Assembly: GCA_947501105.1 (NCBI GenBank)
Contig: CANMUP010000004.1
Coordinates: 124,001-188,000 of the forward strand
DNA from: an uncultured Flaviramulus sp.
GTDB lineage: Bacteria > Bacteroidota > Bacteroidia > Flavobacteriales > Flavobacteriaceae
Reading direction: 5' to 3'
Length of the DNA: 64,000 nt
Shown here: positions 1 through 64,000 of the stretch, one piece after another
Numbering within the stretch: position 1 is the stretch's first letter
How the letters are laid out: each line of letters starts with the position of its first letter
Made by a program: the position numbers and the translations under genes
Notes under the pieces: model-generated
Seen by the model: only the letters and a program-made list of their open reading frames with translations
The model's database searches: none
What the model was told of the DNA's origin: nothing

Positions 1-686
1 TCTTCAATAAGTAGTGCACGATATTTACGAGCTTCTTCTTTAAGTTCTTCTGGAATCTCAACAACATCAAAAGTCGCCCCTTGAGTTTCATCATGCCATA
101 TAATAGCACGATTTTTTACTAAATCGATAATTCCTTTAAAATCTTCTTCGTCACCAATATTTAAAACGATTGGCACCGCGTTAGATTTCAACATATCTTT
201 TACTTGTTGACAAACACCTAAAAAGTCAGATCCTTGACGGTCCATTTTATTTACGAAACCAATTCTAGGAACTTTATAGTTATCTGCTAGTCTCCAGTTA
301 GTTTCAGATTGTGGCTCAACACCATCAACTGCACTAAATAAGAATACTAAACCATCAAGTACACGTAAAGAACGATTTACTTCAACTGTAAAATCTACGT
401 GACCCGGTGTGTCAATTATATTAAAATGATATCCTTTAGTATCTGGTGTTGGCTCTCCATTTTCAATTGGAAATTTCCACTCACAAGTTGTAGCAGCAGA
501 AGTAATTGTAATACCTCTTTCTTGCTCTTGTTCCATCCAGTCCATTGTAGCTGCACCATCATGCACTTCTCCAATTTTATGAGATACACCTGTATAATAA
601 AGAATACGCTCTGTAGTAGTAGTTTTTCCTGCATCAATATGTGCAGCAATACCTATATTTCTAGTGAATTTTAAATCTCTTGCCAT
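1..686 (-). CDS. fusA: Elongation factor G (N-terminal part, cut by window edge)
   Basis: Translocation GTPase of the ribosome. Only the first 228 codons lie in the window; the frame is open to the left edge. Translating from the ATG at 684-686 gives [20 protein letters not shown], with the G1 loop AHIDAGKTT at residues 15-23, the G3 motif DTPGH and the G4 motif NKMD (in [10 protein letters not shown]). These motifs and the start are typical of full-length EF-G. It is the third gene of the str operon, six bases after rpsG, so it is almost certainly cotranscribed. A short open frame inside it at 416-649 in another phase is a shadow. Confidence 0.97.
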
Positions 687-692
687 TTCCTA

Positions 693-1169
693 TTAAAATC
701 TAAAGTGAGAGAATGCTTTATTTGCTTCTGCCATTTTGTGAGTATCAACTCTTTTCTTAACAGCAGCACCTTCTTCTTTAGCTGCAGCTAAAACTTCTGC
801 TGCTAAACGGTTAGCCATAGATTTTTCGTTTCTTTTACGCGAATAGCTAATAAGCCATTTCATAGCTGTTGAAACTTTACGGTCTGGACGGATTTGCATT
901 GGAATTTGGAATGTTGCACCACCAACTCTACGACTACGTACTTCTACGTGAGGCATAACGTTTGATAAAGCATCTTTCCAGATTTCTAAAGCTGTTTTTT
1001 CTTCGTCAGTTTTCTTTTCTTCTACAATATCAATAGCATCATAGAATACTTTAAAAGCTACAGACTTTTTACCATCCCACATCATCATGTTAACGAAACG
1101 AGTTACTAACTGGTCGTTAAAACGTGGATCCGGTAAAAGCGGTCTCTTTTTTGCTGCTCTTTTTCTCAT
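693..1169 (-). CDS. rpsG: 30S ribosomal protein S7
   Basis: Primary 16S rRNA-binding protein that nucleates the head of the small subunit. The 158-residue length is normal for Bacteroidota S7. The start [10 protein letters not shown] and the conserved block [10 protein letters not shown] are clear, and the C-terminus retains the basic helix region. It sits between rpsL (21 bases upstream) and fusA (6 bases downstream), the usual str order. In other bacteria S7 is the translational repressor of this operon; no such site is recognised here. Confidence 0.98.
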
Positions 1170-1190
1170 GTCTTCTTCTTAAAGTTTTAA

Positions 1191-1565
1191 TTACTTCTTA
1201 GGGCGTTTTGCACCATACTTAGATCTACGTTGCGTTCTACCTGAAACACCTGCTGTGTCTAAAGCACCACGTACAATGTGATATCTAACTCCTGGTAAAT
1301 CTTTTACCCTTCCACCTCTAACCAATACTATCGAGTGCTCTTGTAGATTATGTCCTTCACCACCGATGTATGCATTAACCTCGTTTCCGTTTGTTAAACG
1401 AACCCTTGCTACCTTACGCATTGCTGAGTTAGGTTTTTTAGGAGTCGTTGTGTAAACACGAGTACACACACCACGTCTTTGCGGACAAGAATCTAAAGCA
1501 GCCGATTTACTCTTCTTGGTTATTTTGGCTCTTCCTTTTCTTACTAATTGCGAAATTGTTGGCAT
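1191..1565 (-). CDS. rpsL: 30S ribosomal protein S12
   Basis: Decoding-centre protein of the small subunit, 124 residues, full length. It carries the hallmark [16 protein letters not shown] at about residues 42-57 and [17 protein letters not shown] near 84-100. The lysines at the two positions where streptomycin-resistance changes usually fall (Lys43 and Lys88 here) are present, so the sequence is of the sensitive type. It is the first gene of the operon, with a recognisable promoter about 45-75 bases upstream on the minus strand. Confidence 0.98.
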
Positions 1566-1590
1566 ATATATTATATATAAATTTTATTAT

Positions 1591-1604
1591 CCTCTTCTAA
1601 GAGG
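1591..1604 (-). other. Hairpin at the 5' end of the str mRNA
   Basis: The 14-base palindrome at 1591-1604 folds as CCTCT-TAGA-AGAGG (5 bp, 4-nt loop). The predicted start site from the TACCTTTG box falls at its outer edge, so the mRNA would begin with this hairpin. It has no U-tract and is unlikely to be a terminator. A role in stability or S7 feedback is only a guess. Confidence 0.4.
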
Positions 1605-1608
1605 GCTG

Positions 1609-1638
1609 CAAAGGTAGAAATTAAAATGAATAATTCAA
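1609..1638 (-). promoter_or_regulatory. Promoter of the str operon
   Basis: On the minus strand TACCTTTG (1609-1616) matches the Bacteroidota -7 consensus TAnnTTTG exactly. TTG at 1636-1638 lies 19 bases upstream, inside the 17-23 base window known for Flavobacterium. Transcription should start near 1603-1605, giving a leader of about 40 nt before rpsL. Confidence 0.8.
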
Positions 1639-1729
1639 ACCCTAATTCATTAATTTTTAAGAGTTTTCAAAAATTATATCATTACCTATATTATAAGCGT
1701 AGATTTTCCGTTAGATTTACATCGAAAAG

Positions 1730-1757
1730 TTAGAAGCTAGAAGTTAGAAGACTGAAG
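1730..1757. repeat. Heptamer tandem repeat, four units
   Basis: Consecutive 7-base units TTAGAAG, CTAGAAG, TTAGAAG and ACTGAAG occupy 1730-1757. They lie between the divergent str promoter and the Omp85-type gene. The first three units differ at one base; the fourth is more diverged. No function is evident. Confidence 0.6.
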
Positions 1758-1797
1758 CCTAAAACCATTTATTAAATTATTTTAGCAATCTTTACCC

Positions 1798-3489
1798 GTG
1801 CAAAAAACTTCTTTTTTACTCCTTATTATATATATACTTTTTTCTCTTGAGCTATATTCTCAAAATTTAAATTTAGAAGTTACAGGAAACAATGAGGCTG
1901 AAACTAAAGCAATAGACTCATTAAACTACCTGAAATTTCACAAAGATTATGCATCAATTACATCTGAAGTTGACTCCATTCAAAATGCTCTTTATAAAAT
2001 AGGTTATATTGAAAATGAATTAAAAAGCATCATTAAAAAAAATGATTCATTTTTTACTGCTAGATTTCATCTTAAAAAAAAATATAACACCATATATATA
2101 TATTATAATAATTCGGTTGTTGAGACCTCAATTCTAAAATTAGTTTCAGACGACGTTTTTGATGACTATTTTATTCTTCCATTTAACACTTTAGAAAACA
2201 GCTTGAATTTTATTAACTTAAAAACTTCAGAAATAGGAAATCCTTTTTCAAAATTAAAATTATCAAATATTCAAATTGATAAGGATAATTTAAAAGCCGA
2301 TTTAACAATTGATTCGCAAAAACAAAAAAGATCTATAGATAAGATAATAATAAAGGGTTATGAAAAATTCCCAAAGTCATATCTGAAACATTATTTAAAA
2401 ATTAAACATAATCAAGCTTTTAACTTAAATAAGATTAAACAAAAAACAGACCTGTTAAACAATTTAAAATTTGCAAATCAAGTAAAACCTCCAGAAGTTC
2501 TTTTTTCTAAAGATTCAACAACCTTATATATATACACTGAAAAAGCTAAAAGCAATTCATTTGATGGTTTTTTGGGTTTTGGCACTAATGAAGAAACAAA
2601 TAAATTAGAATTTGATGGCTATTTAAATTTAAACTTAAGTAACAACTTAAATTTTGGCGAATCGTTTAGTCTACTTTATAAAAGTGATGAGAATGACCAA
2701 AAAACTTTTAGAACAGATTTAACCTTGCCTTATTTATTTAAGTCTCCAATAGGCATAGATTTGCGTTTACAAATCTTTAAAAAAGACTCTACTTTTACAA
2801 CAGTAAATCAATCTGCAAAACTACATTATCAAATAAACTCAAAGCATAAAGTTTATAGCGGTATTACTTCTACTACTTCTAACAACTTATTATCCACAAA
2901 TAATTTACAAAACATAACCGATTATGACTCAAACTTTCTCTCTATTGCATATCAATTTTTGAAATTGCAATCAAATAGTTTATTATTTCCTGTAAAATCG
3001 AGCATTTACTTAGAAACTAATTTTGGTAACAGAGAAGCAACCAACTCAAAAGAAAAACAATCTCATTATACCATTGATGCTTTTAAAATTTTCAACCTTA
3101 ATAATAAAAACAGCTTCTATTTAAGAGCAAATGGTTCAAATTTAAACTCAAACACCTATTTTCAAAATGAACTTTTCCGTTTTGGAGGCATAAACTCTAT
3201 TCGTGGTTTTGAAGAAAACAGTTTATTTGCATCGTTATTTGGGGTTTTAAATACCGAATACAGATATCAGCTTAACAATACTATATTTATTCACTCTATA
3301 ACGGATTTAGCATACTTTGAAAACAAAATTACGGACAAGAAAGAAAAACTTTTTGGTTATGGTTTTGGATTTGGTCTTTTAACCAAATCTGGCCTTTTAA
3401 AATTTAATTATGCTAATGGCAAAACTGAGAATCAACCTTTTAAGTTTTCCAATTCAAAAATACATCTTAGTTTAATAGCTGATTTTTAA
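1798..3489 (+). CDS. Omp85-family outer-membrane protein (POTRA + beta-barrel)
   Basis: Begins with GTG followed by a good signal peptide ending near residue 22 (LELYSQ). Residues from about 20 to 250 look like POTRA modules: a segment with ALYKIGYIENEL, then one starting KIIIKGYEKFPKSYLKHYLK. The remainder is a beta-barrel with many Asn/Ser/Thr strands. IRGFEENS near residue 470 matches the VRGF/Y motif of loop 6 that defines the BamA/TamA/FhaC superfamily. At 563 residues it is shorter than BamA and closer to TamA or two-partner-secretion size. Its substrate is unknown. It stands alone, divergent from the str operon. Confidence 0.75.
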   Translation: MQKTSFLLLIIYILFSLELYSQNLNLEVTGNNEAETKAIDSLNYLKFHKDYASITSEVDSIQNALYKIGYIENELKSIIKKNDSFFTARFHLKKKYNTIYIYYNNSVVETSILKLVSDDVFDDYFILPFNTLENSLNFINLKTSEIGNPFSKLKLSNIQIDKDNLKADLTIDSQKQKRSIDKIIIKGYEKFPKSYLKHYLKIKHNQAFNLNKIKQKTDLLNNLKFANQVKPPEVLFSKDSTTLYIYTEKAKSNSFDGFLGFGTNEETNKLEFDGYLNLNLSNNLNFGESFSLLYKSDENDQKTFRTDLTLPYLFKSPIGIDLRLQIFKKDSTFTTVNQSAKLHYQINSKHKVYSGITSTTSNNLLSTNNLQNITDYDSNFLSIAYQFLKLQSNSLLFPVKSSIYLETNFGNREATNSKEKQSHYTIDAFKIFNLNNKNSFYLRANGSNLNSNTYFQNELFRFGGINSIRGFEENSLFASLFGVLNTEYRYQLNNTIFIHSITDLAYFENKITDKKEKLFGYGFGFGLLTKSGLLKFNYANGKTENQPFKFSNSKIHLSLIADF

Positions 3490-3609
3490 GGCTTTAAATT
3501 GCGATTTTGATAATTTTTTGCCCTAAAAATTAAATTTTAACCATATTTTATTGTTTTATTAACTTTTTATTATGATTTTTGGCATTGACTAATTCAAATA
3601 AATCATAAA

Positions 3610-6600
3610 ATGAAAACAAAGTTTAGTGGAATTCTAACGCTATTACTAGCGTTTGTTGTGCAATTTTCTTTTGCGCAAGAAAAAACAATTTCAGGTACGA
3701 TTTCAGATAATTCTGGTATGCCGCTCCCTGGAGTTAACATTATTGTAAAAAACACTACTAACGGTACACAAACCGATTTTGATGGAAAGTATTCTATCAA
3801 TGCTAATGCAGGAGATGTTCTTGTATTTAGCTATGTAGGGTTAAAAACGCAAGAAGCAACAGTTGGTGCTTCTAATACACTTGATGTCACAATGGAAGAG
3901 GACGCAGCTGTATTAGACGAAGTTGTTGTAACTGCATTAGGTATTAAAAGAGATAAAAAGAGTTTGGGTTATGCCACTCAAGAGGTTAAAGGTGAAGCTG
4001 TATCTGCAGTAAAAAGCCAAAACTTTGTAAACTCATTATCTGGTAAAGTAGCTGGTCTGCAAATTAAGCCTTCTGGTACTATGGGTGGTTCTACTCAAGT
4101 AATTATTAGAGGTAATGCTTCTATTTCTGGAAACAATCAAGCTTTATTTGTTATTGACGGTGTTCCAATTGATAACGGAGTTAACAACAGAATTGTAACG
4201 GCTATCGCTTCTGAACAGAGATCTCAGACTAGTGGTAGAGGTGGTTATGATTACGGTAATGCTGCATCAGATATTAACCCTGATGACATTGAATCAATCA
4301 ACGTATTAAAAGGTGCAGCTGCATCGGCTTTATACGGATCTCGTGCTGCAAATGGTGTAATTATGATTACAACAAAAAAAGGGGCAAGAAAAAAAGGACT
4401 TGGAGTTACAATAAACTCTAGCATTACTGTTGGTGAAGTAGACAAGTCTACATTACCAGTTTACCAAAAGAAATATGGTGCAGGTTACGGTCCATTCTAT
4501 GGTTCAACTGGATTTTTTGATGATATAGATGTTGATGGTGATGGTACTGTTGATTTAGCAACACCTTTTACAGAGGATGCATCTTACGGTGGTGAGTTTG
4601 ATCCAAACCTATTAGTTTATCAATGGAATAGTATTTACCCTCAATTAGATGGCTACTTACAACCAACACCTTGGTTGGCTGGTGTAAACGACCCTAACTA
4701 TATATGGGAAACTTCTAGCACACTAGTTAACTCTGTTTCTCTTGATGGTGGTAGTGAAACTGGTTCTTTTAGATTAGGTTTCACAAATATGTTACAAGAA
4801 GGTAACTTACCAAATAGTGAAATAAAAAGAAACAGTATTAATTTTAACGGTAGTCAAGACTTAAGTGAAAAATTATCTGTATCAACTTCTTTTACTTTTA
4901 CTAAAACTGATGGTAGAGGTCGTTACGGTACTGGTTATGATGCAAACAACGTAATGCAACAATTTAGACAGTGGTGGCAAGTTAATGTTGATGTTAAAGA
5001 ACAACAAGAAGCTTATTTTGCTACTCGTGAAAATATTACTTGGAATCCTAACTCATACACAAATAGAACACCTATTTATTCTGATAATCCATATTGGACT
5101 TTTTATGAGAATTTTGAAACAGATACACGTTCAAGGTTTTTTGGTAATGTAGTTTTAAATTATGAAATCAATGATTGGTTAAATGCCATGGGTAGATTTA
5201 CATATGATACGTATACTGAATTACAAGAAGAAAGAACTAACGTTGGAAGTTCAAATGTTCCTTTATATACAAGGTTTAATAATTCTGTTTCTGAATACAA
5301 CTATGATTTATTCCTTAACTTTAATAGAGATTTAACTGATAAGTTGAATTTAGAAGGAACTGTAGGAATGAATTTAAGTAGAAAAGATTGGAGTAACATT
5401 TATGCTCTTACTAATGGTGGATTAAACTTAGCTAGTGTTTATACTTTAGCTAATAGTGTAAGTCCAATAAATGCTCCTACTGAGTATGAAGCATCAAGAA
5501 TGGTAGATGGTGTATTTGGTCGTGCTAGTCTTGGTTTTGACAATACAGCTTTTGTTGAAGGAACTTTTAGAAGAGATCGTAACTCTAGCTTACCAAGAGC
5601 TAAAAATGCTTACAATTATTGGTCGGTTACTGGTACTTTATTATTCTCTAAACTTATTGAAGCAGATTGGCTGTCATTTGGTAAATTAAGAGCCAATTAT
5701 GGTACAGTTGGTAATGGTACTGATCCATTTAGAGTATTTAATACATATGGTATTAATCCTCCATTTGGTGGTTCTGGTAGTGCGTCAAACCCTACTAATA
5801 AAAACAACCTAAACTTAAAACCAGAAACACAAAAAAACTGGGAAATTGGTATGGAAGTGAAGTTTTTAAATAGCCGTCTTGGTTTTGATGTAACATATTT
5901 TAATACAAAAAATGAAGATCAAATTACTCAAGTACCTGTAACTAGGTCTACTGGATATTCAAGATTACTTTTAAATGCTGGTACAATTCAAAACAAAGGG
6001 GTTGAGTTGCAACTTAATGCAACACCAATAAAAAGTGAAGATTTCGAATGGAACCTTTCTATAAACTGGGATAAAAACGAGAGTGAAGTTTTATCTTTAG
6101 CTGATGGTATTAATACTTTAGAGTTAGCAGACTTCCAAACTGGCCTTACTATAAACGCTGTAGTTGGTGAGCCTTATGGAACTATTAGAGGACGTGATTT
6201 TGTTTACACAAATGGACAAAAAACAATAGGAACTAATGGTCGTTATTTAAGAACTGCAACTAGTAATAACAATATTGGAGATATAAACCCAGATTGGAAA
6301 GCTGGTATTTTTAATAGCATTACATACAAAAATTTCAACTTAAGTTTTTTAATTGATATTCAAAAAGGTGGAGATATATTCTCACTAGATACTTACTATG
6401 GGTTTGGTACTGGATTATATGACTTCACAGCTGGCAACAATGAGTTAGGAAACCCTTATAGAGATCCGGTTACAGGAACTCCTGGAAACTACGGTGCTGA
6501 TAGTGGTGGTGTTCTTTTCGAAGGTGTACAAGCTGATGGTTCTGTTAATAACGTTAGAGCTTCAGCAACATCTGCTGGTCTTTGGGGTTACCGCCAACCA

Positions 6601-6864
6601 CAAGCTAACCACGTTTATGATGCAGGCTATGTGAAATTACGTGAAGCTACTTTATCATATAAATTTGATTCTAAAATTTTAGATAAACTACCATTTACTT
6701 CAGCTTCGGTATCTCTTATCGGAAGAAATTTATGGATTATTGAAAAGCATGTACCATATGCTGATCCAGAGGCTGGTTTAAGTGCTGGTAATTTCCAAGG
6801 AAATCAATCAGGATCTTATCCTGCTGTTAAAGAAATAGGAGCAAGTATTAAATTACAATTTTAA
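3610..6864 (+). CDS. SusC/RagA-family TonB-dependent receptor
   Basis: Outer-membrane active transporter of 1084 residues. A signal peptide ends at about residue 22 (FSFAQ). A carboxypeptidase-D regulatory-like domain follows at about 24-110 (ISGTISDNSGMPLPGVNI; GKYSINANAGDVLVFSYVG). The linker VLDEVVVTALGIKRDKK precedes the plug (VIIRGNASISGNNQALFVIDG; LKGAAASALYGSRAANGVI). The barrel ends in the terminal aromatic IKLQF. The SusD-type lipoprotein starts 12 bases later, so the pair forms one uptake complex. No carbohydrate-active enzyme is adjacent, so the ligand (oligosaccharide, peptide or other) cannot be read from context. Confidence 0.96.
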   Translation: MKTKFSGILTLLLAFVVQFSFAQEKTISGTISDNSGMPLPGVNIIVKNTTNGTQTDFDGKYSINANAGDVLVFSYVGLKTQEATVGASNTLDVTMEEDAAVLDEVVVTALGIKRDKKSLGYATQEVKGEAVSAVKSQNFVNSLSGKVAGLQIKPSGTMGGSTQVIIRGNASISGNNQALFVIDGVPIDNGVNNRIVTAIASEQRSQTSGRGGYDYGNAASDINPDDIESINVLKGAAASALYGSRAANGVIMITTKKGARKKGLGVTINSSITVGEVDKSTLPVYQKKYGAGYGPFYGSTGFFDDIDVDGDGTVDLATPFTEDASYGGEFDPNLLVYQWNSIYPQLDGYLQPTPWLAGVNDPNYIWETSSTLVNSVSLDGGSETGSFRLGFTNMLQEGNLPNSEIKRNSINFNGSQDLSEKLSVSTSFTFTKTDGRGRYGTGYDANNVMQQFRQWWQVNVDVKEQQEAYFATRENITWNPNSYTNRTPIYSDNPYWTFYENFETDTRSRFFGNVVLNYEINDWLNAMGRFTYDTYTELQEERTNVGSSNVPLYTRFNNSVSEYNYDLFLNFNRDLTDKLNLEGTVGMNLSRKDWSNIYALTNGGLNLASVYTLANSVSPINAPTEYEASRMVDGVFGRASLGFDNTAFVEGTFRRDRNSSLPRAKNAYNYWSVTGTLLFSKLIEADWLSFGKLRANYGTVGNGTDPFRVFNTYGINPPFGGSGSASNPTNKNNLNLKPETQKNWEIGMEVKFLNSRLGFDVTYFNTKNEDQITQVPVTRSTGYSRLLLNAGTIQNKGVELQLNATPIKSEDFEWNLSINWDKNESEVLSLADGINTLELADFQTGLTINAVVGEPYGTIRGRDFVYTNGQKTIGTNGRYLRTATSNNNIGDINPDWKAGIFNSITYKNFNLSFLIDIQKGGDIFSLDTYYGFGTGLYDFTAGNNELGNPYRDPVTGTPGNYGADSGGVLFEGVQADGSVNNVRASATSAGLWGYRQPQANHVYDAGYVKLREATLSYKFDSKILDKLPFTSASVSLIGRNLWIIEKHVPYADPEAGLSAGNFQGNQSGSYPAVKEIGASIKLQF

Positions 6865-6876
6865 AAAAAAGAGAAT

Positions 6877-8304
6877 ATGAAAAATTTATTATTAACAGCT
6901 GTTCTCTCTGTAGTTATTGTGTTAACATCTTGTAAAAGTGATGAGCAATACGAAAACTTAAACAGAGATCCAAAGAACCCAACTCAAGTTGCTGCAGACT
7001 TTTTATTTAATTCTGCTACAAAGAGTTTAATTGATCAAATGACGCAAATTAATGTAAACCGTAATAGTTTTAGATTTTTTGCACAATATAATACAACTAC
7101 TACATATACAGAAGAGCCTAACTTTGATTTAGTTACTAGAACAATTCCTGGCTATCACTGGTCTGAAATGTACAGAGATGTATTACTAGATTTACAAACT
7201 TCTAAGGAAGTTGCTATGGCTGACGCTACTTTAAGTGGAGCTGAGCAAACTGCTAGAGTTTCTCAAGCTGAAGTTTTAATGATATATACATTCCAACAAA
7301 TGGTTGATACTTGGGGAGATATTCCTTACAGTGAAGCTTTAGGTGATATTGCATTGCCAAAGTATGATGATGCTGCAACTATTTATTCAGATTTAATTAC
7401 ACGCTTAACAGCTACAATTTCTGGATTAAGTGGTTCTGGTTATAGTGGATCAGACCAATTATACGGAGGTAACTCTGCTGGTTGGGTAAAATTTGCAAAC
7501 TCTTTATTGATTCGTTTAGGTAATCGCCTTGTAGATGTTAACCCTTCGTTAGCTCAATCTACAATTTTAGCTGGATACAGTGGTGGTGCTTTTACATCAA
7601 ATGCTGATAATGCTACTATTCAATATGAAGGAACAACACCAAATACTAACCCTGTTTGGGTTGATATAGTTCAATCTGGTCGTTCTGATCATATTCCTGC
7701 AAATACTATTGTTGATTTCATGAATAATCTTGATGACCCAAGACGAGCGGTTTATTTTGATGATAACCTAGGGGCTGGTGTATATGTTGGTGGAAACTTT
7801 GGTACAGTAGCTAGTTTTGCTTCACATACGCATTTTGGAGCTGCTGTTTATGAAGCAACTAATCCTGCTTCTTTACTAGATTACTCTGAAGTTTCTTTTT
7901 ACCTAGCTGAAGCTGCTTTAGAAGGATGGTCAGTAGGTGGTACAGCTGAACAACATTATAACAATGGAATTATGGCTTCTTTTGATAATTGGGGTGCAAG
8001 TGATTTAGCTACTTATATGGCAAATCCAGATGTAGCTTGGGCTACAGCTCCTGGTACTGATAAAGAAAAAATTGGTAATCAATTATGGATAGCAATGTAT
8101 AACAGAGGATTTGAAGGGTTTACTGCATGGAGAAGATATGATACTCCTACTTTACAACTTCCAGTTGATCAAGGAAATCCATTACCTTACAGATATACTT
8201 ATCCAATTGATGAGCAAAACTTAAATGAAGATAATTGGACAGCTGGATCTACTGCTATTGGTGGAGATTCACAGCAAACAAAATTATTCTGGGATGTAAA
8301 CTAG
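6877..8304 (+). CDS. SusD/RagB-like outer-membrane lipoprotein (SusD-like_2 type)
   Basis: Surface substrate-binding lid of the SusC partner encoded just upstream. The lipoprotein signal ends in LTSC at about residues 17-20, and the mature N-terminus CKSDEQYE carries acidic residues resembling the Bacteroidota surface-export signal. The body shows SusD-like TPR helices (SQAEVLMIYTFQQMVDTWGD; VSFYLAEAALEGW) and the closing region YNRGFEGFTAWRRYDTPTL. The 475-residue length and motif spacing fit the second SusD subfamily. It is followed by a strong terminator, so the transcript likely contains only this pair. Confidence 0.93.
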   Translation: MKNLLLTAVLSVVIVLTSCKSDEQYENLNRDPKNPTQVAADFLFNSATKSLIDQMTQINVNRNSFRFFAQYNTTTTYTEEPNFDLVTRTIPGYHWSEMYRDVLLDLQTSKEVAMADATLSGAEQTARVSQAEVLMIYTFQQMVDTWGDIPYSEALGDIALPKYDDAATIYSDLITRLTATISGLSGSGYSGSDQLYGGNSAGWVKFANSLLIRLGNRLVDVNPSLAQSTILAGYSGGAFTSNADNATIQYEGTTPNTNPVWVDIVQSGRSDHIPANTIVDFMNNLDDPRRAVYFDDNLGAGVYVGGNFGTVASFASHTHFGAAVYEATNPASLLDYSEVSFYLAEAALEGWSVGGTAEQHYNNGIMASFDNWGASDLATYMANPDVAWATAPGTDKEKIGNQLWIAMYNRGFEGFTAWRRYDTPTLQLPVDQGNPLPYRYTYPIDEQNLNEDNWTAGSTAIGGDSQQTKLFWDVN

Positions 8305-8329
8305 TTTTAATTCCTTTATAAATATTTAA

Positions 8330-8366
8330 AGCCCTATAAGTTGTACAACTTATAGGGCTTTTTTTT
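8330..8366 (+). terminator. Intrinsic terminator after the SusC/SusD pair
   Basis: A perfect 15-bp inverted repeat (8330-8344 with 8345-8359, arm AGCCCTATAAGTTGT) is followed directly by a run of T to 8366. The A run on the other side is short, so it works mainly on the plus strand. Confidence 0.92.
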
Positions 8367-8413
8367 GTAAGAAGTATTTACAAATACCGACTTAAATATA
8401 AATGTATTTAAAT

Positions 8414-9412
8414 ATGAAACGATTCATAATATTAACTTTCATTTTACTACTTGATTGTTCAACAGAAACTGCCGTAAAAGATAATACAGATCAAGTTGTT
8501 GACAATTTATGGTGCGTCCCAAAAACAGATATAGCTGGAGGTGGGTCTTATGAAATAAAAGAGAATCCAGATTATAAAAGTATATCAGAGATTGATGCTA
8601 CTGGTTTTTTAAATGACAATTCAAGGCTTGCACTTTTAAAAATAAATGGGCAAGTTTATGCTTATCCATATGATTACACAAATAATTTTGAAGTTATAAA
8701 CGATACGTTTGGAGATATCCCTCTAGCAATAACTTATTGCCCAATAACAGAAAGTGCTTTATCTTTTGATAGAAGATTACCTAATGGCGAAACCATTACA
8801 ATGAAGGCCTCTGGTTTCTTATACAAAGACAATCTTATTGCAACAGATGCTGATTTAAATTATTATTGGTCACAAATGGCTATACGTGGTCTTAGAGAAT
8901 CTACTAAAGAAATGAGACTTAAAACTTATAATATTATTGAATCTTACTGGCTTGGTGTTAAAACACATTTTCCTGATGCAATAGTATTTAATCATCCCGA
9001 TGTTGCAAATTGCAATTGTGATGAAACGCCAGTCCCTATAGATTTTAATAATTTATTAGGCGTTGTACATGAACATGTTTTCGATGATATAGTTCATCTA
9101 TTTAGCTATAATAATTTTGATAATGGAATAGAAATAGATTACGCTACTGCAAATAGCAAAAATGTAATTGTTGTAGGTAGCAAAGAAAAAGTATATTTTA
9201 ATGCCTTCTATTTACCTAGCACCCTAACATTCACGGCATTAGATATATCTGAATTTCCTAATGTACTCACTGATAATGAAGGCAATATATGGGATGCTTT
9301 TGGATACGCCGTTTCTGGAAGTAGACAGGGTACAAAATTAGATAGTCCAAAATCTTATGTAGCTGCAGAATGGGCTTTTAAAGATATTTTTAAAGAATTA
9401 GTCTATCACTAA
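8414..9412 (+). CDS. DUF3179 domain-containing lipoprotein
   Basis: Contains the DUF3179 signature: LALLKINGQVYAYPYDY followed by LAITYCPITESALSFDRR, then ASGFLYKDNLIATDADLN and YWSQM. The biochemical role of the family is unknown. An ATG at 8402 is in frame, but the ATG at 8414 (MKRFIILTFILLLDC) directly gives a signal peptide, so it is preferred. The putative lipidation Cys is preceded by Asp (LLDC), an unusual residue at -1, so lipidation is uncertain. It lies after the SusD terminator and appears monocistronic. Confidence 0.8.
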   Translation: MKRFIILTFILLLDCSTETAVKDNTDQVVDNLWCVPKTDIAGGGSYEIKENPDYKSISEIDATGFLNDNSRLALLKINGQVYAYPYDYTNNFEVINDTFGDIPLAITYCPITESALSFDRRLPNGETITMKASGFLYKDNLIATDADLNYYWSQMAIRGLRESTKEMRLKTYNIIESYWLGVKTHFPDAIVFNHPDVANCNCDETPVPIDFNNLLGVVHEHVFDDIVHLFSYNNFDNGIEIDYATANSKNVIVVGSKEKVYFNAFYLPSTLTFTALDISEFPNVLTDNEGNIWDAFGYAVSGSRQGTKLDSPKSYVAAEWAFKDIFKELVYH

Positions 9413-9431
9413 TAAACACCTTATAAAACTA

Positions 9432-12182
9432 TCATCTTTTTAATGAAAAATGCCCCCTAAACTCTTCGCCATTAGGAAGTTTTAAACAATACCAATAATC
9501 ATCATCAATTAAGAGATTCCCATTAAACTCTCCATTCCAACCAATAGATTGGTTTGGGTTAAATGTTTTTAATAGTTTTCCATAACGATTGAAAATCTCT
9601 ACAAATAGTTGGGAGTCAAATAATGAGGGATCTAAACCAGCAACATTCCAAGTATCATTAGAATTATCATTGTTTGGTGTAAAATACTTAGGAAATCCGA
9701 GGATGTAAAAATCTCTTGAAATTCTTTCACAATTTAAAGCATCCATTATATAAAGTGTATGTTTTCCGTGAGGTATATTTAAAAAAGAATTACTGTCTTG
9801 ATATACACCAAACTCATCATCAATAGCATAAACAAAATTATCGCTATTATTATCAAGAACAACTGATAAGTTTCGATCTTTTATAACTAATTCTTGTATA
9901 ATAGGTATTTCGTTTTGATTAACTGTAATGGTTATTGAATCTTCGCAGTTAAGCAAAGGGTCAATAACACTAACCGTATAAACACCTGCTTGAGAAATTA
10001 AAATCTCACTTAAAACCTCACTAGTACTCCAATCATAATTATAATCATTTATCTGACTTGCATTAAGTCCAGTACCTATTGATATTGGAAAATCTGAAAG
10101 ACATACATTTAAAACTTGGTCTTCTAGTTGAGGAAAAGATTTTACCTCCAAATTTAAAACACCAGTACCATAACATGCACTATCACTTTCTGCTCTAATA
10201 TATACTGTGTTATCTGATGATGTATAAATACTTGGAAGAGCACCAATACCAATTGCAGCATCATTTTCATCTTCATGAAATGAAATTATAACATTAGTAG
10301 GTAGGTTTAATGCTGTAGCTATTCTAATTCCTTCAGATTCTAAATCGAAATCGGCTAAATTATCTTCATCTGGATCACAAGCACCTAATTCGTAAGTACT
10401 AATATCTACTCCTCGAGTAGTATTTAATCTTACTGTAGCCATGCTAAAACAATCAGTGTTTGTTTTAAACACTTTAGCATATAATATTTCTCCTTGTGAC
10501 TGATTAGTATATACCTCATCAATGGAGTTAGCGTTATCAGAATCATTGATAGCATCTGCCATTGAATTATAATAATAAACCTGAATAGCTTCTTGTGTAT
10601 ATAAACTTAAAGGCGCATTAGCTAGCTGTAAATTAAAAGGAGCTATTCCATCGTTAGGGTTATTATCGACAGAATCACATTGTATTAAGTCAAAGGTGGT
10701 TTGCAATACATCTGGTGGCTGAGAGATTATTACTTGTTTTAAAAAGGGTCCTTGTTCAACACTATTTAAATACATGGTTAAACTTACAGTATATGCTCCA
10801 GGTTGCGAAAATGTATGTAATGGTTCTTCAAGAGTAGATGTTTGTCCGTCTCCAAAATCCCAAAGTACACTATCGTAAGGTTCTTCCGAAGTGACAAAAA
10901 AATGTGTCTGGTCTCCTAAACAAGTATCTTCATAATCAAAAGTGTACAAAAATATAGATTGTACAAATGGAGGAAGTCCTAAATGAACTCTTTTACCTCC
11001 TAAACTAACAGAATTTTCAGAATAGCTAGCTGCATTACCAATTTCATTTGGTTTGTTTATAACTGAAAGATTTAATCCTACAGAAGAAGATCTAAAACCT
11101 GCTCTATAAATTTTTCCGTTTATTGCCAATTGTAAGGCACCTGCAACATTTTGTGAACTACTTATAGTTTCTCTTGTACCAATAATATTTGAGCTCTCTA
11201 AATTATATTGAAATATATGACTGTGATTAAATTTATTATCATCATCAAATACGTTATTAGTTACATATAATAGCTTAGAATTCGGTGAAAACTCAACACC
11301 ATAAGGGTATGTGTTATCCAAAATCACATTGTCATTCTCTACTACCCCAGTAGTATTATTAAAATCGTATAATAATACCCTACCTGTTTCTCTTCTAGGA
11401 GATCTTGGACCTCCTCCTCCAATATTGGTTGAACTATGGGCAATTGCTATTTTTTCTCCATTAGGTGATGCTTTTAAATAACCAATAGCCGAGATATTAG
11501 CACCTTCTGCATTAAATACAGGGCGTACCATCTGAGATACAGTGGATACAACAGGAGTTTCATTAACACCATTTCCATCAATTAGGAATGAATAAAACTT
11601 ATCCATAAATTGTGTGATAACCCAAACTGAACTTCCATCGCTATGTGAAACAGCAGTAATCTTTTCAGATGACTTATATTCATTCTGAACTGAGTCACTT
11701 GAATCATATGTAACCAAATGCATGTTCTTAACTCCAGTAACAACATCACCAAAACTATTATTTAATGACAAATCTATTTCAGAATAATTTACCCCTTCTA
11801 TAGGTTCACCAACTGTTAAATAATAACTAGGTTTATCTATGGTAAATACATAATATTTAGATGTGCTTCCTGGTTTAGGAACTATTAAGGCTGATTCGGT
11901 ACTAGAACTATGCCCCAAAAGGTTTTGGCCATTTGGCATAATTTCATGGCGCCTATCCCAAATTGTTACACCGTCTGTATAAAATAAAAGATTTCCATTA
12001 GGATCGGATATGGTTGCACATCCCTCAATAGTTGCCAACTTTCCATTTAAAAGAGGTGTTGGATTTGGCGTATTAAAATTAAGCCCAGCAAATTCTCCAA
12101 AATACCAATTAGCAGATTGTTTTTGAGAAAAAACAAAGCATACGTTAAATGCTAATATTATAAATAATAACTTAGTTTTCAA
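9432..12182 (-). CDS. Secreted T9SS cargo: beta-propeller, PKD domain, gliding-type C-terminal domain
   Basis: A signal peptide (to about residue 19, CFVFSQ) leads into an N-terminal repeat region resembling a WD40/NHL-like propeller (NWYFGEFAGLNFNT; GNLLFYTDGVTIWD; YGVEFSPNSKLLYVTNN). A PKD domain lies near residues 420-490 (SVLWDFGDGQTS; FSQPGAYTVSLTM). Further Ig-like segments follow. The last 85 or so residues (FPKYFTPNNDNSNDTWNVAG; IFNRYGKLLKTF; GWNGEFNG) are the type B sorting domain that directs export by the type IX system. It is probably a surface or extracellular protein; no enzymatic domain is seen. It is transcribed alone, divergent from rlmB. Confidence 0.9.
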   Translation of the reverse strand: MKTKLLFIILAFNVCFVFSQKQSANWYFGEFAGLNFNTPNPTPLLNGKLATIEGCATISDPNGNLLFYTDGVTIWDRRHEIMPNGQNLLGHSSSTESALIVPKPGSTSKYYVFTIDKPSYYLTVGEPIEGVNYSEIDLSLNNSFGDVVTGVKNMHLVTYDSSDSVQNEYKSSEKITAVSHSDGSSVWVITQFMDKFYSFLIDGNGVNETPVVSTVSQMVRPVFNAEGANISAIGYLKASPNGEKIAIAHSSTNIGGGGPRSPRRETGRVLLYDFNNTTGVVENDNVILDNTYPYGVEFSPNSKLLYVTNNVFDDDNKFNHSHIFQYNLESSNIIGTRETISSSQNVAGALQLAINGKIYRAGFRSSSVGLNLSVINKPNEIGNAASYSENSVSLGGKRVHLGLPPFVQSIFLYTFDYEDTCLGDQTHFFVTSEEPYDSVLWDFGDGQTSTLEEPLHTFSQPGAYTVSLTMYLNSVEQGPFLKQVIISQPPDVLQTTFDLIQCDSVDNNPNDGIAPFNLQLANAPLSLYTQEAIQVYYYNSMADAINDSDNANSIDEVYTNQSQGEILYAKVFKTNTDCFSMATVRLNTTRGVDISTYELGACDPDEDNLADFDLESEGIRIATALNLPTNVIISFHEDENDAAIGIGALPSIYTSSDNTVYIRAESDSACYGTGVLNLEVKSFPQLEDQVLNVCLSDFPISIGTGLNASQINDYNYDWSTSEVLSEILISQAGVYTVSVIDPLLNCEDSITITVNQNEIPIIQELVIKDRNLSVVLDNNSDNFVYAIDDEFGVYQDSNSFLNIPHGKHTLYIMDALNCERISRDFYILGFPKYFTPNNDNSNDTWNVAGLDPSLFDSQLFVEIFNRYGKLLKTFNPNQSIGWNGEFNGNLLIDDDYWYCLKLPNGEEFRGHFSLKR

Positions 12183-12385
12183 TTTTTTGATTAATTTTGA
12201 TTGACTATTGTAAATATAATCATATTTCCTCTGATTATAAGTGATTTAAAGGTTATTTGCCTCTGAATTTTACTTTTTTTTAGTCAAAATACCGATAAAA
12301 GTTAACACAAAGACACTTTAGCACAAAATAAACTCTTTGTAAGTTAAACTTCTTAGACCAATAACTTTTTTATACATTTACCCCC

Positions 12386-13123
12386 ATGCAAGAACAAACT
12401 CAAATTTTTGGTATAAGAGCGGTCATAGAAGCTATAAATGCTGGTGAAAATATAGATAAAGCTTTTCTTCAAAAGGGTTTAAAAGGTGAATTATTTAGTG
12501 AATTAGAATCCTTACTAAACAGGAAATCTATTAACAAATCTTACGTTCCTATTGAAAAACTTAATCGTTTAACAAAAAAGAACCATCAAGGTGTTGTTGC
12601 ACAAATTTCTCCTATTGAATTTCATGACCTTGAAAGCTTAGTTTTAAGTGTTGTTGAGTCTGGAAAAACACCATTATTCTTACTATTAGACCAATTAAGT
12701 GATGTACGGAATTTTGGAGCAATTATTAGAACTGCAGAATGTACAGGTGTCGATGGTATTATAATACAAAAAAAAGGTGGTGCCCCTGTAAATGGAGATA
12801 CTATTAAAACAAGTGCTGGCGCGGTATTTAAAATACCTATTTGTAAAGTAGACCATATAAAGGATGCTGTGTTTTATATGCAAGCTTCTGGTATAAAAGT
12901 AATTGCTGCTACCGAAAAAACTAATGACACTTTATACGATGTTTCTTTTATAGACCCTTGTGCAATTATTATGGGATCTGAAGGCAGAGGTATTAACCCA
13001 TCGACTTTAAAAGTAGTTGATGCTAAAGCTAAATTACCACTGTTAGGAGATATTGAATCGCTAAATGTTTCTGTGGCTTGTGGTGCGTTTTTGTATGAAG
13101 CAGTTAGGCAACGCTTAAAATAA
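12386..13123 (+). CDS. rlmB: 23S rRNA (guanosine-2251) 2'-O-methyltransferase, TrmH/SpoU family
   Basis: SPOUT methyltransferase of 245 residues. The N-terminal substrate-binding domain (IFGIRAVIEAINAGENIDKAF) is followed by motif 1 LSDVRNFGAIIRTAECTG, motif 2 IIMGSEGRGI and motif 3 LPLLGDIESLNVSVACGAF, which together form the trefoil-knot SAM site. The normal length and conserved Asn, Glu and Ser/Asn residues indicate an active enzyme. RlmB is the best fit; another SpoU-type rRNA or tRNA methylase is possible. Confidence 0.9.
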   Translation: MQEQTQIFGIRAVIEAINAGENIDKAFLQKGLKGELFSELESLLNRKSINKSYVPIEKLNRLTKKNHQGVVAQISPIEFHDLESLVLSVVESGKTPLFLLLDQLSDVRNFGAIIRTAECTGVDGIIIQKKGGAPVNGDTIKTSAGAVFKIPICKVDHIKDAVFYMQASGIKVIAATEKTNDTLYDVSFIDPCAIIMGSEGRGINPSTLKVVDAKAKLPLLGDIESLNVSVACGAFLYEAVRQRLK

Positions 13124-13131
13124 GAGATTAG

Positions 13132-13860
13132 TTATTCTTTTTTGTTTTCTTTGAAAGTATAACTTACGCTTTGTGACTCTTGGTTTTCCTCTGGTTCTAG
13201 TTGTTCTATAAAATTCCCATCATCATCAAAATGTTTCAAAAAAGGATCATTATTTTCATTATAATCCTCATGTTCCCAAGCATACTTTTTAGGCTTTGCT
13301 ATTTCTTTTCTAAAAAATAAAGCAAACAATAAGCCCGTAATTAAACCAGATAAATGCCCTTCCCAAGAAATGCCTTTTTCAATGGGTATAGCATACCAAA
13401 TCATACTTCCATAAAGAAATACCACTAATAAAGATAAAGCAATTAGTCTATAATGTTTTGCAAAAACGCCCTTAAAAAAGGTGAAACTGACTAAAACATA
13501 AATTAATCCGCTAACGCCAATGTGATATGATGGTCTTCCAATACACCATGTAAGAAATCCTGAAAGAAGAATTCCAAAAAATAAGACTTTCCAAGCGATT
13601 GGCCGATAGAAATAAAATAAAGCAGTAGATAAAACAAACAATGGAATGGTATTATGATAAATGTGTTGAATGTCACCATGAATAAACGGACTTAAAACGA
13701 CACCTCTCAACCCTTTTAAACTTTGCGGATACACCCCATACTTACTAAAATTTAGCCCAAAACGTACTTCAGCCCAAAACACTATCCATATTATTAGCAC
13801 AAATAATACGGGGTAAGCCACTACTCCTGTTGAAAATTTAAAATGTTCTTTATTGTTCAT
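13132..13860 (-). CDS. Rhomboid-family intramembrane serine protease
   Basis: 242 residues with about six hydrophobic segments. The catalytic serine is in HIGVSGLIY (Ser117) and the catalytic histidine in GHLSGLITG (His169). The early HIYHN (residues 66-70) supplies the oxyanion-hole His/Asn pattern. The C-terminal 60 residues are an acidic cytoplasmic tail. It converges on rlmB and ends 8 bases from it. The protein substrate cannot be inferred. Confidence 0.92.
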   Translation of the reverse strand: MNNKEHFKFSTGVVAYPVLFVLIIWIVFWAEVRFGLNFSKYGVYPQSLKGLRGVVLSPFIHGDIQHIYHNTIPLFVLSTALFYFYRPIAWKVLFFGILLSGFLTWCIGRPSYHIGVSGLIYVLVSFTFFKGVFAKHYRLIALSLLVVFLYGSMIWYAIPIEKGISWEGHLSGLITGLLFALFFRKEIAKPKKYAWEHEDYNENNDPFLKHFDDDGNFIEQLEPEENQESQSVSYTFKENKKE

Positions 13861-13923
13861 TGAAATAAAGATAGCAAATAGTTAACCATGTTTTAGTTTA
13901 ATGCTAAAATGGCAGGCATGCCC

Positions 13924-14014
13924 GCGTGAGCGATTGCAATGAAAATCCTTTTTTGAGGCACGAAAAAAAGATTGTAATGGAAAGCGCGACCCCGAATTTT
14001 CTTTGGGGGCACGC
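13924..14014 (-). repeat. Dispersed structured intergenic element, copy A
   Basis: Read on the minus strand it shares the blocks GGGTCGCGCTTTCC, TACAATCTTTTT, GTGCCTC, AAAAAGGATTT and TGCAATC with copies at 15330, 32257 and 50979. Its terminal stem is GCGTG (13924-13928) with CACGC (14010-14014). The other copies have different but complementary ends, which indicates selection for pairing. It lies between the divergent rhomboid and rarA genes. Confidence 0.75.
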
Positions 14015-14046
14015 CCAAAACAAAAAAATTACTTTAATTTTACATC

Positions 14047-15324
14047 ATGAGTGAGCCTTTAGCTGAACGTTTAAGACCAAAAACCTTAGAAGATTATGTG
14101 AGCCAAACCCATTTAGTAGGCAAGCATGGTGCTTTAACCCAACATATAAAGCAAGGGTTAATTCCTTCAATGATTTTTTGGGGACCACCAGGTACTGGAA
14201 AAACAACGCTAGCTAACATTATTGCTACTGAATCTGGCAGGCCTTTTTACACGCTTAGTGCTATAAATTCGGGTGTGAAAGATATCCGTGATGTTATTAA
14301 TAAGGCCAAACAAAGTGGCGGTTTGTTTACTACTAAAAACCCAATTTTGTTTATTGACGAAATCCATAGGTTTAGTAAATCGCAGCAAGATTCGTTACTA
14401 CAAGCTGTTGAAAAAGGTTGGATTACATTAATTGGTGCAACCACTGAAAACCCTAGTTTCGAAGTGATTTCAGCACTTCTATCTCGTTGCCAGGTTTATA
14501 TTTTAAATGCTTTTGATAAAAAAGATTTAGAAACACTTTTAAAACGTGCCATTGAAAAAGATGAATTAATTTCTAAAAGAAATATTGACTTAAAAGAAAC
14601 TAATGCGCTCTTAAAATTATCTGGTGGCGATGCTAGAAAATTACTTAATATTTTTGAACTTATTGTTAATTCGTACAACACAGATACTATAGAAATTACT
14701 GATGAAACCGTTTTACAGAAAATCCAAAACAATACGGTTCGTTACGATAAAACAGGTGAACAGCATTACGATATTATTTCGGCATTTATAAAATCCATTC
14801 GCGGTAGCGATCCAAATGCTGCTGTTTATTGGCTAGCTCGCATGGTTGAAGGCGGTGAAGATGTAAAGTTTATTGCGCGCCGTTTGCTTATTCTTGCTAG
14901 CGAAGATATTGGTAATGCAAACCCAACGGCTTTGGTTATTGCTAATAACACATTCCAAGCAGTATCGACAATTGGCTACCCAGAATCTAGAATTATTTTA
15001 AGCCAATGTGCTACATATTTAGCGTGTTCACCAAAAAGTAATGCCGCTTACATGGCAATTGGTAAAGCACAGCAATTGGTTAAAGAAACAGGCGATTTAA
15101 GTGTACCCTTAGAGGTTAGAAATGCACCAACTAAACTCATGAAAGAACTCGGTTATGGAGATAATTACAAGTATGCACATAATTACGACTCGAACTTTGC
15201 TAATCAAGAATTTTTACCAGACGAAATAAAAAACTCTAAGCTTTACGACCCAGGAAATAATGCTAGAGAAAACGCACATCGAGAGTTTTTAAAACAACGC
15301 TGGAAAGATAAATACGGTTATTAA
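14047..15324 (+). CDS. rarA: Replication-associated recombination protein A (AAA+ ATPase)
   Basis: Clamp-loader-like ATPase (RarA/MgsA/WRNIP1) acting at stalled replication forks. Walker A is GPPGTGKT at residues 46-53 and Walker B is LFIDEIH at 101-107. Sensor 1 is IGATTENPSF, sensor 2 lies in GGDARKLLN, and the C-terminal tetramerisation region contains AVYWLARMVEGGEDVKFIAR. The 425-residue length is normal. It is transcribed alone between two copies of a dispersed repeat. Confidence 0.96.
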   Translation: MSEPLAERLRPKTLEDYVSQTHLVGKHGALTQHIKQGLIPSMIFWGPPGTGKTTLANIIATESGRPFYTLSAINSGVKDIRDVINKAKQSGGLFTTKNPILFIDEIHRFSKSQQDSLLQAVEKGWITLIGATTENPSFEVISALLSRCQVYILNAFDKKDLETLLKRAIEKDELISKRNIDLKETNALLKLSGGDARKLLNIFELIVNSYNTDTIEITDETVLQKIQNNTVRYDKTGEQHYDIISAFIKSIRGSDPNAAVYWLARMVEGGEDVKFIARRLLILASEDIGNANPTALVIANNTFQAVSTIGYPESRIILSQCATYLACSPKSNAAYMAIGKAQQLVKETGDLSVPLEVRNAPTKLMKELGYGDNYKYAHNYDSNFANQEFLPDEIKNSKLYDPGNNARENAHREFLKQRWKDKYGY

Positions 15325-15329
15325 TTTTT

Positions 15330-15416
15330 GGGCGTTACCACAAGGGTCGGGCTTTATGTTACAATCTTTTTGCTCGTGCCTCTCAAAAAGGATTTCCACT
15401 GCAATCCCTAACGCGC
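15330..15416 (+). repeat. Dispersed structured intergenic element, copy B
   Basis: Best-preserved copy. Terminal stem GCGTTA (15332-15337) with TAACGC (15409-15414). Internal blocks are AAGGGTCGGGCTTT, TACAATCTTTTT, GTGCCTC and AAAAAGGATTTCCACTGC, with a second stem GGATT/AATCC. It starts six bases after the rarA stop and lies between convergent genes, so it might also act as a bidirectional 3' end. Confidence 0.8.
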
Positions 15417-15436
15417 ATCACGTTTTTAAAAAAGCT

Positions 15437-16291
15437 TTAGAATTTAATATTTAAAGGCTCCTGTTTTAAAGTGTTATTTGAATAAAACTCTAAAACCCAA
15501 TCATCTCCTTTTTTGTAAATAATAGCACTCTTGTTTTCAACTAAAAATACGTTATCTAAATTTGTATTTTTAATTTTGTAAACTACTTTTGGAGAGCTAT
15601 CTACTAACTGAAAACCGCTTGCTATTTCTTGAGCATATAAAACATTGGATGTGCCTTCAATAACCTCTTCCTTTACTGGTTTAGTTTGCTCTACAGGTAC
15701 TTCAACAATTTCTGCAAATTTATTTTCTTTTATTTGAGCAACTTCTTTTTTTTCTTCTTTTAAAGATTTTATTTCTTCTTTTAGCTTCTGAAGTTCTTCA
15801 GAGGTTTGATTTTTGGATTCAACTTTATTTGAAGCAATTATATTATTACTGCCATTAGGCACATATTTATAATCAACTGTTTCGAACGATTTAAAAGCAT
15901 TTCGTAATGCTTCTATAAATGCCTTATCGTATTCCTTTATCCTACTTTCTCCAATTTCAGACGTATAAACTACCGCTCCTTGGCAATTTTTTAAAACTAT
16001 ATTCAATTTTGTTTTAAACATACCTTTTCCTTTCTCCACATCAGAACTTAGCCCCAGACATACATTTCCAGCTAAATCATCTGGGTATAGCTCACCTTCA
16101 ACTACCGTTGTGAATCCATTTTTTTCAAACAAAAATTTAGTTAAAGCATTTAATCGATATTGATTTTCTTGTTTTAAGAAATCGAATTTCTTGGGTACAA
16201 TTACGTATTTATAATCATTTAAATTTGATTGAGAAAACACACTTGTAATAACAAAACAAACAATAAGTATTGTAAATAATTTAGTCTTCAT
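15437..16291 (-). CDS. Secreted protein of unknown function with coiled coil
   Basis: A signal peptide ends near residue 21 (ITSVFSQ). Residues 25-150 form a globular region with DYKYVIVPKKFDFLKQENQY and a single Cys pair. Residues 165-195 are a Lys/Glu-rich coiled coil (EELQKLKEEIKSLKEEKK). A C-terminal domain ends LKQEPLNIKF. I do not recognise the family. It overlaps the upstream DUF5723-like gene by four bases (ATGA), making it the third gene of an envelope operon, probably periplasmic or outer-membrane attached. Confidence 0.7.
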   Translation of the reverse strand: MKTKLFTILIVCFVITSVFSQSNLNDYKYVIVPKKFDFLKQENQYRLNALTKFLFEKNGFTTVVEGELYPDDLAGNVCLGLSSDVEKGKGMFKTKLNIVLKNCQGAVVYTSEIGESRIKEYDKAFIEALRNAFKSFETVDYKYVPNGSNNIIASNKVESKNQTSEELQKLKEEIKSLKEEKKEVAQIKENKFAEIVEVPVEQTKPVKEEVIEGTSNVLYAQEIASGFQLVDSSPKVVYKIKNTNLDNVFLVENKSAIIYKKGDDWVLEFYSNNTLKQEPLNIKF

Positions 16292-17688
16292 TTTTTATTA
16301 AATATATAGTTAAAACCTAATTGTAAAGATACACTTTGTGCGTTATAAATGTTTTTATATTGTAAAAAATTATCTGCCATCACATAAAAATTAAGCCCTC
16401 CTAAATGAGCAGATATACCTAACCCTACATTATTAAATGAATAAGAATCTATAGTATAAGTAGCTTTGGCTCTTAAGCCCTTAAGTAACCTTCTATAATA
16501 ATAAGCAGTTAAAGCTAATTGTGGCTGTTTGGGTCTATTTATTGCATACAACTGCATCCCTACAGCGTTTAAATAACCAACATCTTCTTTTAAACAATTA
16601 CAGTCTTTACTTTGTTTTTTACCAAACGAATAATTTAATGAGGCATTTAATTTTGCAGGTCTCCAGGTGGTGTATTTTGTTGCAGTACTATCAACAGTAA
16701 ATAAATCCTCAAAAGCCTCCCCTACTTCGTTCCAATAATCTTCAGCTGTTTGTCCAGTATCGGTTTCAGGGAAAAGCGGATTTATTCCTTCAAAGTTATA
16801 AATACCGTTTATTTGATAGTTTTTTATGTCTTTACTGTGTCTAATAAAGCCTACATCCAACAAGCTAGCATCTACAGTCCATTGCTTTGTTAATTTATAA
16901 GTAAAACCTATATCAAAACCCAAGCCTAAATTCCCTCCAAGTAATGCTCTTTTAACCAAATCTTTTCCTGAAAAATCTGAATCTTCCTCAGTTATACTAT
17001 TCAATCCAGATGTTCTTAACTCTAAATCTAAATTAAAAATATGATTGTAAAAATTATTTTCTCCAGGAGTAGTAATAAATATTCCTTTGTTCTTTGTTGA
17101 ATTTAAATTAATAATATTGGAGTATATCTTACCTCTTACCCCATAAGTGAAATTTGGATTTACTTTTTTATTGTACCCCACATGAAAGACAGAAACAACT
17201 TCAGCATTAACATTTATGTGATTTAAATTAAATGGTCTATTAATATTATTGGCGTTTCCTTCTAAAGCTAAAACCGCAACATCTTTAGGGAAATAGGCTA
17301 TTAAATCTGTTTCTTGATATAAACCAAAGCTTAAATATTCTTTTTTTTCATAAGTACTTCCGAAAGCAAAACCTCCAGAAAATATTTCAAGTTGCTGGTT
17401 AAGCGTAAAAAAGTCTGTTGGCTTCATTTTATTTACTGCCTTTTGAAGTTTTATATTAAAATCAATACCATCTTTAGCAAAAAGGTCGTAAACAGATATT
17501 CCAGACGAGCCACCATTTACATGAATATGAGATAGTAATGGTATGCCAAAATACCAATCGTTATTTATTTCCCCTCCAGGGTTTTGCAATAGTGCTTGTG
17601 GTATTTCTGAAAACCCATAGAGTATTTGCTTATTCTGCGAAAAAGACAAACAGGTTATTAAACCAAATAACAAACTTGTTTTTCTCAT
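16288..17688 (-). CDS. Outer-membrane beta-barrel protein, DUF5723-like
   Basis: Signal peptide to about residue 17 (CLSFSQ), then ILYGFSEIPQALLQNPGGEI, the start typical of the DUF5723 group, which resembles PorP/SprF barrels. The rest alternates aromatic-ended strands (YGVRGKIYSNIINLNSTK; LNASLNYSFGKK; YYYRRLLKGLRAKATYTIDS) and ends VSLQLGFNYIFNKK. Four-base overlaps with both neighbours show translational coupling. The DUF5723 label rests on memory of the family; the barrel nature is visible. Confidence 0.75.
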   Translation of the reverse strand: MRKTSLLFGLITCLSFSQNKQILYGFSEIPQALLQNPGGEINNDWYFGIPLLSHIHVNGGSSGISVYDLFAKDGIDFNIKLQKAVNKMKPTDFFTLNQQLEIFSGGFAFGSTYEKKEYLSFGLYQETDLIAYFPKDVAVLALEGNANNINRPFNLNHINVNAEVVSVFHVGYNKKVNPNFTYGVRGKIYSNIINLNSTKNKGIFITTPGENNFYNHIFNLDLELRTSGLNSITEEDSDFSGKDLVKRALLGGNLGLGFDIGFTYKLTKQWTVDASLLDVGFIRHSKDIKNYQINGIYNFEGINPLFPETDTGQTAEDYWNEVGEAFEDLFTVDSTATKYTTWRPAKLNASLNYSFGKKQSKDCNCLKEDVGYLNAVGMQLYAINRPKQPQLALTAYYYRRLLKGLRAKATYTIDSYSFNNVGLGISAHLGGLNFYVMADNFLQYKNIYNAQSVSLQLGFNYIFNKK

Positions 17689-18251
17689 TCAGATTCTTCA
17701 ATTTTTAAATAGAATATGCCTTTTGATTTTAGTTGGATTCTTCCAGGAGTATTATCATTAAGGGCTGAACCGCCAGATAAAGCCTGTATGGTCAATATTA
17801 TTTTATTTGAGACTTTTAAAGCATCAAGTAAGCTGTTTTCAAATACTTCGGTATGTGTGGTTACAACATCTGTATTTGTTGGAGAAGCTAGAGTAGAAAC
17901 TGTAAAAGAGTGCTTAAGTAAATCTGTGTCATCTAAAAAATCAACTTGAACACTAAATGCTCTATTAATTGAATTTGTGGTTTCAAAAACAAATTCTGCC
18001 TTAACTACATTATCTACAACAAAATCGCGATTAAATAAATCAATAATAACAGAATCTCTAATCGTACTTAATTCACTACCATCAACAAAAAAATTGGCAG
18101 CTGGCGCATTAAAAAAAATTAAATCTGAAGCTAAAACAGGTTCTAGTGTTAAATCTTTTGCTTGGTTAAAATCTACCTCTTTTGTGCACGAAGTTATAAA
18201 AAAGCAAAAAAGGATAGCAACAGCTAAGTGTTTAAAAAATTTCTTTATCAT
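17685..18251 (-). CDS. Putative lipoprotein of unknown function
   Basis: Lipoprotein signal with ITSC at about residues 19-22 (FCFFITSCTKEVDF). The 188-residue body is rich in beta-strand pattern (VVKAEFVFETTNSINRAF; VQVDFLDDTDLLKHSFTVS), suggesting an Ig-like or jelly-roll fold. First gene of the three-gene operon running down to 15437 and overlapping the barrel gene by four bases. Probably an accessory lipoprotein of that barrel. Confidence 0.75.
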   Translation of the reverse strand: MIKKFFKHLAVAILFCFFITSCTKEVDFNQAKDLTLEPVLASDLIFFNAPAANFFVDGSELSTIRDSVIIDLFNRDFVVDNVVKAEFVFETTNSINRAFSVQVDFLDDTDLLKHSFTVSTLASPTNTDVVTTHTEVFENSLLDALKVSNKIILTIQALSGGSALNDNTPGRIQLKSKGIFYLKIEESE

Positions 18252-18291
18252 AGGCTAGTAAAACGGATAAAACCCTAAAGATATTATGAAA

Positions 18292-18981
18292 CTACAAATA
18301 TTTTTTGAGGTGAATTAGATTATCAACTTGCTTAACTGTACTATCTAATTTATCATTATAGTTGCCAAAAAAAATAGCATCCATACCAATATTTAGCGCT
18401 CCTAATATGTCTGCTTCGTAGTTGTCTCCAATCATTATTGATTGGTCTACATTTACATTAGCAACTTTCAAAGCGTGATTAAAAATTTTGGGATTTGGTT
18501 TTTTAACACCTACCATTTCTGAGTTTGTTACCGTTTCAAAGTAATGATTGATGTTTGATTTTGTTAGCTTACCGTGTTGAACTTCACTAAATCCGTTTGT
18601 TATAATATGTAAGTTATAAGAGGCTTTTAAATAATCAAGAATTTCAAAAGTGTTATCAAATAAATGATTAAAAGTACTTAAATGTGTTATATAATCTTCT
18701 GAAAGTTGGTCGATTAAATGCTTTTCAACTGTAAAATTTATTGCAGCAAAAGCATCATTTAGTCGTCCAAACCGCAATGACTCTTTATCTATTCTTTCTT
18801 CTCTGTAAAGTTTCCAATAGTCCAAATTTATAGGTTCATAAAACGATAAAAAATTATTCAAATTAATATCAATATTATTCAGTTTAAAAATTTTATTGAA
18901 TGTAAGAGCAGAGTTTTTATCAAAATCCCAAAGTGTGTGATCTAAATCAAAAAAAATATCTGTGATGTCTTTAATCTTCAT
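18292..18981 (-). CDS. HAD-family pyrimidine nucleotidase, YjjG type
   Basis: Haloacid dehalogenase-fold phosphatase of 229 residues. Motif I is FFDLDHTLWDF (DxDxT) near residues 10-20, motif II lies in HIITNGFSEVQHGKL, motif III is KKPNPKIFNHAL and motif IV is MIGDNYEADILGA. LWDF after motif I and the alpha-helical cap are typical of YjjG, a nucleotidase that removes non-canonical pyrimidine nucleotides. It overlaps the end of the upstream deacetylase gene by 11 bases. Confidence 0.88.
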   Translation of the reverse strand: MKIKDITDIFFDLDHTLWDFDKNSALTFNKIFKLNNIDINLNNFLSFYEPINLDYWKLYREERIDKESLRFGRLNDAFAAINFTVEKHLIDQLSEDYITHLSTFNHLFDNTFEILDYLKASYNLHIITNGFSEVQHGKLTKSNINHYFETVTNSEMVGVKKPNPKIFNHALKVANVNVDQSIMIGDNYEADILGALNIGMDAIFFGNYNDKLDSTVKQVDNLIHLKKYL

Positions 18982-20272
18982 TTACCGATTCTAAAATAAT
19001 ATTAAACAATTCTTTATACCCAGACCATTGTTGATCATTACTAAAAGTATAATTATGAAACACAGGAATAAACTCTCCGTTTACTCGTTTTATTTCATTT
19101 ATAATTTGATTCATAACCTTCTTTTTATCTAATAATGATTGATTTTTTAACAAAGCAAAATCCATTAAATGATACGAGTGTATTTTTAAAGGTGTTTGTA
19201 TTTCATAATCTAAATCGTAAAACAAAAACGGTGTACACGAACCGGCTCTAAAACCAATATGGTTTACGTATCCCATAGTATAATCTTCTTCAATCTCTAG
19301 TTCTATAAGATTTCTATAAGTTTCAGGTAAATTAAGTTTTGAATACGATTGCTTTGAAGCTGTTAAAGAGGTGTTTATAATAGCCTCCATTTGTGTTTTT
19401 TCCTTCTTTAAAACAGATATGTTATCAATTGCGAAAAAGGAGGTTTTTAAACCAACAATGCAATAATCAGCAACTTGTTTTATAAGGGATATAAATTTCT
19501 TTTTATTTGCATTAATCCCTTTATCATAGGTAGAATACGATCCAATTAAAAAGAAGAATACGAATTTAAAACGACTTTGCTTTTGCTTATTTATTATATA
19601 TTTAAACGTATCGAATGGATCATGCTTTAAGCCAAAAATTACCATAAATCTGTCATATAAACTCTTAAGTTTTAATCGTAATAAATCTTTAATGGCACCA
19701 CCACATGTTCTAATAATTCCTTTTAATTTATAATTATAGGCACTAGGTACATCTATCACAGGTTTTATACTATATGTTCTTTCAGGAAAATTAAAGTCTG
19801 GGAAATGATTTTGCAATGCTTCTTTAAACTTAAATGCCCAAATATCTACTACAGGCTGGTGTAAAAAACCATGTTTAAATGCTACGCTTTCGGTTGCTAA
19901 AAAACGTCCAAACTCATCTCTTACTTGTGGTAAATATTCTTCGTATCTCGATAATAAATAAAATGATGATGCAAAAATATCAAATGGTATAGCACTTTTA
20001 TCTCCATTAAAAAAGAATCCTTTAGTCTCTCCCCAATTGTGCACATGTATTTCTACATCTGATAGGCCTTGCTCAAATAAAATGTCATGGCTCTTAATAA
20101 AAAACTCATTCCCTAGCTGTTGTCTAGTATACGACATTTTTAAACTATCGTGTGCAATAAACTCTTCTATTTTTGTAGTAAACGAGACCTTTACACCCAA
20201 TACCCTTGTGCATATATGCTTGAAAATATATTTTAATCTTGGTGATATTTTATGAGTATAAACTAAAAGCAT
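18971..20272 (-). CDS. Polysaccharide deacetylase-family protein (Bacteroidota long form)
   Basis: 433 residues. The N-terminal about 190 residues (LLVYTHKISPRLKYIFKHIC; FFNGDKSAIPFDIFASSFYL; LSRYEEYLPQVRDEFGRF) form the domain that precedes NodB-like deacetylases in Flavobacteriaceae. The C-terminal part holds a divergent (beta/alpha) region with IDVPSAYNYK and GFRAGSC near residues 340-345, which resembles the RxG motif of carbohydrate esterase 4. Some canonical metal ligands are not obvious, so catalysis is uncertain. It abuts radC. Confidence 0.8.
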   Translation of the reverse strand: MLLVYTHKISPRLKYIFKHICTRVLGVKVSFTTKIEEFIAHDSLKMSYTRQQLGNEFFIKSHDILFEQGLSDVEIHVHNWGETKGFFFNGDKSAIPFDIFASSFYLLSRYEEYLPQVRDEFGRFLATESVAFKHGFLHQPVVDIWAFKFKEALQNHFPDFNFPERTYSIKPVIDVPSAYNYKLKGIIRTCGGAIKDLLRLKLKSLYDRFMVIFGLKHDPFDTFKYIINKQKQSRFKFVFFFLIGSYSTYDKGINANKKKFISLIKQVADYCIVGLKTSFFAIDNISVLKKEKTQMEAIINTSLTASKQSYSKLNLPETYRNLIELEIEEDYTMGYVNHIGFRAGSCTPFLFYDLDYEIQTPLKIHSYHLMDFALLKNQSLLDKKKVMNQIINEIKRVNGEFIPVFHNYTFSNDQQWSGYKELFNIILESVNED

Positions 20273-20971
20273 TTACAATAAAGTTTCATCAGCAAAACTA
20301 AAGTATGCTTTTTCTGTTATAATTAAGTGATCTAACACTTTTATATCTAAACTTTGGGCAGCTATTTTTAATTTTTGAGTGATTTGTTTATCTGCTTCAC
20401 TAGGTTTTAAAGTTCCAGATGGGTGATTATGAGCTAAAATTAAACCTGTTGCTCCAACTTGTAGCGCATTTTTCAACACCAAACGTACATCAACCAAAGT
20501 ACCCGTAATACCACCTTTGCTTAATTGATTTTTTTGAATAATCTTATTAGAATTGTTCAAATAAATAATCCAAAACTCCTCGTGCTGTAATTCACCAATA
20601 ATAGGTTGCATTAGCTCAAAAACCGAGGCACTTGAAGTAATCTTATTTTTATGTAAAGCCTCTTCACTTCTGCGTCTTCTACCTAATTCTAAAGCAGCGG
20701 TAATGGTAATGGCTTTGGCTTCACCAATACCTTTAAACTCCATTAATTCTTTAATTGAGAGCTTTCCAAGTTCGCTTAAATTATTACCTACACTTGCCAA
20801 AATACGCTTACTTAAAGCCACAGCGCTTTCTTCTCTATTACCTGAACCAATTAAAATAGCAACTAACTCTGCATCACTTAAAGTGTCTTTACCTTTATAA
20901 AGTAATTTCTCACGAGGTTGATCGTCTTGTGCCCAATTTTTTATTGAAAACGATGATGGTTTTTCTTGCAT
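20273..20971 (-). CDS. radC: DNA repair protein RadC (JAB/MPN domain)
   Basis: 232 residues. The N-terminal helix-hairpin-helix region (LSIKELMEFKGIGEAKAITI) is followed by a JAMM metalloprotease-like domain with AHNHPSGTLKPSEAD (HxHPSG, then S and D), so the zinc ligands are complete. The historical DNA-repair role is disputed for the family. It ends one base before the deacetylase start. A TTG-N20-TATCTTTA promoter-like pair lies just upstream. Confidence 0.93.
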   Translation of the reverse strand: MQEKPSSFSIKNWAQDDQPREKLLYKGKDTLSDAELVAILIGSGNREESAVALSKRILASVGNNLSELGKLSIKELMEFKGIGEAKAITITAALELGRRRRSEEALHKNKITSSASVFELMQPIIGELQHEEFWIIYLNNSNKIIQKNQLSKGGITGTLVDVRLVLKNALQVGATGLILAHNHPSGTLKPSEADKQITQKLKIAAQSLDIKVLDHLIITEKAYFSFADETLL

Positions 20972-21006
20972 TGGTTAAAGATAAATATTGTAAATTTCAA
21001 GTGCAA
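20971..21006. promoter_or_regulatory. Overlapping divergent promoter-like boxes (radC / DUF1569)
   Basis: Minus strand: TTG (21004-21006), 20 bases, then TATCTTTA (20976-20983) toward radC. Plus strand: TTG (20971-20973), 17 bases, then TAAATTTC (20991-20998) toward DUF1569. Each -7 box differs from TAnnTTTG at the last base, so both are weak matches. Confidence 0.35.
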
Positions 21007-21011
21007 TTAAA

Positions 21012-21473
21012 ATGTCTAATATGAAATCATTATTTGAAACTGAAACCCAACAATTCATTTTAAAAAGAATAGAAGATTTAAACGAAAAAACACAGGCAAA
21101 CTGGGGCAAAATGGATGTTGCACAAATGCTAAAACATTGTCAAAAACCGCTAGAAGTTGCCAACGGAACTTTACATTTAAATACAAAAATTGGTTTTGCA
21201 AAAAAACTTATGTTTAAACTTTTTAAATCTGCCATGTATAATGATAAACCTTGGCAAAAAAACTTAGCAACTGTGCGAGAGTTTAGAATAACAGACCCTC
21301 AAGAGTTTGCAAGCCAAAAAGATAAATTAATACAAGTTATTAATGAGTTTTCCCAATTAAAAGAAAAAACCAATTGGCCTACACATCCGTTTTTTGGAGA
21401 CTTTACAACAGAGCAATGGGGTAAAATGCAATACAAACATTTAGATCACCATTTAACTCAATTTGGCGCTTAA
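21012..21473 (+). CDS. DUF1569 (DinB-like) protein
   Basis: 153 residues with the DUF1569 pattern: WGKMDVAQMLKHCQKPLEVA near the N-terminus, WPTHPFFGDFTTEQWGKMQY and KHLDHHLTQFG at the end. The conserved histidines suggest a DinB-like four-helix metal-binding fold; function unknown. An in-frame ATG four codons in (MKSLFETETQQF) is an equally good start. Five bases separate it from the PaiB-like gene, so they are probably cotranscribed. Confidence 0.85.
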   Translation: MSNMKSLFETETQQFILKRIEDLNEKTQANWGKMDVAQMLKHCQKPLEVANGTLHLNTKIGFAKKLMFKLFKSAMYNDKPWQKNLATVREFRITDPQEFASQKDKLIQVINEFSQLKEKTNWPTHPFFGDFTTEQWGKMQYKHLDHHLTQFGA

Positions 21474-21478
21474 CACTT

Positions 21479-22075
21479 ATGAATTACCCACCAAAACACC
21501 ATCAAGACTCGAACATTAATCACATGCTTGAAGTGATTAAAAAGTATCCTTTAGCTACTGTTATTTCAATAAAAAACAATGAACCTTTAGTAACGCATTT
21601 ACCATTAATTTATCGTGAAACAGATAAAAAACTAATAGGTCATATTGATGTTTACAATCCGCAAGCAGAGTTACTTAAAGACAATAACCCTGTAACTATT
21701 ATTTTTTCTGGGCCGCAGTGTTATATTTCTCCAAATGTTTATACAACCACACAATTACCAACTTGGAATTATATAAAAGTGCATTTAAAAGGCTCCGTAA
21801 TTGAAATAAATGATGAAAAAAAAGTAAAGCAAAGTTTAGTTGACATGGCTGATTTTCTTGAAGCTCCAGACCACAAATACAAACTTGAAATGGACAACCC
21901 AAGAATGCATGGCTTAATCAATTATATTAAAGGTTTCGAGATTGACATCACCTCTTGGGAAGGTAAATTCAAACTCTCTCAAGACAAAAAGAAAAGTGAT
22001 ATGGAGAATGCTAAAGATGAGCTTTTAAAGAAACACAACGAAAGTATAAATACTTTTTTGGACAAAATCTTCTAA
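21479..22075 (+). CDS. FMN-binding negative transcriptional regulator, PaiB-like
   Basis: 198 residues in the split-barrel flavin-binding fold. MNYPPKHHQDSN at the start, YPLATVISIKNNEPLVTHLP, GHIDVYNPQAEL, FSGPQCYISPNVY and QLPTWNYIKVHLKGSV match PaiB throughout. PaiB of Bacillus represses sporulation and protease genes, but in this lineage the physiological role is unknown. It follows the DUF1569 gene by five bases. Confidence 0.9.
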   Translation: MNYPPKHHQDSNINHMLEVIKKYPLATVISIKNNEPLVTHLPLIYRETDKKLIGHIDVYNPQAELLKDNNPVTIIFSGPQCYISPNVYTTTQLPTWNYIKVHLKGSVIEINDEKKVKQSLVDMADFLEAPDHKYKLEMDNPRMHGLINYIKGFEIDITSWEGKFKLSQDKKKSDMENAKDELLKKHNESINTFLDKIF

Positions 22076-22089
22076 TTAATAAAACTTCA

Positions 22090-22133
22090 TTTACTCCATC
22101 TGTATCTCATTTATACTATTTCTATACTATTTC
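22090..22133. repeat. Four phased 11-bp repeats upstream of the sulfatase cluster
   Basis: Two exact copies of TATACTATTTC (22112-22122 and 22123-22133) are preceded in the same 11-base register by TGTATCTCATT and TTTACTCCATC. An 11-base period is close to one helical turn, so this could be a repeated operator on one DNA face. It lies 131 bases before the first sulfatase start. Confidence 0.45.
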
Positions 22134-22263
22134 CTCCTTATACCAAGTAAAAAAAGTATCAAGAATAGTAGATAATTAAGTAGCTATTACGTGTATAAAT
22201 AAATAAATTACGACAACTAAAAGAATCTCTTAATTTATGATTCATTTAATAACTAATTTAATT

Positions 22264-23883
22264 ATGAAAAAGAGCCACTTAATTAGAAAAACAAGTTTAA
22301 AAACAACTTCTAGCATTTTCTTTTTTTTAATATTTCTGATACCCTTCACACAATCTTGTAAACAATCTAATAATGGTTCGGAAACAGAACAAAAACCAAA
22401 CATTATTTATGTTTTAGCAGACGATTTAGGCTACGGCGATATTTCGAGTTTTAATGAAAACGGAAAAATTAAAACACCTAACATCGATCAGTTAGCAAAC
22501 GAAGGCATCAAATTTACAGATGCGCATACTTCATCAGCAGTTTGTACACCTACACGATATGGTATTTTAACCGGAAGATATAATTGGAGAAGTACGCTAA
22601 AAAGTAGTGTGTTAACCGGGAAATCTAAAGCATTAATTCCAAATTCTAGAAGTACTGTAGCTTCTATGTTAAAAAAACAAGGGTACAATACAGCCTTTAT
22701 TGGTAAATGGCATTTAGGCTGGGACTGGGCTTTAAAGAATGTAGACAGCCTAGGCGGAAGCGGTTGGAATGCTAAAGATTTTGATAATATAGATTTTACT
22801 AAACCTATAAAAAATGGTCCAAATGATTTAGGGTTTACTTATGCTTACGGACATTCTGGCTCATTAGATATGGCGCCTTATGTGTATGTTGAAAATGGGC
22901 AAGTTACAGTAGTTCCAGATTCGATTACCGAAAATACAGGTAAATATTCATGGTGGCGAAAGGGACCAACATCTAAAGATTTTATACATGATGATGTAAC
23001 ACCTAATTTTTTCAGAAAATCTTTTAAATACATCAACGAAAAAGCAAAAGAAAAGGATCCTTTTTTCTTATATCTAGCACTACCGTCACCACATACACCT
23101 ATTTTACCTACTGAAAAATGGTTAGACAAAAGCGGTTTAAACCCATATGCAGATTTTATGATGATGATTGATGCTTACATGGGGCAACTTACCCAAACTT
23201 TAAAGCAAGCTGGTATTGAAGATAACACTATCGTTATTTTTACAAGTGATAATGGTTGCTCTCCCCAAGCAGATTATAACATTTTGAAAGAAAAAAATCA
23301 TAATCCAAGTTACATATATCGCGGTCATAAGGCTGATATTTTTGAGGGTGGACACCGCGTACCTTTTATAGTTAAATGGCCAAATATGGTAAAACAAGGA
23401 CTCACATCCAAAGAAACTATTTGTACAACAGATTTTATGGCAACTTGCGCCGAAATTTCTGGACACAAACTTTTAGATAATGAAGCTGAAGACAGCTACA
23501 GTTTAATGCCAATACTCAATCAAAATAAACTTAATAAACCATTTAGAGAAGCCACCGTACATCATTCCATTAATGGGAGTTTTGCAATTAGAAAAAATGA
23601 ATGGAAGCTTATTATGTGTGCTGGCTCTGGTGGTTGGAGTTTCCCAAGACCAGGTAATAAAACAGCTATTGATTCTTTACCAAAATATCAGCTTTATAAT
23701 TTAAAAGATGACCCAAGCGAAGCTAATAACCTAATAGCTTCAAACACCGATAAAGTTGAAGAATTAAAAGCATTGCTTACCAAATATATAGTTGAAGGTA
23801 GAAGCACACCTGGTGAATCTCAAAAAAATGATGCTATTGAACATGAATGGAAACAGATAAAATTTATAAATACTGATTTATAA
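22264..23883 (+). CDS. S1-family sulfatase (lipoprotein) 1
   Basis: Formylglycine-dependent sulfatase. The core motif CTPTRYGILTG holds the Cys (residue 94 from this start) that becomes formylglycine. Metal ligands are in NIIYVLADDLGYGD and FTSDNGCSP; GKWHLGWDW supplies the Lys/His pair. The start at 22264 (MKKSHLIRK) is preferred over the in-frame ATG at 22237 because it leads into a lipoprotein signal ending TQSC. First of four tandem sulfatases. Substrate unknown, but four together suggest an algal sulfated polysaccharide. Confidence 0.92.
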   Translation: MKKSHLIRKTSLKTTSSIFFFLIFLIPFTQSCKQSNNGSETEQKPNIIYVLADDLGYGDISSFNENGKIKTPNIDQLANEGIKFTDAHTSSAVCTPTRYGILTGRYNWRSTLKSSVLTGKSKALIPNSRSTVASMLKKQGYNTAFIGKWHLGWDWALKNVDSLGGSGWNAKDFDNIDFTKPIKNGPNDLGFTYAYGHSGSLDMAPYVYVENGQVTVVPDSITENTGKYSWWRKGPTSKDFIHDDVTPNFFRKSFKYINEKAKEKDPFFLYLALPSPHTPILPTEKWLDKSGLNPYADFMMMIDAYMGQLTQTLKQAGIEDNTIVIFTSDNGCSPQADYNILKEKNHNPSYIYRGHKADIFEGGHRVPFIVKWPNMVKQGLTSKETICTTDFMATCAEISGHKLLDNEAEDSYSLMPILNQNKLNKPFREATVHHSINGSFAIRKNEWKLIMCAGSGGWSFPRPGNKTAIDSLPKYQLYNLKDDPSEANNLIASNTDKVEELKALLTKYIVEGRSTPGESQKNDAIEHEWKQIKFINTDL

Positions 23884-23937
23884 ATATAATACAGATAATA
23901 CTCTTTAAAAGTAATTATTAAAATAAAAGAGTAAAAA

Positions 23938-25443
23938 ATGAAAAAACCAACTTTAAGAATAGGGACTCTAATTCTAATTATAAGTGCAAGCACAATTGTG
24001 TGGGCTCAAAAAAACAAAACACCCAATATTATTTTCTTCTTTACCGATGATCAAGCTTATGACACCCAAAAAGCTTACAGTAATCCAAACACCAAAACAC
24101 CCAACATGGATAAATTGGTAGATAAGGGTACTGTATTTTATAGACATTATAACACTACAGCTATCTGTATGGCAAGTAGAGCAAATGTTATAACTGGCCA
24201 ATATGAATACAAAACAGGTTGTAACTTTAATCGAGGACCTTTAGGAACGAAGCAATGGTCTACCTCCTATCCAATTTTATTGCGACAAGCTGGTTATCGT
24301 GTGGGTTTTGGTGGAAAATTTGGTTTTGCAATATCAGATGATGGCTCCAAAACTGAAAATAAGGAAGGAGAAATTGCCCGACACGATTTTGATTTTTGGG
24401 TTGGTGGTCCTGGTCAAACATCATATGTTACATCGCAAAATAAAACTTTAGCCAAATACGCCGAAAAGTATCCTCATAGTACACGTGCTTATGGAGCTGC
24501 CACCATAGACTTTATTAGGGAATCAACAAACAAAAACAAACCGTTTTGTATGAGTGTTTTTTTTAAAGCACCTCACAGACCTGTTAAACCAGATCCTATA
24601 TTCGATAATATTTATAAGGATACTGATTTTAGAAAGCTTCCTAATTATGGAAGAAAAGCAGGAGAACATCTGGCACCACAATCTAGAATGGGGAGGCAAT
24701 ATCCACGGTTTTTTCAATGGGGCTATGACAAAGAGGAATCGTATCAAAATGCCTTGCGCAAATACAATCAACTCATTTATGGTGTTGATTATGCCATTGG
24801 GATGGTTTTAGAAGAGCTTAAAAGGTTAAAAATAGATAATAATACAGTTATTATCTTATCCTCAGACAATGGTTACTTTAATGGTTCTCATGGATTGGGT
24901 TCAAAGGTACTTCCTTATGAAGAAGGCTCTCGTGTTCCGCTGATTATTGTTGATCCTCGTATAAAAAATGATAAAAAAATCAAAAAAACATATGCTTTGT
25001 CTGGCAATGTGGATATAGCTGCTACCATATTGGATGTTGCAGATATTAAAATCCCTTCTATTTATGATGGAAAAAGCCTTCTTCCAATATTAAATAAACC
25101 TAACAAGCAGGTTAGAAAATCCTTACCTATTATTCAAGTTTGGGGACCGAAAGAAACACACTGCCTAACGGTAATGGATGAAGAGTATAAATACATTTAT
25201 TGGTATTTTCAAAATGAGGATGAAAAAATATTTGCCAACGAAGAATTGTTCAATATTAAAGACGACCCTTATGAAATGGTAAATCTTGTGGTACAGTCCG
25301 ATTACAACCTTCAACTAACTAAAATGAGAATATTGTATGATAAGCAATTGAAACATTGGAAAAAAGAGGGTGTGAAACGTAATGGGTACGAAAAATATGT
25401 AGTACTATTTGATAGAAATATAAAATGGGATCAAAAAAAATAG
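23938..25443 (+). CDS. S1-family sulfatase 2 (periplasmic type)
   Basis: Signal peptide to about residue 24 (STIVWAQ), with no lipobox, unlike the other three. The active-site motif is CMASRANVITG (Cys78), a CxAxR variant with Ala-Ser in place of Pro-Ser/Thr. Other landmarks are IIFFFTDDQAYDT, FCMSVFFKAPHRP and ILSSDNGYFNGSHGLG. These features place it in a different S1 subfamily from its neighbours, closer to choline- or iduronate-sulfatase-like enzymes. It begins 54 bases after sulfatase 1. Confidence 0.92.
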   Translation: MKKPTLRIGTLILIISASTIVWAQKNKTPNIIFFFTDDQAYDTQKAYSNPNTKTPNMDKLVDKGTVFYRHYNTTAICMASRANVITGQYEYKTGCNFNRGPLGTKQWSTSYPILLRQAGYRVGFGGKFGFAISDDGSKTENKEGEIARHDFDFWVGGPGQTSYVTSQNKTLAKYAEKYPHSTRAYGAATIDFIRESTNKNKPFCMSVFFKAPHRPVKPDPIFDNIYKDTDFRKLPNYGRKAGEHLAPQSRMGRQYPRFFQWGYDKEESYQNALRKYNQLIYGVDYAIGMVLEELKRLKIDNNTVIILSSDNGYFNGSHGLGSKVLPYEEGSRVPLIIVDPRIKNDKKIKKTYALSGNVDIAATILDVADIKIPSIYDGKSLLPILNKPNKQVRKSLPIIQVWGPKETHCLTVMDEEYKYIYWYFQNEDEKIFANEELFNIKDDPYEMVNLVVQSDYNLQLTKMRILYDKQLKHWKKEGVKRNGYEKYVVLFDRNIKWDQKK

Positions 25444-25561
25444 AAACGCATTAGCTAATTCAAGTAAACTTATGAAACATCCATAATTAAATCTTGATAT
25501 CCAAGGAATGATTCAATAGTTACTAACTCTGACCAGTAAAAAACAACAAAATTTTAACCAA

Positions 25562-27121
25562 ATGAAATCAATATCACAAATGTATAACATCAATATAATT
25601 TCTTATTCTTCACTATTATTCGCTTTGTTGTCTTTGTATTCATGCAAAGATAAATCATCACAACAATTAGCATCACTAAATAAGCCTAATGTAATTATTG
25701 TGATGACAGACGATCAAGGTTACGCAGATATCTCCGCTCATGGGAGTCCTGATGTTTCAACACCTAATATGGATCTATTAAGATCTCAAGGTATTAGCTT
25801 AGAAGATTTTCAAGTTAGTCCAACTTGTGCTCCAACTAGATCAGCTATAATGACAGGAAGGCATCCTTTTAAAAATGGAATTACACATACCATTTTAGAA
25901 AGAGAACGTATGGCATTGGGAATAACAACATTACCTCAAGTTTTAAAAAGAGGCGGATACTCAAGTGGAATATTTGGAAAATGGCATTTAGGCGATGAGC
26001 AAGAATATCAACCAGACAGTCGTGGATTTGACGAAGTGTTTATTCACGGCGCAGGCGGAATTGGGCAAGCTTATGCGGGCTCATGTGCTGATGTTCCTAA
26101 CAATAAATATTTTAACCCAGTTATTAAACATAATGGCACGTTTGTTAAAACGAAAGGGTATTGTACTGATATTTTTTTTACACAAGCTATGTCATGGATA
26201 AAAAACGAATCAAGAGATGCTAAGCCCTTTTTTGCTTATATAGCAACAAATGCTCCACACGGTCCTTTTATAGCTCCAGAAAACTATAAAAAGAAGTTTA
26301 TTGAACAAGGTTACCCTGAAAAAGCTCAAGGATTCTATGGTATGATTGAAAACATAGATGATAATTTAGGGAGGTTAATCCAAAAACTTGATTCATGGGG
26401 AATTGCTGACAATACCGTTTTAATATTTATGTCAGATAATGGGAAAACATACGGTGGGCAAAACAATGTACATGGAAAAACATACAATGCTGGAATGAAA
26501 GGATTTAAAGGTAGTGTTCATGAGGGAGGAACAAGAGTACCTTTCTTTATAAGATGGCCAAGTCAATTTAATCCAGGTAAAAAGGTAGACGCTTTACTCA
26601 ATCATTATGATATTTTACCAACACTTGCTGATATTGCTGGAATTGATATTTCAGATGTATCAAATATGGATGGACAAAGTTTTCTTCCTTATTTAAAAAG
26701 TGAAACTCATAAAACTGACGATCGATATCGGTTTTTTCATGGAGGAAGATGGCCCTTAAACCCAGAAAACACATCTAATCAAGAAGGAAGTGAACATTGG
26801 GTTGGAACACTCGAAAGCTCAAACCCTGATAATTCCATTTACAAAAACTGTGCAGTAAGAAATGAGCGTTACCGCTATATAAATAATAAAGAATTGTACG
26901 ATGTTATCAATGACCCTGGGCAAACTCAAAATATAGCTCCAAATAAGCCAGAAGTTGTTGCTCAAATGAAGAAAGTTTATAATAACTGGTGGAATAACAC
27001 TAGGCAATATTTGGTTAACGAAAATGTCCCTTTAGCCAAGGAAAAACCTTTTTGGATAGAATATAATAATCAAAAAGAATTAGATGATATCAAAGATTGG
27101 GTAAAACCTAATTTAGATTAA
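25562..27121 (+). CDS. S1-family sulfatase (lipoprotein) 3
   Basis: Lipoprotein signal with LYSC (Cys28). Active site CAPTRSAIMTG (Cys89). Metal-binding strands VIIVMTDDQGYADI and LIFMSDNGKTYGG; GIFGKWHLGDEQEY carries the Lys/His pair. KGSVHEGGTRVPFFIRWP is the standard C-terminal landmark of arylsulfatase-like S1 members. 519 residues. A 118-base gap separates it from sulfatase 2, so an internal promoter is possible, though no clear TAnnTTTG was found. Confidence 0.92.
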   Translation: MKSISQMYNINIISYSSLLFALLSLYSCKDKSSQQLASLNKPNVIIVMTDDQGYADISAHGSPDVSTPNMDLLRSQGISLEDFQVSPTCAPTRSAIMTGRHPFKNGITHTILERERMALGITTLPQVLKRGGYSSGIFGKWHLGDEQEYQPDSRGFDEVFIHGAGGIGQAYAGSCADVPNNKYFNPVIKHNGTFVKTKGYCTDIFFTQAMSWIKNESRDAKPFFAYIATNAPHGPFIAPENYKKKFIEQGYPEKAQGFYGMIENIDDNLGRLIQKLDSWGIADNTVLIFMSDNGKTYGGQNNVHGKTYNAGMKGFKGSVHEGGTRVPFFIRWPSQFNPGKKVDALLNHYDILPTLADIAGIDISDVSNMDGQSFLPYLKSETHKTDDRYRFFHGGRWPLNPENTSNQEGSEHWVGTLESSNPDNSIYKNCAVRNERYRYINNKELYDVINDPGQTQNIAPNKPEVVAQMKKVYNNWWNNTRQYLVNENVPLAKEKPFWIEYNNQKELDDIKDWVKPNLD

Positions 27122-27152
27122 ATCATAAGAGACTACAAGTTAATACCTCCAA

Positions 27153-28490
27153 ATGAAAAAAATAATACTTCTTATTAGCCTTGTTTTTGTACTATCCTGT
27201 ATTAAAAAAGAAGACACTCCAAATTCACACCCAAATATAGTGTTAATCATGGCTGATGATTTGGGCTATGGAGACATTTCAACATATGGAAATTCAACTA
27301 TTCATACACCAAATTTAGATTTTTTAGCTACAGAAGGTGTCAAGTTTACAGATTTTCATTCTAACGGAGCAGTTTGCAGCCCTACACGAGCAGCTTTAAT
27401 GACAGGCAAATATCAACAACGCACAGGTGTTGAAGGTGTTATTACTGCAAAAAGCCATAGAAATGTTGGTTTAAATTTAAATGAAGTTACTCTAGCTGAA
27501 GAATTAAAAAAACACGGTTATAACTGCGGTATGTTTGGGAAATGGCATTTAGGGTACTCCAAAGAATACAATCCTACATTTCAAGGTTTTGATGAATATA
27601 CAGGGTTCGTAAGTGGAAATATTGATTATCATGCTCATATTGACCAAGAAGGTTACCTTGACTGGTGGAAAGGCGCTAAAATTGAAAATGAAGAGGGATA
27701 TACAACCGATTTGATAACACAATATGGAGTAAAATATATCGAAAATAATAATCCTAAAAATACAGATAAACCATTTTTTCTTTATTTACCGCATGAAGCT
27801 CCTCATGGACCTTACCAAAGACGTATTGATAGCATCCTACGAAAGGTTGGCAAGGCAGGAACAAAAACTATAGACAAGAATAACATTTCATCAATATATA
27901 AAGAAATGGTAGAAGTAATGGATGAGGGAATAGGTGAAATAATCCAGATACTTAAAAAAACTGAGCAGTATGAAAACACTATAGTTATTTTTATATCTGA
28001 TAATGGAGCTAATCGTTTTGGCAGTAATGGTAAACTAAGAGGCCATAAAGGCAGTGTTTATGAAGGTGGAAGTCGTGTTCCTGCTATTTTTAGTTATCCC
28101 GATAAAGTAAAAAAAGGAATGATTAATAAGCAAATTATTCTCACTATGGACTTATTGCCTACGTTTTTAGATTTTATTGACCAAAAGCCAAGTTCAACCC
28201 ACATTGATGGAATTAGTATTAAAGAAAATTTAATACACCAAACCAAACTACCTGAAAGAGATCTTTTTTTCGCTTATGGTAATAATAGCTTTGTTAGAAG
28301 TGGAGATTGGAAATTAGTTTATAAAAAGAATAAGAATGATGATAAAATTGAACTCTACAATTTATCTAATGATTTACAAGAAATAAATGATGTTAAATTA
28401 ACTAACCCAGATTTAACTAACAAACTCTCAAACAAACTCCAACTATGGAAAAAAGAGGTTAAAGCGGGAGTGAGTTTAGTATCGAAGTAA
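27153..28490 (+). CDS. S1-family sulfatase (lipoprotein) 4
   Basis: Lipoprotein signal with VLSC (Cys16). Active site CSPTRAALMTG (Cys75), the canonical CxPxR. Other landmarks are IVLIMADDLGYGDIS, GMFGKWHLGY, LYLPHEAPHGP, IFISDNGANRFG and GHKGSVYEGGSRVPAIF. At 445 residues it is the shortest of the four and lacks a long C-terminal extension. It starts 31 bases after sulfatase 3. Downstream is an unrelated cassette-like module. Confidence 0.93.
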   Translation: MKKIILLISLVFVLSCIKKEDTPNSHPNIVLIMADDLGYGDISTYGNSTIHTPNLDFLATEGVKFTDFHSNGAVCSPTRAALMTGKYQQRTGVEGVITAKSHRNVGLNLNEVTLAEELKKHGYNCGMFGKWHLGYSKEYNPTFQGFDEYTGFVSGNIDYHAHIDQEGYLDWWKGAKIENEEGYTTDLITQYGVKYIENNNPKNTDKPFFLYLPHEAPHGPYQRRIDSILRKVGKAGTKTIDKNNISSIYKEMVEVMDEGIGEIIQILKKTEQYENTIVIFISDNGANRFGSNGKLRGHKGSVYEGGSRVPAIFSYPDKVKKGMINKQIILTMDLLPTFLDFIDQKPSSTHIDGISIKENLIHQTKLPERDLFFAYGNNSFVRSGDWKLVYKKNKNDDKIELYNLSNDLQEINDVKLTNPDLTNKLSNKLQLWKKEVKAGVSLVSK

Positions 28491-28591
28491 CAACTTATAG
28501 TTGAAATTATTCAACAAAATGTCAAATGAAAAAATATTAAAGAAGAATGAAAATTAGCTTACTAGACTTTGTCAGAAAATTTAGCTAACTT

Positions 28592-28660
28592 CGTTTAACG
28601 TCGGATATAAGTCACATGTGCTGAATTTATTTCAGTATTAAAACGACGCATATCCGTAAA
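28592..28660 (+). repeat. attC-like hairpin element E1
   Basis: Starts CGTTTAACG (28592-28600), containing GTTTAAC (form RYYYAAC). An outer stem CGGATAT (28602-28608) pairs with ATATCCG (28650-28656), and an apical hairpin CTGAA/TTCAG lies at 28621-28635. Its 5' part (TTTAACGTCGGATATAAGT) aligns with element E2 at 29929. It lies 23 bases before the ORF at 28683. Confidence 0.5.
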
Positions 28661-28682
28661 AAACATTGGAAAATATTAAAAC

Positions 28683-29921
28683 ATGAAACTAATTTTAAAA
28701 ATTTTATTTTTCATAATCATAATCGGTTGTTCAAGCAATGATTCTATAGATTCAGAAGAAAAAACTAGTATTAATCAAGTTAATCCATTTAGAGTAAAAC
28801 TTGGTGATACTGTTACAATTACTGGTGTTAATTTAGATAAAATTAGCCAATTTTATTTCAATCACACGCACCCTTCTTTTAGTAATTTGAGTGTTGAAAC
28901 ATCTTCGTTTATAACAAAAACTAATGAAAAAATTACCATAAGAGTTCCAAACAAAAATCTTTTTCATGAGGACATAGCTATATCAGCTGGTTCTAAAACA
29001 GGGGGATATGATTTAAAATTAGTAGGTTTTATACCTATCAAAAATGATATTGATATTAATCAATTACAAACACTTAGTGATCAAGTAGCAATAATAACAG
29101 ATGGTAAAAAATTATACAAATCTGAAGATGGTTATTATACATGGGAGGTAATGTATACTATAGAGAACGGTTACCATATAACTTCTTTTAATTTTCTTGA
29201 TGAGAGTAATTGTTGGCTGGGAGTTTATAAGGAAGGTGCAATACCCGAAGTAACAATTCGTTATTCTAGTAATGGGGGAACTAATTTTGACACGAAATTC
29301 CAAATACCTTATACTCCTGGACAATTTATTAGAAAAATCAAGTTCACATCTCTGACGAAAGGTTTTTTCGTGGATAACAATCAAGAAATGTATGTTAGCG
29401 ATAATAATTCTTTTGAAAATATTTATGATTACTATCCAAACTTAAGCTCTTTACCGTTTGGAAAAATAAAGATTTGGGACTTTAATGCAATAAATGATGA
29501 CTTAATTTTTCTTAATCCAAATGAGGGTAATTTTCTAATAAAAATTAATTTTCCGAATATTACGTATTCAGAATTCGACATTGGGCCTGAAACACCAATA
29601 TTTTTTGGTGATATTGGATATACTACATCAAATATTGATTTGTATAAAACTACTGATCTAGGAAATTCTTGGTCAAAAATCGATTTTTTAAATCGCATCA
29701 TTCTAGACTATCATTTTTTAAATGAAAATATTGGCTTTGCTATCCATAATCAGAACCCTTCTGACCCTAACAGTCTCGAAGTTTTTTACAAGACTATCGA
29801 TGGGGGTGATTCATGGAAAGATTATTGGTCTCCATCAAGTTTCTATTATAATAGTCATGACTTAACTACACCAAAGCATGTTTGGCTATTTGGAGATTTA
29901 TGGAAATATATAGAAGAATAA
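28683..29921 (+). CDS. Orphan lipoprotein with IPT/TIG domain and Ycf48-like repeats
   Basis: Lipoprotein signal IIGC (Cys16). Residues about 28-105 match an IPT/TIG fold (VNPFRVKLGDTVTITGVNLD). The remainder has BNR/Ycf48-type propeller repeats such as YKSEDGYYTWEVM, IRYSSNGGTNFD, YKTTDLGNSWSKI and YKTIDGGDSWKDY. Probably a surface beta-propeller lipoprotein of unknown role. It sits alone between two related hairpin elements, with outer inverted repeats CGTTTAACG and CGTTAAACG, which suggests an inserted gene cassette. Confidence 0.75.
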   Translation: MKLILKILFFIIIIGCSSNDSIDSEEKTSINQVNPFRVKLGDTVTITGVNLDKISQFYFNHTHPSFSNLSVETSSFITKTNEKITIRVPNKNLFHEDIAISAGSKTGGYDLKLVGFIPIKNDIDINQLQTLSDQVAIITDGKKLYKSEDGYYTWEVMYTIENGYHITSFNFLDESNCWLGVYKEGAIPEVTIRYSSNGGTNFDTKFQIPYTPGQFIRKIKFTSLTKGFFVDNNQEMYVSDNNSFENIYDYYPNLSSLPFGKIKIWDFNAINDDLIFLNPNEGNFLIKINFPNITYSEFDIGPETPIFFGDIGYTTSNIDLYKTTDLGNSWSKIDFLNRIILDYHFLNENIGFAIHNQNPSDPNSLEVFYKTIDGGDSWKDYWSPSSFYYNSHDLTTPKHVWLFGDLWKYIEE

Positions 29922-29928
29922 CATTTTT

Positions 29929-30058
29929 TAACAATGGCTATAAGTAATTACTTGTTCTCGCCTACTTCTGAAAATCCTACGGATTTTCCTCTGGTTCGGT
30001 TTCTTTTGCTAACTTAGTTCTAGCCAACGCAACTAACCATACACGAACACGTTAAACG
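29929..30058 (+). repeat. attC-like hairpin element E2
   Basis: Begins TTTTTTAACAATGGCTATAA, homologous to E1. TGGCTA (29935-29940) pairs with TAGCCA (30021-30026), with an inner hairpin AAAATCC/GGATTTT (29971-29987, loop TAC). It ends CGTTAAACG (30050-30058), containing GTTAAAC (form GTTRRRY), the exact inverse of the E1 start. It lies directly after the orphan lipoprotein stop. Confidence 0.5.
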
Positions 30059-30077
30059 AACCTTTGAAAAAATTAAA

Positions 30078-31055
30078 TTATCTTTTTCTCTCAATAACAT
30101 AATTCACCATAAGTTTTAGTGAATTTTTATACTCTGAATCTGGGTAAGTTTCTAACAATTGTAAAGCTTCTGTTTGAAATGTTTTCATTTTGTCAATTGC
30201 ATAATCTAAACCTCCATTACCTTTAACAAAAGCAATAACTTCTTTTACTCGTTTGGTATCTTTATTATGGTTTTTAATAGAGTTAATCAACCAGCGTTTG
30301 TCTTTTTTATTAGCTTGATTTAGCACATAAATTAAAGGCAAAGTCATTTTTTGCTCCTTAATATCAATACCTGTTGGCTTACCAATTTGCGTGTCGCCAT
30401 AATCAAACAAATCATCTTTAATTTGAAATGCCATGCCAATAAGCTCTCCAAACTTTCGCATCTTTTCTACGTCTTGAGATTCTGGCTTAACAGAAGCTGC
30501 ACCCAAACTACAACAGGCTGCAATAAGTGTTGCTGTTTTTTGTCGAATTATCTCGTAATAGATTTCTTCAGTAATATCTAATTTTCGAGCTTTTTCAATC
30601 TGTAATAGCTCGCCTTCGCTCATTTCGCGAACAGCGATAGATATGATTTTAAGTAAATCAAAATCATTATTATCAATAGAGAGCAGTAATCCTTTAGATA
30701 ATAAATAATCGCCAATTAAAACCGCTATTTTATTTTTCCAAAGTGCATTTATTGAAAAGAAACCACGACGACGATTACTATCGTCAACCACATCATCATG
30801 TACCAAAGTTGCTGTATGGATCAATTCTATGACAGATGCTCCTCTATAAGTACGCTCGCTTACTTCTCCATTCGACACCATTTTAGCTACCAAAAACACA
30901 AACATGGGGCGCATTTGTTTCCCTTTTCGGTTAACTATATAATGCGTAATTCTGTTTAGTAAAGCCACTTTACTAGACATGGACAATTGGAACTTTTGCT
31001 CGAAAAGATCCATCTCGTAGGCTATCGGTTGCTTTATTTGTTCTACTATTTTCAT
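30078..31055 (-). CDS. Polyprenyl diphosphate synthase (trans, long-chain)
   Basis: Isoprenyl chain-elongating enzyme of 325 residues. The first Asp-rich motif is HDDVVDDSNRRRG near residues 92-105 and the second is QIKDDLFDYGD near 212-222, with KTATLIAACC and GKPTGIDIKEQKMTLPLIY between and after. Residues before the first motif lack obvious large aromatics, consistent with long-chain products. In this lineage it probably makes the menaquinone side chain. It stands alone downstream of rlmN. Confidence 0.9.
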   Translation of the reverse strand: MKIVEQIKQPIAYEMDLFEQKFQLSMSSKVALLNRITHYIVNRKGKQMRPMFVFLVAKMVSNGEVSERTYRGASVIELIHTATLVHDDVVDDSNRRRGFFSINALWKNKIAVLIGDYLLSKGLLLSIDNNDFDLLKIISIAVREMSEGELLQIEKARKLDITEEIYYEIIRQKTATLIAACCSLGAASVKPESQDVEKMRKFGELIGMAFQIKDDLFDYGDTQIGKPTGIDIKEQKMTLPLIYVLNQANKKDKRWLINSIKNHNKDTKRVKEVIAFVKGNGGLDYAIDKMKTFQTEALQLLETYPDSEYKNSLKLMVNYVIERKR

Positions 31056-31108
31056 TGAAGATTCAAAGATAGTATTTCAGAAGAAATTATATTAGATATT
31101 TTAAAGAG

Positions 31109-31128
31109 ATTCCCGTCTTAACGGGAAT
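31109..31128 (-). terminator. Hairpin after rlmN, possible terminator
   Basis: ATTCCCGT (31109-31116) and ACGGGAAT (31121-31128) form an 8-bp stem with a 4-nt loop, 12 bases after the rlmN stop on the minus strand. No strong T-run follows, so termination efficiency is uncertain. Confidence 0.4.
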
Positions 31129-31139
31129 GATAAATTACT

Positions 31140-32180
31140 TTAACTTTTATTTGCTAATTGTCCGCAAGCTGCATCTATGTCTTTACCTCTGCTTCGGCGT
31201 ACATTAACCACTATTCTATTTTTCTCTAAGGTATTGATATAGTTTTCTAAGGCTTGATTGGTTGCTTGCTGAAAATCGCCATCGTCAATTGGGTTATATT
31301 CTATAATATTAACTTTACAAGGTACATATTTACAAAACTTAACAAAGGCATCAATATCTTTCTGGGTATCATTTATTCCTTTCCAAACTACATATTCGTA
31401 GCTTATTTTTCTATTGGTTTTTAAATACCAATATTCAAGAGATTCTTTTAAATCTTTTAAAGGAAAAGTTTCATTAAAAGGCATAATGGTTGTTCGAACT
31501 TCATCAATAGCTGAATGTAACGATACTGCTAAATTAAATTTAACTTCATCATCAGCCATTTTTTTAATCATTTTTGGTACACCAGATGTTGAAACCGTTA
31601 TACGCTTTGGAGACATTCCTAAACCTTCGGGTGATGTAATTTTATCGATAGCCTTAATAACGTTATTATAATTCATGAGTGGTTCTCCCATACCCATAAA
31701 AACAATATTACTTAATGGACGATTGTGATATAATCTGCTTTCCTTATCGATAGCAACTACTTGATCGTAAATTTCGTCTGGGTTTAAATTACGCATGCGT
31801 TTTAAACGTGCTGTTGCACAAAACTTACAATCTAAACTACAACCAACTTGACTTGATACACAGGCTGTTGTTCGGGTTGCGGTTGGAATTAGTACCGATT
31901 CAACAATCAATCCATCATGTAAACGCACTGCATTTTTTACAGTACCATCGTTACTGCGTTGCATGGTATCAACCTTTATATGGTTAATTACAAAGTTAGC
32001 TTCGAGCATTTGACGTGTTTCTTTTGAAACATTAGTCATATCTTCAAAATTGTGTGCCGATTTTTGCCAAAGCCATTCGTAAACCTGATTGCCTCTAAAA
32101 GCTTTATCTCCTTCTTTTACAAAGAATTCTCTTAATTGCTCCTTAGTTAATGCGCGTATGTCTTTTTTCTTGATTTCCAT
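31140..32180 (-). CDS. rlmN: 23S rRNA (adenine-2503) C2-methyltransferase, radical SAM
   Basis: 346 residues. The radical-SAM cluster motif CSLDCKFCATA (CxxxCxxC) follows TTACVSSQVG. The second catalytic Cys, which carries the methyl group, is in IDAACGQLA near the C-terminus. FMGMGEPLMNYNNV and RITVSTSGVPKMI bind SAM. RlmN of other bacteria also methylates some tRNAs. Lys rather than other residues around the C-terminal motif fits RlmN and not Cfr. It lies downstream of a repeat element and opposite no other gene. Confidence 0.96.
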   Translation of the reverse strand: MEIKKKDIRALTKEQLREFFVKEGDKAFRGNQVYEWLWQKSAHNFEDMTNVSKETRQMLEANFVINHIKVDTMQRSNDGTVKNAVRLHDGLIVESVLIPTATRTTACVSSQVGCSLDCKFCATARLKRMRNLNPDEIYDQVVAIDKESRLYHNRPLSNIVFMGMGEPLMNYNNVIKAIDKITSPEGLGMSPKRITVSTSGVPKMIKKMADDEVKFNLAVSLHSAIDEVRTTIMPFNETFPLKDLKESLEYWYLKTNRKISYEYVVWKGINDTQKDIDAFVKFCKYVPCKVNIIEYNPIDDGDFQQATNQALENYINTLEKNRIVVNVRRSRGKDIDAACGQLANKS

Positions 32181-32256
32181 CTGGTTGCAAAAATAGTGAA
32201 AGGAATTTCGATTGACGAATTACAATTAACGATTTTTAAATTGGTGTTAGTATTTT

Positions 32257-32343
32257 GCATTAGGGATTGAACGGTCTGTTTGAGCTCTCCCGATTTTTCT
32301 ATCGGGAAGCGAGTAGTGAAAGCCCGACCCTTTTGGGGAATGC
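32257..32343 (-). repeat. Dispersed structured intergenic element, copy C
   Basis: Read on the minus strand: GGGCATTCCCCAAAAGGGTC, GGGCTTTCACTAC, an inner hairpin CCCGAT/ATCGGG, then TTCAATCCCTAATGC. The terminal stem is GCATT with AATGC (32257-32261 with 32339-32343). The middle differs from copies A, B and D, but both ends match. It lies between rlmN and the queA terminator. Confidence 0.7.
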
Positions 32344-32348
32344 CCAAT

Positions 32349-32374
32349 AAAAAAGCCTCTTAAAGAAGAGGCTT
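32349..32374 (-). terminator. Intrinsic terminator of queA
   Basis: AAGCCTCTT (32353-32361) and AAGAGGCTT (32366-32374) form a 9-bp stem with a 4-nt loop. On the minus strand the stem is followed by a T-run (A's at 32349-32354), 16 bases past the queA stop. Confidence 0.88.
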
Positions 32375-32389
32375 CATATACTTTTTAAA

Positions 32390-33439
32390 TTAAATGATTA
32401 ACATGGCGTCACCATAGCTATAAAACTTGTATTTTTCTTTTATAGCTTCGTCATAAGCTCGTTTTATAAAATCGTGACCTGCGAAGGCCGAAACCATCAT
32501 TAACAATGTAGATTTTGGCGTGTGAAAATTAGTAATCATGCAATTTGCAATGCTAAATTCGTATGGTGGAAATATAAATCTGTTAGTCCAACCCTCAAAT
32601 TCATTTAACTCTCCGTTTGATGACACTGCACTTTCTATAGCTCTCATTGCAGTTGTTCCTACTGCACAAACGCGTTTTTTATTATTTTTTGCTGTATTAA
32701 CAATGTCTACAGCTTTTTCATTAATACTTAACTCTTCGCTATCCATTTTGTGCTTAGAAAGATCTTCCACCTCAACTGGGTTAAAAGTACCTAAACCTAC
32801 ATGAAGCGTTACTTCGGCAAAATCAACACCTTTAATTTCCAAACGCTTTAATAAGTGTCTTGAAAAATGTAACCCTGCTGTTGGTGCTGCTACTGCGCCT
32901 TCATTTTTTGCAAAAATGGTTTGATAACGACTTTCGTCTTCTGGCTCAACATCCCTTTTTATATACTTAGGTAATGGTGTTTCACCAAGTTCTGTTAATT
33001 TTCTGCGGAACTCGTTATACGATCCATCATACAAAAAACGTAATGTACGCCCTCTAGATGTGGTATTATCTATAACCTCAGCAACCAACGTATCATCATC
33101 ACCAAAATATAGTTTGTTACCAATTCTTATTTTTCTTGCGGGATCTACTAAAACATCCCAAAGGCGTTGCTCTTCATTTAATTCTCTTAATAAAAACACC
33201 TCAATTCTAGCTCCAGTTTTTTCTTTATTACCGTATAATCTTGCAGGAAAAACTTTAGTATTGTTAAGTACTAATACATCTTCTTCATCAAAATAGTCAA
33301 TTATATCTTTAAACATTTTATGTTCAATGGTTTGCTCTTTTCTGTTTAAAACCATTAAACGAGACTCGTCTCTATTTTCTGCTGGATATTCTGCTAATAA
33401 ATCTTCTGGTAATTCGAAGCCAAAATGTGATAATTTCAT
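32390..33439 (-). CDS. queA: S-adenosylmethionine:tRNA ribosyltransferase-isomerase
   Basis: Penultimate enzyme of queuosine synthesis, transferring the ribosyl of SAM to preQ1 in tRNA. 349 residues, full length, with [20 protein letters not shown] at the start, [44 protein letters not shown] and [20 protein letters not shown]. It has its own promoter and terminator, so it is monocistronic. Confidence 0.97.
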
Positions 33440-33475
33440 CTAAATTATTTTTATTAATATTTTTTTGGAAAGTTG

Positions 33476-33507
33476 CAAATATACAATCTGCAAATAGGGG
33501 TTGTCAA
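33476..33507 (-). promoter_or_regulatory. Promoter of queA
   Basis: Exact -7 box TATATTTG (33476-33483) and TTG (33505-33507) with 21 bases between, on the minus strand. Predicted leader is about 30 nt. Confidence 0.72.
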
Positions 33508-33616
33508 GTAAATGACTAATTATTATTGATTATACCAAATAAATCTCAAAATAATCGGCTTAATTCGTTTCTATTTCATCTAAAGAAAAGATAATTCAAA
33601 TTTATTATCAATCATT

Positions 33617-34849
33617 TTAAAATTCATTTGGGATGATTTTAAATCCTACAGATTTTAAATCATCCCAAAACGTGGGGTAAGACTTAGAAACTACCATGGC
33701 ATCTTCTATTATAATTGATGTTTTTAAAGCTAAAGGCGCAAAAGCCATAGCCATTCTATGATCGTGATAGGTGGCAATCGAAACCATTTCTTTAACTGTA
33801 CTTGATGGGTGCAAGTACAATGAATTGTTTGTTATATCTACTTTACCTCCTAACTTTTCAATCTCTGTTTTTAATGCCACCAGCCTATCTGTTTCTTTTA
33901 TTTTCAAGGTATGTAACCCTGTTAAATCGCAAGTGATTCCTAAAGCAAAACAAGTTACTGCAATGGTTTGAGCAATATCTGGAGCATTAACTAAATTGAT
34001 TTTTTTTGGTTCTTTATTTTCTGAAACTTTTTTTAAGGTGATTGTATTTTTATAAGAAACCGTTTCAACTCCAAATGCTTTATAAATATCAATTAACGCT
34101 GAATCTCCTTGTAGTGAGTTTTCTTTATATGAAGATAATGCGATTTCTGTACCTACATCACATAGTGCCACAATACTAAAATAATAAGATGCCGAAGACC
34201 AATCTGACTCTACGGTTAACGTCTTAGGTTTTTGGTTTTTTGTATTGGGTTTTACTGTAATAGTGTTGTTTATAAAAGATGACTCTACACCTATTTCATC
34301 TAGCAAACTCAAAGTCATTTTTATATATGGAATAGATGTAATTTCTCCTTTAAGGGTTAATTCTAATCCATTTTCAAGCTTTGATGCTATAAGTAGCAAT
34401 GCCGATATATACTGACTACTAACATTTGCTTTTAGTGATACTTTATTTTTAATTAATTTTTCTCCTTTTATTTTTATTGGTGGAAAACCTTCATTTTCAA
34501 CATAACTGATATCTGCTCCTAAATCTTGTAAGGCGTCAACCAAAATTTTAATTGGTCGTTCTTTCATTCTTTTAGAACCTGTTAAAACAACTTCCCGCCC
34601 TTCTTGTACTGCAAAAAAAGCGGTTAAGAATCGCATTGCTGTTCCTGCATGATTTATGTCGACAATATTCGAAGAAGAAGTCAAGGCTTTTTCCATAAGT
34701 TGACTATCATCAGAATTTGAAACATTATCTAAACTTATCTCAGGATACAGTGCTTTTAGTAGCAACAACCTATTAGATTCGCTTTTAGAACCTGTTATCT
34801 GAATAGATGATTGTTTAGCTATTTTAGATTTTTGAAGAGTAATGTGCAT
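33617..34849 (-). CDS. aroA: 3-phosphoshikimate 1-carboxyvinyltransferase (EPSP synthase)
   Basis: Sixth step of the shikimate pathway. 410 residues with ITGSKSESNRLLLLKAL (phosphate-binding loop), HAGTAMRFLTAFF, SSQYISALLL, SDWSSASYYFSI, LKIKETDRLVAL and YHDHRMAMAFAPLAL. The key Lys, Arg, Asp and Glu residues are present. It is separated by 30 bases from the MazG-like gene; the -7-like TAAATTTG at 34875-34882 overlaps that gene's stop codon and may give aroA its own promoter. Confidence 0.95.
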   Translation of the reverse strand: MHITLQKSKIAKQSSIQITGSKSESNRLLLLKALYPEISLDNVSNSDDSQLMEKALTSSSNIVDINHAGTAMRFLTAFFAVQEGREVVLTGSKRMKERPIKILVDALQDLGADISYVENEGFPPIKIKGEKLIKNKVSLKANVSSQYISALLLIASKLENGLELTLKGEITSIPYIKMTLSLLDEIGVESSFINNTITVKPNTKNQKPKTLTVESDWSSASYYFSIVALCDVGTEIALSSYKENSLQGDSALIDIYKAFGVETVSYKNTITLKKVSENKEPKKINLVNAPDIAQTIAVTCFALGITCDLTGLHTLKIKETDRLVALKTEIEKLGGKVDITNNSLYLHPSSTVKEMVSIATYHDHRMAMAFAPLALKTSIIIEDAMVVSKSYPTFWDDLKSVGFKIIPNEF

Positions 34850-34874
34850 GTTCTATTCTTATTTAAAGAAGCTG

Positions 34875-34882
34875 CAAATTTA
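34875..34882 (-). promoter_or_regulatory. Possible -7 box for aroA
   Basis: TAAATTTG matches TAnnTTTG exactly on the minus strand and overlaps the stop codon of the MazG-like gene. No TTG lies at the expected upstream distance, so this is a half-match only. Confidence 0.35.
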
Positions 34883-35206
34883 CTTTAATTTTTCGTTATT
34901 ATGGTGTCTATCGTGGTCGCGTTTTGCTTTCTTATCCATTCTTTTGTCAAATGCTTTTTGTAAATCTACCCCAGTTTGGTTTGCTAAGCATAAAACCACA
35001 AATAACACATCAGCCAGTTCTTCACCTAAATCTTTGTTTTTATCGCTTTCTTTTTCGCTTTGTTCTCCATAACGACGTGCTATAATACGTGCCACTTCTC
35101 CAACTTCCTCCGTAAGTTGTGCCATATTAGTAAGCTCATTAAAGTAGCGTACACCGTGTTGGTTAATCCAGTCGTCTACTATTTTTTGTGCGTTTTTAAT
35201 ACCCAT
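34880..35206 (-). CDS. MazG-like nucleotide pyrophosphohydrolase
   Basis: 108-residue all-alpha NTP pyrophosphatase. The metal-binding pattern is MAQLTEEVGEVARII (ExxE) near residues 28-42 and LGEELADVLFVVLCLA (ExxD) near 60-76. The family clears non-canonical nucleotides. Its ATG overlaps the stop of the upstream DUF3857 gene by one base (TAATG), indicating coupled translation. Confidence 0.9.
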   Translation of the reverse strand: MGIKNAQKIVDDWINQHGVRYFNELTNMAQLTEEVGEVARIIARRYGEQSEKESDKNKDLGEELADVLFVVLCLANQTGVDLQKAFDKRMDKKAKRDHDRHHNNEKLK

Positions 35207-37227
35207 TATATTTTGGTTAAAACTATTTGTTCATTTTCTTTTTCTATGAATTGCTTAAAATACGATTTTAAAGTTTCATAATACATAGAAGATACAATTG
35301 AAGTGTTCATTTTAGTATCAATTAACAACTGTATTGTTGATTGATTTTGGGATAAAATATATTTAAATGAGCCTAAATCATCTGGTAAAACTAAAGCAGA
35401 AGCCTCAGGTAAAGATTCTACTTTGTAGCCTTCGGGTAAATTAATTGTTATTCTGTATGTACTTGATGATGGGTAACCAAAATCTACAGGAAACTCCCTT
35501 TTTTCTAGTTTAAAAGGATTCTCTTTTGTACGTAAAAAAAATAACGGTGAAAAATATATTTTATCACCTATAATATCGGCTTGACTTTCTTTTGCAAATT
35601 TATATGTTTCCATTATTGGCTTAGATAATTCAGAAGCATTAGTCACTTTAAAATCTGACACTTCTAGGCCTCCGTATTTATTTTCTAACTTCTCTAAAAA
35701 ATCATCTTTATCAGAGTTATTATACCTGTTTCTGTACGATAAAGCAGAATGCTTTGTTTTTACACTTCTGTAGTTTCCTTCAATATCACCTTCTTCAGAC
35801 AAATCAGTCATCATTAAAATTGAGTTTTTAGAGTTTTCATTAGGGTACAAATTAATTAAACTAGATGCTCCTCCTTTTTTAATAATTCTTCCTTCCCAAT
35901 TTAAAGTTCGATATGGCAATATATTTGGCGAGCCGTATTTATTGGTAGCATCTAACAAAATATTTCCTGTTGGTAACTCAACACAAGAAATCACATAATT
36001 ATAGCCTTCTCTTGTTGGAAATATAGGAACCCCATTTTGTCTTGTACTTACTAAAACTGGGTTTGCTTTTAAACCTGCATAACGTAACATTGATGTTAAC
36101 ATCAAATTAATTTCGGCAACATTACCAACCTGTTCTTTGTATGCTTTTCTAACACCATCATCTGTATGATAGCCATAATATTCGTTCCATTTTACTTTAG
36201 ATTTTACAAAATCGAAAATTAAAGCTATTCTTTTTTTAGGGTCTGAAATAGAACTTATAAGATTATCTATGTCGTCTTCATAATATCCAGACTTATTTAG
36301 TTCTGCACCAAAACTAGAGCTTTTGTATATAGTTTTAACAACATCTTCCCAGGTAGTGGAGTAATATTCTATAGTAGATTGCGGTAATTTTTTGTATGAT
36401 AATTCATATTTAACTGAAGACCTATAATTATTGATATTATTCACATAAGGCTCTTCTTTTAGAGCAGGAACATTTTCTAAATTATAAGTTGATACTTCTT
36501 TATTAAACTCTAAAGTTGAAGAGCTAAATGTTGTTTTAGATGTAGGATTTCCATATCCTGTTCCTCCTGATCTACTTTTATTTCTAAATATTATTTTATC
36601 TCTTTTGTTTTCTACTTTAGGGGTTATTCGCAAATACCCTTTTACATTCACTTTAAAGTTATAATATTCTGGGGCTTGAAATTGTGCTTCAAGTTTTTTT
36701 ACTGGAATCGCATACTGAAAATGAAATTCATCAACGTTTTGATAAAAAGGAGATACTATTTTGTATTCATACTCTAAAACTGAACCTTCCTTAATGTTAG
36801 GCATTGTAAATTTTGTTTCATTACGATATTTCGATTTTTCTGTTTTAAAAATACCGTCTTTTTTTAGTTTGGTGTCTTCAATTTTTCCATCGACTAAATT
36901 ATAAGTATAGGCCTTTAAGCCACTTGCCGTTTCATGATGCGACCCACTTTTATGAAGGTTTATTGCTTTTGTCGCATAATCGAAACCCTCTTGATTGTAA
37001 ATTTTTATACGCTCGTGTATTTCAGTTATTAATTGGAACCCTTTTTGTTCCTGATATTCATAAAACGTTTTTCTATACTTATATAAGTAAGTAGCACTTG
37101 CCGATGAATCTAAAGGGTTGAATTTTTCTTGCAATTCCTCTTTTGAAACCTTTCCAAATTTATAGTCTTGTGCTGTTACTAATTGACTAACAAATAATAC
37201 TACTAATAGGTTTATTAAATTTTTCAT
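35206..37227 (-). CDS. DUF3857/transglutaminase-like protein, catalytic Cys missing
   Basis: Secreted protein of 673 residues with a signal peptide to about residue 19 (SQLVTAQ). An N-terminal DUF3857 beta domain (VLEYEYKIVSPFYQNVDEFH) is followed by a transglutaminase-like core and a C-terminal beta domain. Where the paralogue just upstream has GYGDCKALTNY, this protein has QVGNVAEINLML near residue 369, so the nucleophile Cys is replaced; the His position also reads Tyr (YNYVIS). It is therefore likely non-enzymatic. It lies three bases after its paralogue, so the two are cotranscribed. Confidence 0.85.
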   Translation of the reverse strand: MKNLINLLVVLFVSQLVTAQDYKFGKVSKEELQEKFNPLDSSASATYLYKYRKTFYEYQEQKGFQLITEIHERIKIYNQEGFDYATKAINLHKSGSHHETASGLKAYTYNLVDGKIEDTKLKKDGIFKTEKSKYRNETKFTMPNIKEGSVLEYEYKIVSPFYQNVDEFHFQYAIPVKKLEAQFQAPEYYNFKVNVKGYLRITPKVENKRDKIIFRNKSRSGGTGYGNPTSKTTFSSSTLEFNKEVSTYNLENVPALKEEPYVNNINNYRSSVKYELSYKKLPQSTIEYYSTTWEDVVKTIYKSSSFGAELNKSGYYEDDIDNLISSISDPKKRIALIFDFVKSKVKWNEYYGYHTDDGVRKAYKEQVGNVAEINLMLTSMLRYAGLKANPVLVSTRQNGVPIFPTREGYNYVISCVELPTGNILLDATNKYGSPNILPYRTLNWEGRIIKKGGASSLINLYPNENSKNSILMMTDLSEEGDIEGNYRSVKTKHSALSYRNRYNNSDKDDFLEKLENKYGGLEVSDFKVTNASELSKPIMETYKFAKESQADIIGDKIYFSPLFFLRTKENPFKLEKREFPVDFGYPSSSTYRITINLPEGYKVESLPEASALVLPDDLGSFKYILSQNQSTIQLLIDTKMNTSIVSSMYYETLKSYFKQFIEKENEQIVLTKI

Positions 37228-37230
37228 TTA

Positions 37231-39141
37231 TTATTCTTTTTTAATTAGTGCTACTTTTGCGTTATCTTGTTTTGAAACTTCTTTATAAAACTTTCTAAAA
37301 TTGCTATAATCTTCTTTAGGAAATTCACCATCGTTAACAATAAACTCTCTTTTATAAACTAGCGTATTTTCATCTTTAGCAATTACCTCTGCTACATAAT
37401 TTCCAAACTTGTTTTCAATTACTTTTTTATTTGGTAATGATTCTATTTTATAATCTTTTGGTAATGCTATCACAACCTCATCAATGTCCTTAAAGCCTCT
37501 CTTTATTTTTAATGGCAATTTTCTGTTTCTATATCGGTCTGGAATATGTGTGTTTCTGTTTAATGCATTAACCGTTAAAAGCATTCTATTCGCAACAACT
37601 TTAGGGTAGTTTGAAGCTTTAAAATTTATAGTTTCGTTAAACACAATGCTATCTTTATCATTCTCAATACTCATGCTATTAATAACCACATTATTAATAT
37701 ACCTCCAACGTTTTTTATAGCCTTCATCCAAATCTCTTTCTGTTTCAGACTCTAACCAGTATTTATTATCATACTGAATTCCTTTAGATTCAATTTTGAC
37801 TTCTACATCAATACTTCCTTCATTAGATACAATATAATTCCCTTTAATAATTTGAGTGTTTTCTTCAGTAATATATTTTTTTGTGTGTTTAATTTCTCCG
37901 CCATCTGGAGTAATTACTAATACATCTCTATCGTCTGTAAAATCACCAATAAAACCAAATGGCAGTTTTTGACTTGTGCACTCAAGCCAAACCGTATCGT
38001 TATCATTTGGAATAGAAAGAATAACATGGTTACCTTGAATTGATGTAAAATCTTGCTCAATATTCCTTTGAGAATTCCCCGCGTAAACCACACTATAATT
38101 AGACTCAATATTTGCTGATTTTAAAAGTGCCATAGTATAATTTGTTAAGGCCTTACAATCTCCATAGCCTAATTTATCCACTTCTGAAGCATTAAAAGGT
38201 TTCCAACCTCCAATACCAACTTGTACACTTATATACCTAACTTTATCTTGAACGTATTGATATATTTTTTTTGCTTTATCAATGTTATTGCTTTCATCTT
38301 TTACCAAATTTTGAATGTCTTTAATTGTACTTTCTGGTAAATCATGAGTAACTTTAATTAAATCATGATACATCCATTTAGCAAAATCATCCCAATTTTC
38401 AACAACAGTATGAACCCCTTCTAAAGTAAATTGTTTTGAAGCAAACAATACTTTTGGAGCAAAAGCAACCATGGACGGGCTATAATCTTCTGGTTTGTAT
38501 GCAGCTAGGTTTTTAGCTTTATAAAAAACACTTCCAGTACCAATTTCTTTTTCTACATCTAACCCTTCAATGTTTTTTTCTTTTTTTCTGATAGTAATGT
38601 TCTCAGGGGAATTTATTGTGTAAGAGCTTGTTTCTACACTAACAAAATAATCATCAATTGGTACAAATGAAGGAATAAAAGCTGTATTACTAGTAATAGT
38701 TTCGTAATTGAACTCAATAGTATATGGATAATTAATAGCCGTATACTCTAAATATTTGACTCTTGAATCTGAATATAAAGTCCCACCGCCTACAGCGCTA
38801 ACATCTTTAAAGTCATTCTTTTTTATTTTTTTTATTTCATTACCTAATGCATCAAAGGCTAATACTTCAAGTGTTTTTATTTTTACATTTTTGTCATAAT
38901 GTACATAAGCATCAATAGTTTTATTTCCCTGTTTATTTAATACAGTTATAATCCTTTTTTCTTTAACAGACATTTCGCTAGAAGATTTTAACGAAACAAA
39001 AACCTCATTAAGCCTTACAACTGCATTAGCATTTTTCTTTAAATCTTCAGGAATCGTTAAACTGGAATATAGATTGTCTTGAGAAAAAATGGTTAGTGTT
39101 ACGAATAGCATTAAAATACTCGTAATGGGCTTTAATATCAT
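37231..39141 (-). CDS. DUF3857/transglutaminase-like protein, catalytic Cys present
   Basis: Secreted protein of 636 residues with a signal peptide to about residue 20 (LTIFSQ). The DUF3857 domain (YLEYTAINYPYTIEFNYETI) is followed by a transglutaminase core with VRYISVQVGIGGWKP, GYGDCKALTNYTMALL (Cys near residue 327) and GNHVILSI (His). A beta-rich tail follows. Substrate unknown; probably periplasmic or outer-membrane associated. First of a three-gene run with the Cys-less paralogue and the MazG-like gene. Confidence 0.87.
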   Translation of the reverse strand: MILKPITSILMLFVTLTIFSQDNLYSSLTIPEDLKKNANAVVRLNEVFVSLKSSSEMSVKEKRIITVLNKQGNKTIDAYVHYDKNVKIKTLEVLAFDALGNEIKKIKKNDFKDVSAVGGGTLYSDSRVKYLEYTAINYPYTIEFNYETITSNTAFIPSFVPIDDYFVSVETSSYTINSPENITIRKKEKNIEGLDVEKEIGTGSVFYKAKNLAAYKPEDYSPSMVAFAPKVLFASKQFTLEGVHTVVENWDDFAKWMYHDLIKVTHDLPESTIKDIQNLVKDESNNIDKAKKIYQYVQDKVRYISVQVGIGGWKPFNASEVDKLGYGDCKALTNYTMALLKSANIESNYSVVYAGNSQRNIEQDFTSIQGNHVILSIPNDNDTVWLECTSQKLPFGFIGDFTDDRDVLVITPDGGEIKHTKKYITEENTQIIKGNYIVSNEGSIDVEVKIESKGIQYDNKYWLESETERDLDEGYKKRWRYINNVVINSMSIENDKDSIVFNETINFKASNYPKVVANRMLLTVNALNRNTHIPDRYRNRKLPLKIKRGFKDIDEVVIALPKDYKIESLPNKKVIENKFGNYVAEVIAKDENTLVYKREFIVNDGEFPKEDYSNFRKFYKEVSKQDNAKVALIKKE

Positions 39142-39227
39142 GGTTTATTTTTTAAACAAGATTAAAAAAGATAAATGTATAGGAATATAATTGTTACTAA
39201 TATGAGAAAAGTCATATTCTCTAAAAA

Positions 39228-39746
39228 TTACTCTTTCACATTTTTAATTAAAATTCTTACAGCTAATATAAAAAAACATGGGAGAATCACATACTTTATT
39301 TCGCTAAAAACGACTTGTAAACCCCACTCAGAAAAAAATTCACTTACTCCAATAGGAGATACTTTAATTCCTCTAAAAGGGAAGAAAAATCGATTATTAT
39401 TAAACGGAATTAAAAAACCAACACCTTTACCCCCAGAGGTCATCGCATCTAAAATTCCGTGAGACAATGTTGATAAAAAAATAACCAGAAACCATATCAG
39501 CTTATTCTTTTTACCTACTGTAAGCATTAAAAAAAGAGCCCATAAAACCGCAAAAATAATGGAGTGTGTAAAACCTCTATGCCCTAAAGGATGCACATAT
39601 GAAATACCAAATTCAAAACCTATAACATCAAAATCTGGTAATATGGTTGAGAAAATTGCAAGTAATAATAACAATCTACCATTCTTTTTATCGATGAGTT
39701 TTGAGATCGTAAATCCAACTGCACTATGTCCAAAAATTGATGCCAA
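39228..39746 (-). CDS. YdjM-family membrane-bound metal-dependent hydrolase-like protein
   Basis: 172 residues with four or five hydrophobic segments. It has the YdjM pattern: MASIFGHSAVGF, FSTILPDFDVIGF, LGHRGFTHSIIFAVLWAL and LSTLSHGILDAMTSGGKG. The His/Asp residues are complete. The start is TTG (39744-39746), placed directly after the dtd stop (TAA-TTG), and is supported by the conserved MASxxGH N-terminus. No internal ATG would retain the motif. Confidence 0.87.
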   Translation of the reverse strand: MASIFGHSAVGFTISKLIDKKNGRLLLLLAIFSTILPDFDVIGFEFGISYVHPLGHRGFTHSIIFAVLWALFLMLTVGKKNKLIWFLVIFLSTLSHGILDAMTSGGKGVGFLIPFNNNRFFFPFRGIKVSPIGVSEFFSEWGLQVVFSEIKYVILPCFFILAVRILIKNVKE

Positions 39747-40199
39747 TTATTCTTTGCTTTTAGAATCGATTATAATGGTTACTGGGCCATCATTAAGCAG
39801 TTCTACTTTCATATCTGCACCAAACTCACCTGTTTGAACTGGCTTACCTAAGCTTAATTCTAGTTGGTTTACAAAAATTTTATATAACGGAATTGCGATA
39901 TCTGGTTTTGAAGCTTTAATATAACTTGGTCTGTTTCCTTTTTTAGTTGAAGCGTGCAATGTAAATTGACTAACAACAATAATATCTCCGCTTACATCAA
40001 GAACCGATTTATTCATCACTTCATTTTCGTCTCCAAAAACACGAAGATTTACTACTTTATTGGTTAGCCATTTAATATCTTCTTGAGAGTCTTCGTTTAC
40101 AATTCCTAAAAGCACTAATAATCCGTTTTTGATGGATGCTACTTTTTTATCTTGGATAGTAACACTAGCTTTTGAAACTCTTTGTATAACAACTTTCAT
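39747..40199 (-). CDS. dtd: D-aminoacyl-tRNA deacylase
   Basis: Proofreading enzyme that removes D-amino acids (and Gly from tRNA-Ala). 150 residues with MKVVIQRVSKASV, GLLVLLGI, VVSQFTLHASTKKGNRPSYI (SQFTL motif) and the C-terminal GAFGADMKVELLNDGPVT-type block, here GEFGADMKVELLNDGPVT (GxxGxxM...NDGPVT). All catalytic-loop features are intact. The YdjM gene starts immediately after its stop codon. Confidence 0.96.
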   Translation of the reverse strand: MKVVIQRVSKASVTIQDKKVASIKNGLLVLLGIVNEDSQEDIKWLTNKVVNLRVFGDENEVMNKSVLDVSGDIIVVSQFTLHASTKKGNRPSYIKASKPDIAIPLYKIFVNQLELSLGKPVQTGEFGADMKVELLNDGPVTIIIDSKSKE

Positions 40200-40211
40200 T
40201 ATAAATTAGCC

Positions 40212-41372
40212 TTAATTGAAAATAAGATTTTTAGAAATAATTTTATAATGAATCCCTTCATAAGCCTTTTCATTACCTGCTTCATATAAAACTAAAATAT
40301 TCCCGTTTTTTAATTCTGTAAGATCAGAATAAGCTGAATGCGATTTATATATAGGAATCTTTTTGTTCCAACTTAAACCATCATCATTACTTATTGAAAG
40401 TGTCATATTAACTCTTGCAATTGAATCTGCAGGGTTAGTAAATAACAAAATATTTTTTGCTTTATTTTGAACAGATAATAACGCGCCTTGGCACCTTGGC
40501 TCTGGTAATTCGGTATCAAATTTTTGATTAATCCATGTATCACCTCCATTTTTACTAATCGCAGTTTGTCTAGATTTAATGGCTTCTCTGTTATAATTGC
40601 GCATATTAAGTAGTAAATCGCCATTGGTTAATTCTGCTATTGTACATTCATTTACTTGATCGGCAGGAGTACTTCCCCCAAGTTTCCATGAAACCCCATG
40701 ATCATCTGAATAAAAAACGTGTGAATAGTATTTTTTTGTTTCTTTTTCAATATGATCGCAAGGAATTACCAATCTTCCTTTATAAATCCCTTTTTTTAAT
40801 TGAATACCATGTACTGGTCCCGTTGCATACCAAGACCAATTGGGTTTTTTAGTACTAGCCGTAATATTTTTTGGGTCAGACCATGTTTCTCCATCATCGG
40901 TAGATATTAAATGATATACTAATCTGTCGTCAATACTTGTCCCGTTAATAATTTCTGATTCGTGGTCTTCTCCATTATTCCAAGTGACAAGCAGATGAAC
41001 ATTCCCTGTTTCAGTATCTACTACTGGTGCTGGGTTTCCACAAACATTAGCTTCATCGTTCCAAATTATTTTGATATTACTCCATGTAACGCCATTATCT
41101 ACAGACTTTTTCATTACAAGATCAATATCACCTGTATCTGAACATCCAGATTTTCGAGCTTCGCTAAAAGCTAAAACAGCTCCATTATTAGTAGTTACAA
41201 TAGCTGGTATTCTATAACAAGCATAACCATCTTCGCCTTGCTTAAACAGTGTGTTTAAACTGAGGGAATCCTTAGTTTCTTCAACAATTTGATTTTCTGG
41301 TTTTTCAGCTTTTTTGTTCAAACAGCTTACAGTCAGTAACAAAGTGAGAAGACATGCAAAATAATTTTTCAT
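40212..41372 (-). CDS. Sialidase-like lipoprotein (GH33-type BNR propeller)
   Basis: Lipoprotein signal TVSC (Cys17). CYRIPAIVTT holds the Arg of the catalytic triad. Five Asp-box repeats follow: SVDNGVTW, STDDGETW, SDDHGVSW, SKNGGDTW and SNDDGLSW. NECTIAEL supplies the nucleophile-assisting Glu, NMRNYNRE and EPRCQGALL further Arg residues, and YSDLTEL the catalytic Tyr. The layout matches exo-alpha-sialidases. It may act on sialic acid or a related sugar; no sialic acid catabolism genes are nearby. It lies 12 bases before dtd. Confidence 0.85.
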   Translation of the reverse strand: MKNYFACLLTLLLTVSCLNKKAEKPENQIVEETKDSLSLNTLFKQGEDGYACYRIPAIVTTNNGAVLAFSEARKSGCSDTGDIDLVMKKSVDNGVTWSNIKIIWNDEANVCGNPAPVVDTETGNVHLLVTWNNGEDHESEIINGTSIDDRLVYHLISTDDGETWSDPKNITASTKKPNWSWYATGPVHGIQLKKGIYKGRLVIPCDHIEKETKKYYSHVFYSDDHGVSWKLGGSTPADQVNECTIAELTNGDLLLNMRNYNREAIKSRQTAISKNGGDTWINQKFDTELPEPRCQGALLSVQNKAKNILLFTNPADSIARVNMTLSISNDDGLSWNKKIPIYKSHSAYSDLTELKNGNILVLYEAGNEKAYEGIHYKIISKNLIFN

Positions 41373-41408
41373 CTATTATAAATTATTTTAATTCGACAAA
41401 ATGGTTAA

Positions 41409-42359
41409 TTATCCCTTTTCCCAATTATCAGTTCTATAATGTTCATCTTCGCCTTCAATAATTTGTAAGTAGCTTCGGTAACGCGAAAACGCTATCTCGT
41501 CACTATCTAGAGCTTTTTTTATAGCACATTTTGGTTCTTTGGTATGCAAACAATTATTGAATTTGCAATCTTGTTTTAATTTAAATATTTCAGGGAAATA
41601 ATCGCCTACTTCCTCTTTATCCATATCTACAACTCCAAAGCCTTTTATTCCTGGGGTATCAATAATTTTAGCATCAAAACTTAAATCGAACATTTCTGCA
41701 AAAGTAGTAGTATGTTGCCCTTGCATATGTTGAGTTGAAATTTCTTTGGTTTTGATATTTAACGAAGGTTCAATAGCATTTACAAGTGTAGATTTACCCA
41801 CACCAGAATGCCCCGAAAACATACTTACTTTACCAAGCATTAAGGACTTCACCTTATCAACATTTTTACCTGTTACAGCTGATACGCCTATACATTCGTA
41901 ACCAATTTTCCTGTACACATGTGCTAAATATTTTACTTCATTTAGCGTGTCTTCGTCATATGTATCAATCTTATTAAATAACAATATGGTTTTTATAGAA
42001 TATGCTTCAGCAGTTACTAAAAACCGATCGATAAAACTGGTTAATGTTGGCGGGTTATTTATGGTTATCATTAAAAAGACCAGATCGATATTTGCCGAAA
42101 TAATATGTGTTTGTTTAGATAGGTTTACCGATTTTCTAACAATATAATTAGTTCTTTCTTGAATATTATGAATAATCCCTGATTCCTGATCATTGTCTGT
42201 TTCTAATTCAAAATCTACTATATCACCTACAGCAATAGGGTTTGTGCTCTTAATACCTTTTAAGCGAAACTTCCCTTTTATACGGCATTTGTACATCTCA
42301 CCTAATTCGGTTTTAACTGAATACCAACTACCTGTAGATTTATAAACGCGTCCTGTCAT
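41409..42359 (-). CDS. rsgA: Ribosome small-subunit-dependent GTPase A
   Basis: Late 30S assembly GTPase. An N-terminal OB fold (GRVYKSTGSWYSVKTELGEM) is followed by a circularly permuted GTPase: G4 FNKID, G1 GHSGVGKSTL and G3 DTPGIKGFG. A C-terminal zinc site CKFNNCLHTKEPKC follows. The start at 42359 (MTGRVYKSTG) matches the family. An in-frame ATG at 42401 would add 14 unusual residues, and a -7-like TACTTTTG at 42368-42375 lies between the two candidates. Confidence 0.95.
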   Translation of the reverse strand: MTGRVYKSTGSWYSVKTELGEMYKCRIKGKFRLKGIKSTNPIAVGDIVDFELETDNDQESGIIHNIQERTNYIVRKSVNLSKQTHIISANIDLVFLMITINNPPTLTSFIDRFLVTAEAYSIKTILLFNKIDTYDEDTLNEVKYLAHVYRKIGYECIGVSAVTGKNVDKVKSLMLGKVSMFSGHSGVGKSTLVNAIEPSLNIKTKEISTQHMQGQHTTTFAEMFDLSFDAKIIDTPGIKGFGVVDMDKEEVGDYFPEIFKLKQDCKFNNCLHTKEPKCAIKKALDSDEIAFSRYRSYLQIIEGEDEHYRTDNWEKG

Positions 42360-42406
42360 AACTTTTTCAAAAGTAAAACTAAAAAATATTTTTTTTGGCA
42401 TAGATA

Positions 42407-42434
42407 TTGGTTAATCTTGTCATTATTAATTTTA
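42407..42434 (+). promoter_or_regulatory. Promoter-like pair before the small secreted protein
   Basis: TTG (42407-42409), 17 bases, TAATTTTA (42427-42434), which is one base off TAnnTTTG. The start codon at 42450 follows 15 bases later. Confidence 0.4.
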
Positions 42435-42449
42435 ATCAAAATCAACAAC

Positions 42450-42899
42450 ATGAAAAAATTATTTATTGTTTTGGCTATTAGCCTTTTTGCATTTTTTGAT
42501 GCAAGTGCTCAAGTACAGTACAAAGTTATTACTAGTGTAGAATCTATTGTCCCTAGTGGCTTAGGCCGTTCTAGGATTATTAGCGCTAACGAAGAAAAAG
42601 ATTATAAGCAGTACACTTCAACGCAAACTGAGGAGGATAAAACACGTAATAAATCTAAACGTGGAGACATAAGAGTTAAAGGCTTTGATGAAACTAAATT
42701 ATTAAACTTCTTTAATCTTGGTGGTATTCGTTTTCAAAATATTGCAGCTAATGATGCTTTAATCACTTCTAAAATTAATACTATGATTGAAGAAGGTTGG
42801 GAACTTGCTTTTGTAACAAGTGCTGTAGAAAGTGCAGGAAAAGGTGATAATCAAGGTATTTTTATAACACGATATATTTTTAAAAGAAATAAAGAATAA
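42450..42899 (+). CDS. Small secreted protein of unknown function
   Basis: 149 residues from the ATG at 42450. A TTG-started extension to 42417 is unlikely because the signal peptide MKKLFIVLAISLFAFFDASA begins at 42450. The mature part is mostly charged (EDKTRNKSKRGDIRVKG) with a second half NTMIEEGWELAFVTSAVES and IFITRYIFKR, reminiscent of short Bacteroidota secreted proteins with a DUF4177-like beta/alpha hairpin. No confident family. It ends at a strong bidirectional terminator. Confidence 0.7.
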   Translation: MKKLFIVLAISLFAFFDASAQVQYKVITSVESIVPSGLGRSRIISANEEKDYKQYTSTQTEEDKTRNKSKRGDIRVKGFDETKLLNFFNLGGIRFQNIAANDALITSKINTMIEEGWELAFVTSAVESAGKGDNQGIFITRYIFKRNKE

Positions 42900-42910
42900 T
42901 TTTTTTATAA

Positions 42911-42942
42911 AAAAAATGCCTCACAATTGTGAGGCATTTTTT
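42911..42942. terminator. Bidirectional intrinsic terminator
   Basis: A perfect 16-bp inverted repeat (42911-42926 with 42927-42942, core ATGCCTCACAA) with A-run on the left and T-run on the right. It serves the plus-strand small secreted protein and the minus-strand aromatic operon, whose last stop is at 42954. Confidence 0.9.
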
Positions 42943-42953
42943 GTTTATGCATT

Positions 42954-44036
42954 TTATCCGTTAATTATCTTTTCTTGATGGTTGATTGATTCTTGATGAA
43001 TAGCTTTAAACATTTTTAAAATAAATTCTTCACTTAATCCTTTAGAATCTCCTTCTAAAACCATTTTACCTAAAATCTCATTCCAACGTTTAGATTGTAA
43101 TACTGCTACATTTTTACTCTTTTTCAGAACTCCAATACCATCAGCAGCTTTCATACGTTTCCCAAGTAATTCAATAATTTGATTATCCACTACATCAATC
43201 TGTGCTCTTAAATTATTTAGCGCATTTGTATAATCTGCTTCTCCATCTGTAGTTTTTCTAATTTTAAGATCTATCATCATCTGTATCAAAGCTTTTGGTG
43301 TAACCTGTTGTGCTGCATCACTCCATGCATTATCTGGATCGTAATGTGTTTCAATCATTAAACCATCAAAATTTAAATCTAACGCTTCTTGAGACACTTC
43401 AAAAACCATATCTCTTTTACCTGTAATATGCGAAGGGTCGTTTATTAATGGTAAATCAGGGAATTTATTTTGAAATTCAATAGCCAATTGCCATTCTGGA
43501 ATATTACGATATTTCGATTTTTCGTATGTAGAAAACCCTCTATGAATAGCACCTAAATTTTTAACACCTGCAGTATATAATCTCTCAATACCACCTAACC
43601 ATAAGGCTAAATCTGGATTTACAGGGTTTTTTACCAACACAGTTTTATCAGTTCCTTGTAAGGCGTCAGCAATTTCTTGCATTATAAATGGACTCACCGT
43701 TGAGCGTGCTCCAATCCATAATAAATCGACATCATGCTCTAAAGCCAATTTCACATGAGCTGCATTAGCAACTTCTGTACAGGTTTTCATTCCTGTTTCT
43801 TCTTTTACTTTCTGTAACCATTTTAAACCTAAAGCACCAACGCCTTCAAACATTCCCGGACGTGTTCTTGGTTTCCAAATACCTGCTCTAAAATAATTAA
43901 CATCGGTATCTTTAAGCTCGTGTGCTATTTTTAAAACTTGTTCTTCGGTTTCTGCGCTACATGGTCCAGCAATTACTAATGGATGATCTAATTTTAAATC
44001 ATCTAACCATGTTCTCATTTCTTTTTTGTTTTCCAT
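42954..44036 (-). CDS. Bifunctional DAHP synthase / chorismate mutase
   Basis: 360 residues. The N-terminal part (about 15-260) is a class I-beta type 3-deoxy-7-phosphoheptulonate synthase: VIAGPCSAETEEQV, FRAGIWKPRTRPGMFEG, LLWIGARSTVSPF, VKNPVNPDLALW and PLINDPSHITGKR. The C-terminal 85 residues are an AroQ-type chorismate mutase (LRAQIDVVDNQIIELLGKRM; VLQSKRWNEILG). It thus feeds chorismate and commits it to Phe/Tyr. Last gene of the attenuated operon, 11 bases after tyrA. Confidence 0.95.
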   Translation of the reverse strand: MENKKEMRTWLDDLKLDHPLVIAGPCSAETEEQVLKIAHELKDTDVNYFRAGIWKPRTRPGMFEGVGALGLKWLQKVKEETGMKTCTEVANAAHVKLALEHDVDLLWIGARSTVSPFIMQEIADALQGTDKTVLVKNPVNPDLALWLGGIERLYTAGVKNLGAIHRGFSTYEKSKYRNIPEWQLAIEFQNKFPDLPLINDPSHITGKRDMVFEVSQEALDLNFDGLMIETHYDPDNAWSDAAQQVTPKALIQMMIDLKIRKTTDGEADYTNALNNLRAQIDVVDNQIIELLGKRMKAADGIGVLKKSKNVAVLQSKRWNEILGKMVLEGDSKGLSEEFILKMFKAIHQESINHQEKIING

Positions 44037-44047
44037 AATTTTACTAC

Positions 44048-44899
44048 TTAACTAATTCCGTTTAAAATATCTTTTATATGATTGGTATCTTTCATTTCGC
44101 TAAAAATGGCATCAAAATCATCTTGTTTCATTAACTCTTTAAAATGCGTAAGATTTGTAATATACTCTTCTAATGTCTCTATAACATTGGTTTTATTTTG
44201 TTTAAAAATAGGCGTCCACATTTCTGGCGAACTCTTAGCTAATCTAACAGTTGATTCAAATCCACTGCCAGCCATATCAAAAATATCGCGCTCATTTTTT
44301 TCTTTTTCAATTACTGTTTTACCTAGCATGAACGAACTAATATGAGATAAATGCGACATATAAGCAATATGCTTATCGTGAGCTTCAGGGTTCATGTATC
44401 GAATACGCATCCCTATATCGGTAAAGATCTTTAATGCTTTTTCTTGAAGCTTAAATGTTGTTTTTTCAACCTCACAAATAATATTTGTTTTACCTATAAA
44501 CAAACCTGGAATCGCTGCGCTTGGTCCAGAATGCTCTGTTCCTGCAATAGGGTGCATTGCTAAAAAATTTCTTCGTTTAGGATGGTTTTCAACTACTTTA
44601 CAAATATCTACTTTTGTTGACCCTGCATCTACAACCAGTCCGTTATCCGAAATTTTATCTAAAATGGTTGGTAATAATTTTACGGTTGCGTCTACAGGAA
44701 TAGACACAATAATCAAGTCTGCATTTTCAATATCATCTAATGTGGCCTTTTTATCAATTAAATTAAGTGATAATGCTTGATTTAGTGTTGAATCTTTTCT
44801 ACTAATACCGTGAATAATCGTACTTGGATTATTTTTTTTAATATCTATAGCAAGACTACCTCCTATTAAACCAACTCCTATTATATATATATTCTTCAT
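44048..44899 (-). CDS. tyrA: Prephenate dehydrogenase
   Basis: NAD(P)-dependent oxidation of prephenate to 4-hydroxyphenylpyruvate. IIGVGLIGGSLA is the dinucleotide loop; HPIAGTEHSGPSAA and HIAYMSHLSHISSFML carry catalytic histidines. The start at 44899 (MKNIYIIGVG) is chosen because the frame's upstream extension to 44950 runs into the aminotransferase gene and lacks homology. The aminotransferase stop lies two bases upstream (TAA-GT-ATG). Confidence 0.94.
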   Translation of the reverse strand: MKNIYIIGVGLIGGSLAIDIKKNNPSTIIHGISRKDSTLNQALSLNLIDKKATLDDIENADLIIVSIPVDATVKLLPTILDKISDNGLVVDAGSTKVDICKVVENHPKRRNFLAMHPIAGTEHSGPSAAIPGLFIGKTNIICEVEKTTFKLQEKALKIFTDIGMRIRYMNPEAHDKHIAYMSHLSHISSFMLGKTVIEKEKNERDIFDMAGSGFESTVRLAKSSPEMWTPIFKQNKTNVIETLEEYITNLTHFKELMKQDDFDAIFSEMKDTNHIKDILNGIS

Positions 44900-44901
44900 A
44901 C

Positions 44902-46047
44902 TTATTTTAATCTTGCTAATGCTTTCTCTAAAACTTCGGTTGAGGCACATAAAGAAAATCTTATATAACCTTCTCCCTGAGTTCCAAAAATTGTTCCAGG
45001 GGTTATAAAAATATGGCTCTCTTTAAGGGTTAAATCTATAAATTCTTCCGCTTTTACAAATGCTGGCAATTTAGCCCAAACAAAAAGTCCTGTGGCAGTT
45101 TTATCATAGGTACAATTTAATGCGTCGGCTAATTTCCAAACTAAATCTCGTCGTTGTTTATAAACACTATTTAATGTAACAAACCACATTTTAGAACATT
45201 TTAATGCCTCTATAGCTCCTTTTTGAATTCCGTAAAACATTCCTGAATCCATATTACTTTTTACCTTTAAAACATTTTTTATATGTTCATTATTTCCAAC
45301 TAGCATACCAACACGCCAACCTGCCATATTAAACGTTTTACTTAAAGAATTAAGTTCTAAACACACCTCTTTCGCTCCCTCAATTTCTAATATACTTTTA
45401 GGGTTATTATTCAAAATAAAACTATAAGGATTATCATTTACAATTAAAATATTGTTTCGCTTTGCAAAGGCAACTAAATCTTGAAATAAGTATTTATTAG
45501 GCTTTGCTCCTGTTGGCATATGCGGATAATTAACCCACATCAGTTTTACTTTACTTAGATCAGATTTTTCTAAGCTTTTCAAATCTGGTAGCCAATTATT
45601 AGCAGCATCCAAATCATAAAAAATAGGGTTTGCTCCTACTAATTTTGTTACCGATTGGTAGGTAGGATATCCTGGGTTAGGAATTAACACTTCATCACCT
45701 TCATTTAAATATGCCATTGAAATATGCATAATACCTTCTTTACTTCCCATTAAAGGTAAAATTTCAGTATTAGCGCTTAAATTGACCAAAAAATGTTCTT
45801 TATAAAAACCTGAGATTGCTTCTCTTAATTCAGGAAGTCCTTGGTAACTTTGATATTTATGCGCAGATGGATTTAACAACCCTTCTGTTAAAGCTTCAAC
45901 TACTTTTTGGGGCGGTTGTAAGTCTGGACTGCCAATACCCAAATTAATAATAGGTTTACCACTAGCAATAAGCAAATTAACCTCTCTTAATTTTTTTGAA
46001 AAGTAATATTCTTCTACGGTATGCAATCTGTTAGCAACTTCAATCAT
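44902..46047 (-). CDS. Class I/II PLP-dependent aminotransferase (probable aromatic/aspartate type)
   Basis: 381 residues, fold type I. GIGSPDLQPPQKVVEAL, GSKEGIMHISMAYL, NPGYPTYQSVTKLVGA, WVNYPHMPTGAKP, and the PLP lysine in LNSLSKTFNMAGWRVGML, with the C-terminal substrate Arg in YIRFSLC. It lies between pheA and tyrA, with a four-base ATGA overlap with pheA. This suggests it transaminates prephenate, phenylpyruvate or hydroxyphenylpyruvate. Exact specificity cannot be read. Confidence 0.9.
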   Translation of the reverse strand: MIEVANRLHTVEEYYFSKKLREVNLLIASGKPIINLGIGSPDLQPPQKVVEALTEGLLNPSAHKYQSYQGLPELREAISGFYKEHFLVNLSANTEILPLMGSKEGIMHISMAYLNEGDEVLIPNPGYPTYQSVTKLVGANPIFYDLDAANNWLPDLKSLEKSDLSKVKLMWVNYPHMPTGAKPNKYLFQDLVAFAKRNNILIVNDNPYSFILNNNPKSILEIEGAKEVCLELNSLSKTFNMAGWRVGMLVGNNEHIKNVLKVKSNMDSGMFYGIQKGAIEALKCSKMWFVTLNSVYKQRRDLVWKLADALNCTYDKTATGLFVWAKLPAFVKAEEFIDLTLKESHIFITPGTIFGTQGEGYIRFSLCASTEVLEKALARLK

Positions 46048-46871
46048 AACTTCGCATTTTTATATTCTCCAAGAACTTTAAAATCTAATGCCATAATTTC
46101 TACTATTGCTTTGGCTTTTTTATAATCTTCATAACTACCAAAAGTAACATCAACAAAAAAGGCGTACTTCCAGGGCGTTTCTATAATTGGTAACGATTGA
46201 ATTTTAGTTAAGTTCATTTTACAATCACTTAATACATTTAAAATAGCTGCTAAACTTCCCCTTTTATGATCTAACTGAAACTTTAATGAGGCTTTATTTA
46301 TTTCATCAATGCCATTATTAGGCTTTTCTGTTTGTATAATTACAAACCGAGTTGCATTATCTTTTATAGTCTGAATTTCGTCCTCTACAACTTCAAGTCC
46401 AAAAATTTCTGCCGCAATTTTAGGAGCTATTGCACCTACGCCTTTTAATTGTTTTTTGGCAATTCGTTTAGCAACTTCGGCTGTATCAACATCTTCCACC
46501 AATTTAATATGTGGATACTCTTTAAAGAATTCTTTGCATTGTAATAGCGCCATAGGATGTGAACACACCTCCTTAATATCTCCTATTTTTTGATTTGGTA
46601 ACGCCATTAAATGATGATGAATATTTAAATAGCGCTCACCACAGATATGTAAATTATTCTTATCAATTAAGGCATAATTAGGAATAATGGAACCTGCAAT
46701 AGTATTCTCAATAGCCATTATGGCTTGACTTGAAGTTTTATCCATCAAACTGTCTACCAACACATCAAAAGACAAACATTCTTTCAATTTAATATCATTA
46801 CCATAAAAGTCGCGAGCAACTTTATGATGATTTGAGCCTTCGGCCCCTTGTATGGCTATCATTTTGATCAT
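46044..46871 (-). CDS. pheA: Prephenate dehydratase
   Basis: Converts prephenate to phenylpyruvate. MIAIQGAEGSNHHKVARDFY starts the catalytic domain; AIMAIENTIAGSI and the catalytic DNATRFVII follow. A C-terminal ACT domain (KRGSLAAILNVLSDCKMNLT) has KIQSLPI where E. coli has the Phe-binding ESRP, so feedback may differ. The open frame reaches 46898, but that ATG lies inside the terminator hairpin; ATG 46871 or 46862 is the real start. First structural gene of the operon, behind an aromatic leader peptide. Confidence 0.94.
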   Translation of the reverse strand: MIKMIAIQGAEGSNHHKVARDFYGNDIKLKECLSFDVLVDSLMDKTSSQAIMAIENTIAGSIIPNYALIDKNNLHICGERYLNIHHHLMALPNQKIGDIKEVCSHPMALLQCKEFFKEYPHIKLVEDVDTAEVAKRIAKKQLKGVGAIAPKIAAEIFGLEVVEDEIQTIKDNATRFVIIQTEKPNNGIDEINKASLKFQLDHKRGSLAAILNVLSDCKMNLTKIQSLPIIETPWKYAFFVDVTFGSYEDYKKAKAIVEIMALDFKVLGEYKNAKL

Positions 46872-46875
46872 ATTC

Positions 46876-46905
46876 AAAAAAAAAGTCTCGATTTTCATCG
46901 AGACT
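46876..46905 (-). terminator. Attenuator terminator in the pheA leader
   Basis: Minus-strand hairpin AGTCTCGAT-GAAA-ATCGAGACT (9-bp stem, 46884-46892 with 46897-46905) is followed by nine T's. It lies between the leader peptide stop (46929) and the pheA start. Its 5' arm GTCTCG can instead pair with CGAGGC at 46942-46947 inside the leader peptide codons, so it can be disrupted by an antiterminator. Confidence 0.9.
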
Positions 46906-46928
46906 CATATTAAATTTATAGTTATAAA

Positions 46929-47012
46929 TTATACATACAACGCCTCGTTCCTTTTGCTAAAAAAGAAATAAAACCAGTTGTTAAAATATGTATAATGCAT
47001 TGTTATTGTCAT
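46929..47012 (-). CDS. Aromatic leader peptide of the Phe/Tyr operon
   Basis: A 27-codon frame starting at ATG 47010-47012 and ending TAA 46929-46931. Residues 5-20 read MHYTYFNNWFYFFFSK; residues 7-18 contain nine aromatics (3 Tyr, 5 Phe, 1 Trp). The last codons (Asn-Glu-Ala-Leu-Tyr-Val) encode the antiterminator strand CGAGGC. Segment ATTATACAT early in the frame is perfectly complementary to ATGTATAAT at its end. This is the standard layout of a ribosome-controlled attenuator. Confidence 0.88.
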   Translation of the reverse strand: MTITMHYTYFNNWFYFFFSKRNEALYV

Positions 47013-47022
47013 AATTACGTGG

Positions 47023-47051
47023 CTAAAGTAAATAATATTTTAAGAAATCAA
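47023..47051 (-). promoter_or_regulatory. Promoter of the Phe/Tyr operon
   Basis: TTG (47049-47051), 18 bases, TACTTTAG (47023-47030) on the minus strand; the -7 box differs from TAnnTTTG at one base. The start would be about 5 bases downstream, leaving a short leader of about 6-10 nt before the leader-peptide ATG. Confidence 0.55.
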
Positions 47052-47132
47052 AATACTATATAATTTTTTTTTCGGTTTTATTAAAAATTTTAAAGATTTT
47101 ATAGTAAACCAACCTTTACATTATATTATTAT

Positions 47133-47140
47133 TATTTTTG
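47133..47140 (+). promoter_or_regulatory. -7 box of the gldA promoter
   Basis: TATTTTTG matches TAnnTTTG exactly, 17 bases before the gldA ATG. A TTG at the expected distance is missing (the region reads CCTTTAC), so the match is partial. Confidence 0.5.
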
Positions 47141-47157
47141 AACAAACTATTTAAATT

Positions 47158-48054
47158 ATGTCTATTGAAGTTGAAGGGATTTCAAAGCTTTATGGAAGCC
47201 AGAAAGCGCTAAACAATATATCTTTTAAGGTTAATAAATCTGAAATTGTTGGATTTTTAGGACCAAATGGTGCCGGAAAATCTACCATGATGAAAATATT
47301 AACCACATATATTGATGCCACTGAAGGCATTGCTAAAGTAAATGGTTTCAGCATTAACGAAAACACACAAAACGTACAGCAAAGTGTTGGGTATTTACCC
47401 GAGCACAATCCATTGTATTTAGATATGTACATTAAGGAGTATTTAGCTTTTAATGCGAATATTTACAAGGTTACAAAAACACGTATAGATGAAGTTATTG
47501 AGCTTACTGGTTTAACACCAGAAGTACATAAAAAAATTGAACAACTCTCAAAAGGGTTTCGCCAACGTGTTGGTTTAGCAAATGCTTTGTTACACGATCC
47601 AGATATTTTAATTTTAGATGAACCTACAACTGGCTTAGACCCAAATCAATTAATAGATATAAGAAACCTTATTAAATCTTTAGGCAAAACTAAAACGGTA
47701 TTTCTCTCTACACATATTATGCAAGAAGTAGAAGCTATGTGCGACCGCGTTATTATTATTAATAAAGGTGAAATAGTTGCCGACAAAAAGTTAAAGGAAT
47801 TACGTGAAGGTAAAGAACAAACTGTTATTGTTGAATTTGATTACCGAGTTGAAGATGCTTTTCTATTAAAGCTTCCAAAAGTTGAGAGTGTTGTAAATAC
47901 TCATGGTTTTGTATACGAAATCACTTTTAAAACTACAGAAGATATGCGCTCTTATGTTTTTGATTTTGCGCATGATAACCAATTGAAGATTCTTCAGCTT
48001 AATCAAAAAAACGCAAACTTAGAAAGTTTGTTTAGGGAATTAACTGCGAACTAA
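47158..48054 (+). CDS. gldA: Gliding motility ABC transporter ATPase GldA
   Basis: 298-residue ATP-binding subunit. Walker A GPNGAGKST (35-43), Q-loop region VGYLPEHNPLY, signature LSKGFRQRVGLA, Walker B DILILDEPTTGLDP and the switch His in LSTHIMQEVEAMC. The N-terminus IEVEGISKLYGSQKALNNIS and the LPEHNPLY loop match GldA of Flavobacterium. GldA works with GldF and GldG in membrane transport needed for gliding; those genes are outside the window. It converges on the head-GIN gene with no gap. Confidence 0.92.
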   Translation: MSIEVEGISKLYGSQKALNNISFKVNKSEIVGFLGPNGAGKSTMMKILTTYIDATEGIAKVNGFSINENTQNVQQSVGYLPEHNPLYLDMYIKEYLAFNANIYKVTKTRIDEVIELTGLTPEVHKKIEQLSKGFRQRVGLANALLHDPDILILDEPTTGLDPNQLIDIRNLIKSLGKTKTVFLSTHIMQEVEAMCDRVIIINKGEIVADKKLKELREGKEQTVIVEFDYRVEDAFLLKLPKVESVVNTHGFVYEITFKTTEDMRSYVFDFAHDNQLKILQLNQKNANLESLFRELTAN

Positions 48055-48801
48055 TCACTCAAAAATAAGTCTACCTTTATAAACTTCTTCTACTTCAACA
48101 ACAGGAGGCTTATTTACCGAGATTACATTTCCTGTACCAGAAATTTTTCCTTTTATTTCTTGTTGAGGATTTACAATCATATCGTTTGAACTCCTATTCC
48201 AAATTTGAATGTTTTCAGCGATTAAGTCTCGTCCTTCAAAACGCGAAGTTCCTGCTGCAAATGTTATATCTAAACTATTCGTTTTTCCAGAAATAAAACA
48301 ATTAGATAAATTATTAAAAACTAATCTAAAAGAATTATTATCAATTTGAAGTCTGAAATTTGCATTGGTAAATGTGTCAGGAGCACCAAAATCTTCAGAT
48401 AGAACAGTTAAATTTGGGTAGGTTAAAACGCCATCCGACCTAACATCGTATTGTGTAGAGCTTCTAATTTCGGTAATATTTGGTGAAGTTACATACACTT
48501 TGGTTATACCATAACCGCGTACATAATTACAATTATTATTATCAGTAAGTATTAGTTTTCCATCAATTACAATGGCCTTAACATCATTCAATAAATTTCC
48601 ACCTGTTTCAATAATTACTTTTTGTGTTGATCCTTCTTTAATTACTAATTCAATATCACGATTAACTAATATCTTATCAAAAGTGTCAACACTAACTTCT
48701 TGTTGAATAATAGATCCTGTTTTTTGAAAACAATCTCCAGCATTCTCGCTATCGCAAGCAAAAACTAATAACAAGATTAATATGTAAATTGCTTTTTTCA
48801 T
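48055..48801 (-). CDS. Head-GIN domain lipoprotein (DUF2807)
   Basis: Putative surface lipoprotein of 248 residues. The signal ends VFAC (Cys16). The body is a right-handed beta-helix type repeat, with alternating hydrophobic strands such as KILVNRDIELVIKEGSTQKV, ADGKLILTDNN-like segments and ITEIRSSTQYDVRSDGV, ending GKISGTGNVISV, the GIN head signature. Function unknown. It overlaps the PagL-like gene by four bases (ATGA) and stops one base after gldA on the other strand. Confidence 0.87.
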   Translation of the reverse strand: MKKAIYILILLLVFACDSENAGDCFQKTGSIIQQEVSVDTFDKILVNRDIELVIKEGSTQKVIIETGGNLLNDVKAIVIDGKLILTDNNNCNYVRGYGITKVYVTSPNITEIRSSTQYDVRSDGVLTYPNLTVLSEDFGAPDTFTNANFRLQIDNNSFRLVFNNLSNCFISGKTNSLDITFAAGTSRFEGRDLIAENIQIWNRSSNDMIVNPQQEIKGKISGTGNVISVNKPPVVEVEEVYKGRLIFE

Positions 48802-49898
48802 AACCTAACTCCTATTCCAAATTCAACAGCTTCAGCTTTGGCTCCATGCGATTTTAATGTTAAGACACCAAACCATTTATCATTTATATAGCGTTTTAAA
48901 CCCACTCTAAAATAGGTTTTTCCTTCAAAATCAAATGGATAATACACATAATATCCTAACTGTGTTATCAATGATGTTTTATTAATAAATAACTCATGTC
49001 CAGCAAAAACACCTACACGCTTATAATCCTCATTTCCAGAAACATTTTCCTCAGGAAAAGCTACACTTTTATAATAAATAAGTTCTTTTAAAAAGTTTGA
49101 AAAAAACACATCTGTTCCAAACTGTAAGGCGCTTTTATGGTTTATTCTTTTATCGACATAAGCAGATAAAATATAAAAAGGAAACTGTCCGCTACCAACT
49201 ACATCACTCTCATTTACACCGCTTCTAAAAGCTAGATTATATTTAATAGGCTGTGTAAACTTCGCATCTTTAGTTTTAGATAATGTTGTAATAAATTCTG
49301 GTTCTTCATCATCTAAACTATAAATAACACCCAAGTTGAATGTTAACGAATTAATACTTGTATTGGGAGCCTTAACATTAGCATTAGAATAATGAATAAG
49401 TGAAAAACCAGCTTGAAAACCAAAGTTATCTATAATCCGTTCCTTTTTATAATTAAGCATTACATAAGTACTACTCATTAATTTAGATCCAAAAGCAATG
49501 TTTCTAAAATTGTTGTTTTTATTGTACGGATTAGTGGTAAAAGCAAGCCCTTGTCCAATACGAACCATGAGGTTTCTTTTAAAAAAATAAAAATTATAAT
49601 GTGCATACAACGATGACACATCTCCTAAAACCTCATTTTTTAAATTTTGATACACAAACGAAATACCATAATCTGGGTAATTATAGCGTTGTTCCCAATC
49701 GTTATATCCAAACGTTTTTTTATTCCAACTTAAAATATAACCTTCAGGGTGCCCTTTTATTAAATGAAGAATATCGTTATTATGCAATGCAATATTGCCT
49801 TTAAAGTAACTAAGATCGAAATACGACGTATGTTCTTTTTCCTGAGAAAACGATACACAACTCACTGCACAAAAAAGACAGATTAAAAATAACCTCAT
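48798..49898 (-). CDS. Acyloxyacyl hydrolase / lipid A 3-O-deacylase-like (PagL) barrel
   Basis: Signal peptide to about residue 18 (VSCVSFSQ). GISFVYQNLKNEVLGDVSSL and the LIHYSNANVKAPNTSINSL motif (His-x-Ser of the PagL active site) place it with PagL-type outer-membrane enzymes that remove a fatty acid from lipid A. At 366 residues it is about twice the size of classical PagL, as in other Bacteroidota, with extra strands in the C-terminal half. It is translationally coupled to the head-GIN lipoprotein gene. Confidence 0.8.
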   Translation of the reverse strand: MRLFLICLFCAVSCVSFSQEKEHTSYFDLSYFKGNIALHNNDILHLIKGHPEGYILSWNKKTFGYNDWEQRYNYPDYGISFVYQNLKNEVLGDVSSLYAHYNFYFFKRNLMVRIGQGLAFTTNPYNKNNNFRNIAFGSKLMSSTYVMLNYKKERIIDNFGFQAGFSLIHYSNANVKAPNTSINSLTFNLGVIYSLDDEEPEFITTLSKTKDAKFTQPIKYNLAFRSGVNESDVVGSGQFPFYILSAYVDKRINHKSALQFGTDVFFSNFLKELIYYKSVAFPEENVSGNEDYKRVGVFAGHELFINKTSLITQLGYYVYYPFDFEGKTYFRVGLKRYINDKWFGVLTLKSHGAKAEAVEFGIGVRL

Positions 49899-49983
49899 TA
49901 ATAGATTTGCTTATATAATCCCTTTTTAATTATAAAATGGGCATTTTTTGAATTAAAAGGGTATAACAAAAGTAATAGATTAT

Positions 49984-50937
49984 TTAAAATAACTGTGATG
50001 CAATAGATTTTATATTATCACTTTTACCCATAGAGTAATAATGAAGTACGGGAACACCTGCATCCAGCAGTTCTTTAGATTGCTGTATGCTCCATTCTAC
50101 CCCAACTTGACGCACTTGTTTACTATCTGAACATTTTTCAACTTCGCTAATCAATGTTTCAGGCAAATCAATTTTAAACACTTGAGGTAGCAATTGCAAA
50201 TGTCGCTTTACAGCAATAGGTTTAATCCCTGGAATAATTGGTACGCTAATCCCTTCTTTTTTAGCTGCGTCAACAAATTCAAAGTACTTTTTATTATCAA
50301 AAAACATTTGAGTAACTACATAATCAGCGCCAGCATCAACCTTTTCTTTTAAGCGTTTTAAATCACTTTTCATTGATGGAGATTCTATATGTTTTTCAGG
50401 GTATCCGGCAACTCCAATACAAAAATCTGCTTTATCATCAACATCAAAAGTTCCGTGTAGGTATCTACCTGAATTTAAATTCTGAATTTGACTTACAAGT
50501 TGCGTCGCATAAGAATGACCTCCGTTTGTAGCTTTAAAATATTGTTCTCCTTTCATAGCGTCGCCACGTAATGCCATCACATTATTAATACCTAAATAAT
50601 GACAGTCAACCAACAAATATTCAGTCTCTTCTTTCGTAAATCCTCCGCACAATACATGTGGTACAGTATCTACATTATACTTGTGTTTTATAGCAGCGCA
50701 AATACCTAAAGTTCCTGGGCGCATTCTGGTAATTTTTCTATCGAATAACCCCTCCTTTTCGATGTAAACAAATTCTTCTCTTGATGTTGTTACATCAATA
50801 AATGGAGGATTAAACTCCATCAACGGGTCTATATTATTGTATAACTCCTGAATGTTTTTTCCTTTTTTTGGTGGAATAATTTCAAACGAAAACAGGGTAT
50901 TCCCATTTGCCTTTTTTATGTGATCAGTTACTTTCAT
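49984..50937 (-). CDS. metF: 5,10-Methylenetetrahydrofolate reductase
   Basis: Supplies 5-methyl-THF for methionine synthase. 317 residues with FSFEIIPPKKGKN, DVTTSREEF, HVLCGGFTKEETEY, NNVMALRGDAMKGE, ADFCIGVAGYPEKH, GADYVVTQMFFDNKKYFEF and VPIIPGIKPIA, covering the FAD and folate sites. It lies 0.6 kb downstream of metH on the same strand, with a repeat and small ORFs between, so it may have separate transcription. No riboswitch precedes it. Confidence 0.96.
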   Translation of the reverse strand: MKVTDHIKKANGNTLFSFEIIPPKKGKNIQELYNNIDPLMEFNPPFIDVTTSREEFVYIEKEGLFDRKITRMRPGTLGICAAIKHKYNVDTVPHVLCGGFTKEETEYLLVDCHYLGINNVMALRGDAMKGEQYFKATNGGHSYATQLVSQIQNLNSGRYLHGTFDVDDKADFCIGVAGYPEKHIESPSMKSDLKRLKEKVDAGADYVVTQMFFDNKKYFEFVDAAKKEGISVPIIPGIKPIAVKRHLQLLPQVFKIDLPETLISEVEKCSDSKQVRQVGVEWSIQQSKELLDAGVPVLHYYSMGKSDNIKSIASQLF

Positions 50938-50978
50938 TTAAGCTGAATTTATTTTCAGTATTTATTTTTATATTTTTT

Positions 50979-51104
50979 GGCGTTACCACAAGGATCGCGC
51001 TTTCCACTATATCTTTTTTAATGCTTCGCTTCGATATCTTCAACCAAAAAATATTTTGATTTCGATAGCCTCAAAAAAGGATGTCGCTTCAATCCCTAAC
51101 GCTA
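50979..51104 (+). repeat. Dispersed structured intergenic element, copy D
   Basis: Terminal stem GCGTTA (50980-50985) with TAACGC (51097-51102). Shares AAGGATCGCGCTTTCCACTA, GCCTCAAAAAAGGAT and CAATCCCTAACGC with copy B, plus about 35 extra bases in the middle (51022-51068). Its right end encodes the last residues and stop codon of the 83-residue ORF on the minus strand. Confidence 0.75.
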
Positions 51105-51340
51105 ACTAACAACTTATTAAGCTCACTAAAAGCTTCTTCATATTCCCAATATATCCATCTTCCATCAACATAATCCGTTAATATATATTTTTCACTAACC
51201 GATTTAATTCTAGAAACTGCCACAATTTTTTTCGAAAAACCACTAACAATTACTTCCTCGGTTATCTCTTTATTATTACTATCATAACCATGACTAATAA
51301 TATGGCTTCCTAGTGTTAATTCAATATATTTTGATTTCAT
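51089..51340 (-). CDS. Small hypothetical protein, 83 residues
   Basis: Mixed alpha/beta small protein with TLGSHIISHGYDSNNKEI, KIVAVSRIKSVSEKYILTDY and GRWIYWEYEEAFSELNKLL. It may be a small SH3-like barrel. I do not recognise the family. The final residues (SVRD) and TGA stop are encoded by the end of dispersed repeat D, so the C-terminus may have been shaped by repeat insertion. Confidence 0.55.
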   Translation of the reverse strand: MKSKYIELTLGSHIISHGYDSNNKEITEEVIVSGFSKKIVAVSRIKSVSEKYILTDYVDGRWIYWEYEEAFSELNKLLVSVRD

Positions 51341-51376
51341 TTATTCTTTTTTCTAAATTTTCTTAGAAAGTTATTA

Positions 51377-51466
51377 TTATTTTAAAAAATAAGCAATACT
51401 TAAAGCCAATAATGTTAACATCAAGAATTGTATAAAAAATCTAATTTCAATTTTGTACTTTTTCAT
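51377..51466 (-). CDS. Possible 29-residue single-pass membrane peptide
   Basis: Reads MKKYKIEIRFFIQFLMLTL then LALSIAYFLK: a basic start followed by a single hydrophobic segment of about 20 residues, which is the shape of a small membrane protein. It lies between metH and the 83-residue ORF, on the same strand. The evidence is composition only; no homology is known. Confidence 0.35.
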   Translation of the reverse strand: MKKYKIEIRFFIQFLMLTLLALSIAYFLK

Positions 51467-51556
51467 TTTTACTACGTTTAGACTACAAATGTCTAACTTT
51501 GATTACCTCTATTTATTAGTTGAAGTGAAAGAAATTGTTAATTTTAAAATTCATTC

Positions 51557-54232
51557 TTAACGGCTTGCTATATTAGGGTGTAACCATTTTCTAGCTTTAT
51601 CTTTTGTAATACCTTTCCTTGTGGCGTAATCAGCTACTTGGTCATCCGTAATTTTACCTAAACCAAAATATTTAGCTTCTGGATTCCCGAAATAATAGCC
51701 AGAAACTGCTGCTGCTGGCCACATAGCTAAACTTTCAGTTAGGGTAACACCAATCAACTTTTCAACATCTAACAACTCCCAAATGGTTTCCTTCTCTAAA
51801 TGATCTGGACATGCTGGATAACCTGGTGCTGGACGAATACCTTTATAACTTTCTTTAATTAAATCTTGATTAGTTAAATCTTCATCTTCTGCGTAACCCC
51901 AATGCTTTATTCTTATTTGCTTATGCAAGTATTCTGCAAAGGCCTCAGCAAAACGGTCTGCTATAGCTTGTGCCATAATAGCATTATAATCGTCCTCTCT
52001 TTCTTTGTAAAAATCTGCTAATTCCTGTGCGCCAAAAATACCCACACAAAACGCTCCCATATAGTCTGTTTTTCCAGAGCTCTTTGGAGCAACAAAATCT
52101 GCTAACGCAATATTTGGGATGCCGTCTCGCTTTTTTAATTGTTGGCGTAATGTTCTAAAAACTGCAACTTCCTTACCTTTTTTCTGTATTGAAATATCAT
52201 CTTCATTTATTGTGTTTGCTTCAAAGAGACCAAACACCGCTTTAGGTTTCAATAATTGTTTCGCTACTATTTGCTGAATCATTTCTTGAGCATCTTCGTA
52301 TAATTGCGTGGCTTGTTCTCCTACAACCTCATCTTTTAGAATATCTGGAAATTTACCATGTAAATCCCAACTTCTAAAAAACGGACTCCAATCTATGAAT
52401 GGCAATAATTCTTTTAAACTCAGTTGCTTTAATATTTGAACGCCTAGTTCTTTAGGTTTAACTATTTCAGAAGTTTCCCAATCAACCTTAAACTTTCTTT
52501 TTCTTGACTCTTCTATTGATATATATGATTTTTCTTTTCCTCGTTTTAAAAATTTAATTCGAAATTCATCATATTCCTTTTTAAGCTTTGTTGTGTATTC
52601 GTGCGCCTTTTTTTCGTTCAATAAATCTCCCACAACAGTTACTGCTCTAGAGGCATCATTAACATGAACCACTGCATTTTTATATTGCGTATCAATCTTA
52701 ACAGCAGTATGAGCTTTTGAGGTCGTGGCGCCACCAATTAACAATGGCACTTTAAAATTCTGTCGTTCCATTTCTTTAGCCAAATACACCATTTCATCTA
52801 GTGACGGAGTAATTAATCCTGACAAGCCTATAACATCTACATTCTCTTTTTTGGCAGCTTCAATAATCTTTTCAGGAGGAACCATCACCCCTAAATCAAC
52901 TATTTCGTAATTATTACAACCTAAAACAACGCTCACAATATTCTTTCCAATATCGTGCACATCACCTTTTACAGTTGCCATTAACACTTTACCTAAAGCT
53001 TTCTGTTCTTCTCCTTTTTCTGCTTCTATAAACGGATTTAAATAGGAAACTGCTTTTTTCATAACACGTGCAGACTTTACTACTTGAGGCAAGAACATTT
53101 TCCCTGCACCAAACAAATCACCTACAACATTCATCCCAATCATTAAATGACCTTCAATAACCTCTATAGGTTTAACAGATTCAGTTCTTGCTTGCTCTAC
53201 ATCTTCTATAATAAACGCATCAATTCCTTTTACTAAAGCATGGGTAATACGTTCTTGTAATGGGTTCTCTCGCCAAGATAAATCTACAGTCTTTTCTGCT
53301 TTAGTTCCTTTTACGGTTTCAGCAAAATCTAATAATCGCTCAGTTGCATCATCTCTTCTATCTAAAATAACATCTTCAACATGTTCTAATAAATCTTTTG
53401 GAATATCATCGTACACTTCCAACATAGCAGGGTTTACAATTCCCATATTCATACCTGCTTGAATAGCATGGTACAAAAAGACCGAGTGCATCGCTTCGCG
53501 AACGCCATCATTTCCTCTAAACGAAAATGACACATTACTTACTCCTCCACTCACACTAACATTTTCAAGGTTTTGACGAACCCATCTCGTAGCTTCAATA
53601 AAATCAATGGCATTTTTTCGATGCTCTTCCATTCCTGTTGCGACAGGGAATATATTTAAATCAAAAATAATATCTTCTGAAGGGAAACCTACTTTATCAA
53701 CTAAAACGCGATATGAACGTTCTGCAATTTCTATACGCCTTTCGTAATTATCTGCTTGTCCTACTTCATCAAAAGCCATTACAATTACTGCGGCACCATA
53801 ACGTTTAATCTGTTTAGCTTCCCATATGAATTTTTCTTCACCTTCTTTTAAAGAAATAGAATTTACTACACATTTACCTTGTACCACTTGAAGTCCAGCT
53901 TCTATGATTTCCCATTTAGAGCTATCAATCATAATGGGTACACGACAAATATCAGGTTCGGCAGCGATAAGATTTAGAAAACGAACCATAGACTCCTTTC
54001 CATCAATCAAACCATCATCCATATTAATGTCGATAATTTGTGCCCCACCATCAACTTGGTGACGTGCAATATCAAGCGCTTCGTCAAAACTTTCTTCTTT
54101 AATTAAACGCAAAAATTTTCGCGAGCCTGCCACATTAGTACGTTCGCCAACATTTATGAAGTTACTATTTTCATTAAGGATTAATGGTTCTAATCCTGAA
54201 AGTTTCATGTATTTTGTTTGCTTTACCTTCAT
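51557..54232 (-). CDS. metH: Methionine synthase, C-terminal part (folate, B12 and activation domains)
   Basis: 891 residues corresponding to MetH without its homocysteine domain. An N-terminal pterin-binding domain ([30 protein letters not shown]) is followed by a B12 module with [17 protein letters not shown] near residues 420-436 (the His cobalamin ligand) and an activation domain from about 570 to the end ([14 protein letters not shown]). The homocysteine-binding half is encoded by the separate gene at 54523. Its ATG overlaps the preceding stop as TAATG. Confidence 0.95.
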
Positions 54233-54513
54233 TATTTATAATGTTCTACTGTTGGAAAAGGTTCATAAAAATGATGCAATAAGGTCTTCCATTCTTGGTA
54301 TTGCTCTGATTTTCTGAACCCTATTTCATGATCCTCAATCGTTTCCCAATTCACTAATAATATATATTTATCATCTTGCTCTATACATTTTTTCAATTCA
54401 TGTGATATATAACCTTGCATTGATGAAATGATGCTTTCAGCTTTTTGAAAACTTGTTTCAAAAGCTTCAGAAAGTCCTTTTTTTATATTTAATATGGCAA
54501 CTTCTAAAATCAT
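54232..54513 (-). CDS. Antibiotic biosynthesis monooxygenase (ABM) domain protein
   Basis: 93-residue dimeric alpha/beta-barrel (ABM/DabB) protein: [69 protein letters not shown]. Many such proteins have no known catalytic role. It sits between the two halves of methionine synthase and overlaps the second half by one base, so it is expressed with them. A link to methionine metabolism is inference from position only. Confidence 0.82.
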
Positions 54514-54522
54514 ATTCTTCGT

Positions 54523-55536
54523 TTAGTGTGATTCAGAAATTAGTTCAGAATGGGGACGTGGTTTGTATTTAGCTGCCGTATCAGCTATAACCCGTATATG
54601 CTCTGGCGATGTACCACAACAGCCTCCTATAATATTAATCAAATTCTTTTTTAAATACTCTTCAATTTGTTCACCCATTTCCTCTGGCGTTTCATCATAT
54701 TCACCAAAAGCATTTGGCAATCCTGCGTTAGGATGTGCTGAAATAGCGAAATCTGTTTTTGATGCAATAGCCTCTAAATGAGGCTGTAATAAATTAGCTC
54801 CCAAGGCACAATTAAACCCAATGGATAATAATGGAATATGCGATACTGAAATTAAAAAGGCTTCAGCGGTTTGCCCAGATAATGTTCTACCTGAGGCATC
54901 TGTTATAGTTCCGCTTAACATAATAGGAATATCAATATTTCGCTCTTCTTTTACTTCTTCAATAGCAAATAAAGCCGCTTTAGCATTTAAAGTATCAAAA
55001 ACCGTTTCTACTAATAAAATATCAACACCTCCGTCAACTAAAGCCTCCACCTGTTGTTTATACGCGATACGTAATTCATCAAAGGTAACGGCTCTATAAC
55101 CTGGATCGTTAACATCTGGTGACATACTTGCCGTTCTGTTTGTTGGTCCAATTGAACCAGCAACAAAACGGGGTTTATGAGGCTCTTTAGCAGTAAATTC
55201 TTCTGCTACTTCTTTAGCAATTTTTGCAGACTCATAATTTAGCTCATATACCAAATCTTCCATTTGATAATCTGCCATAGCAATTGTAGTTCCTGAAAAT
55301 GTATTGGTTTCAACAATATCTGCTCCTACTTCAAAATATTTGGCATGAATAGTTTTTATGGCCTCTGGCTGGGTAATAGACAATAGGTCGTTATTTCCTT
55401 GTAAGGATGTTGGATAATTTTTAAAACGTTCGCCTCTAAAATCTTCCTCGGTAAATTTATAGGCTTGCAACATGGTTCCCATAGCTCCATCGAGCACAAG
55501 AATACGTTGTTTTAAAGCTTGCTGTATGTTTGACAT
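54523..55536 (-). CDS. Methionine synthase N-terminal part (homocysteine S-methyltransferase)
   Basis: 337 residues, the zinc homocysteine-binding domain of Met[14 protein letters not shown] starts the barrel, [14 protein letters not shown] follows, and the zinc cysteines are in GFNCALGA and [10 protein letters not shown]. Alone it cannot hold B12, so it must act with the 891-residue partner downstream. First gene of an operon under a SAM-I riboswitch. Its ATG is directly preceded by ATCAA, which may take part in riboswitch pairing. Confidence 0.95.
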
Positions 55537-55590
55537 TTGATATTATTTATATCTATATGTCATCAAGAAAAGTAAAAGAAACACTTTTCG

Positions 55591-55694
55591 TTATCTTTCT
55601 AATACTTGCAATATTAGTAGAATTTAGCACCTTCTTTATAGTTAAAGGGTTGCCAAGGCTTCAACGGGTCTATTCCCTCTACCTTTCTTGATAA
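55591..55694 (-). ncRNA. SAM-I (S-box) riboswitch aptamer
   Basis: On the minus strand it begins TTATCAAGAAAGGTAGAGGG, includes ACCCGTTGAAGCCTTGGCAA and AAGGTGCTAAATTC, and closes with AAAGATAA, so P1 is TTATC (55690-55694) with GATAA (55591-55595). P4 is TAATA-TTGCAAG-TATTA. The GAAGCC, GGCAACC and GGTGC blocks are the conserved SAM-I core. It lies 55 bases before the homocysteine methyltransferase start. SAM binding should lower expression of the metH operon. Confidence 0.94.
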
Positions 55695-55721
55695 CAATTA
55701 ATACGTTTATGAACTGAAGTA

Positions 55722-55729
55722 CAAAAGTA
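55722..55729 (-). promoter_or_regulatory. -7 box upstream of the SAM riboswitch
   Basis: TACTTTTG matches TAnnTTTG exactly on the minus strand, 28 bases before the aptamer. A TTG at 17-23 bases upstream was not found, so support is partial. Confidence 0.5.
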
Positions 55730-55779
55730 ACACAATTAACTTTATTTGTTCATTTTTTATTTAAAAATTTAGGCTCTGC

Positions 55780-56673
55780 TTAGTTAATCTTCAATTTTCT
55801 GGACGGTTCTCTACCATAACCTTTAATAAAAATTGAATCTTTGGTAAATTTAACAGTGGCAAATGCTAACGTATTTTCAGTATCTAGCATTCCTTTAAAA
55901 GTAAGATGATGTACTTTACTTTTTTCAAGATAGTCTCCATCATGATTATGTCCGTTAAAGTAGAATTTCACATTATCGTAACTCTCTATAAGTTGAAGAA
56001 ATTGCTTATAATTCCATAAATTATGTCCTGCACCATTTCTTCCAGTAGGGAAATGACAATAAAACCCAACACGTTCATTTTTATTTTTTGCCTCGTTCAA
56101 TTGTTCTTTAACCCATTGTAATTGGTTTGAACTCAAACCTCCATTCCAAGTTTGCATATTAGGTTCGTTCTCCTTTTTGAGAAGATTAAAAAGAGAGTCT
56201 GTTTCTTTTTTCTTTGTATTAGATATAGCCCCATGGTAACTAAGGTCATTACCATCTAAAACAATAAAACGCCAATTATTTTTTATAAAACTATAATAAC
56301 GATTCTTTAATCCCATTTTAGCAGGAACTAAAGATTTTAAAGAATCTGAAACGCTAAAATCATGGTTGCCAAGAACATGATATTTTTCAGATTTCAAACT
56401 ATTCCAAATAGGCAATACTGTATCGAAACTTTCGAAATTGCGGTCAATAAAATCGCCTAAATGAATTGTATAATCTAAGTTTTTAGTATTTAATTTTTCT
56501 ACAGCAGATTTAAATTTACCCGTTGACTGCTTATAAAATCGATTGCCTTGTGTTTCGCAATCGCAATATTGACAATCGGCAATTATACCAATTTCAAAAT
56601 CTGTTGATTCATTTGATTCTTTATTCGATTTACAAGCTATTAAGACAATAGCAAAGAAGAATATTTTTTTCAT
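55780..56673 (-). CDS. Metallophosphoesterase lipoprotein, ADP-ribose/CDP-alcohol diphosphatase-like
   Basis: 297 residues. The lipoprotein signal ends LIAC (Cys14). Metal-binding motifs: IIADCQYCDCE (D-x-Q, with Gln in place of the usual His), LGDFIDR, LGNHDFS, FYCHFPTG and FNGHNHDGDY. The Gln is characteristic of Mn-dependent ADP-ribose/CDP-alcohol diphosphatases (ADPRM group). A periplasmic or surface lipoprotein version is less usual. It lies between the metH riboswitch and cysM. Confidence 0.82.
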   Translation of the reverse strand: MKKIFFFAIVLIACKSNKESNESTDFEIGIIADCQYCDCETQGNRFYKQSTGKFKSAVEKLNTKNLDYTIHLGDFIDRNFESFDTVLPIWNSLKSEKYHVLGNHDFSVSDSLKSLVPAKMGLKNRYYSFIKNNWRFIVLDGNDLSYHGAISNTKKKETDSLFNLLKKENEPNMQTWNGGLSSNQLQWVKEQLNEAKNKNERVGFYCHFPTGRNGAGHNLWNYKQFLQLIESYDNVKFYFNGHNHDGDYLEKSKVHHLTFKGMLDTENTLAFATVKFTKDSIFIKGYGREPSRKLKIN

Positions 56674-56715
56674 TGAAGGATATAAATTTACATTAGAGCT
56701 AGGCTCCTTGTAAAT

Positions 56716-57606
56716 TTACTCAAATAAACTCGAAGACAAATACCTGTCTCCTCTATCGCAAATAATGGCTACTACTATACCTCTATCAATAGATTCGGCT
56801 ATTTTTAAAGCACAAAACACAGAGCCGCCACTGCTCATACCTGCAAAAACCCCCTCTTCCTTTGCCAAACGCTGCGTCATTGCTTTAGCCTCATTTTCAG
56901 TCACTTCAACAACTTGATCCACTTTATTTCTATCGAAAAACTTAGGCACATAATCTGGTGACCATTTTCTAATGCCTGGGATTCTTGATCCGTCTGCTGG
57001 TTGTGCTCCAACTATAGTAATATTTTGATTTTTTTCTTTTAAAAATGTTGAAACTCCAGTTATAGTTCCTGTGGTCCCCATAGCTGAGACAAAATGTGTA
57101 ACCTCTTGCTCGGTGTCTCTCCAAATCTCTGGTCCAGTAGCTTTATAGTGTGCTTTCCAGTTATCATCATTTTCAAACTGATTTAATAACACATACCCTT
57201 TTTCATCTCTAAGTTGAAATGCCACATCGCGCGAGCCTTCAATACCAATATCTGACGGTGTTAAAATAACCTCAGCTCCATAAGCTCGCATCGTTTTTAC
57301 GCGTTCCTCAGTTGAATGCTCGGGCATTACTAAAACTATATTAAGTCCTAATAATTGAGCAATAAATGCTAAGGCAATCCCTGTATTTCCACTTGTTGCT
57401 TCAACTAGAGTACCTCCCTTTTTTATATCACCTCTTTTAATCGCTTGATTTATCATATTAAAAGCTGGACGGTCTTTTACACTTCCGCCAGGGTTATTTC
57501 CTTCTAATTTAAGAAATAAACGTACTCCCTTTTTAGAAATAAGGTGCGTTGCTTCAACTAATGGTGTGTTTCCGATTTGATCTAAAATAGTGCTACCGTA
57601 TGCCAT
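56716..57606 (-). CDS. cysM: Cysteine synthase B
   Basis: PLP-dependent O-acetylserine sulfhydrylase, 296 residues. PLP lysine in [15 protein letters not shown], phosphate loop [13 protein letters not shown], and substrate loop [20 protein letters not shown] rather than KDRIA and the 296-residue length point to the CysM form. It overlaps the end of cysE by 14 bases, so the two final steps of cysteine synthesis are encoded together. Confidence 0.93.
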
Positions 57607-58336
57607 TTTTTTTAGGTCTGATTTTAATTTCAGTTTGATAAGTTACCAATGAATCTTCTGGAACCGATTGTGTTATCCATACATTAGCACCTATTGTTGT
57701 ATTTGCTCCGATAACAATATCGCCGCCTAAAATAGTAGCATTGGCATAAATAGTCACATTGTCCTCAATAGTAGGATGACGCTTTACCTGAGCTAAATCT
57801 TTACTTACTTGAATACCTCCTAGTGTAACACCTTGGTATATTTTGACATGATCTTTTATAATAGATGTCTCTCCAATTACGATACCTGTACCATGATCAA
57901 TATAGAAAGACTTCCCTATTGTTGCCCCTGGATGAATATCGATGCCTGTAATACCGTGAATATATTCACTCATCATTCTTGGCAGAATACGGATATTCAA
58001 CTTATAAAGTGTATGACTTAATCTATAAATCGAAATGGCATGAAAACCTGGGTATGCCAAATAGACTTCTTCTAAACAAGATGCTGCTGGATCATTACAT
58101 TCAAAAGCTATGGCATCTTTATCTAACGTTTTTCTAATCTCTGGTAATTGTTCTTTGAACTTATTCCACTTTTCTTGTCCATTTTCAACAGAAAGCTTTA
58201 AAAGAATTTTTAAGAATGTTGTTTCTAAATATTCCGCATGAGCTTTTTCTTGTTGCTCATCAAATAAGGCATAAAACAAGCGTTTAGTAAAGGTCTTAAC
58301 CGAATCTTTAAGGCAAACATTATAACTTTTTTTCAC
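57593..58336 (-). CDS. cysE: Serine O-acetyltransferase
   Basis: Makes O-acetylserine for CysM. 247 residues with an N-terminal helical domain ([20 protein letters not shown]) and a left-handed beta-helix of hexapeptide repeats ([60 protein letters not shown]). The catalytic DH pair is in FYIDHGTG. It resembles the short EpsC-like CysE of other Bacteroidota. The C-terminus [10 protein letters not shown] lacks the typical inhibitory tail Ile. Confidence 0.93.
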
Positions 58337-58364
58337 AGAAGCTTTATTTACGTGATTGAGGTTT

Positions 58365-59417
58365 TTAATTAATAGCCTGAACTACCGCTTTTGGCGCTTC
58401 TTTACGAGTTCCATCAAAACCATCTATTCCACTAACAGTTGTATATTTTAAAACATACTTTTTCCCTGGATTAATAATTCTGTAAGCCGCTTGACACATT
58501 AATGTCGCCTCATGGAACCCACAAAGAATTAATTTTAGTTTCTCAGGATATGTATTTACATCTCCAATGGCAAAAACACCTGGTATATTGGTTTGATAAT
58601 TTAATGAGTTATCTACTTTAATAGCATTCTTTTCAATATCTAATCCCCAATTTCCTATAGGTCCTAATTTTGGAGACAATCCAAATAAAGGAATAAAATG
58701 ATCAGTTTCTAATCGTGTTTCATCGCCATCTTTAACATAAGTAATAGCTTCAATTTTGTCATCACCGTGTAGCCCTTTAACTTCTGCTGGCGTGATTAAA
58801 TTGATTTTATTTAAAAGTGTTAACTCTCTTACTTTTTCTACAGAATCTAATGCTCCTCTAAACTCATTTCTTCTATGAATTAAGGTCACTTCTGAAGCTA
58901 CATCTGTTAAAAAGATACTCCAGTCTAAAGCAGAATCACCTCCACCAGAAATTACTACTTTCTTGTCACGATAAAATTCTGGATCTTTAATAATATATTC
59001 AACACCTTTATCCTCATAATCGGTAATGCCTTCTATGGCTGGTTTTCTAGGTTCAAATGATCCTAAACCACCTGCAATTGCTACTACTGGAGCGTGGTGT
59101 TGCGTGCCTTTATTAGTCGTTACAATAAAAGAACCGTCTTCTTGCTTTTCTATAGTTTCAGCACGCTCGCCTAAAGTAAAGCCAGGTTCAAATTGTTTCC
59201 CTTGCTCTAATAAATTTTTAGTTAAATCACCTGCCAATATTTCTGGAAATCCAGGAATATCATAAATTGGTTTTTTTGGGTAAATCTCAGAACATTGCCC
59301 TCCAGGTTGTGGTAATGCGTCAATTAAATGGCATTTAAGTTTTAATAAACCTGCTTCAAAAACTGTAAATAATCCTGTTGGTCCTGCACCTATTATAAGT
59401 ATATCTGTTTTAATCAT
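58365..59417 (-). CDS. Thioredoxin reductase-like ferredoxin-NADP reductase (type 2)
   Basis: FAD/NAD(P) oxidoreductase. [15 protein letters not shown] binds [20 protein letters not shown] binds NAD(P); [20 protein letters not shown] is the C-terminal FAD site. No redox CxxC is seen, which fits the YumC-type ferredoxin/flavodoxin reductases. In this sulfur cluster it could supply electrons to the siroheme reductase (inference). The start at 59417 ([10 protein letters not shown]) is chosen over the upstream in-frame ATG at 59438, which overlaps the preceding gene. Confidence 0.88.
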
Positions 59418-59427
59418 TTCTACGATT

Positions 59428-60003
59428 CTATTTTGCAATTAATCCTTTGGTGAATTCGTTTAACGTTTCTACTTTTTGCTCGAAATCTCCTTTTATTGTT
59501 TTTCTATATTCATTTAAATTTTTAACTAAATCGTCAACATCTTCTGGAATAACATCCTCAAAAAATTGTCGTAATCGTTTAGCTGTTGTTGGTGATTTTC
59601 CATTAGTTGAAATCGCCACTTTCACATTGCCTTTAGTTACAATTCCACCCATATAAAAATCACAATATGGTGGGTTATCGGCAACATTTACTAAAATACT
59701 CCTTTTTCTACAATGTTTATAAACTTTTATATTTACTTTAGGAACATCAGTCGTTGCTACAACAATATGCTTTCCTTTTAAATAATCTTTATTATAATTA
59801 TCTTTTATCAGCGTAACATTTCCTTTTTTAGTCAAAGATATTGTATCTTCTCTAAACATTGGTGACACTAATGTTACACAAGCATCTGGACTTGATTTTA
59901 ATAGAAACTTTAATTTTTCTTCAGCTACATAACCACCACCCACAATAAGCACATTTAAATTTTGTGCCTTTAAAAAAATAGGATATAAATTATTCCTTTC
60001 CAT
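59428..60003 (-). CDS. Precorrin-2 dehydrogenase / siroheme ferrochelatase (Met8-like)
   Basis: Oxidises precorrin-2 to sirohydrochlorin and may insert iron. 191 residues with NLYPIFLKAQNLNVLIVGGG (NAD loop), HIVVATTDVPKVNIKVYKHC, VNVADNPPYCDFYMGGIV and KVAISTNGKSPTTAKRLR. The aspartate in DNPPYCDF corresponds to the catalytic Asp of Met8. The gene lies two bases after cobA and ten before the reductase start. Together with cobA it makes the siroheme for the sulfite reductase. Confidence 0.92.
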   Translation of the reverse strand: MERNNLYPIFLKAQNLNVLIVGGGYVAEEKLKFLLKSSPDACVTLVSPMFREDTISLTKKGNVTLIKDNYNKDYLKGKHIVVATTDVPKVNIKVYKHCRKRSILVNVADNPPYCDFYMGGIVTKGNVKVAISTNGKSPTTAKRLRQFFEDVIPEDVDDLVKNLNEYRKTIKGDFEQKVETLNEFTKGLIAK

Positions 60004-60005
60004 AA

Positions 60006-60767
60006 CTAAGCTACTGCAAAATCTTTATAAATAGAATTTAAAACCACACGCTCTTTAACAACGTCTCCAATAACTATAATAGCTGGAGAAGACAGTTGTT
60101 TTTCTTCAACCACTTTACTAATTGTGCTAATAGTTCCTACTCCAAATTTTTCGTCTTGAGTAGTTCCATTTTGAATGATAGCTACAGCGGTATCTTGCTT
60201 ACCTTCTGCTGAAAACACCTTAACTATTTCATTAAGTTTACTCATTCCCATTAAAATCACAACAGTAGCTGTAGATTTTGCAGCTAATACTACATCGTTA
60301 GATAATTTATGTGCTTTCGTTGTTCCAGTAATCACCCAAAAACTTTCTGAAGCACCTCTTTTTGTTAGTGGAATTCCTTGATATGCAGGAACGGCAATAG
60401 CCGATGTAATTCCTGGTACAACGTAAGTTTCAAGTCCAAATTGTCTGGCATAATCTATCTCTTCAGCTCCGCGTCCAAAAATAAAAGGATCACCTCCTTT
60501 TAAACGCACGACGTGTCCGTGAGACTTTGCTCTACTAACAATAAGTTCATTAATTTGATCTTGCTGAAAACTATAACATCCTTTTCGTTTACCAACAAAA
60601 ATGAGTTCTGCTTTTTTAGAAGCATATTTAAGAAGCTCTTCATTTATAAGTGCGTCATATAAAATAACATCAGCAGATTCAATAGCTTTAATCGCCTTAA
60701 GCGTTATTAAATCTAAATCTCCTGGTCCAGCACCTACAACAGTTAGCTTTGGAGTTTTTATATTCAT
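60006..60767 (-). CDS. cobA: Uroporphyrinogen-III C-methyltransferase
   Basis: SAM-dependent methylase making precorrin-2, the first siroheme step. 253 residues with KLTVVGAGPGDLDLITLKA, FVGKRKGCYSFQQDQIN, VVRLKGGDPFIFGRGAEE and VVPGITSAIAVPAYQGIPLT. All core motifs are intact. It lies six bases after the sulfite reductase stop and two bases before the Met8-like gene, in a polycistronic run. Confidence 0.95.
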   Translation of the reverse strand: MNIKTPKLTVVGAGPGDLDLITLKAIKAIESADVILYDALINEELLKYASKKAELIFVGKRKGCYSFQQDQINELIVSRAKSHGHVVRLKGGDPFIFGRGAEEIDYARQFGLETYVVPGITSAIAVPAYQGIPLTKRGASESFWVITGTTKAHKLSNDVVLAAKSTATVVILMGMSKLNEIVKVFSAEGKQDTAVAIIQNGTTQDEKFGVGTISTISKVVEEKQLSSPAIIVIGDVVKERVVLNSIYKDFAVA

Positions 60768-60773
60768 CTGTTT

Positions 60774-62888
60774 TTAAACTGCTTTCCTTTGAACCCTATT
60801 TATTTCTGTTTCAGTTTCTCTAAAAGTTCTTACTTTATCTAAAAACTGATTTGCATTTTCAATATATTTTGATGCAAACTCTTTTGTTGGTGCATACTTT
60901 TTAATTTGATAAATCAATTCTGAAAAATCAACTCCTAAATCAATTCTGCCACTAGCAACAAACAATTCGTCAAACTGGCTAATAATACCAGCATGCGTAT
61001 TTGTTTTTTTATTTTCAGCCAATAATAACGCTTTCGCGGAATTGACTAAAGAGCTATATGCATAATATATAGCACTAGAATATACTTCATCATTTAATGC
61101 GTTTTTAGCATTATCAATTTTTTCTTCGCTTTCTAAAAATAAAGTTGCTATTAAATCGATTACAACACCAGCACATTCGCCAATCCCTATTTCTTTAACA
61201 TATTTTTCTTCTTCTCCCCAATCGATAAAATCGTCTTGAGTTAGATTCGTAACATCTTGTAAATCATTTAAAAAATCGTAAAAATACTTTTCGCCTTTTT
61301 CTTTATAATATTCTACAAAGTGTGCACCATTTGCATTTGCTTCAAAATCATTTAAAATTCTACGTAAAGCCTCAGGTCCTCTTTTACTTGGTACTTTTAC
61401 TACTTTATCAGCAAAATATGCATTTCCGTCACCTAGGTTTCCACCACCAAGTAATACTTGCAATGCTGGAGCTACTAATTTATCTGGTGTACGAACTGAC
61501 ATTCCTTGAAAACCAATATTTGCCATATTGTGTTGTCCACAAGCATTCATACAGCCACTTATTTTAATAACTAAATCTTCGTTATTTAGATATTGTGGAT
61601 ATTCCGCTTTAATAACACGTTCTAATTCATCTGCAATTCCTGTACTACTTGCAATTCCTAAGTTACAAGTATCAGTTCCTGGGCAAGCTGTTATATCAAC
61701 CGCTTTATTATAACCTGCTTCTACAAATCCTAGTTTTTCTAATTCTGTATAGAAAAATGGTACTAATTCTTCTTTTACAAAAGGAATCACAATATTTTGA
61801 CGTAATGACAAACGAATTTCGCCAGCTGCATACTTTTCAACTAAATCAGCTAATAAACGTGCTTTATCAGTATAAAAATCTCCTAAAAGTACTTTTATTC
61901 CAATAGCGACATAACCTTCCTGTTTTTGAGGAATTAAGTTAGTAGACTTCCAAGTTTCAAAAGTTTTTTGATCTTTAATGGTTACTTCAGGAATTTTATT
62001 TACCTCAACTGGTTTTGAAGCTACATAGACATCTGCATCAATAGCTACTGTTTTAAATTCAATCGCGCTTTGTTCTGCTTCAACTAATTCTTTAAAAGCA
62101 TCTAACCCAATATCTTTTAATAAGAATTTCATACGAGCCTTGGCGCGACTTTTACGTTCACCATGACGATCAAAAATTCTTAAAACACCTTCCATTACTG
62201 GGATAATTTTATCTGTAGACAAAAAATCATATAATACATCTGCATGACGTGGTTGAGACCCTAGTCCGCCGCCAATCATAACTTTAAAACCACGCTCACC
62301 GTTTTGAATTTTTGCTATGAATCCTAAATCATGCATGTAAGACAAGCCTGTATCTTCATCTGAAGATGAAAACGAGACTTTAAATTTACGTCCCATCTCT
62401 TGACAAATAGGATTTCTTAAAAAGAATTTAAAAAGTGCATCTGCATATGGCGATACATCAAATGGTTCGTTTGTGTCGATTCCTGCAGTTTCAGAAGCTG
62501 TTACGTTTCTTACCGTATTACCACAAGCTTCACGCAGGGTAACATCATCACGTTCTAATTCAGCCCAAAGTTCTGGCGTTCTATTTAAATCTACGTAATG
62601 AATTTGAATATCTTGACGTGTTGTAATATGTAACCTTCCTCTAGAATATTCATCAGACACATCAGAAATTCTTCGTAATTGATTACTCAAAACTTTTCCG
62701 TATGGTAGTTTTATACGAATCATTTGTACGCCTTCTTGACGCTGGCCATAAACACCACGTGCTAAACGAAGACTTCTAAATTTCTCTTCGTCTATCTTTC
62801 CATTATGAAATAACTCAATTTTATTAGCTAATTCTATAATATCGTTTTCTACGATTGGATTTTCTATTTCTGTTCTAAAACTTTGCAT
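60774..62888 (-). CDS. Siroheme sulfite/nitrite reductase with C-terminal HEPN-like domain
   Basis: 704 residues. Ferredoxin-type siroheme reductase with N-terminal QEGVQMIRIKLPYGKVLS and RQDIQIHY, and the cluster cysteines in ACPGTDTCNLG (near residue 405) and KISGCMNACGQHNM (near 447). From about 583 a helical HEPN-like domain is fused (LFLESEEKIDNAKNALNDEV; SSAIYYAYSSLVNSAKAL). Location beside cysN, cobA and Met8 indicates sulfite rather than nitrite as substrate. The HEPN tail may be a regulatory or assembly domain. Confidence 0.92.
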   Translation of the reverse strand: MQSFRTEIENPIVENDIIELANKIELFHNGKIDEEKFRSLRLARGVYGQRQEGVQMIRIKLPYGKVLSNQLRRISDVSDEYSRGRLHITTRQDIQIHYVDLNRTPELWAELERDDVTLREACGNTVRNVTASETAGIDTNEPFDVSPYADALFKFFLRNPICQEMGRKFKVSFSSSDEDTGLSYMHDLGFIAKIQNGERGFKVMIGGGLGSQPRHADVLYDFLSTDKIIPVMEGVLRIFDRHGERKSRAKARMKFLLKDIGLDAFKELVEAEQSAIEFKTVAIDADVYVASKPVEVNKIPEVTIKDQKTFETWKSTNLIPQKQEGYVAIGIKVLLGDFYTDKARLLADLVEKYAAGEIRLSLRQNIVIPFVKEELVPFFYTELEKLGFVEAGYNKAVDITACPGTDTCNLGIASSTGIADELERVIKAEYPQYLNNEDLVIKISGCMNACGQHNMANIGFQGMSVRTPDKLVAPALQVLLGGGNLGDGNAYFADKVVKVPSKRGPEALRRILNDFEANANGAHFVEYYKEKGEKYFYDFLNDLQDVTNLTQDDFIDWGEEEKYVKEIGIGECAGVVIDLIATLFLESEEKIDNAKNALNDEVYSSAIYYAYSSLVNSAKALLLAENKKTNTHAGIISQFDELFVASGRIDLGVDFSELIYQIKKYAPTKEFASKYIENANQFLDKVRTFRETETEINRVQRKAV

Positions 62889-62897
62889 TTTCTTTTT

Positions 62898-64000
62898 TTA
62901 TTGAATGAAGCCCGCTCCAACCGTATTATTTGATTGTGGGTCAATTAAAATGAATGAACCGTTGGTTCTATGATTTTTAAATTGATCGTAAAAAATGGGC
63001 TTATTTAACTTAAAGCTAACTGAAGCAATATCATTTACTCCTAATCCAGAAACATCTGAATCTATACCAGAATAATCCGGATTTATTTTGTGATTAATTT
63101 TATCAACTTTTGCTAACACTTTATTTATACCGTGCTGTACCACATATTTCCCTCCAGGAGTTAATTGAGTTGAATCCATCCAGCATACATTCGCCGTAAA
63201 TTGCTTTTCAATGGTTGGTAAATCATCAGCTTTAACAATCATATCACCACGACTAACATTAATGTCGTTCTCTAAAGTGATTGTTACAGAAGAACGTCTA
63301 GAAGCAGTTTCATACTTCTCATCGTAAAAGTAAATATCCTTGATTTTTGATTTAGTTTGTGATGGCAATACCACAATATCATCTCCCACACTTAAATTAC
63401 CGCCATAAACTTTACCTGCATAACCTCTATAATCATGAAAATCTTCAGTTTTAGGTCGAATTACATACTGCACAGGAAAACGTGGTGTACCGATATTAAA
63501 AATATCTGCTTTATCTATTTTTTCTAAATGTTCTAATAAAGCTTCGCCTGCATACCAAGGCATTTTTTCAGATTTATTAACAACATTATCTCCTTTTAAA
63601 GCACTCACAGGAATGAAGGTTATTTTCTGATCTTGGTAATCTCGTTTGCTCATTAATTCCTCAAAATCAGCCTTAATTTTATTATAAACTTCTTCAGAAT
63701 AATCAACCAAATCCATTTTGTTAATGGCTACTACAACATCTTTTATTCTTAATAAATTATTAATAAAGAAGTGACGATTGGTTTGTTCTATAACACCTTT
63801 TCTAGCATCAATTAAAATAATAGAAGCTTGTGATGTTGAAGCCCCAGTTACCATATTACGTGTATATTCCACATGACCAGGAGTATCTGCTATAATGTAA
63901 CTTTTCTTTTTAGTTGAAAAATAAATATGAGCTACATCAATTGTAATACCTTGTTCTCTTTCGGCAACCAAACCATCGGTCGCTAACGAAAAATCTAAGT
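62898..64000 (-). CDS. cysN: Sulfate adenylyltransferase subunit 1, GTPase (partial)
   Basis: GTP-dependent activator of ATP sulfurylase. The visible frame includes LVAEREQGITIDVAHIYF (switch I), DTPGHVEYTRNMVTGAS (switch II), VAINKMDLVDY (G4) and VPVSALKGDNVV, then domains II and III ending VGAGFIQ. Codons continue past the window edge (LDFSLATDG is read at 63970-63998), so the N-terminal G1 loop is missing. It lies nine bases upstream of the sulfite reductase gene. Confidence 0.96.
   Translation of the reverse strand, partial: LDFSLATDGLVAEREQGITIDVAHIYFSTKKKSYIIADTPGHVEYTRNMVTGASTSQASIILIDARKGVIEQTNRHFFINNLLRIKDVVVAINKMDLVDYSEEVYNKIKADFEELMSKRDYQDQKITFIPVSALKGDNVVNKSEKMPWYAGEALLEHLEKIDKADIFNIGTPRFPVQYVIRPKTEDFHDYRGYAGKVYGGNLSVGDDIVVLPSQTKSKIKDIYFYDEKYETASRRSSVTITLENDINVSRGDMIVKADDLPTIEKQFTANVCWMDSTQLTPGGKYVVQHGINKVLAKVDKINHKINPDYSGIDSDVSGLGVNDIASVSFKLNKPIFYDQFKNHRTNGSFILIDPQSNNTVGAGFIQ

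Follow-up and report, generated by a model that had tools for sequence, protein, structure and literature searches.

What controls the aromatic operon headed by pheA is the question raised by a short region within the 64,000-nucleotide stretch of Flaviramulus DNA analyzed here (the window, always meaning this whole stretch). The original prediction, made from the sequence alone, read the region directly before pheA as a complete ribosome-controlled attenuator of a Phe/Tyr operon. This reading is supported by comparative data, namely conservation of a leader peptide, covariation of three RNA segments (segments 2, 3, and 4 below) and the spacing of these elements, and it is very probable that a ribosome-mediated transcription attenuator of the Escherichia coli trp/phe type controls the four-gene aromatic operon. 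In the following, we describe the operon and its leader, summarize their conservation, and weigh the other explanations of the same region.

The operon and its neighborhood

All four genes of the operon are located on the minus strand. The leading gene, pheA (46044..46871), encodes a prephenate dehydratase (Pfam PDT, 1.6e-53) with a likely ACT domain, which scored 21.1 bits and thus stays under the Pfam cut-off of 27. Its most likely start, judged from the sequence, is the ATG at 46871; the start of the mechanically called pheA ORF, 46898, falls in the loop of the terminator described below, and recognizing this is of benefit for annotation. Downstream are a class I/II aminotransferase gene (44902..46047; Pfam Aminotran_1_2, 1.6e-57), the prephenate dehydrogenase gene tyrA (44048..44950; NCBIfam NF006307, 379.2 bits with a cut-off of 295), whose true start is probably further in, at MKNIYIIG as judged by eye, and a gene for DAHP synthase fused to chorismate mutase (42954..44036; Pfam DAHP_synth_1, 4e-37; CM_2, 7.5e-22). 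Of 80 named loci, 78 share the order pheA-aminotransferase-tyrA-DAHP synthase/chorismate mutase, and the remaining two are short contigs that cut the operon; the best named pheA matches are found in Flaviramulus, Algibacter, and Wocania. The function of the four genes fits the codons of the leader. Directly upstream of the leader lies gldA in divergent orientation, which leaves the terminator before pheA without a same-strand neighbor to end and rules out a plain terminator of the upstream gene. Elsewhere in the 64-kb window there are a SAM riboswitch (55588-55697, minus strand, 89.2 bits) and three Flavo-1 RNAs of unknown function (13916-13995, plus strand; 15341-15417 and 50989-51111, both minus strand).

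The putative leader peptide and its probable promoter

The leader peptide ORF, MTITMHYTYFNNWFYFFFSKRNEALYV followed by its stop codon, occupies 46929..47012 on the minus strand (47012..46929 in the coding direction) and has 27 codons. Just as the original prediction had it, nine aromatic residues are crowded within residues 7-18 (Y7, Y9, F10, W13, F14, Y15, F16, F17, and F18), and the uninterrupted run Trp13-Phe14-Tyr15-Phe16-Phe17-Phe18 (46959..46976, minus strand) presents the putative stall codons. Upstream is a probable promoter, recognized by its sequence (47023..47051, minus strand), which consists of TTG at 47051-47049 and the -7 box TACTTTAG at 47030-47023 separated by a spacer of 18 nt. 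This box has one mismatch to the Bacteroidota type TAnnTTTG, given as the -7 consensus of sigmaA in PMC9723704. In the 50 nt preceding the leader ATG, 105 of 130 family loci carry TAnnTT[TA]G and 53 carry the strict TAnnTTTG, whereas single-base shuffles predict 11.1 and 5.7 loci, respectively. A Shine-Dalgarno-like tetramer (GGAG, GAGG, or AGGA) just before the leader is absent in 128 of the 130 loci. When the upstream region of the window was shuffled by dinucleotides, an ATG ORF with at least six aromatics in eight residues arose in 51 of 3000 shuffles, so that the leader ORF by itself is only moderately unlikely by chance; it is its conservation, rather than the ORF alone, that carries the case for a putative leader.

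Conservation of the leader in Flavobacteriaceae

A pheA match was obtained in 228 of the 249 family genomes searched. The loci compared (L001-L136) were chosen by score, with 56 from earlier searches and the best 80 of at least 573 matches listed, so that close relatives are favored in the sample. Their 136 upstream regions include 133 distinct ones. Both the position and the aromatic content of the leader are conserved. Short aromatic-rich frames before pheA in this family had been proposed as a test of the attenuator, and an ORF with at least six aromatics in eight residues indeed precedes pheA in 128 of the 133 distinct regions, compared with 29 of 2660 dinucleotide shuffles and with 2 of 136 loci in the reverse-strand control. 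Three loci (L018, L026, and L131) are without such an ORF within 450 nt before pheA. In L018 and L131 the aromatic-rich leader is found further upstream, whereas in L026 there is no leader anywhere in the stretch read, which counts against the attenuator. The leader of L018, MNTTVYTYQTWNYFFFSKRNETSYV, is located 572-650 nt before pheA, and several near-identical repeats of about 110 nt are visible by eye between the two. These three loci were left out of the structure analysis, which covers 130 family loci; all 130 have a hairpin followed by a T run between leader and pheA, under a permissive rule applied without shuffle control.

RNA segments, terminator and predicted folds

The RNA of the leader region can be divided into four segments, all on the minus strand. 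Segment 1, ATTATACATA (46987..46996), pairs with TATGTATAAT (46928..46937), a stretch that overlaps the leader stop codon. The original prediction had described this early stem as a 9-bp match of ATTATACAT (46996..46988) with ATGTATAAT (46936..46928); both places are correct, and the perfect match proves to be 10 bp long (46996..46987 with 46937..46928). Segment 2, CGAGGC (46942..46947), is the 5' arm of the antiterminator and, as had been proposed, is able to pair with GTCTCG (46904-46899) in the 5' arm of the terminator, in 6 bp including one G-U. This GTCTCG is segment 3 (46899..46904), common to antiterminator and terminator. The intrinsic terminator itself is the stem-loop GAGTCTCGAT-GAAA-ATCGAGACTT (46883..46906; -14.0 kcal/mol alone) with a run of nine T (46876..46884) that reaches to 4 nt from the likely start of pheA, in agreement with the hairpin and nine T's originally noticed just before pheA. 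It is the only terminator-like site found in 601 bases on both strands, where 0.1 is expected.

The predicted folding energy of the 140-nt leader is -31.9 kcal/mol, whereas its shuffles average -17.9 (sd 3.0), which gives a z of -4.64, and none of 200 shuffles reaches the value of the leader. The minimum-energy fold of the leader consists of the early stem and the terminator. We also predicted folds with a ribosome placed on the leader, letting its A site occupy codons 13 to 18 and counting 9 nt past the A site as covered. With the ribosome there, and before segment 4 is made, the predicted fold is the antiterminator (-13.0 kcal/mol), topped by an inner A+T hairpin, AATTTATAACTATAAATT (46913..46930, minus strand). 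A ribosome that has reached the stop codon leaves the terminator as the sole predicted structure (-14.0 kcal/mol), and without a ribosome the early stem is predicted together with the terminator (-31.5 kcal/mol). At equilibrium with a stalled ribosome, the terminator fold (-17.5) beats the antiterminator (-13.0), which counts against the attenuator; since the completed terminator is the more stable, the switch must be kinetic and decided during transcription.

Covariation of the competing stems

For the family, a MAFFT alignment of 129 distinct rows was built without reference to structure. The antiterminator, in which segment 2 pairs with segment 3, is paired in 687 of 705 ungapped cells (97.4%), compared with 16.7-42.6% in slid controls, and two-sided changes occur at four of its six pairs (in 29, 5, 2, and 2 rows); one pair is A-U in 100 rows and G-C in 29 with no mismatch at all. 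The terminator is paired in 95.8% of cells and its arms show matching changes, indicating that segments 2, 3, and 4 change together. The arm variants CGAGAC/GTCTCG, CGGGAC/GTCCCG, and CGGAAC/GTTCCG are seen across the family, and thus the CGAGGC/GTCTCG pairing, for which covariation in relatives had been named as a check, is conserved with compensatory changes. Among 25 close relatives there is no two-sided change in either antiterminator or terminator, which makes covariation in that clade uninformative on these stems, and we rejected it as proof of the antiterminator; the terminator stem is fully paired in all 25.

A search for the best-matching segment 2 nearly always returns something, and therefore its mere presence is not evidence, whereas a swap control is. 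Across 184 loci, the terminator arm of the same locus scored 18.2 on average, compared with 10.9 for unlike arms taken from other loci, and it beat at least 95% of these in 153 loci. In the other 31 it did not, which counts against the attenuator.

The early stem, ATTATACAT/ATGTATAAT, pairs well in the 25 close relatives (89.9% of 248 cells), and three pairs show two-sided changes, a number also reached by 30 of 500 shuffles. Stems of the early type beat all but at most one of 20 shuffles in 11 of 26, 10 of 30, 51 of 73, and 26 of 54 loci in four groups. The early stem as originally proposed thus has good pairing among close relatives and modest support overall.

Spacing between the putative stall codons and segment 2

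In the window, 11 nt separate the last aromatic codon from CGAGGC. The core of segment 2 (GAGAC-type) could be placed for this count in 125 of 129 loci, with L066 (one-base mismatch) being without segment 2, and in 120 of the 125 it begins 10-12 nt after the last aromatic codon. Distances of 10, 11, and 12 nt occur in 66, 27, and 27 loci and correspond to three different reading frames. A distance fixed in nucleotides across three frames indicates that segment 2 is kept as RNA and not as peptide sequence. The size of the ribosome footprint is established, and 10-12 nt is what the leading edge of a stalled ribosome would demand. In 54 more distant loci the spacing, counted up to where the best match begins, is looser (6-16 nt).

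Distribution beyond the family

A search of the class matched the pheA query in 89 of 296 class genomes. From these, 58 of 76 matches from other orders and one of two non-family matches from the same order were fetched, and 15 further loci (10 of the family and 5 of the same order) were added, giving a distant set of 74. The rule for a leader was looser here, with five of eight aromatics, GTG and TTG starts allowed, and a range of 650 nt; the nearest shuffle figure (ATG only, 450 nt) is 174 of 2660 reaching five of eight aromatics. Under this rule, leader, terminator, and best segment 2 are present in 54 of the 74 loci, no leader is found in 19, and one has a leader without terminator. The terminator, called by the permissive rule without shuffle control, thus accompanies 54 of the 55 distant leaders, and 43 of the 54 complete loci pass the swap control. 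All three parts are present in 40 of the 59 loci outside the family (L147-L205). Their peptides and arms are very different in sequence, for example GCCGGGACT/AGTCCCGGC and GGCAGGA/TCCTGCC. In four loci where no leader was found (L147, L148, L150, and L151), a long ORF ends 8-14 nt before pheA, and the leader could therefore lie further upstream in such misses.

Proposed mechanism and alternative explanations

From the observed parts with their possible pairings, conservation, covariation, and spacing, we infer how the leader would be translated, where ribosomes would stall, and how termination in the cell would respond to amino acids, as follows. RNA polymerase would make the leader, which would be translated at once. 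When charged tRNAs for Phe, Tyr, and perhaps Trp are plentiful, the ribosome would reach the stop codon and cover segment 2 (CGAGGC), segment 3 (GTCTCG) would then pair with segment 4, and transcription would stop before pheA. When the leader is untranslated, segment 1 would pair with the stretch adjoining segment 2, and termination would again be the outcome. When charged aromatic tRNA is scarce, the ribosome would stall on the W-F-Y-F-F-F run and mask segment 1, while segment 2, 11 nt past the final aromatic codon, would stay just clear of the ribosome. Segment 2 would then pair with newly made segment 3 before segment 4 exists, and polymerase would enter pheA. Under amino acid plenty, the main block on CGAGGC is probably the ribosome at the stop codon. 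In some loci (e.g., L114, L187, and L195) the stop codon comes 25-31 nt after segment 2, and a ribosome that has run to the end of the leader could hardly mask segment 2 there; this counts against the scheme.

If the leader were a functional small protein, made from a gene that has a terminator of its own, and did not regulate pheA, a short conserved ORF with a terminator behind it would be expected as well. We regard this as very improbable, given that the peptide outside the aromatic run varies widely among loci (SKRNEALYV, KRGTGLL, NKS, RNCEAGSCV), that segment 2 is read in three frames or lies at the stop codon, and that the position before pheA is kept; moreover, a covarying antiterminator arm would be purposeless for a plain small-protein gene. 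Least probable of all, with hardly any weight, is an RNA that binds a metabolite or a tRNA (riboswitch or T-box) and controls the terminator while the ORF is incidental. Such an RNA would account for alternative structures before a terminator, but no Rfam family matched at gathering score in the window leader or in the 10 related pheA leaders tested (L002, L007, L036, L041, L064, L101, L152, L171, L187, and L215), and by eye there is no conserved aptamer-like core, the conserved features being aromatic codons, spacing, and complementarity. Rfam matches to MicC, BSnc120, and STnc480 at the leader are far under their gathering scores and were rejected.

The stem ends at 46883, 11 nt before the likely start ATG 46871, so near that the hairpin might act mainly on pheA translation. 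Such translational or mixed control is compatible with the attenuator and is improbable as the main effect: the nine T after the stem and its full pairing in 25 of 25 close relatives look like a terminator, and the hairpin stands more than 100 nt before pheA in some relatives (e.g., L104, L035, and L131), a distance easier to reconcile with transcriptional than with translational control.

Relation to known leaders

The pheA attenuator of E. coli (pheL) has a Phe-rich leader peptide and competing antiterminator and terminator structures, with pheA as its target. All of these recur in the window leader. Unlike pheL, the leader here mixes Phe, Tyr, and Trp, it stands before an operon that serves Phe and Tyr jointly and includes DAHP synthase, and no Shine-Dalgarno-like tetramer stands just before 128 of the 130 family leaders. 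Attenuators in Bacteroidetes/Chlorobi are reportedly mentioned by Vitreschak et al. in 2004. Neither the window leader nor the 10 related pheA loci match Rfam RF01859 (Phe_leader) or RF01692 (Bacteroid-trp) at gathering score. Bacteroid-trp, listed in Table 1 of PMC2864571, is likewise a leader-peptide RNA of Bacteroidota, but it has Trp codons and belongs to the trp operon.

A structured 5' element upstream of pheA was reported in 2021 for Flavobacterium psychrophilum, conserved in other Flavobacteriaceae genera and without Rfam hit; the same paper sees "strong clues" that leader peptides attenuate amino acid operons (PMC9723704). The element occupies the same place in the same family as the window leader. 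Section 19 of that paper lacks a leader sequence for pheA as well as data on its covariation and spacing. Leader-peptide-like sORFs are described in Bacteroides thetaiotaomicron (PMC7366714), and two candidate uORFs containing Phe/Tyr before shikimate genes in PMC6429828. In the open-licence literature, supplements aside, we found no detailed description of the Flavobacteriaceae pheA leader. Attenuation before amino acid operons is therefore a known kind of control, while the pheA leader in Bacteroidota is little described.

Putatively sensed amino acids and other leaders of the genome

Phe is the most frequent aromatic residue in the leaders and Tyr the next, and the aromatic run ends on Phe in 105 and on Tyr in 25 of 130 family loci. 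Trp is present in 103 of the 130, compared with about 28 expected from composition, and its usual place is 5 or 9-10 codons ahead of where the run ends; it is also present in 22 of 54 more distant leaders. Such counts are inflated by shared descent. From these sequences, it is possible that the pheA leader senses Trp too. A further step, that one attenuator across the class Bacteroidia senses Phe, Tyr, and Trp at once before an operon including DAHP synthase, is a tentative idea that we lean against. In E. coli, aromatic control is split among several regulators. With Phe, Tyr, and often Trp codons in front of an operon that holds the shared first enzyme, DAHP synthase, a single leader would, if the idea is true, do this divided job.

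Leaders also precede thrA, ilvD, hisG, and trpE in the same genome, so that the pheA leader is one of a set. The trpE leader, MNIILNNTWWWCFRN, comes with a terminator (L231, G000:C2:183700-185800, reverse strand) and matches Bacteroid-trp (RF01692) at 64.6 bits with a cut-off of 49. Before hisG, a His-rich leader, MAFIQLHHHFHICSQAN, is followed by a terminator (L230, G000:C3:574800-576400, reverse strand) and has no Rfam match at gathering score. An Ile/Val-rich leader, MQQKMKNQILNTISIIVIVIISQR, with a terminator precedes ilvD (L229, G000:C4:213300-215500, plus strand), with a SAM-II riboswitch match near it on the other strand (914-1000 of L229). The Thr/Ile-rich leader before thrA ends in TTAIFGTTTITITLWGC (L227, G000:C3:516500-520500, reverse strand); a simple scan found no terminator there. 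Genome-wide, a pattern of five Phe/Tyr codons occurs at 231 forward and 290 reverse places, no more than in the backward control (307 and 323), and is thus unfit for finding further leaders; a four-His pattern occurs at 69 places with 18 in the control.

Significance

The putative pheA leader is a well-defined regulatory RNA without Rfam match. It is conserved among the Flavobacteriaceae loci read, and other families of the class show the same arrangement in sequences that differ greatly. If sensing is indeed three-way, the 10-12 nt spacing would also mean translation close behind RNA polymerase on leaders without Shine-Dalgarno. An attenuator of this kind works only if the ribosome closely trails RNA polymerase, and its conservation therefore speaks indirectly for a coupling of transcription and translation in Bacteroidota, whose leaders studied here show no Shine-Dalgarno-like sequence.
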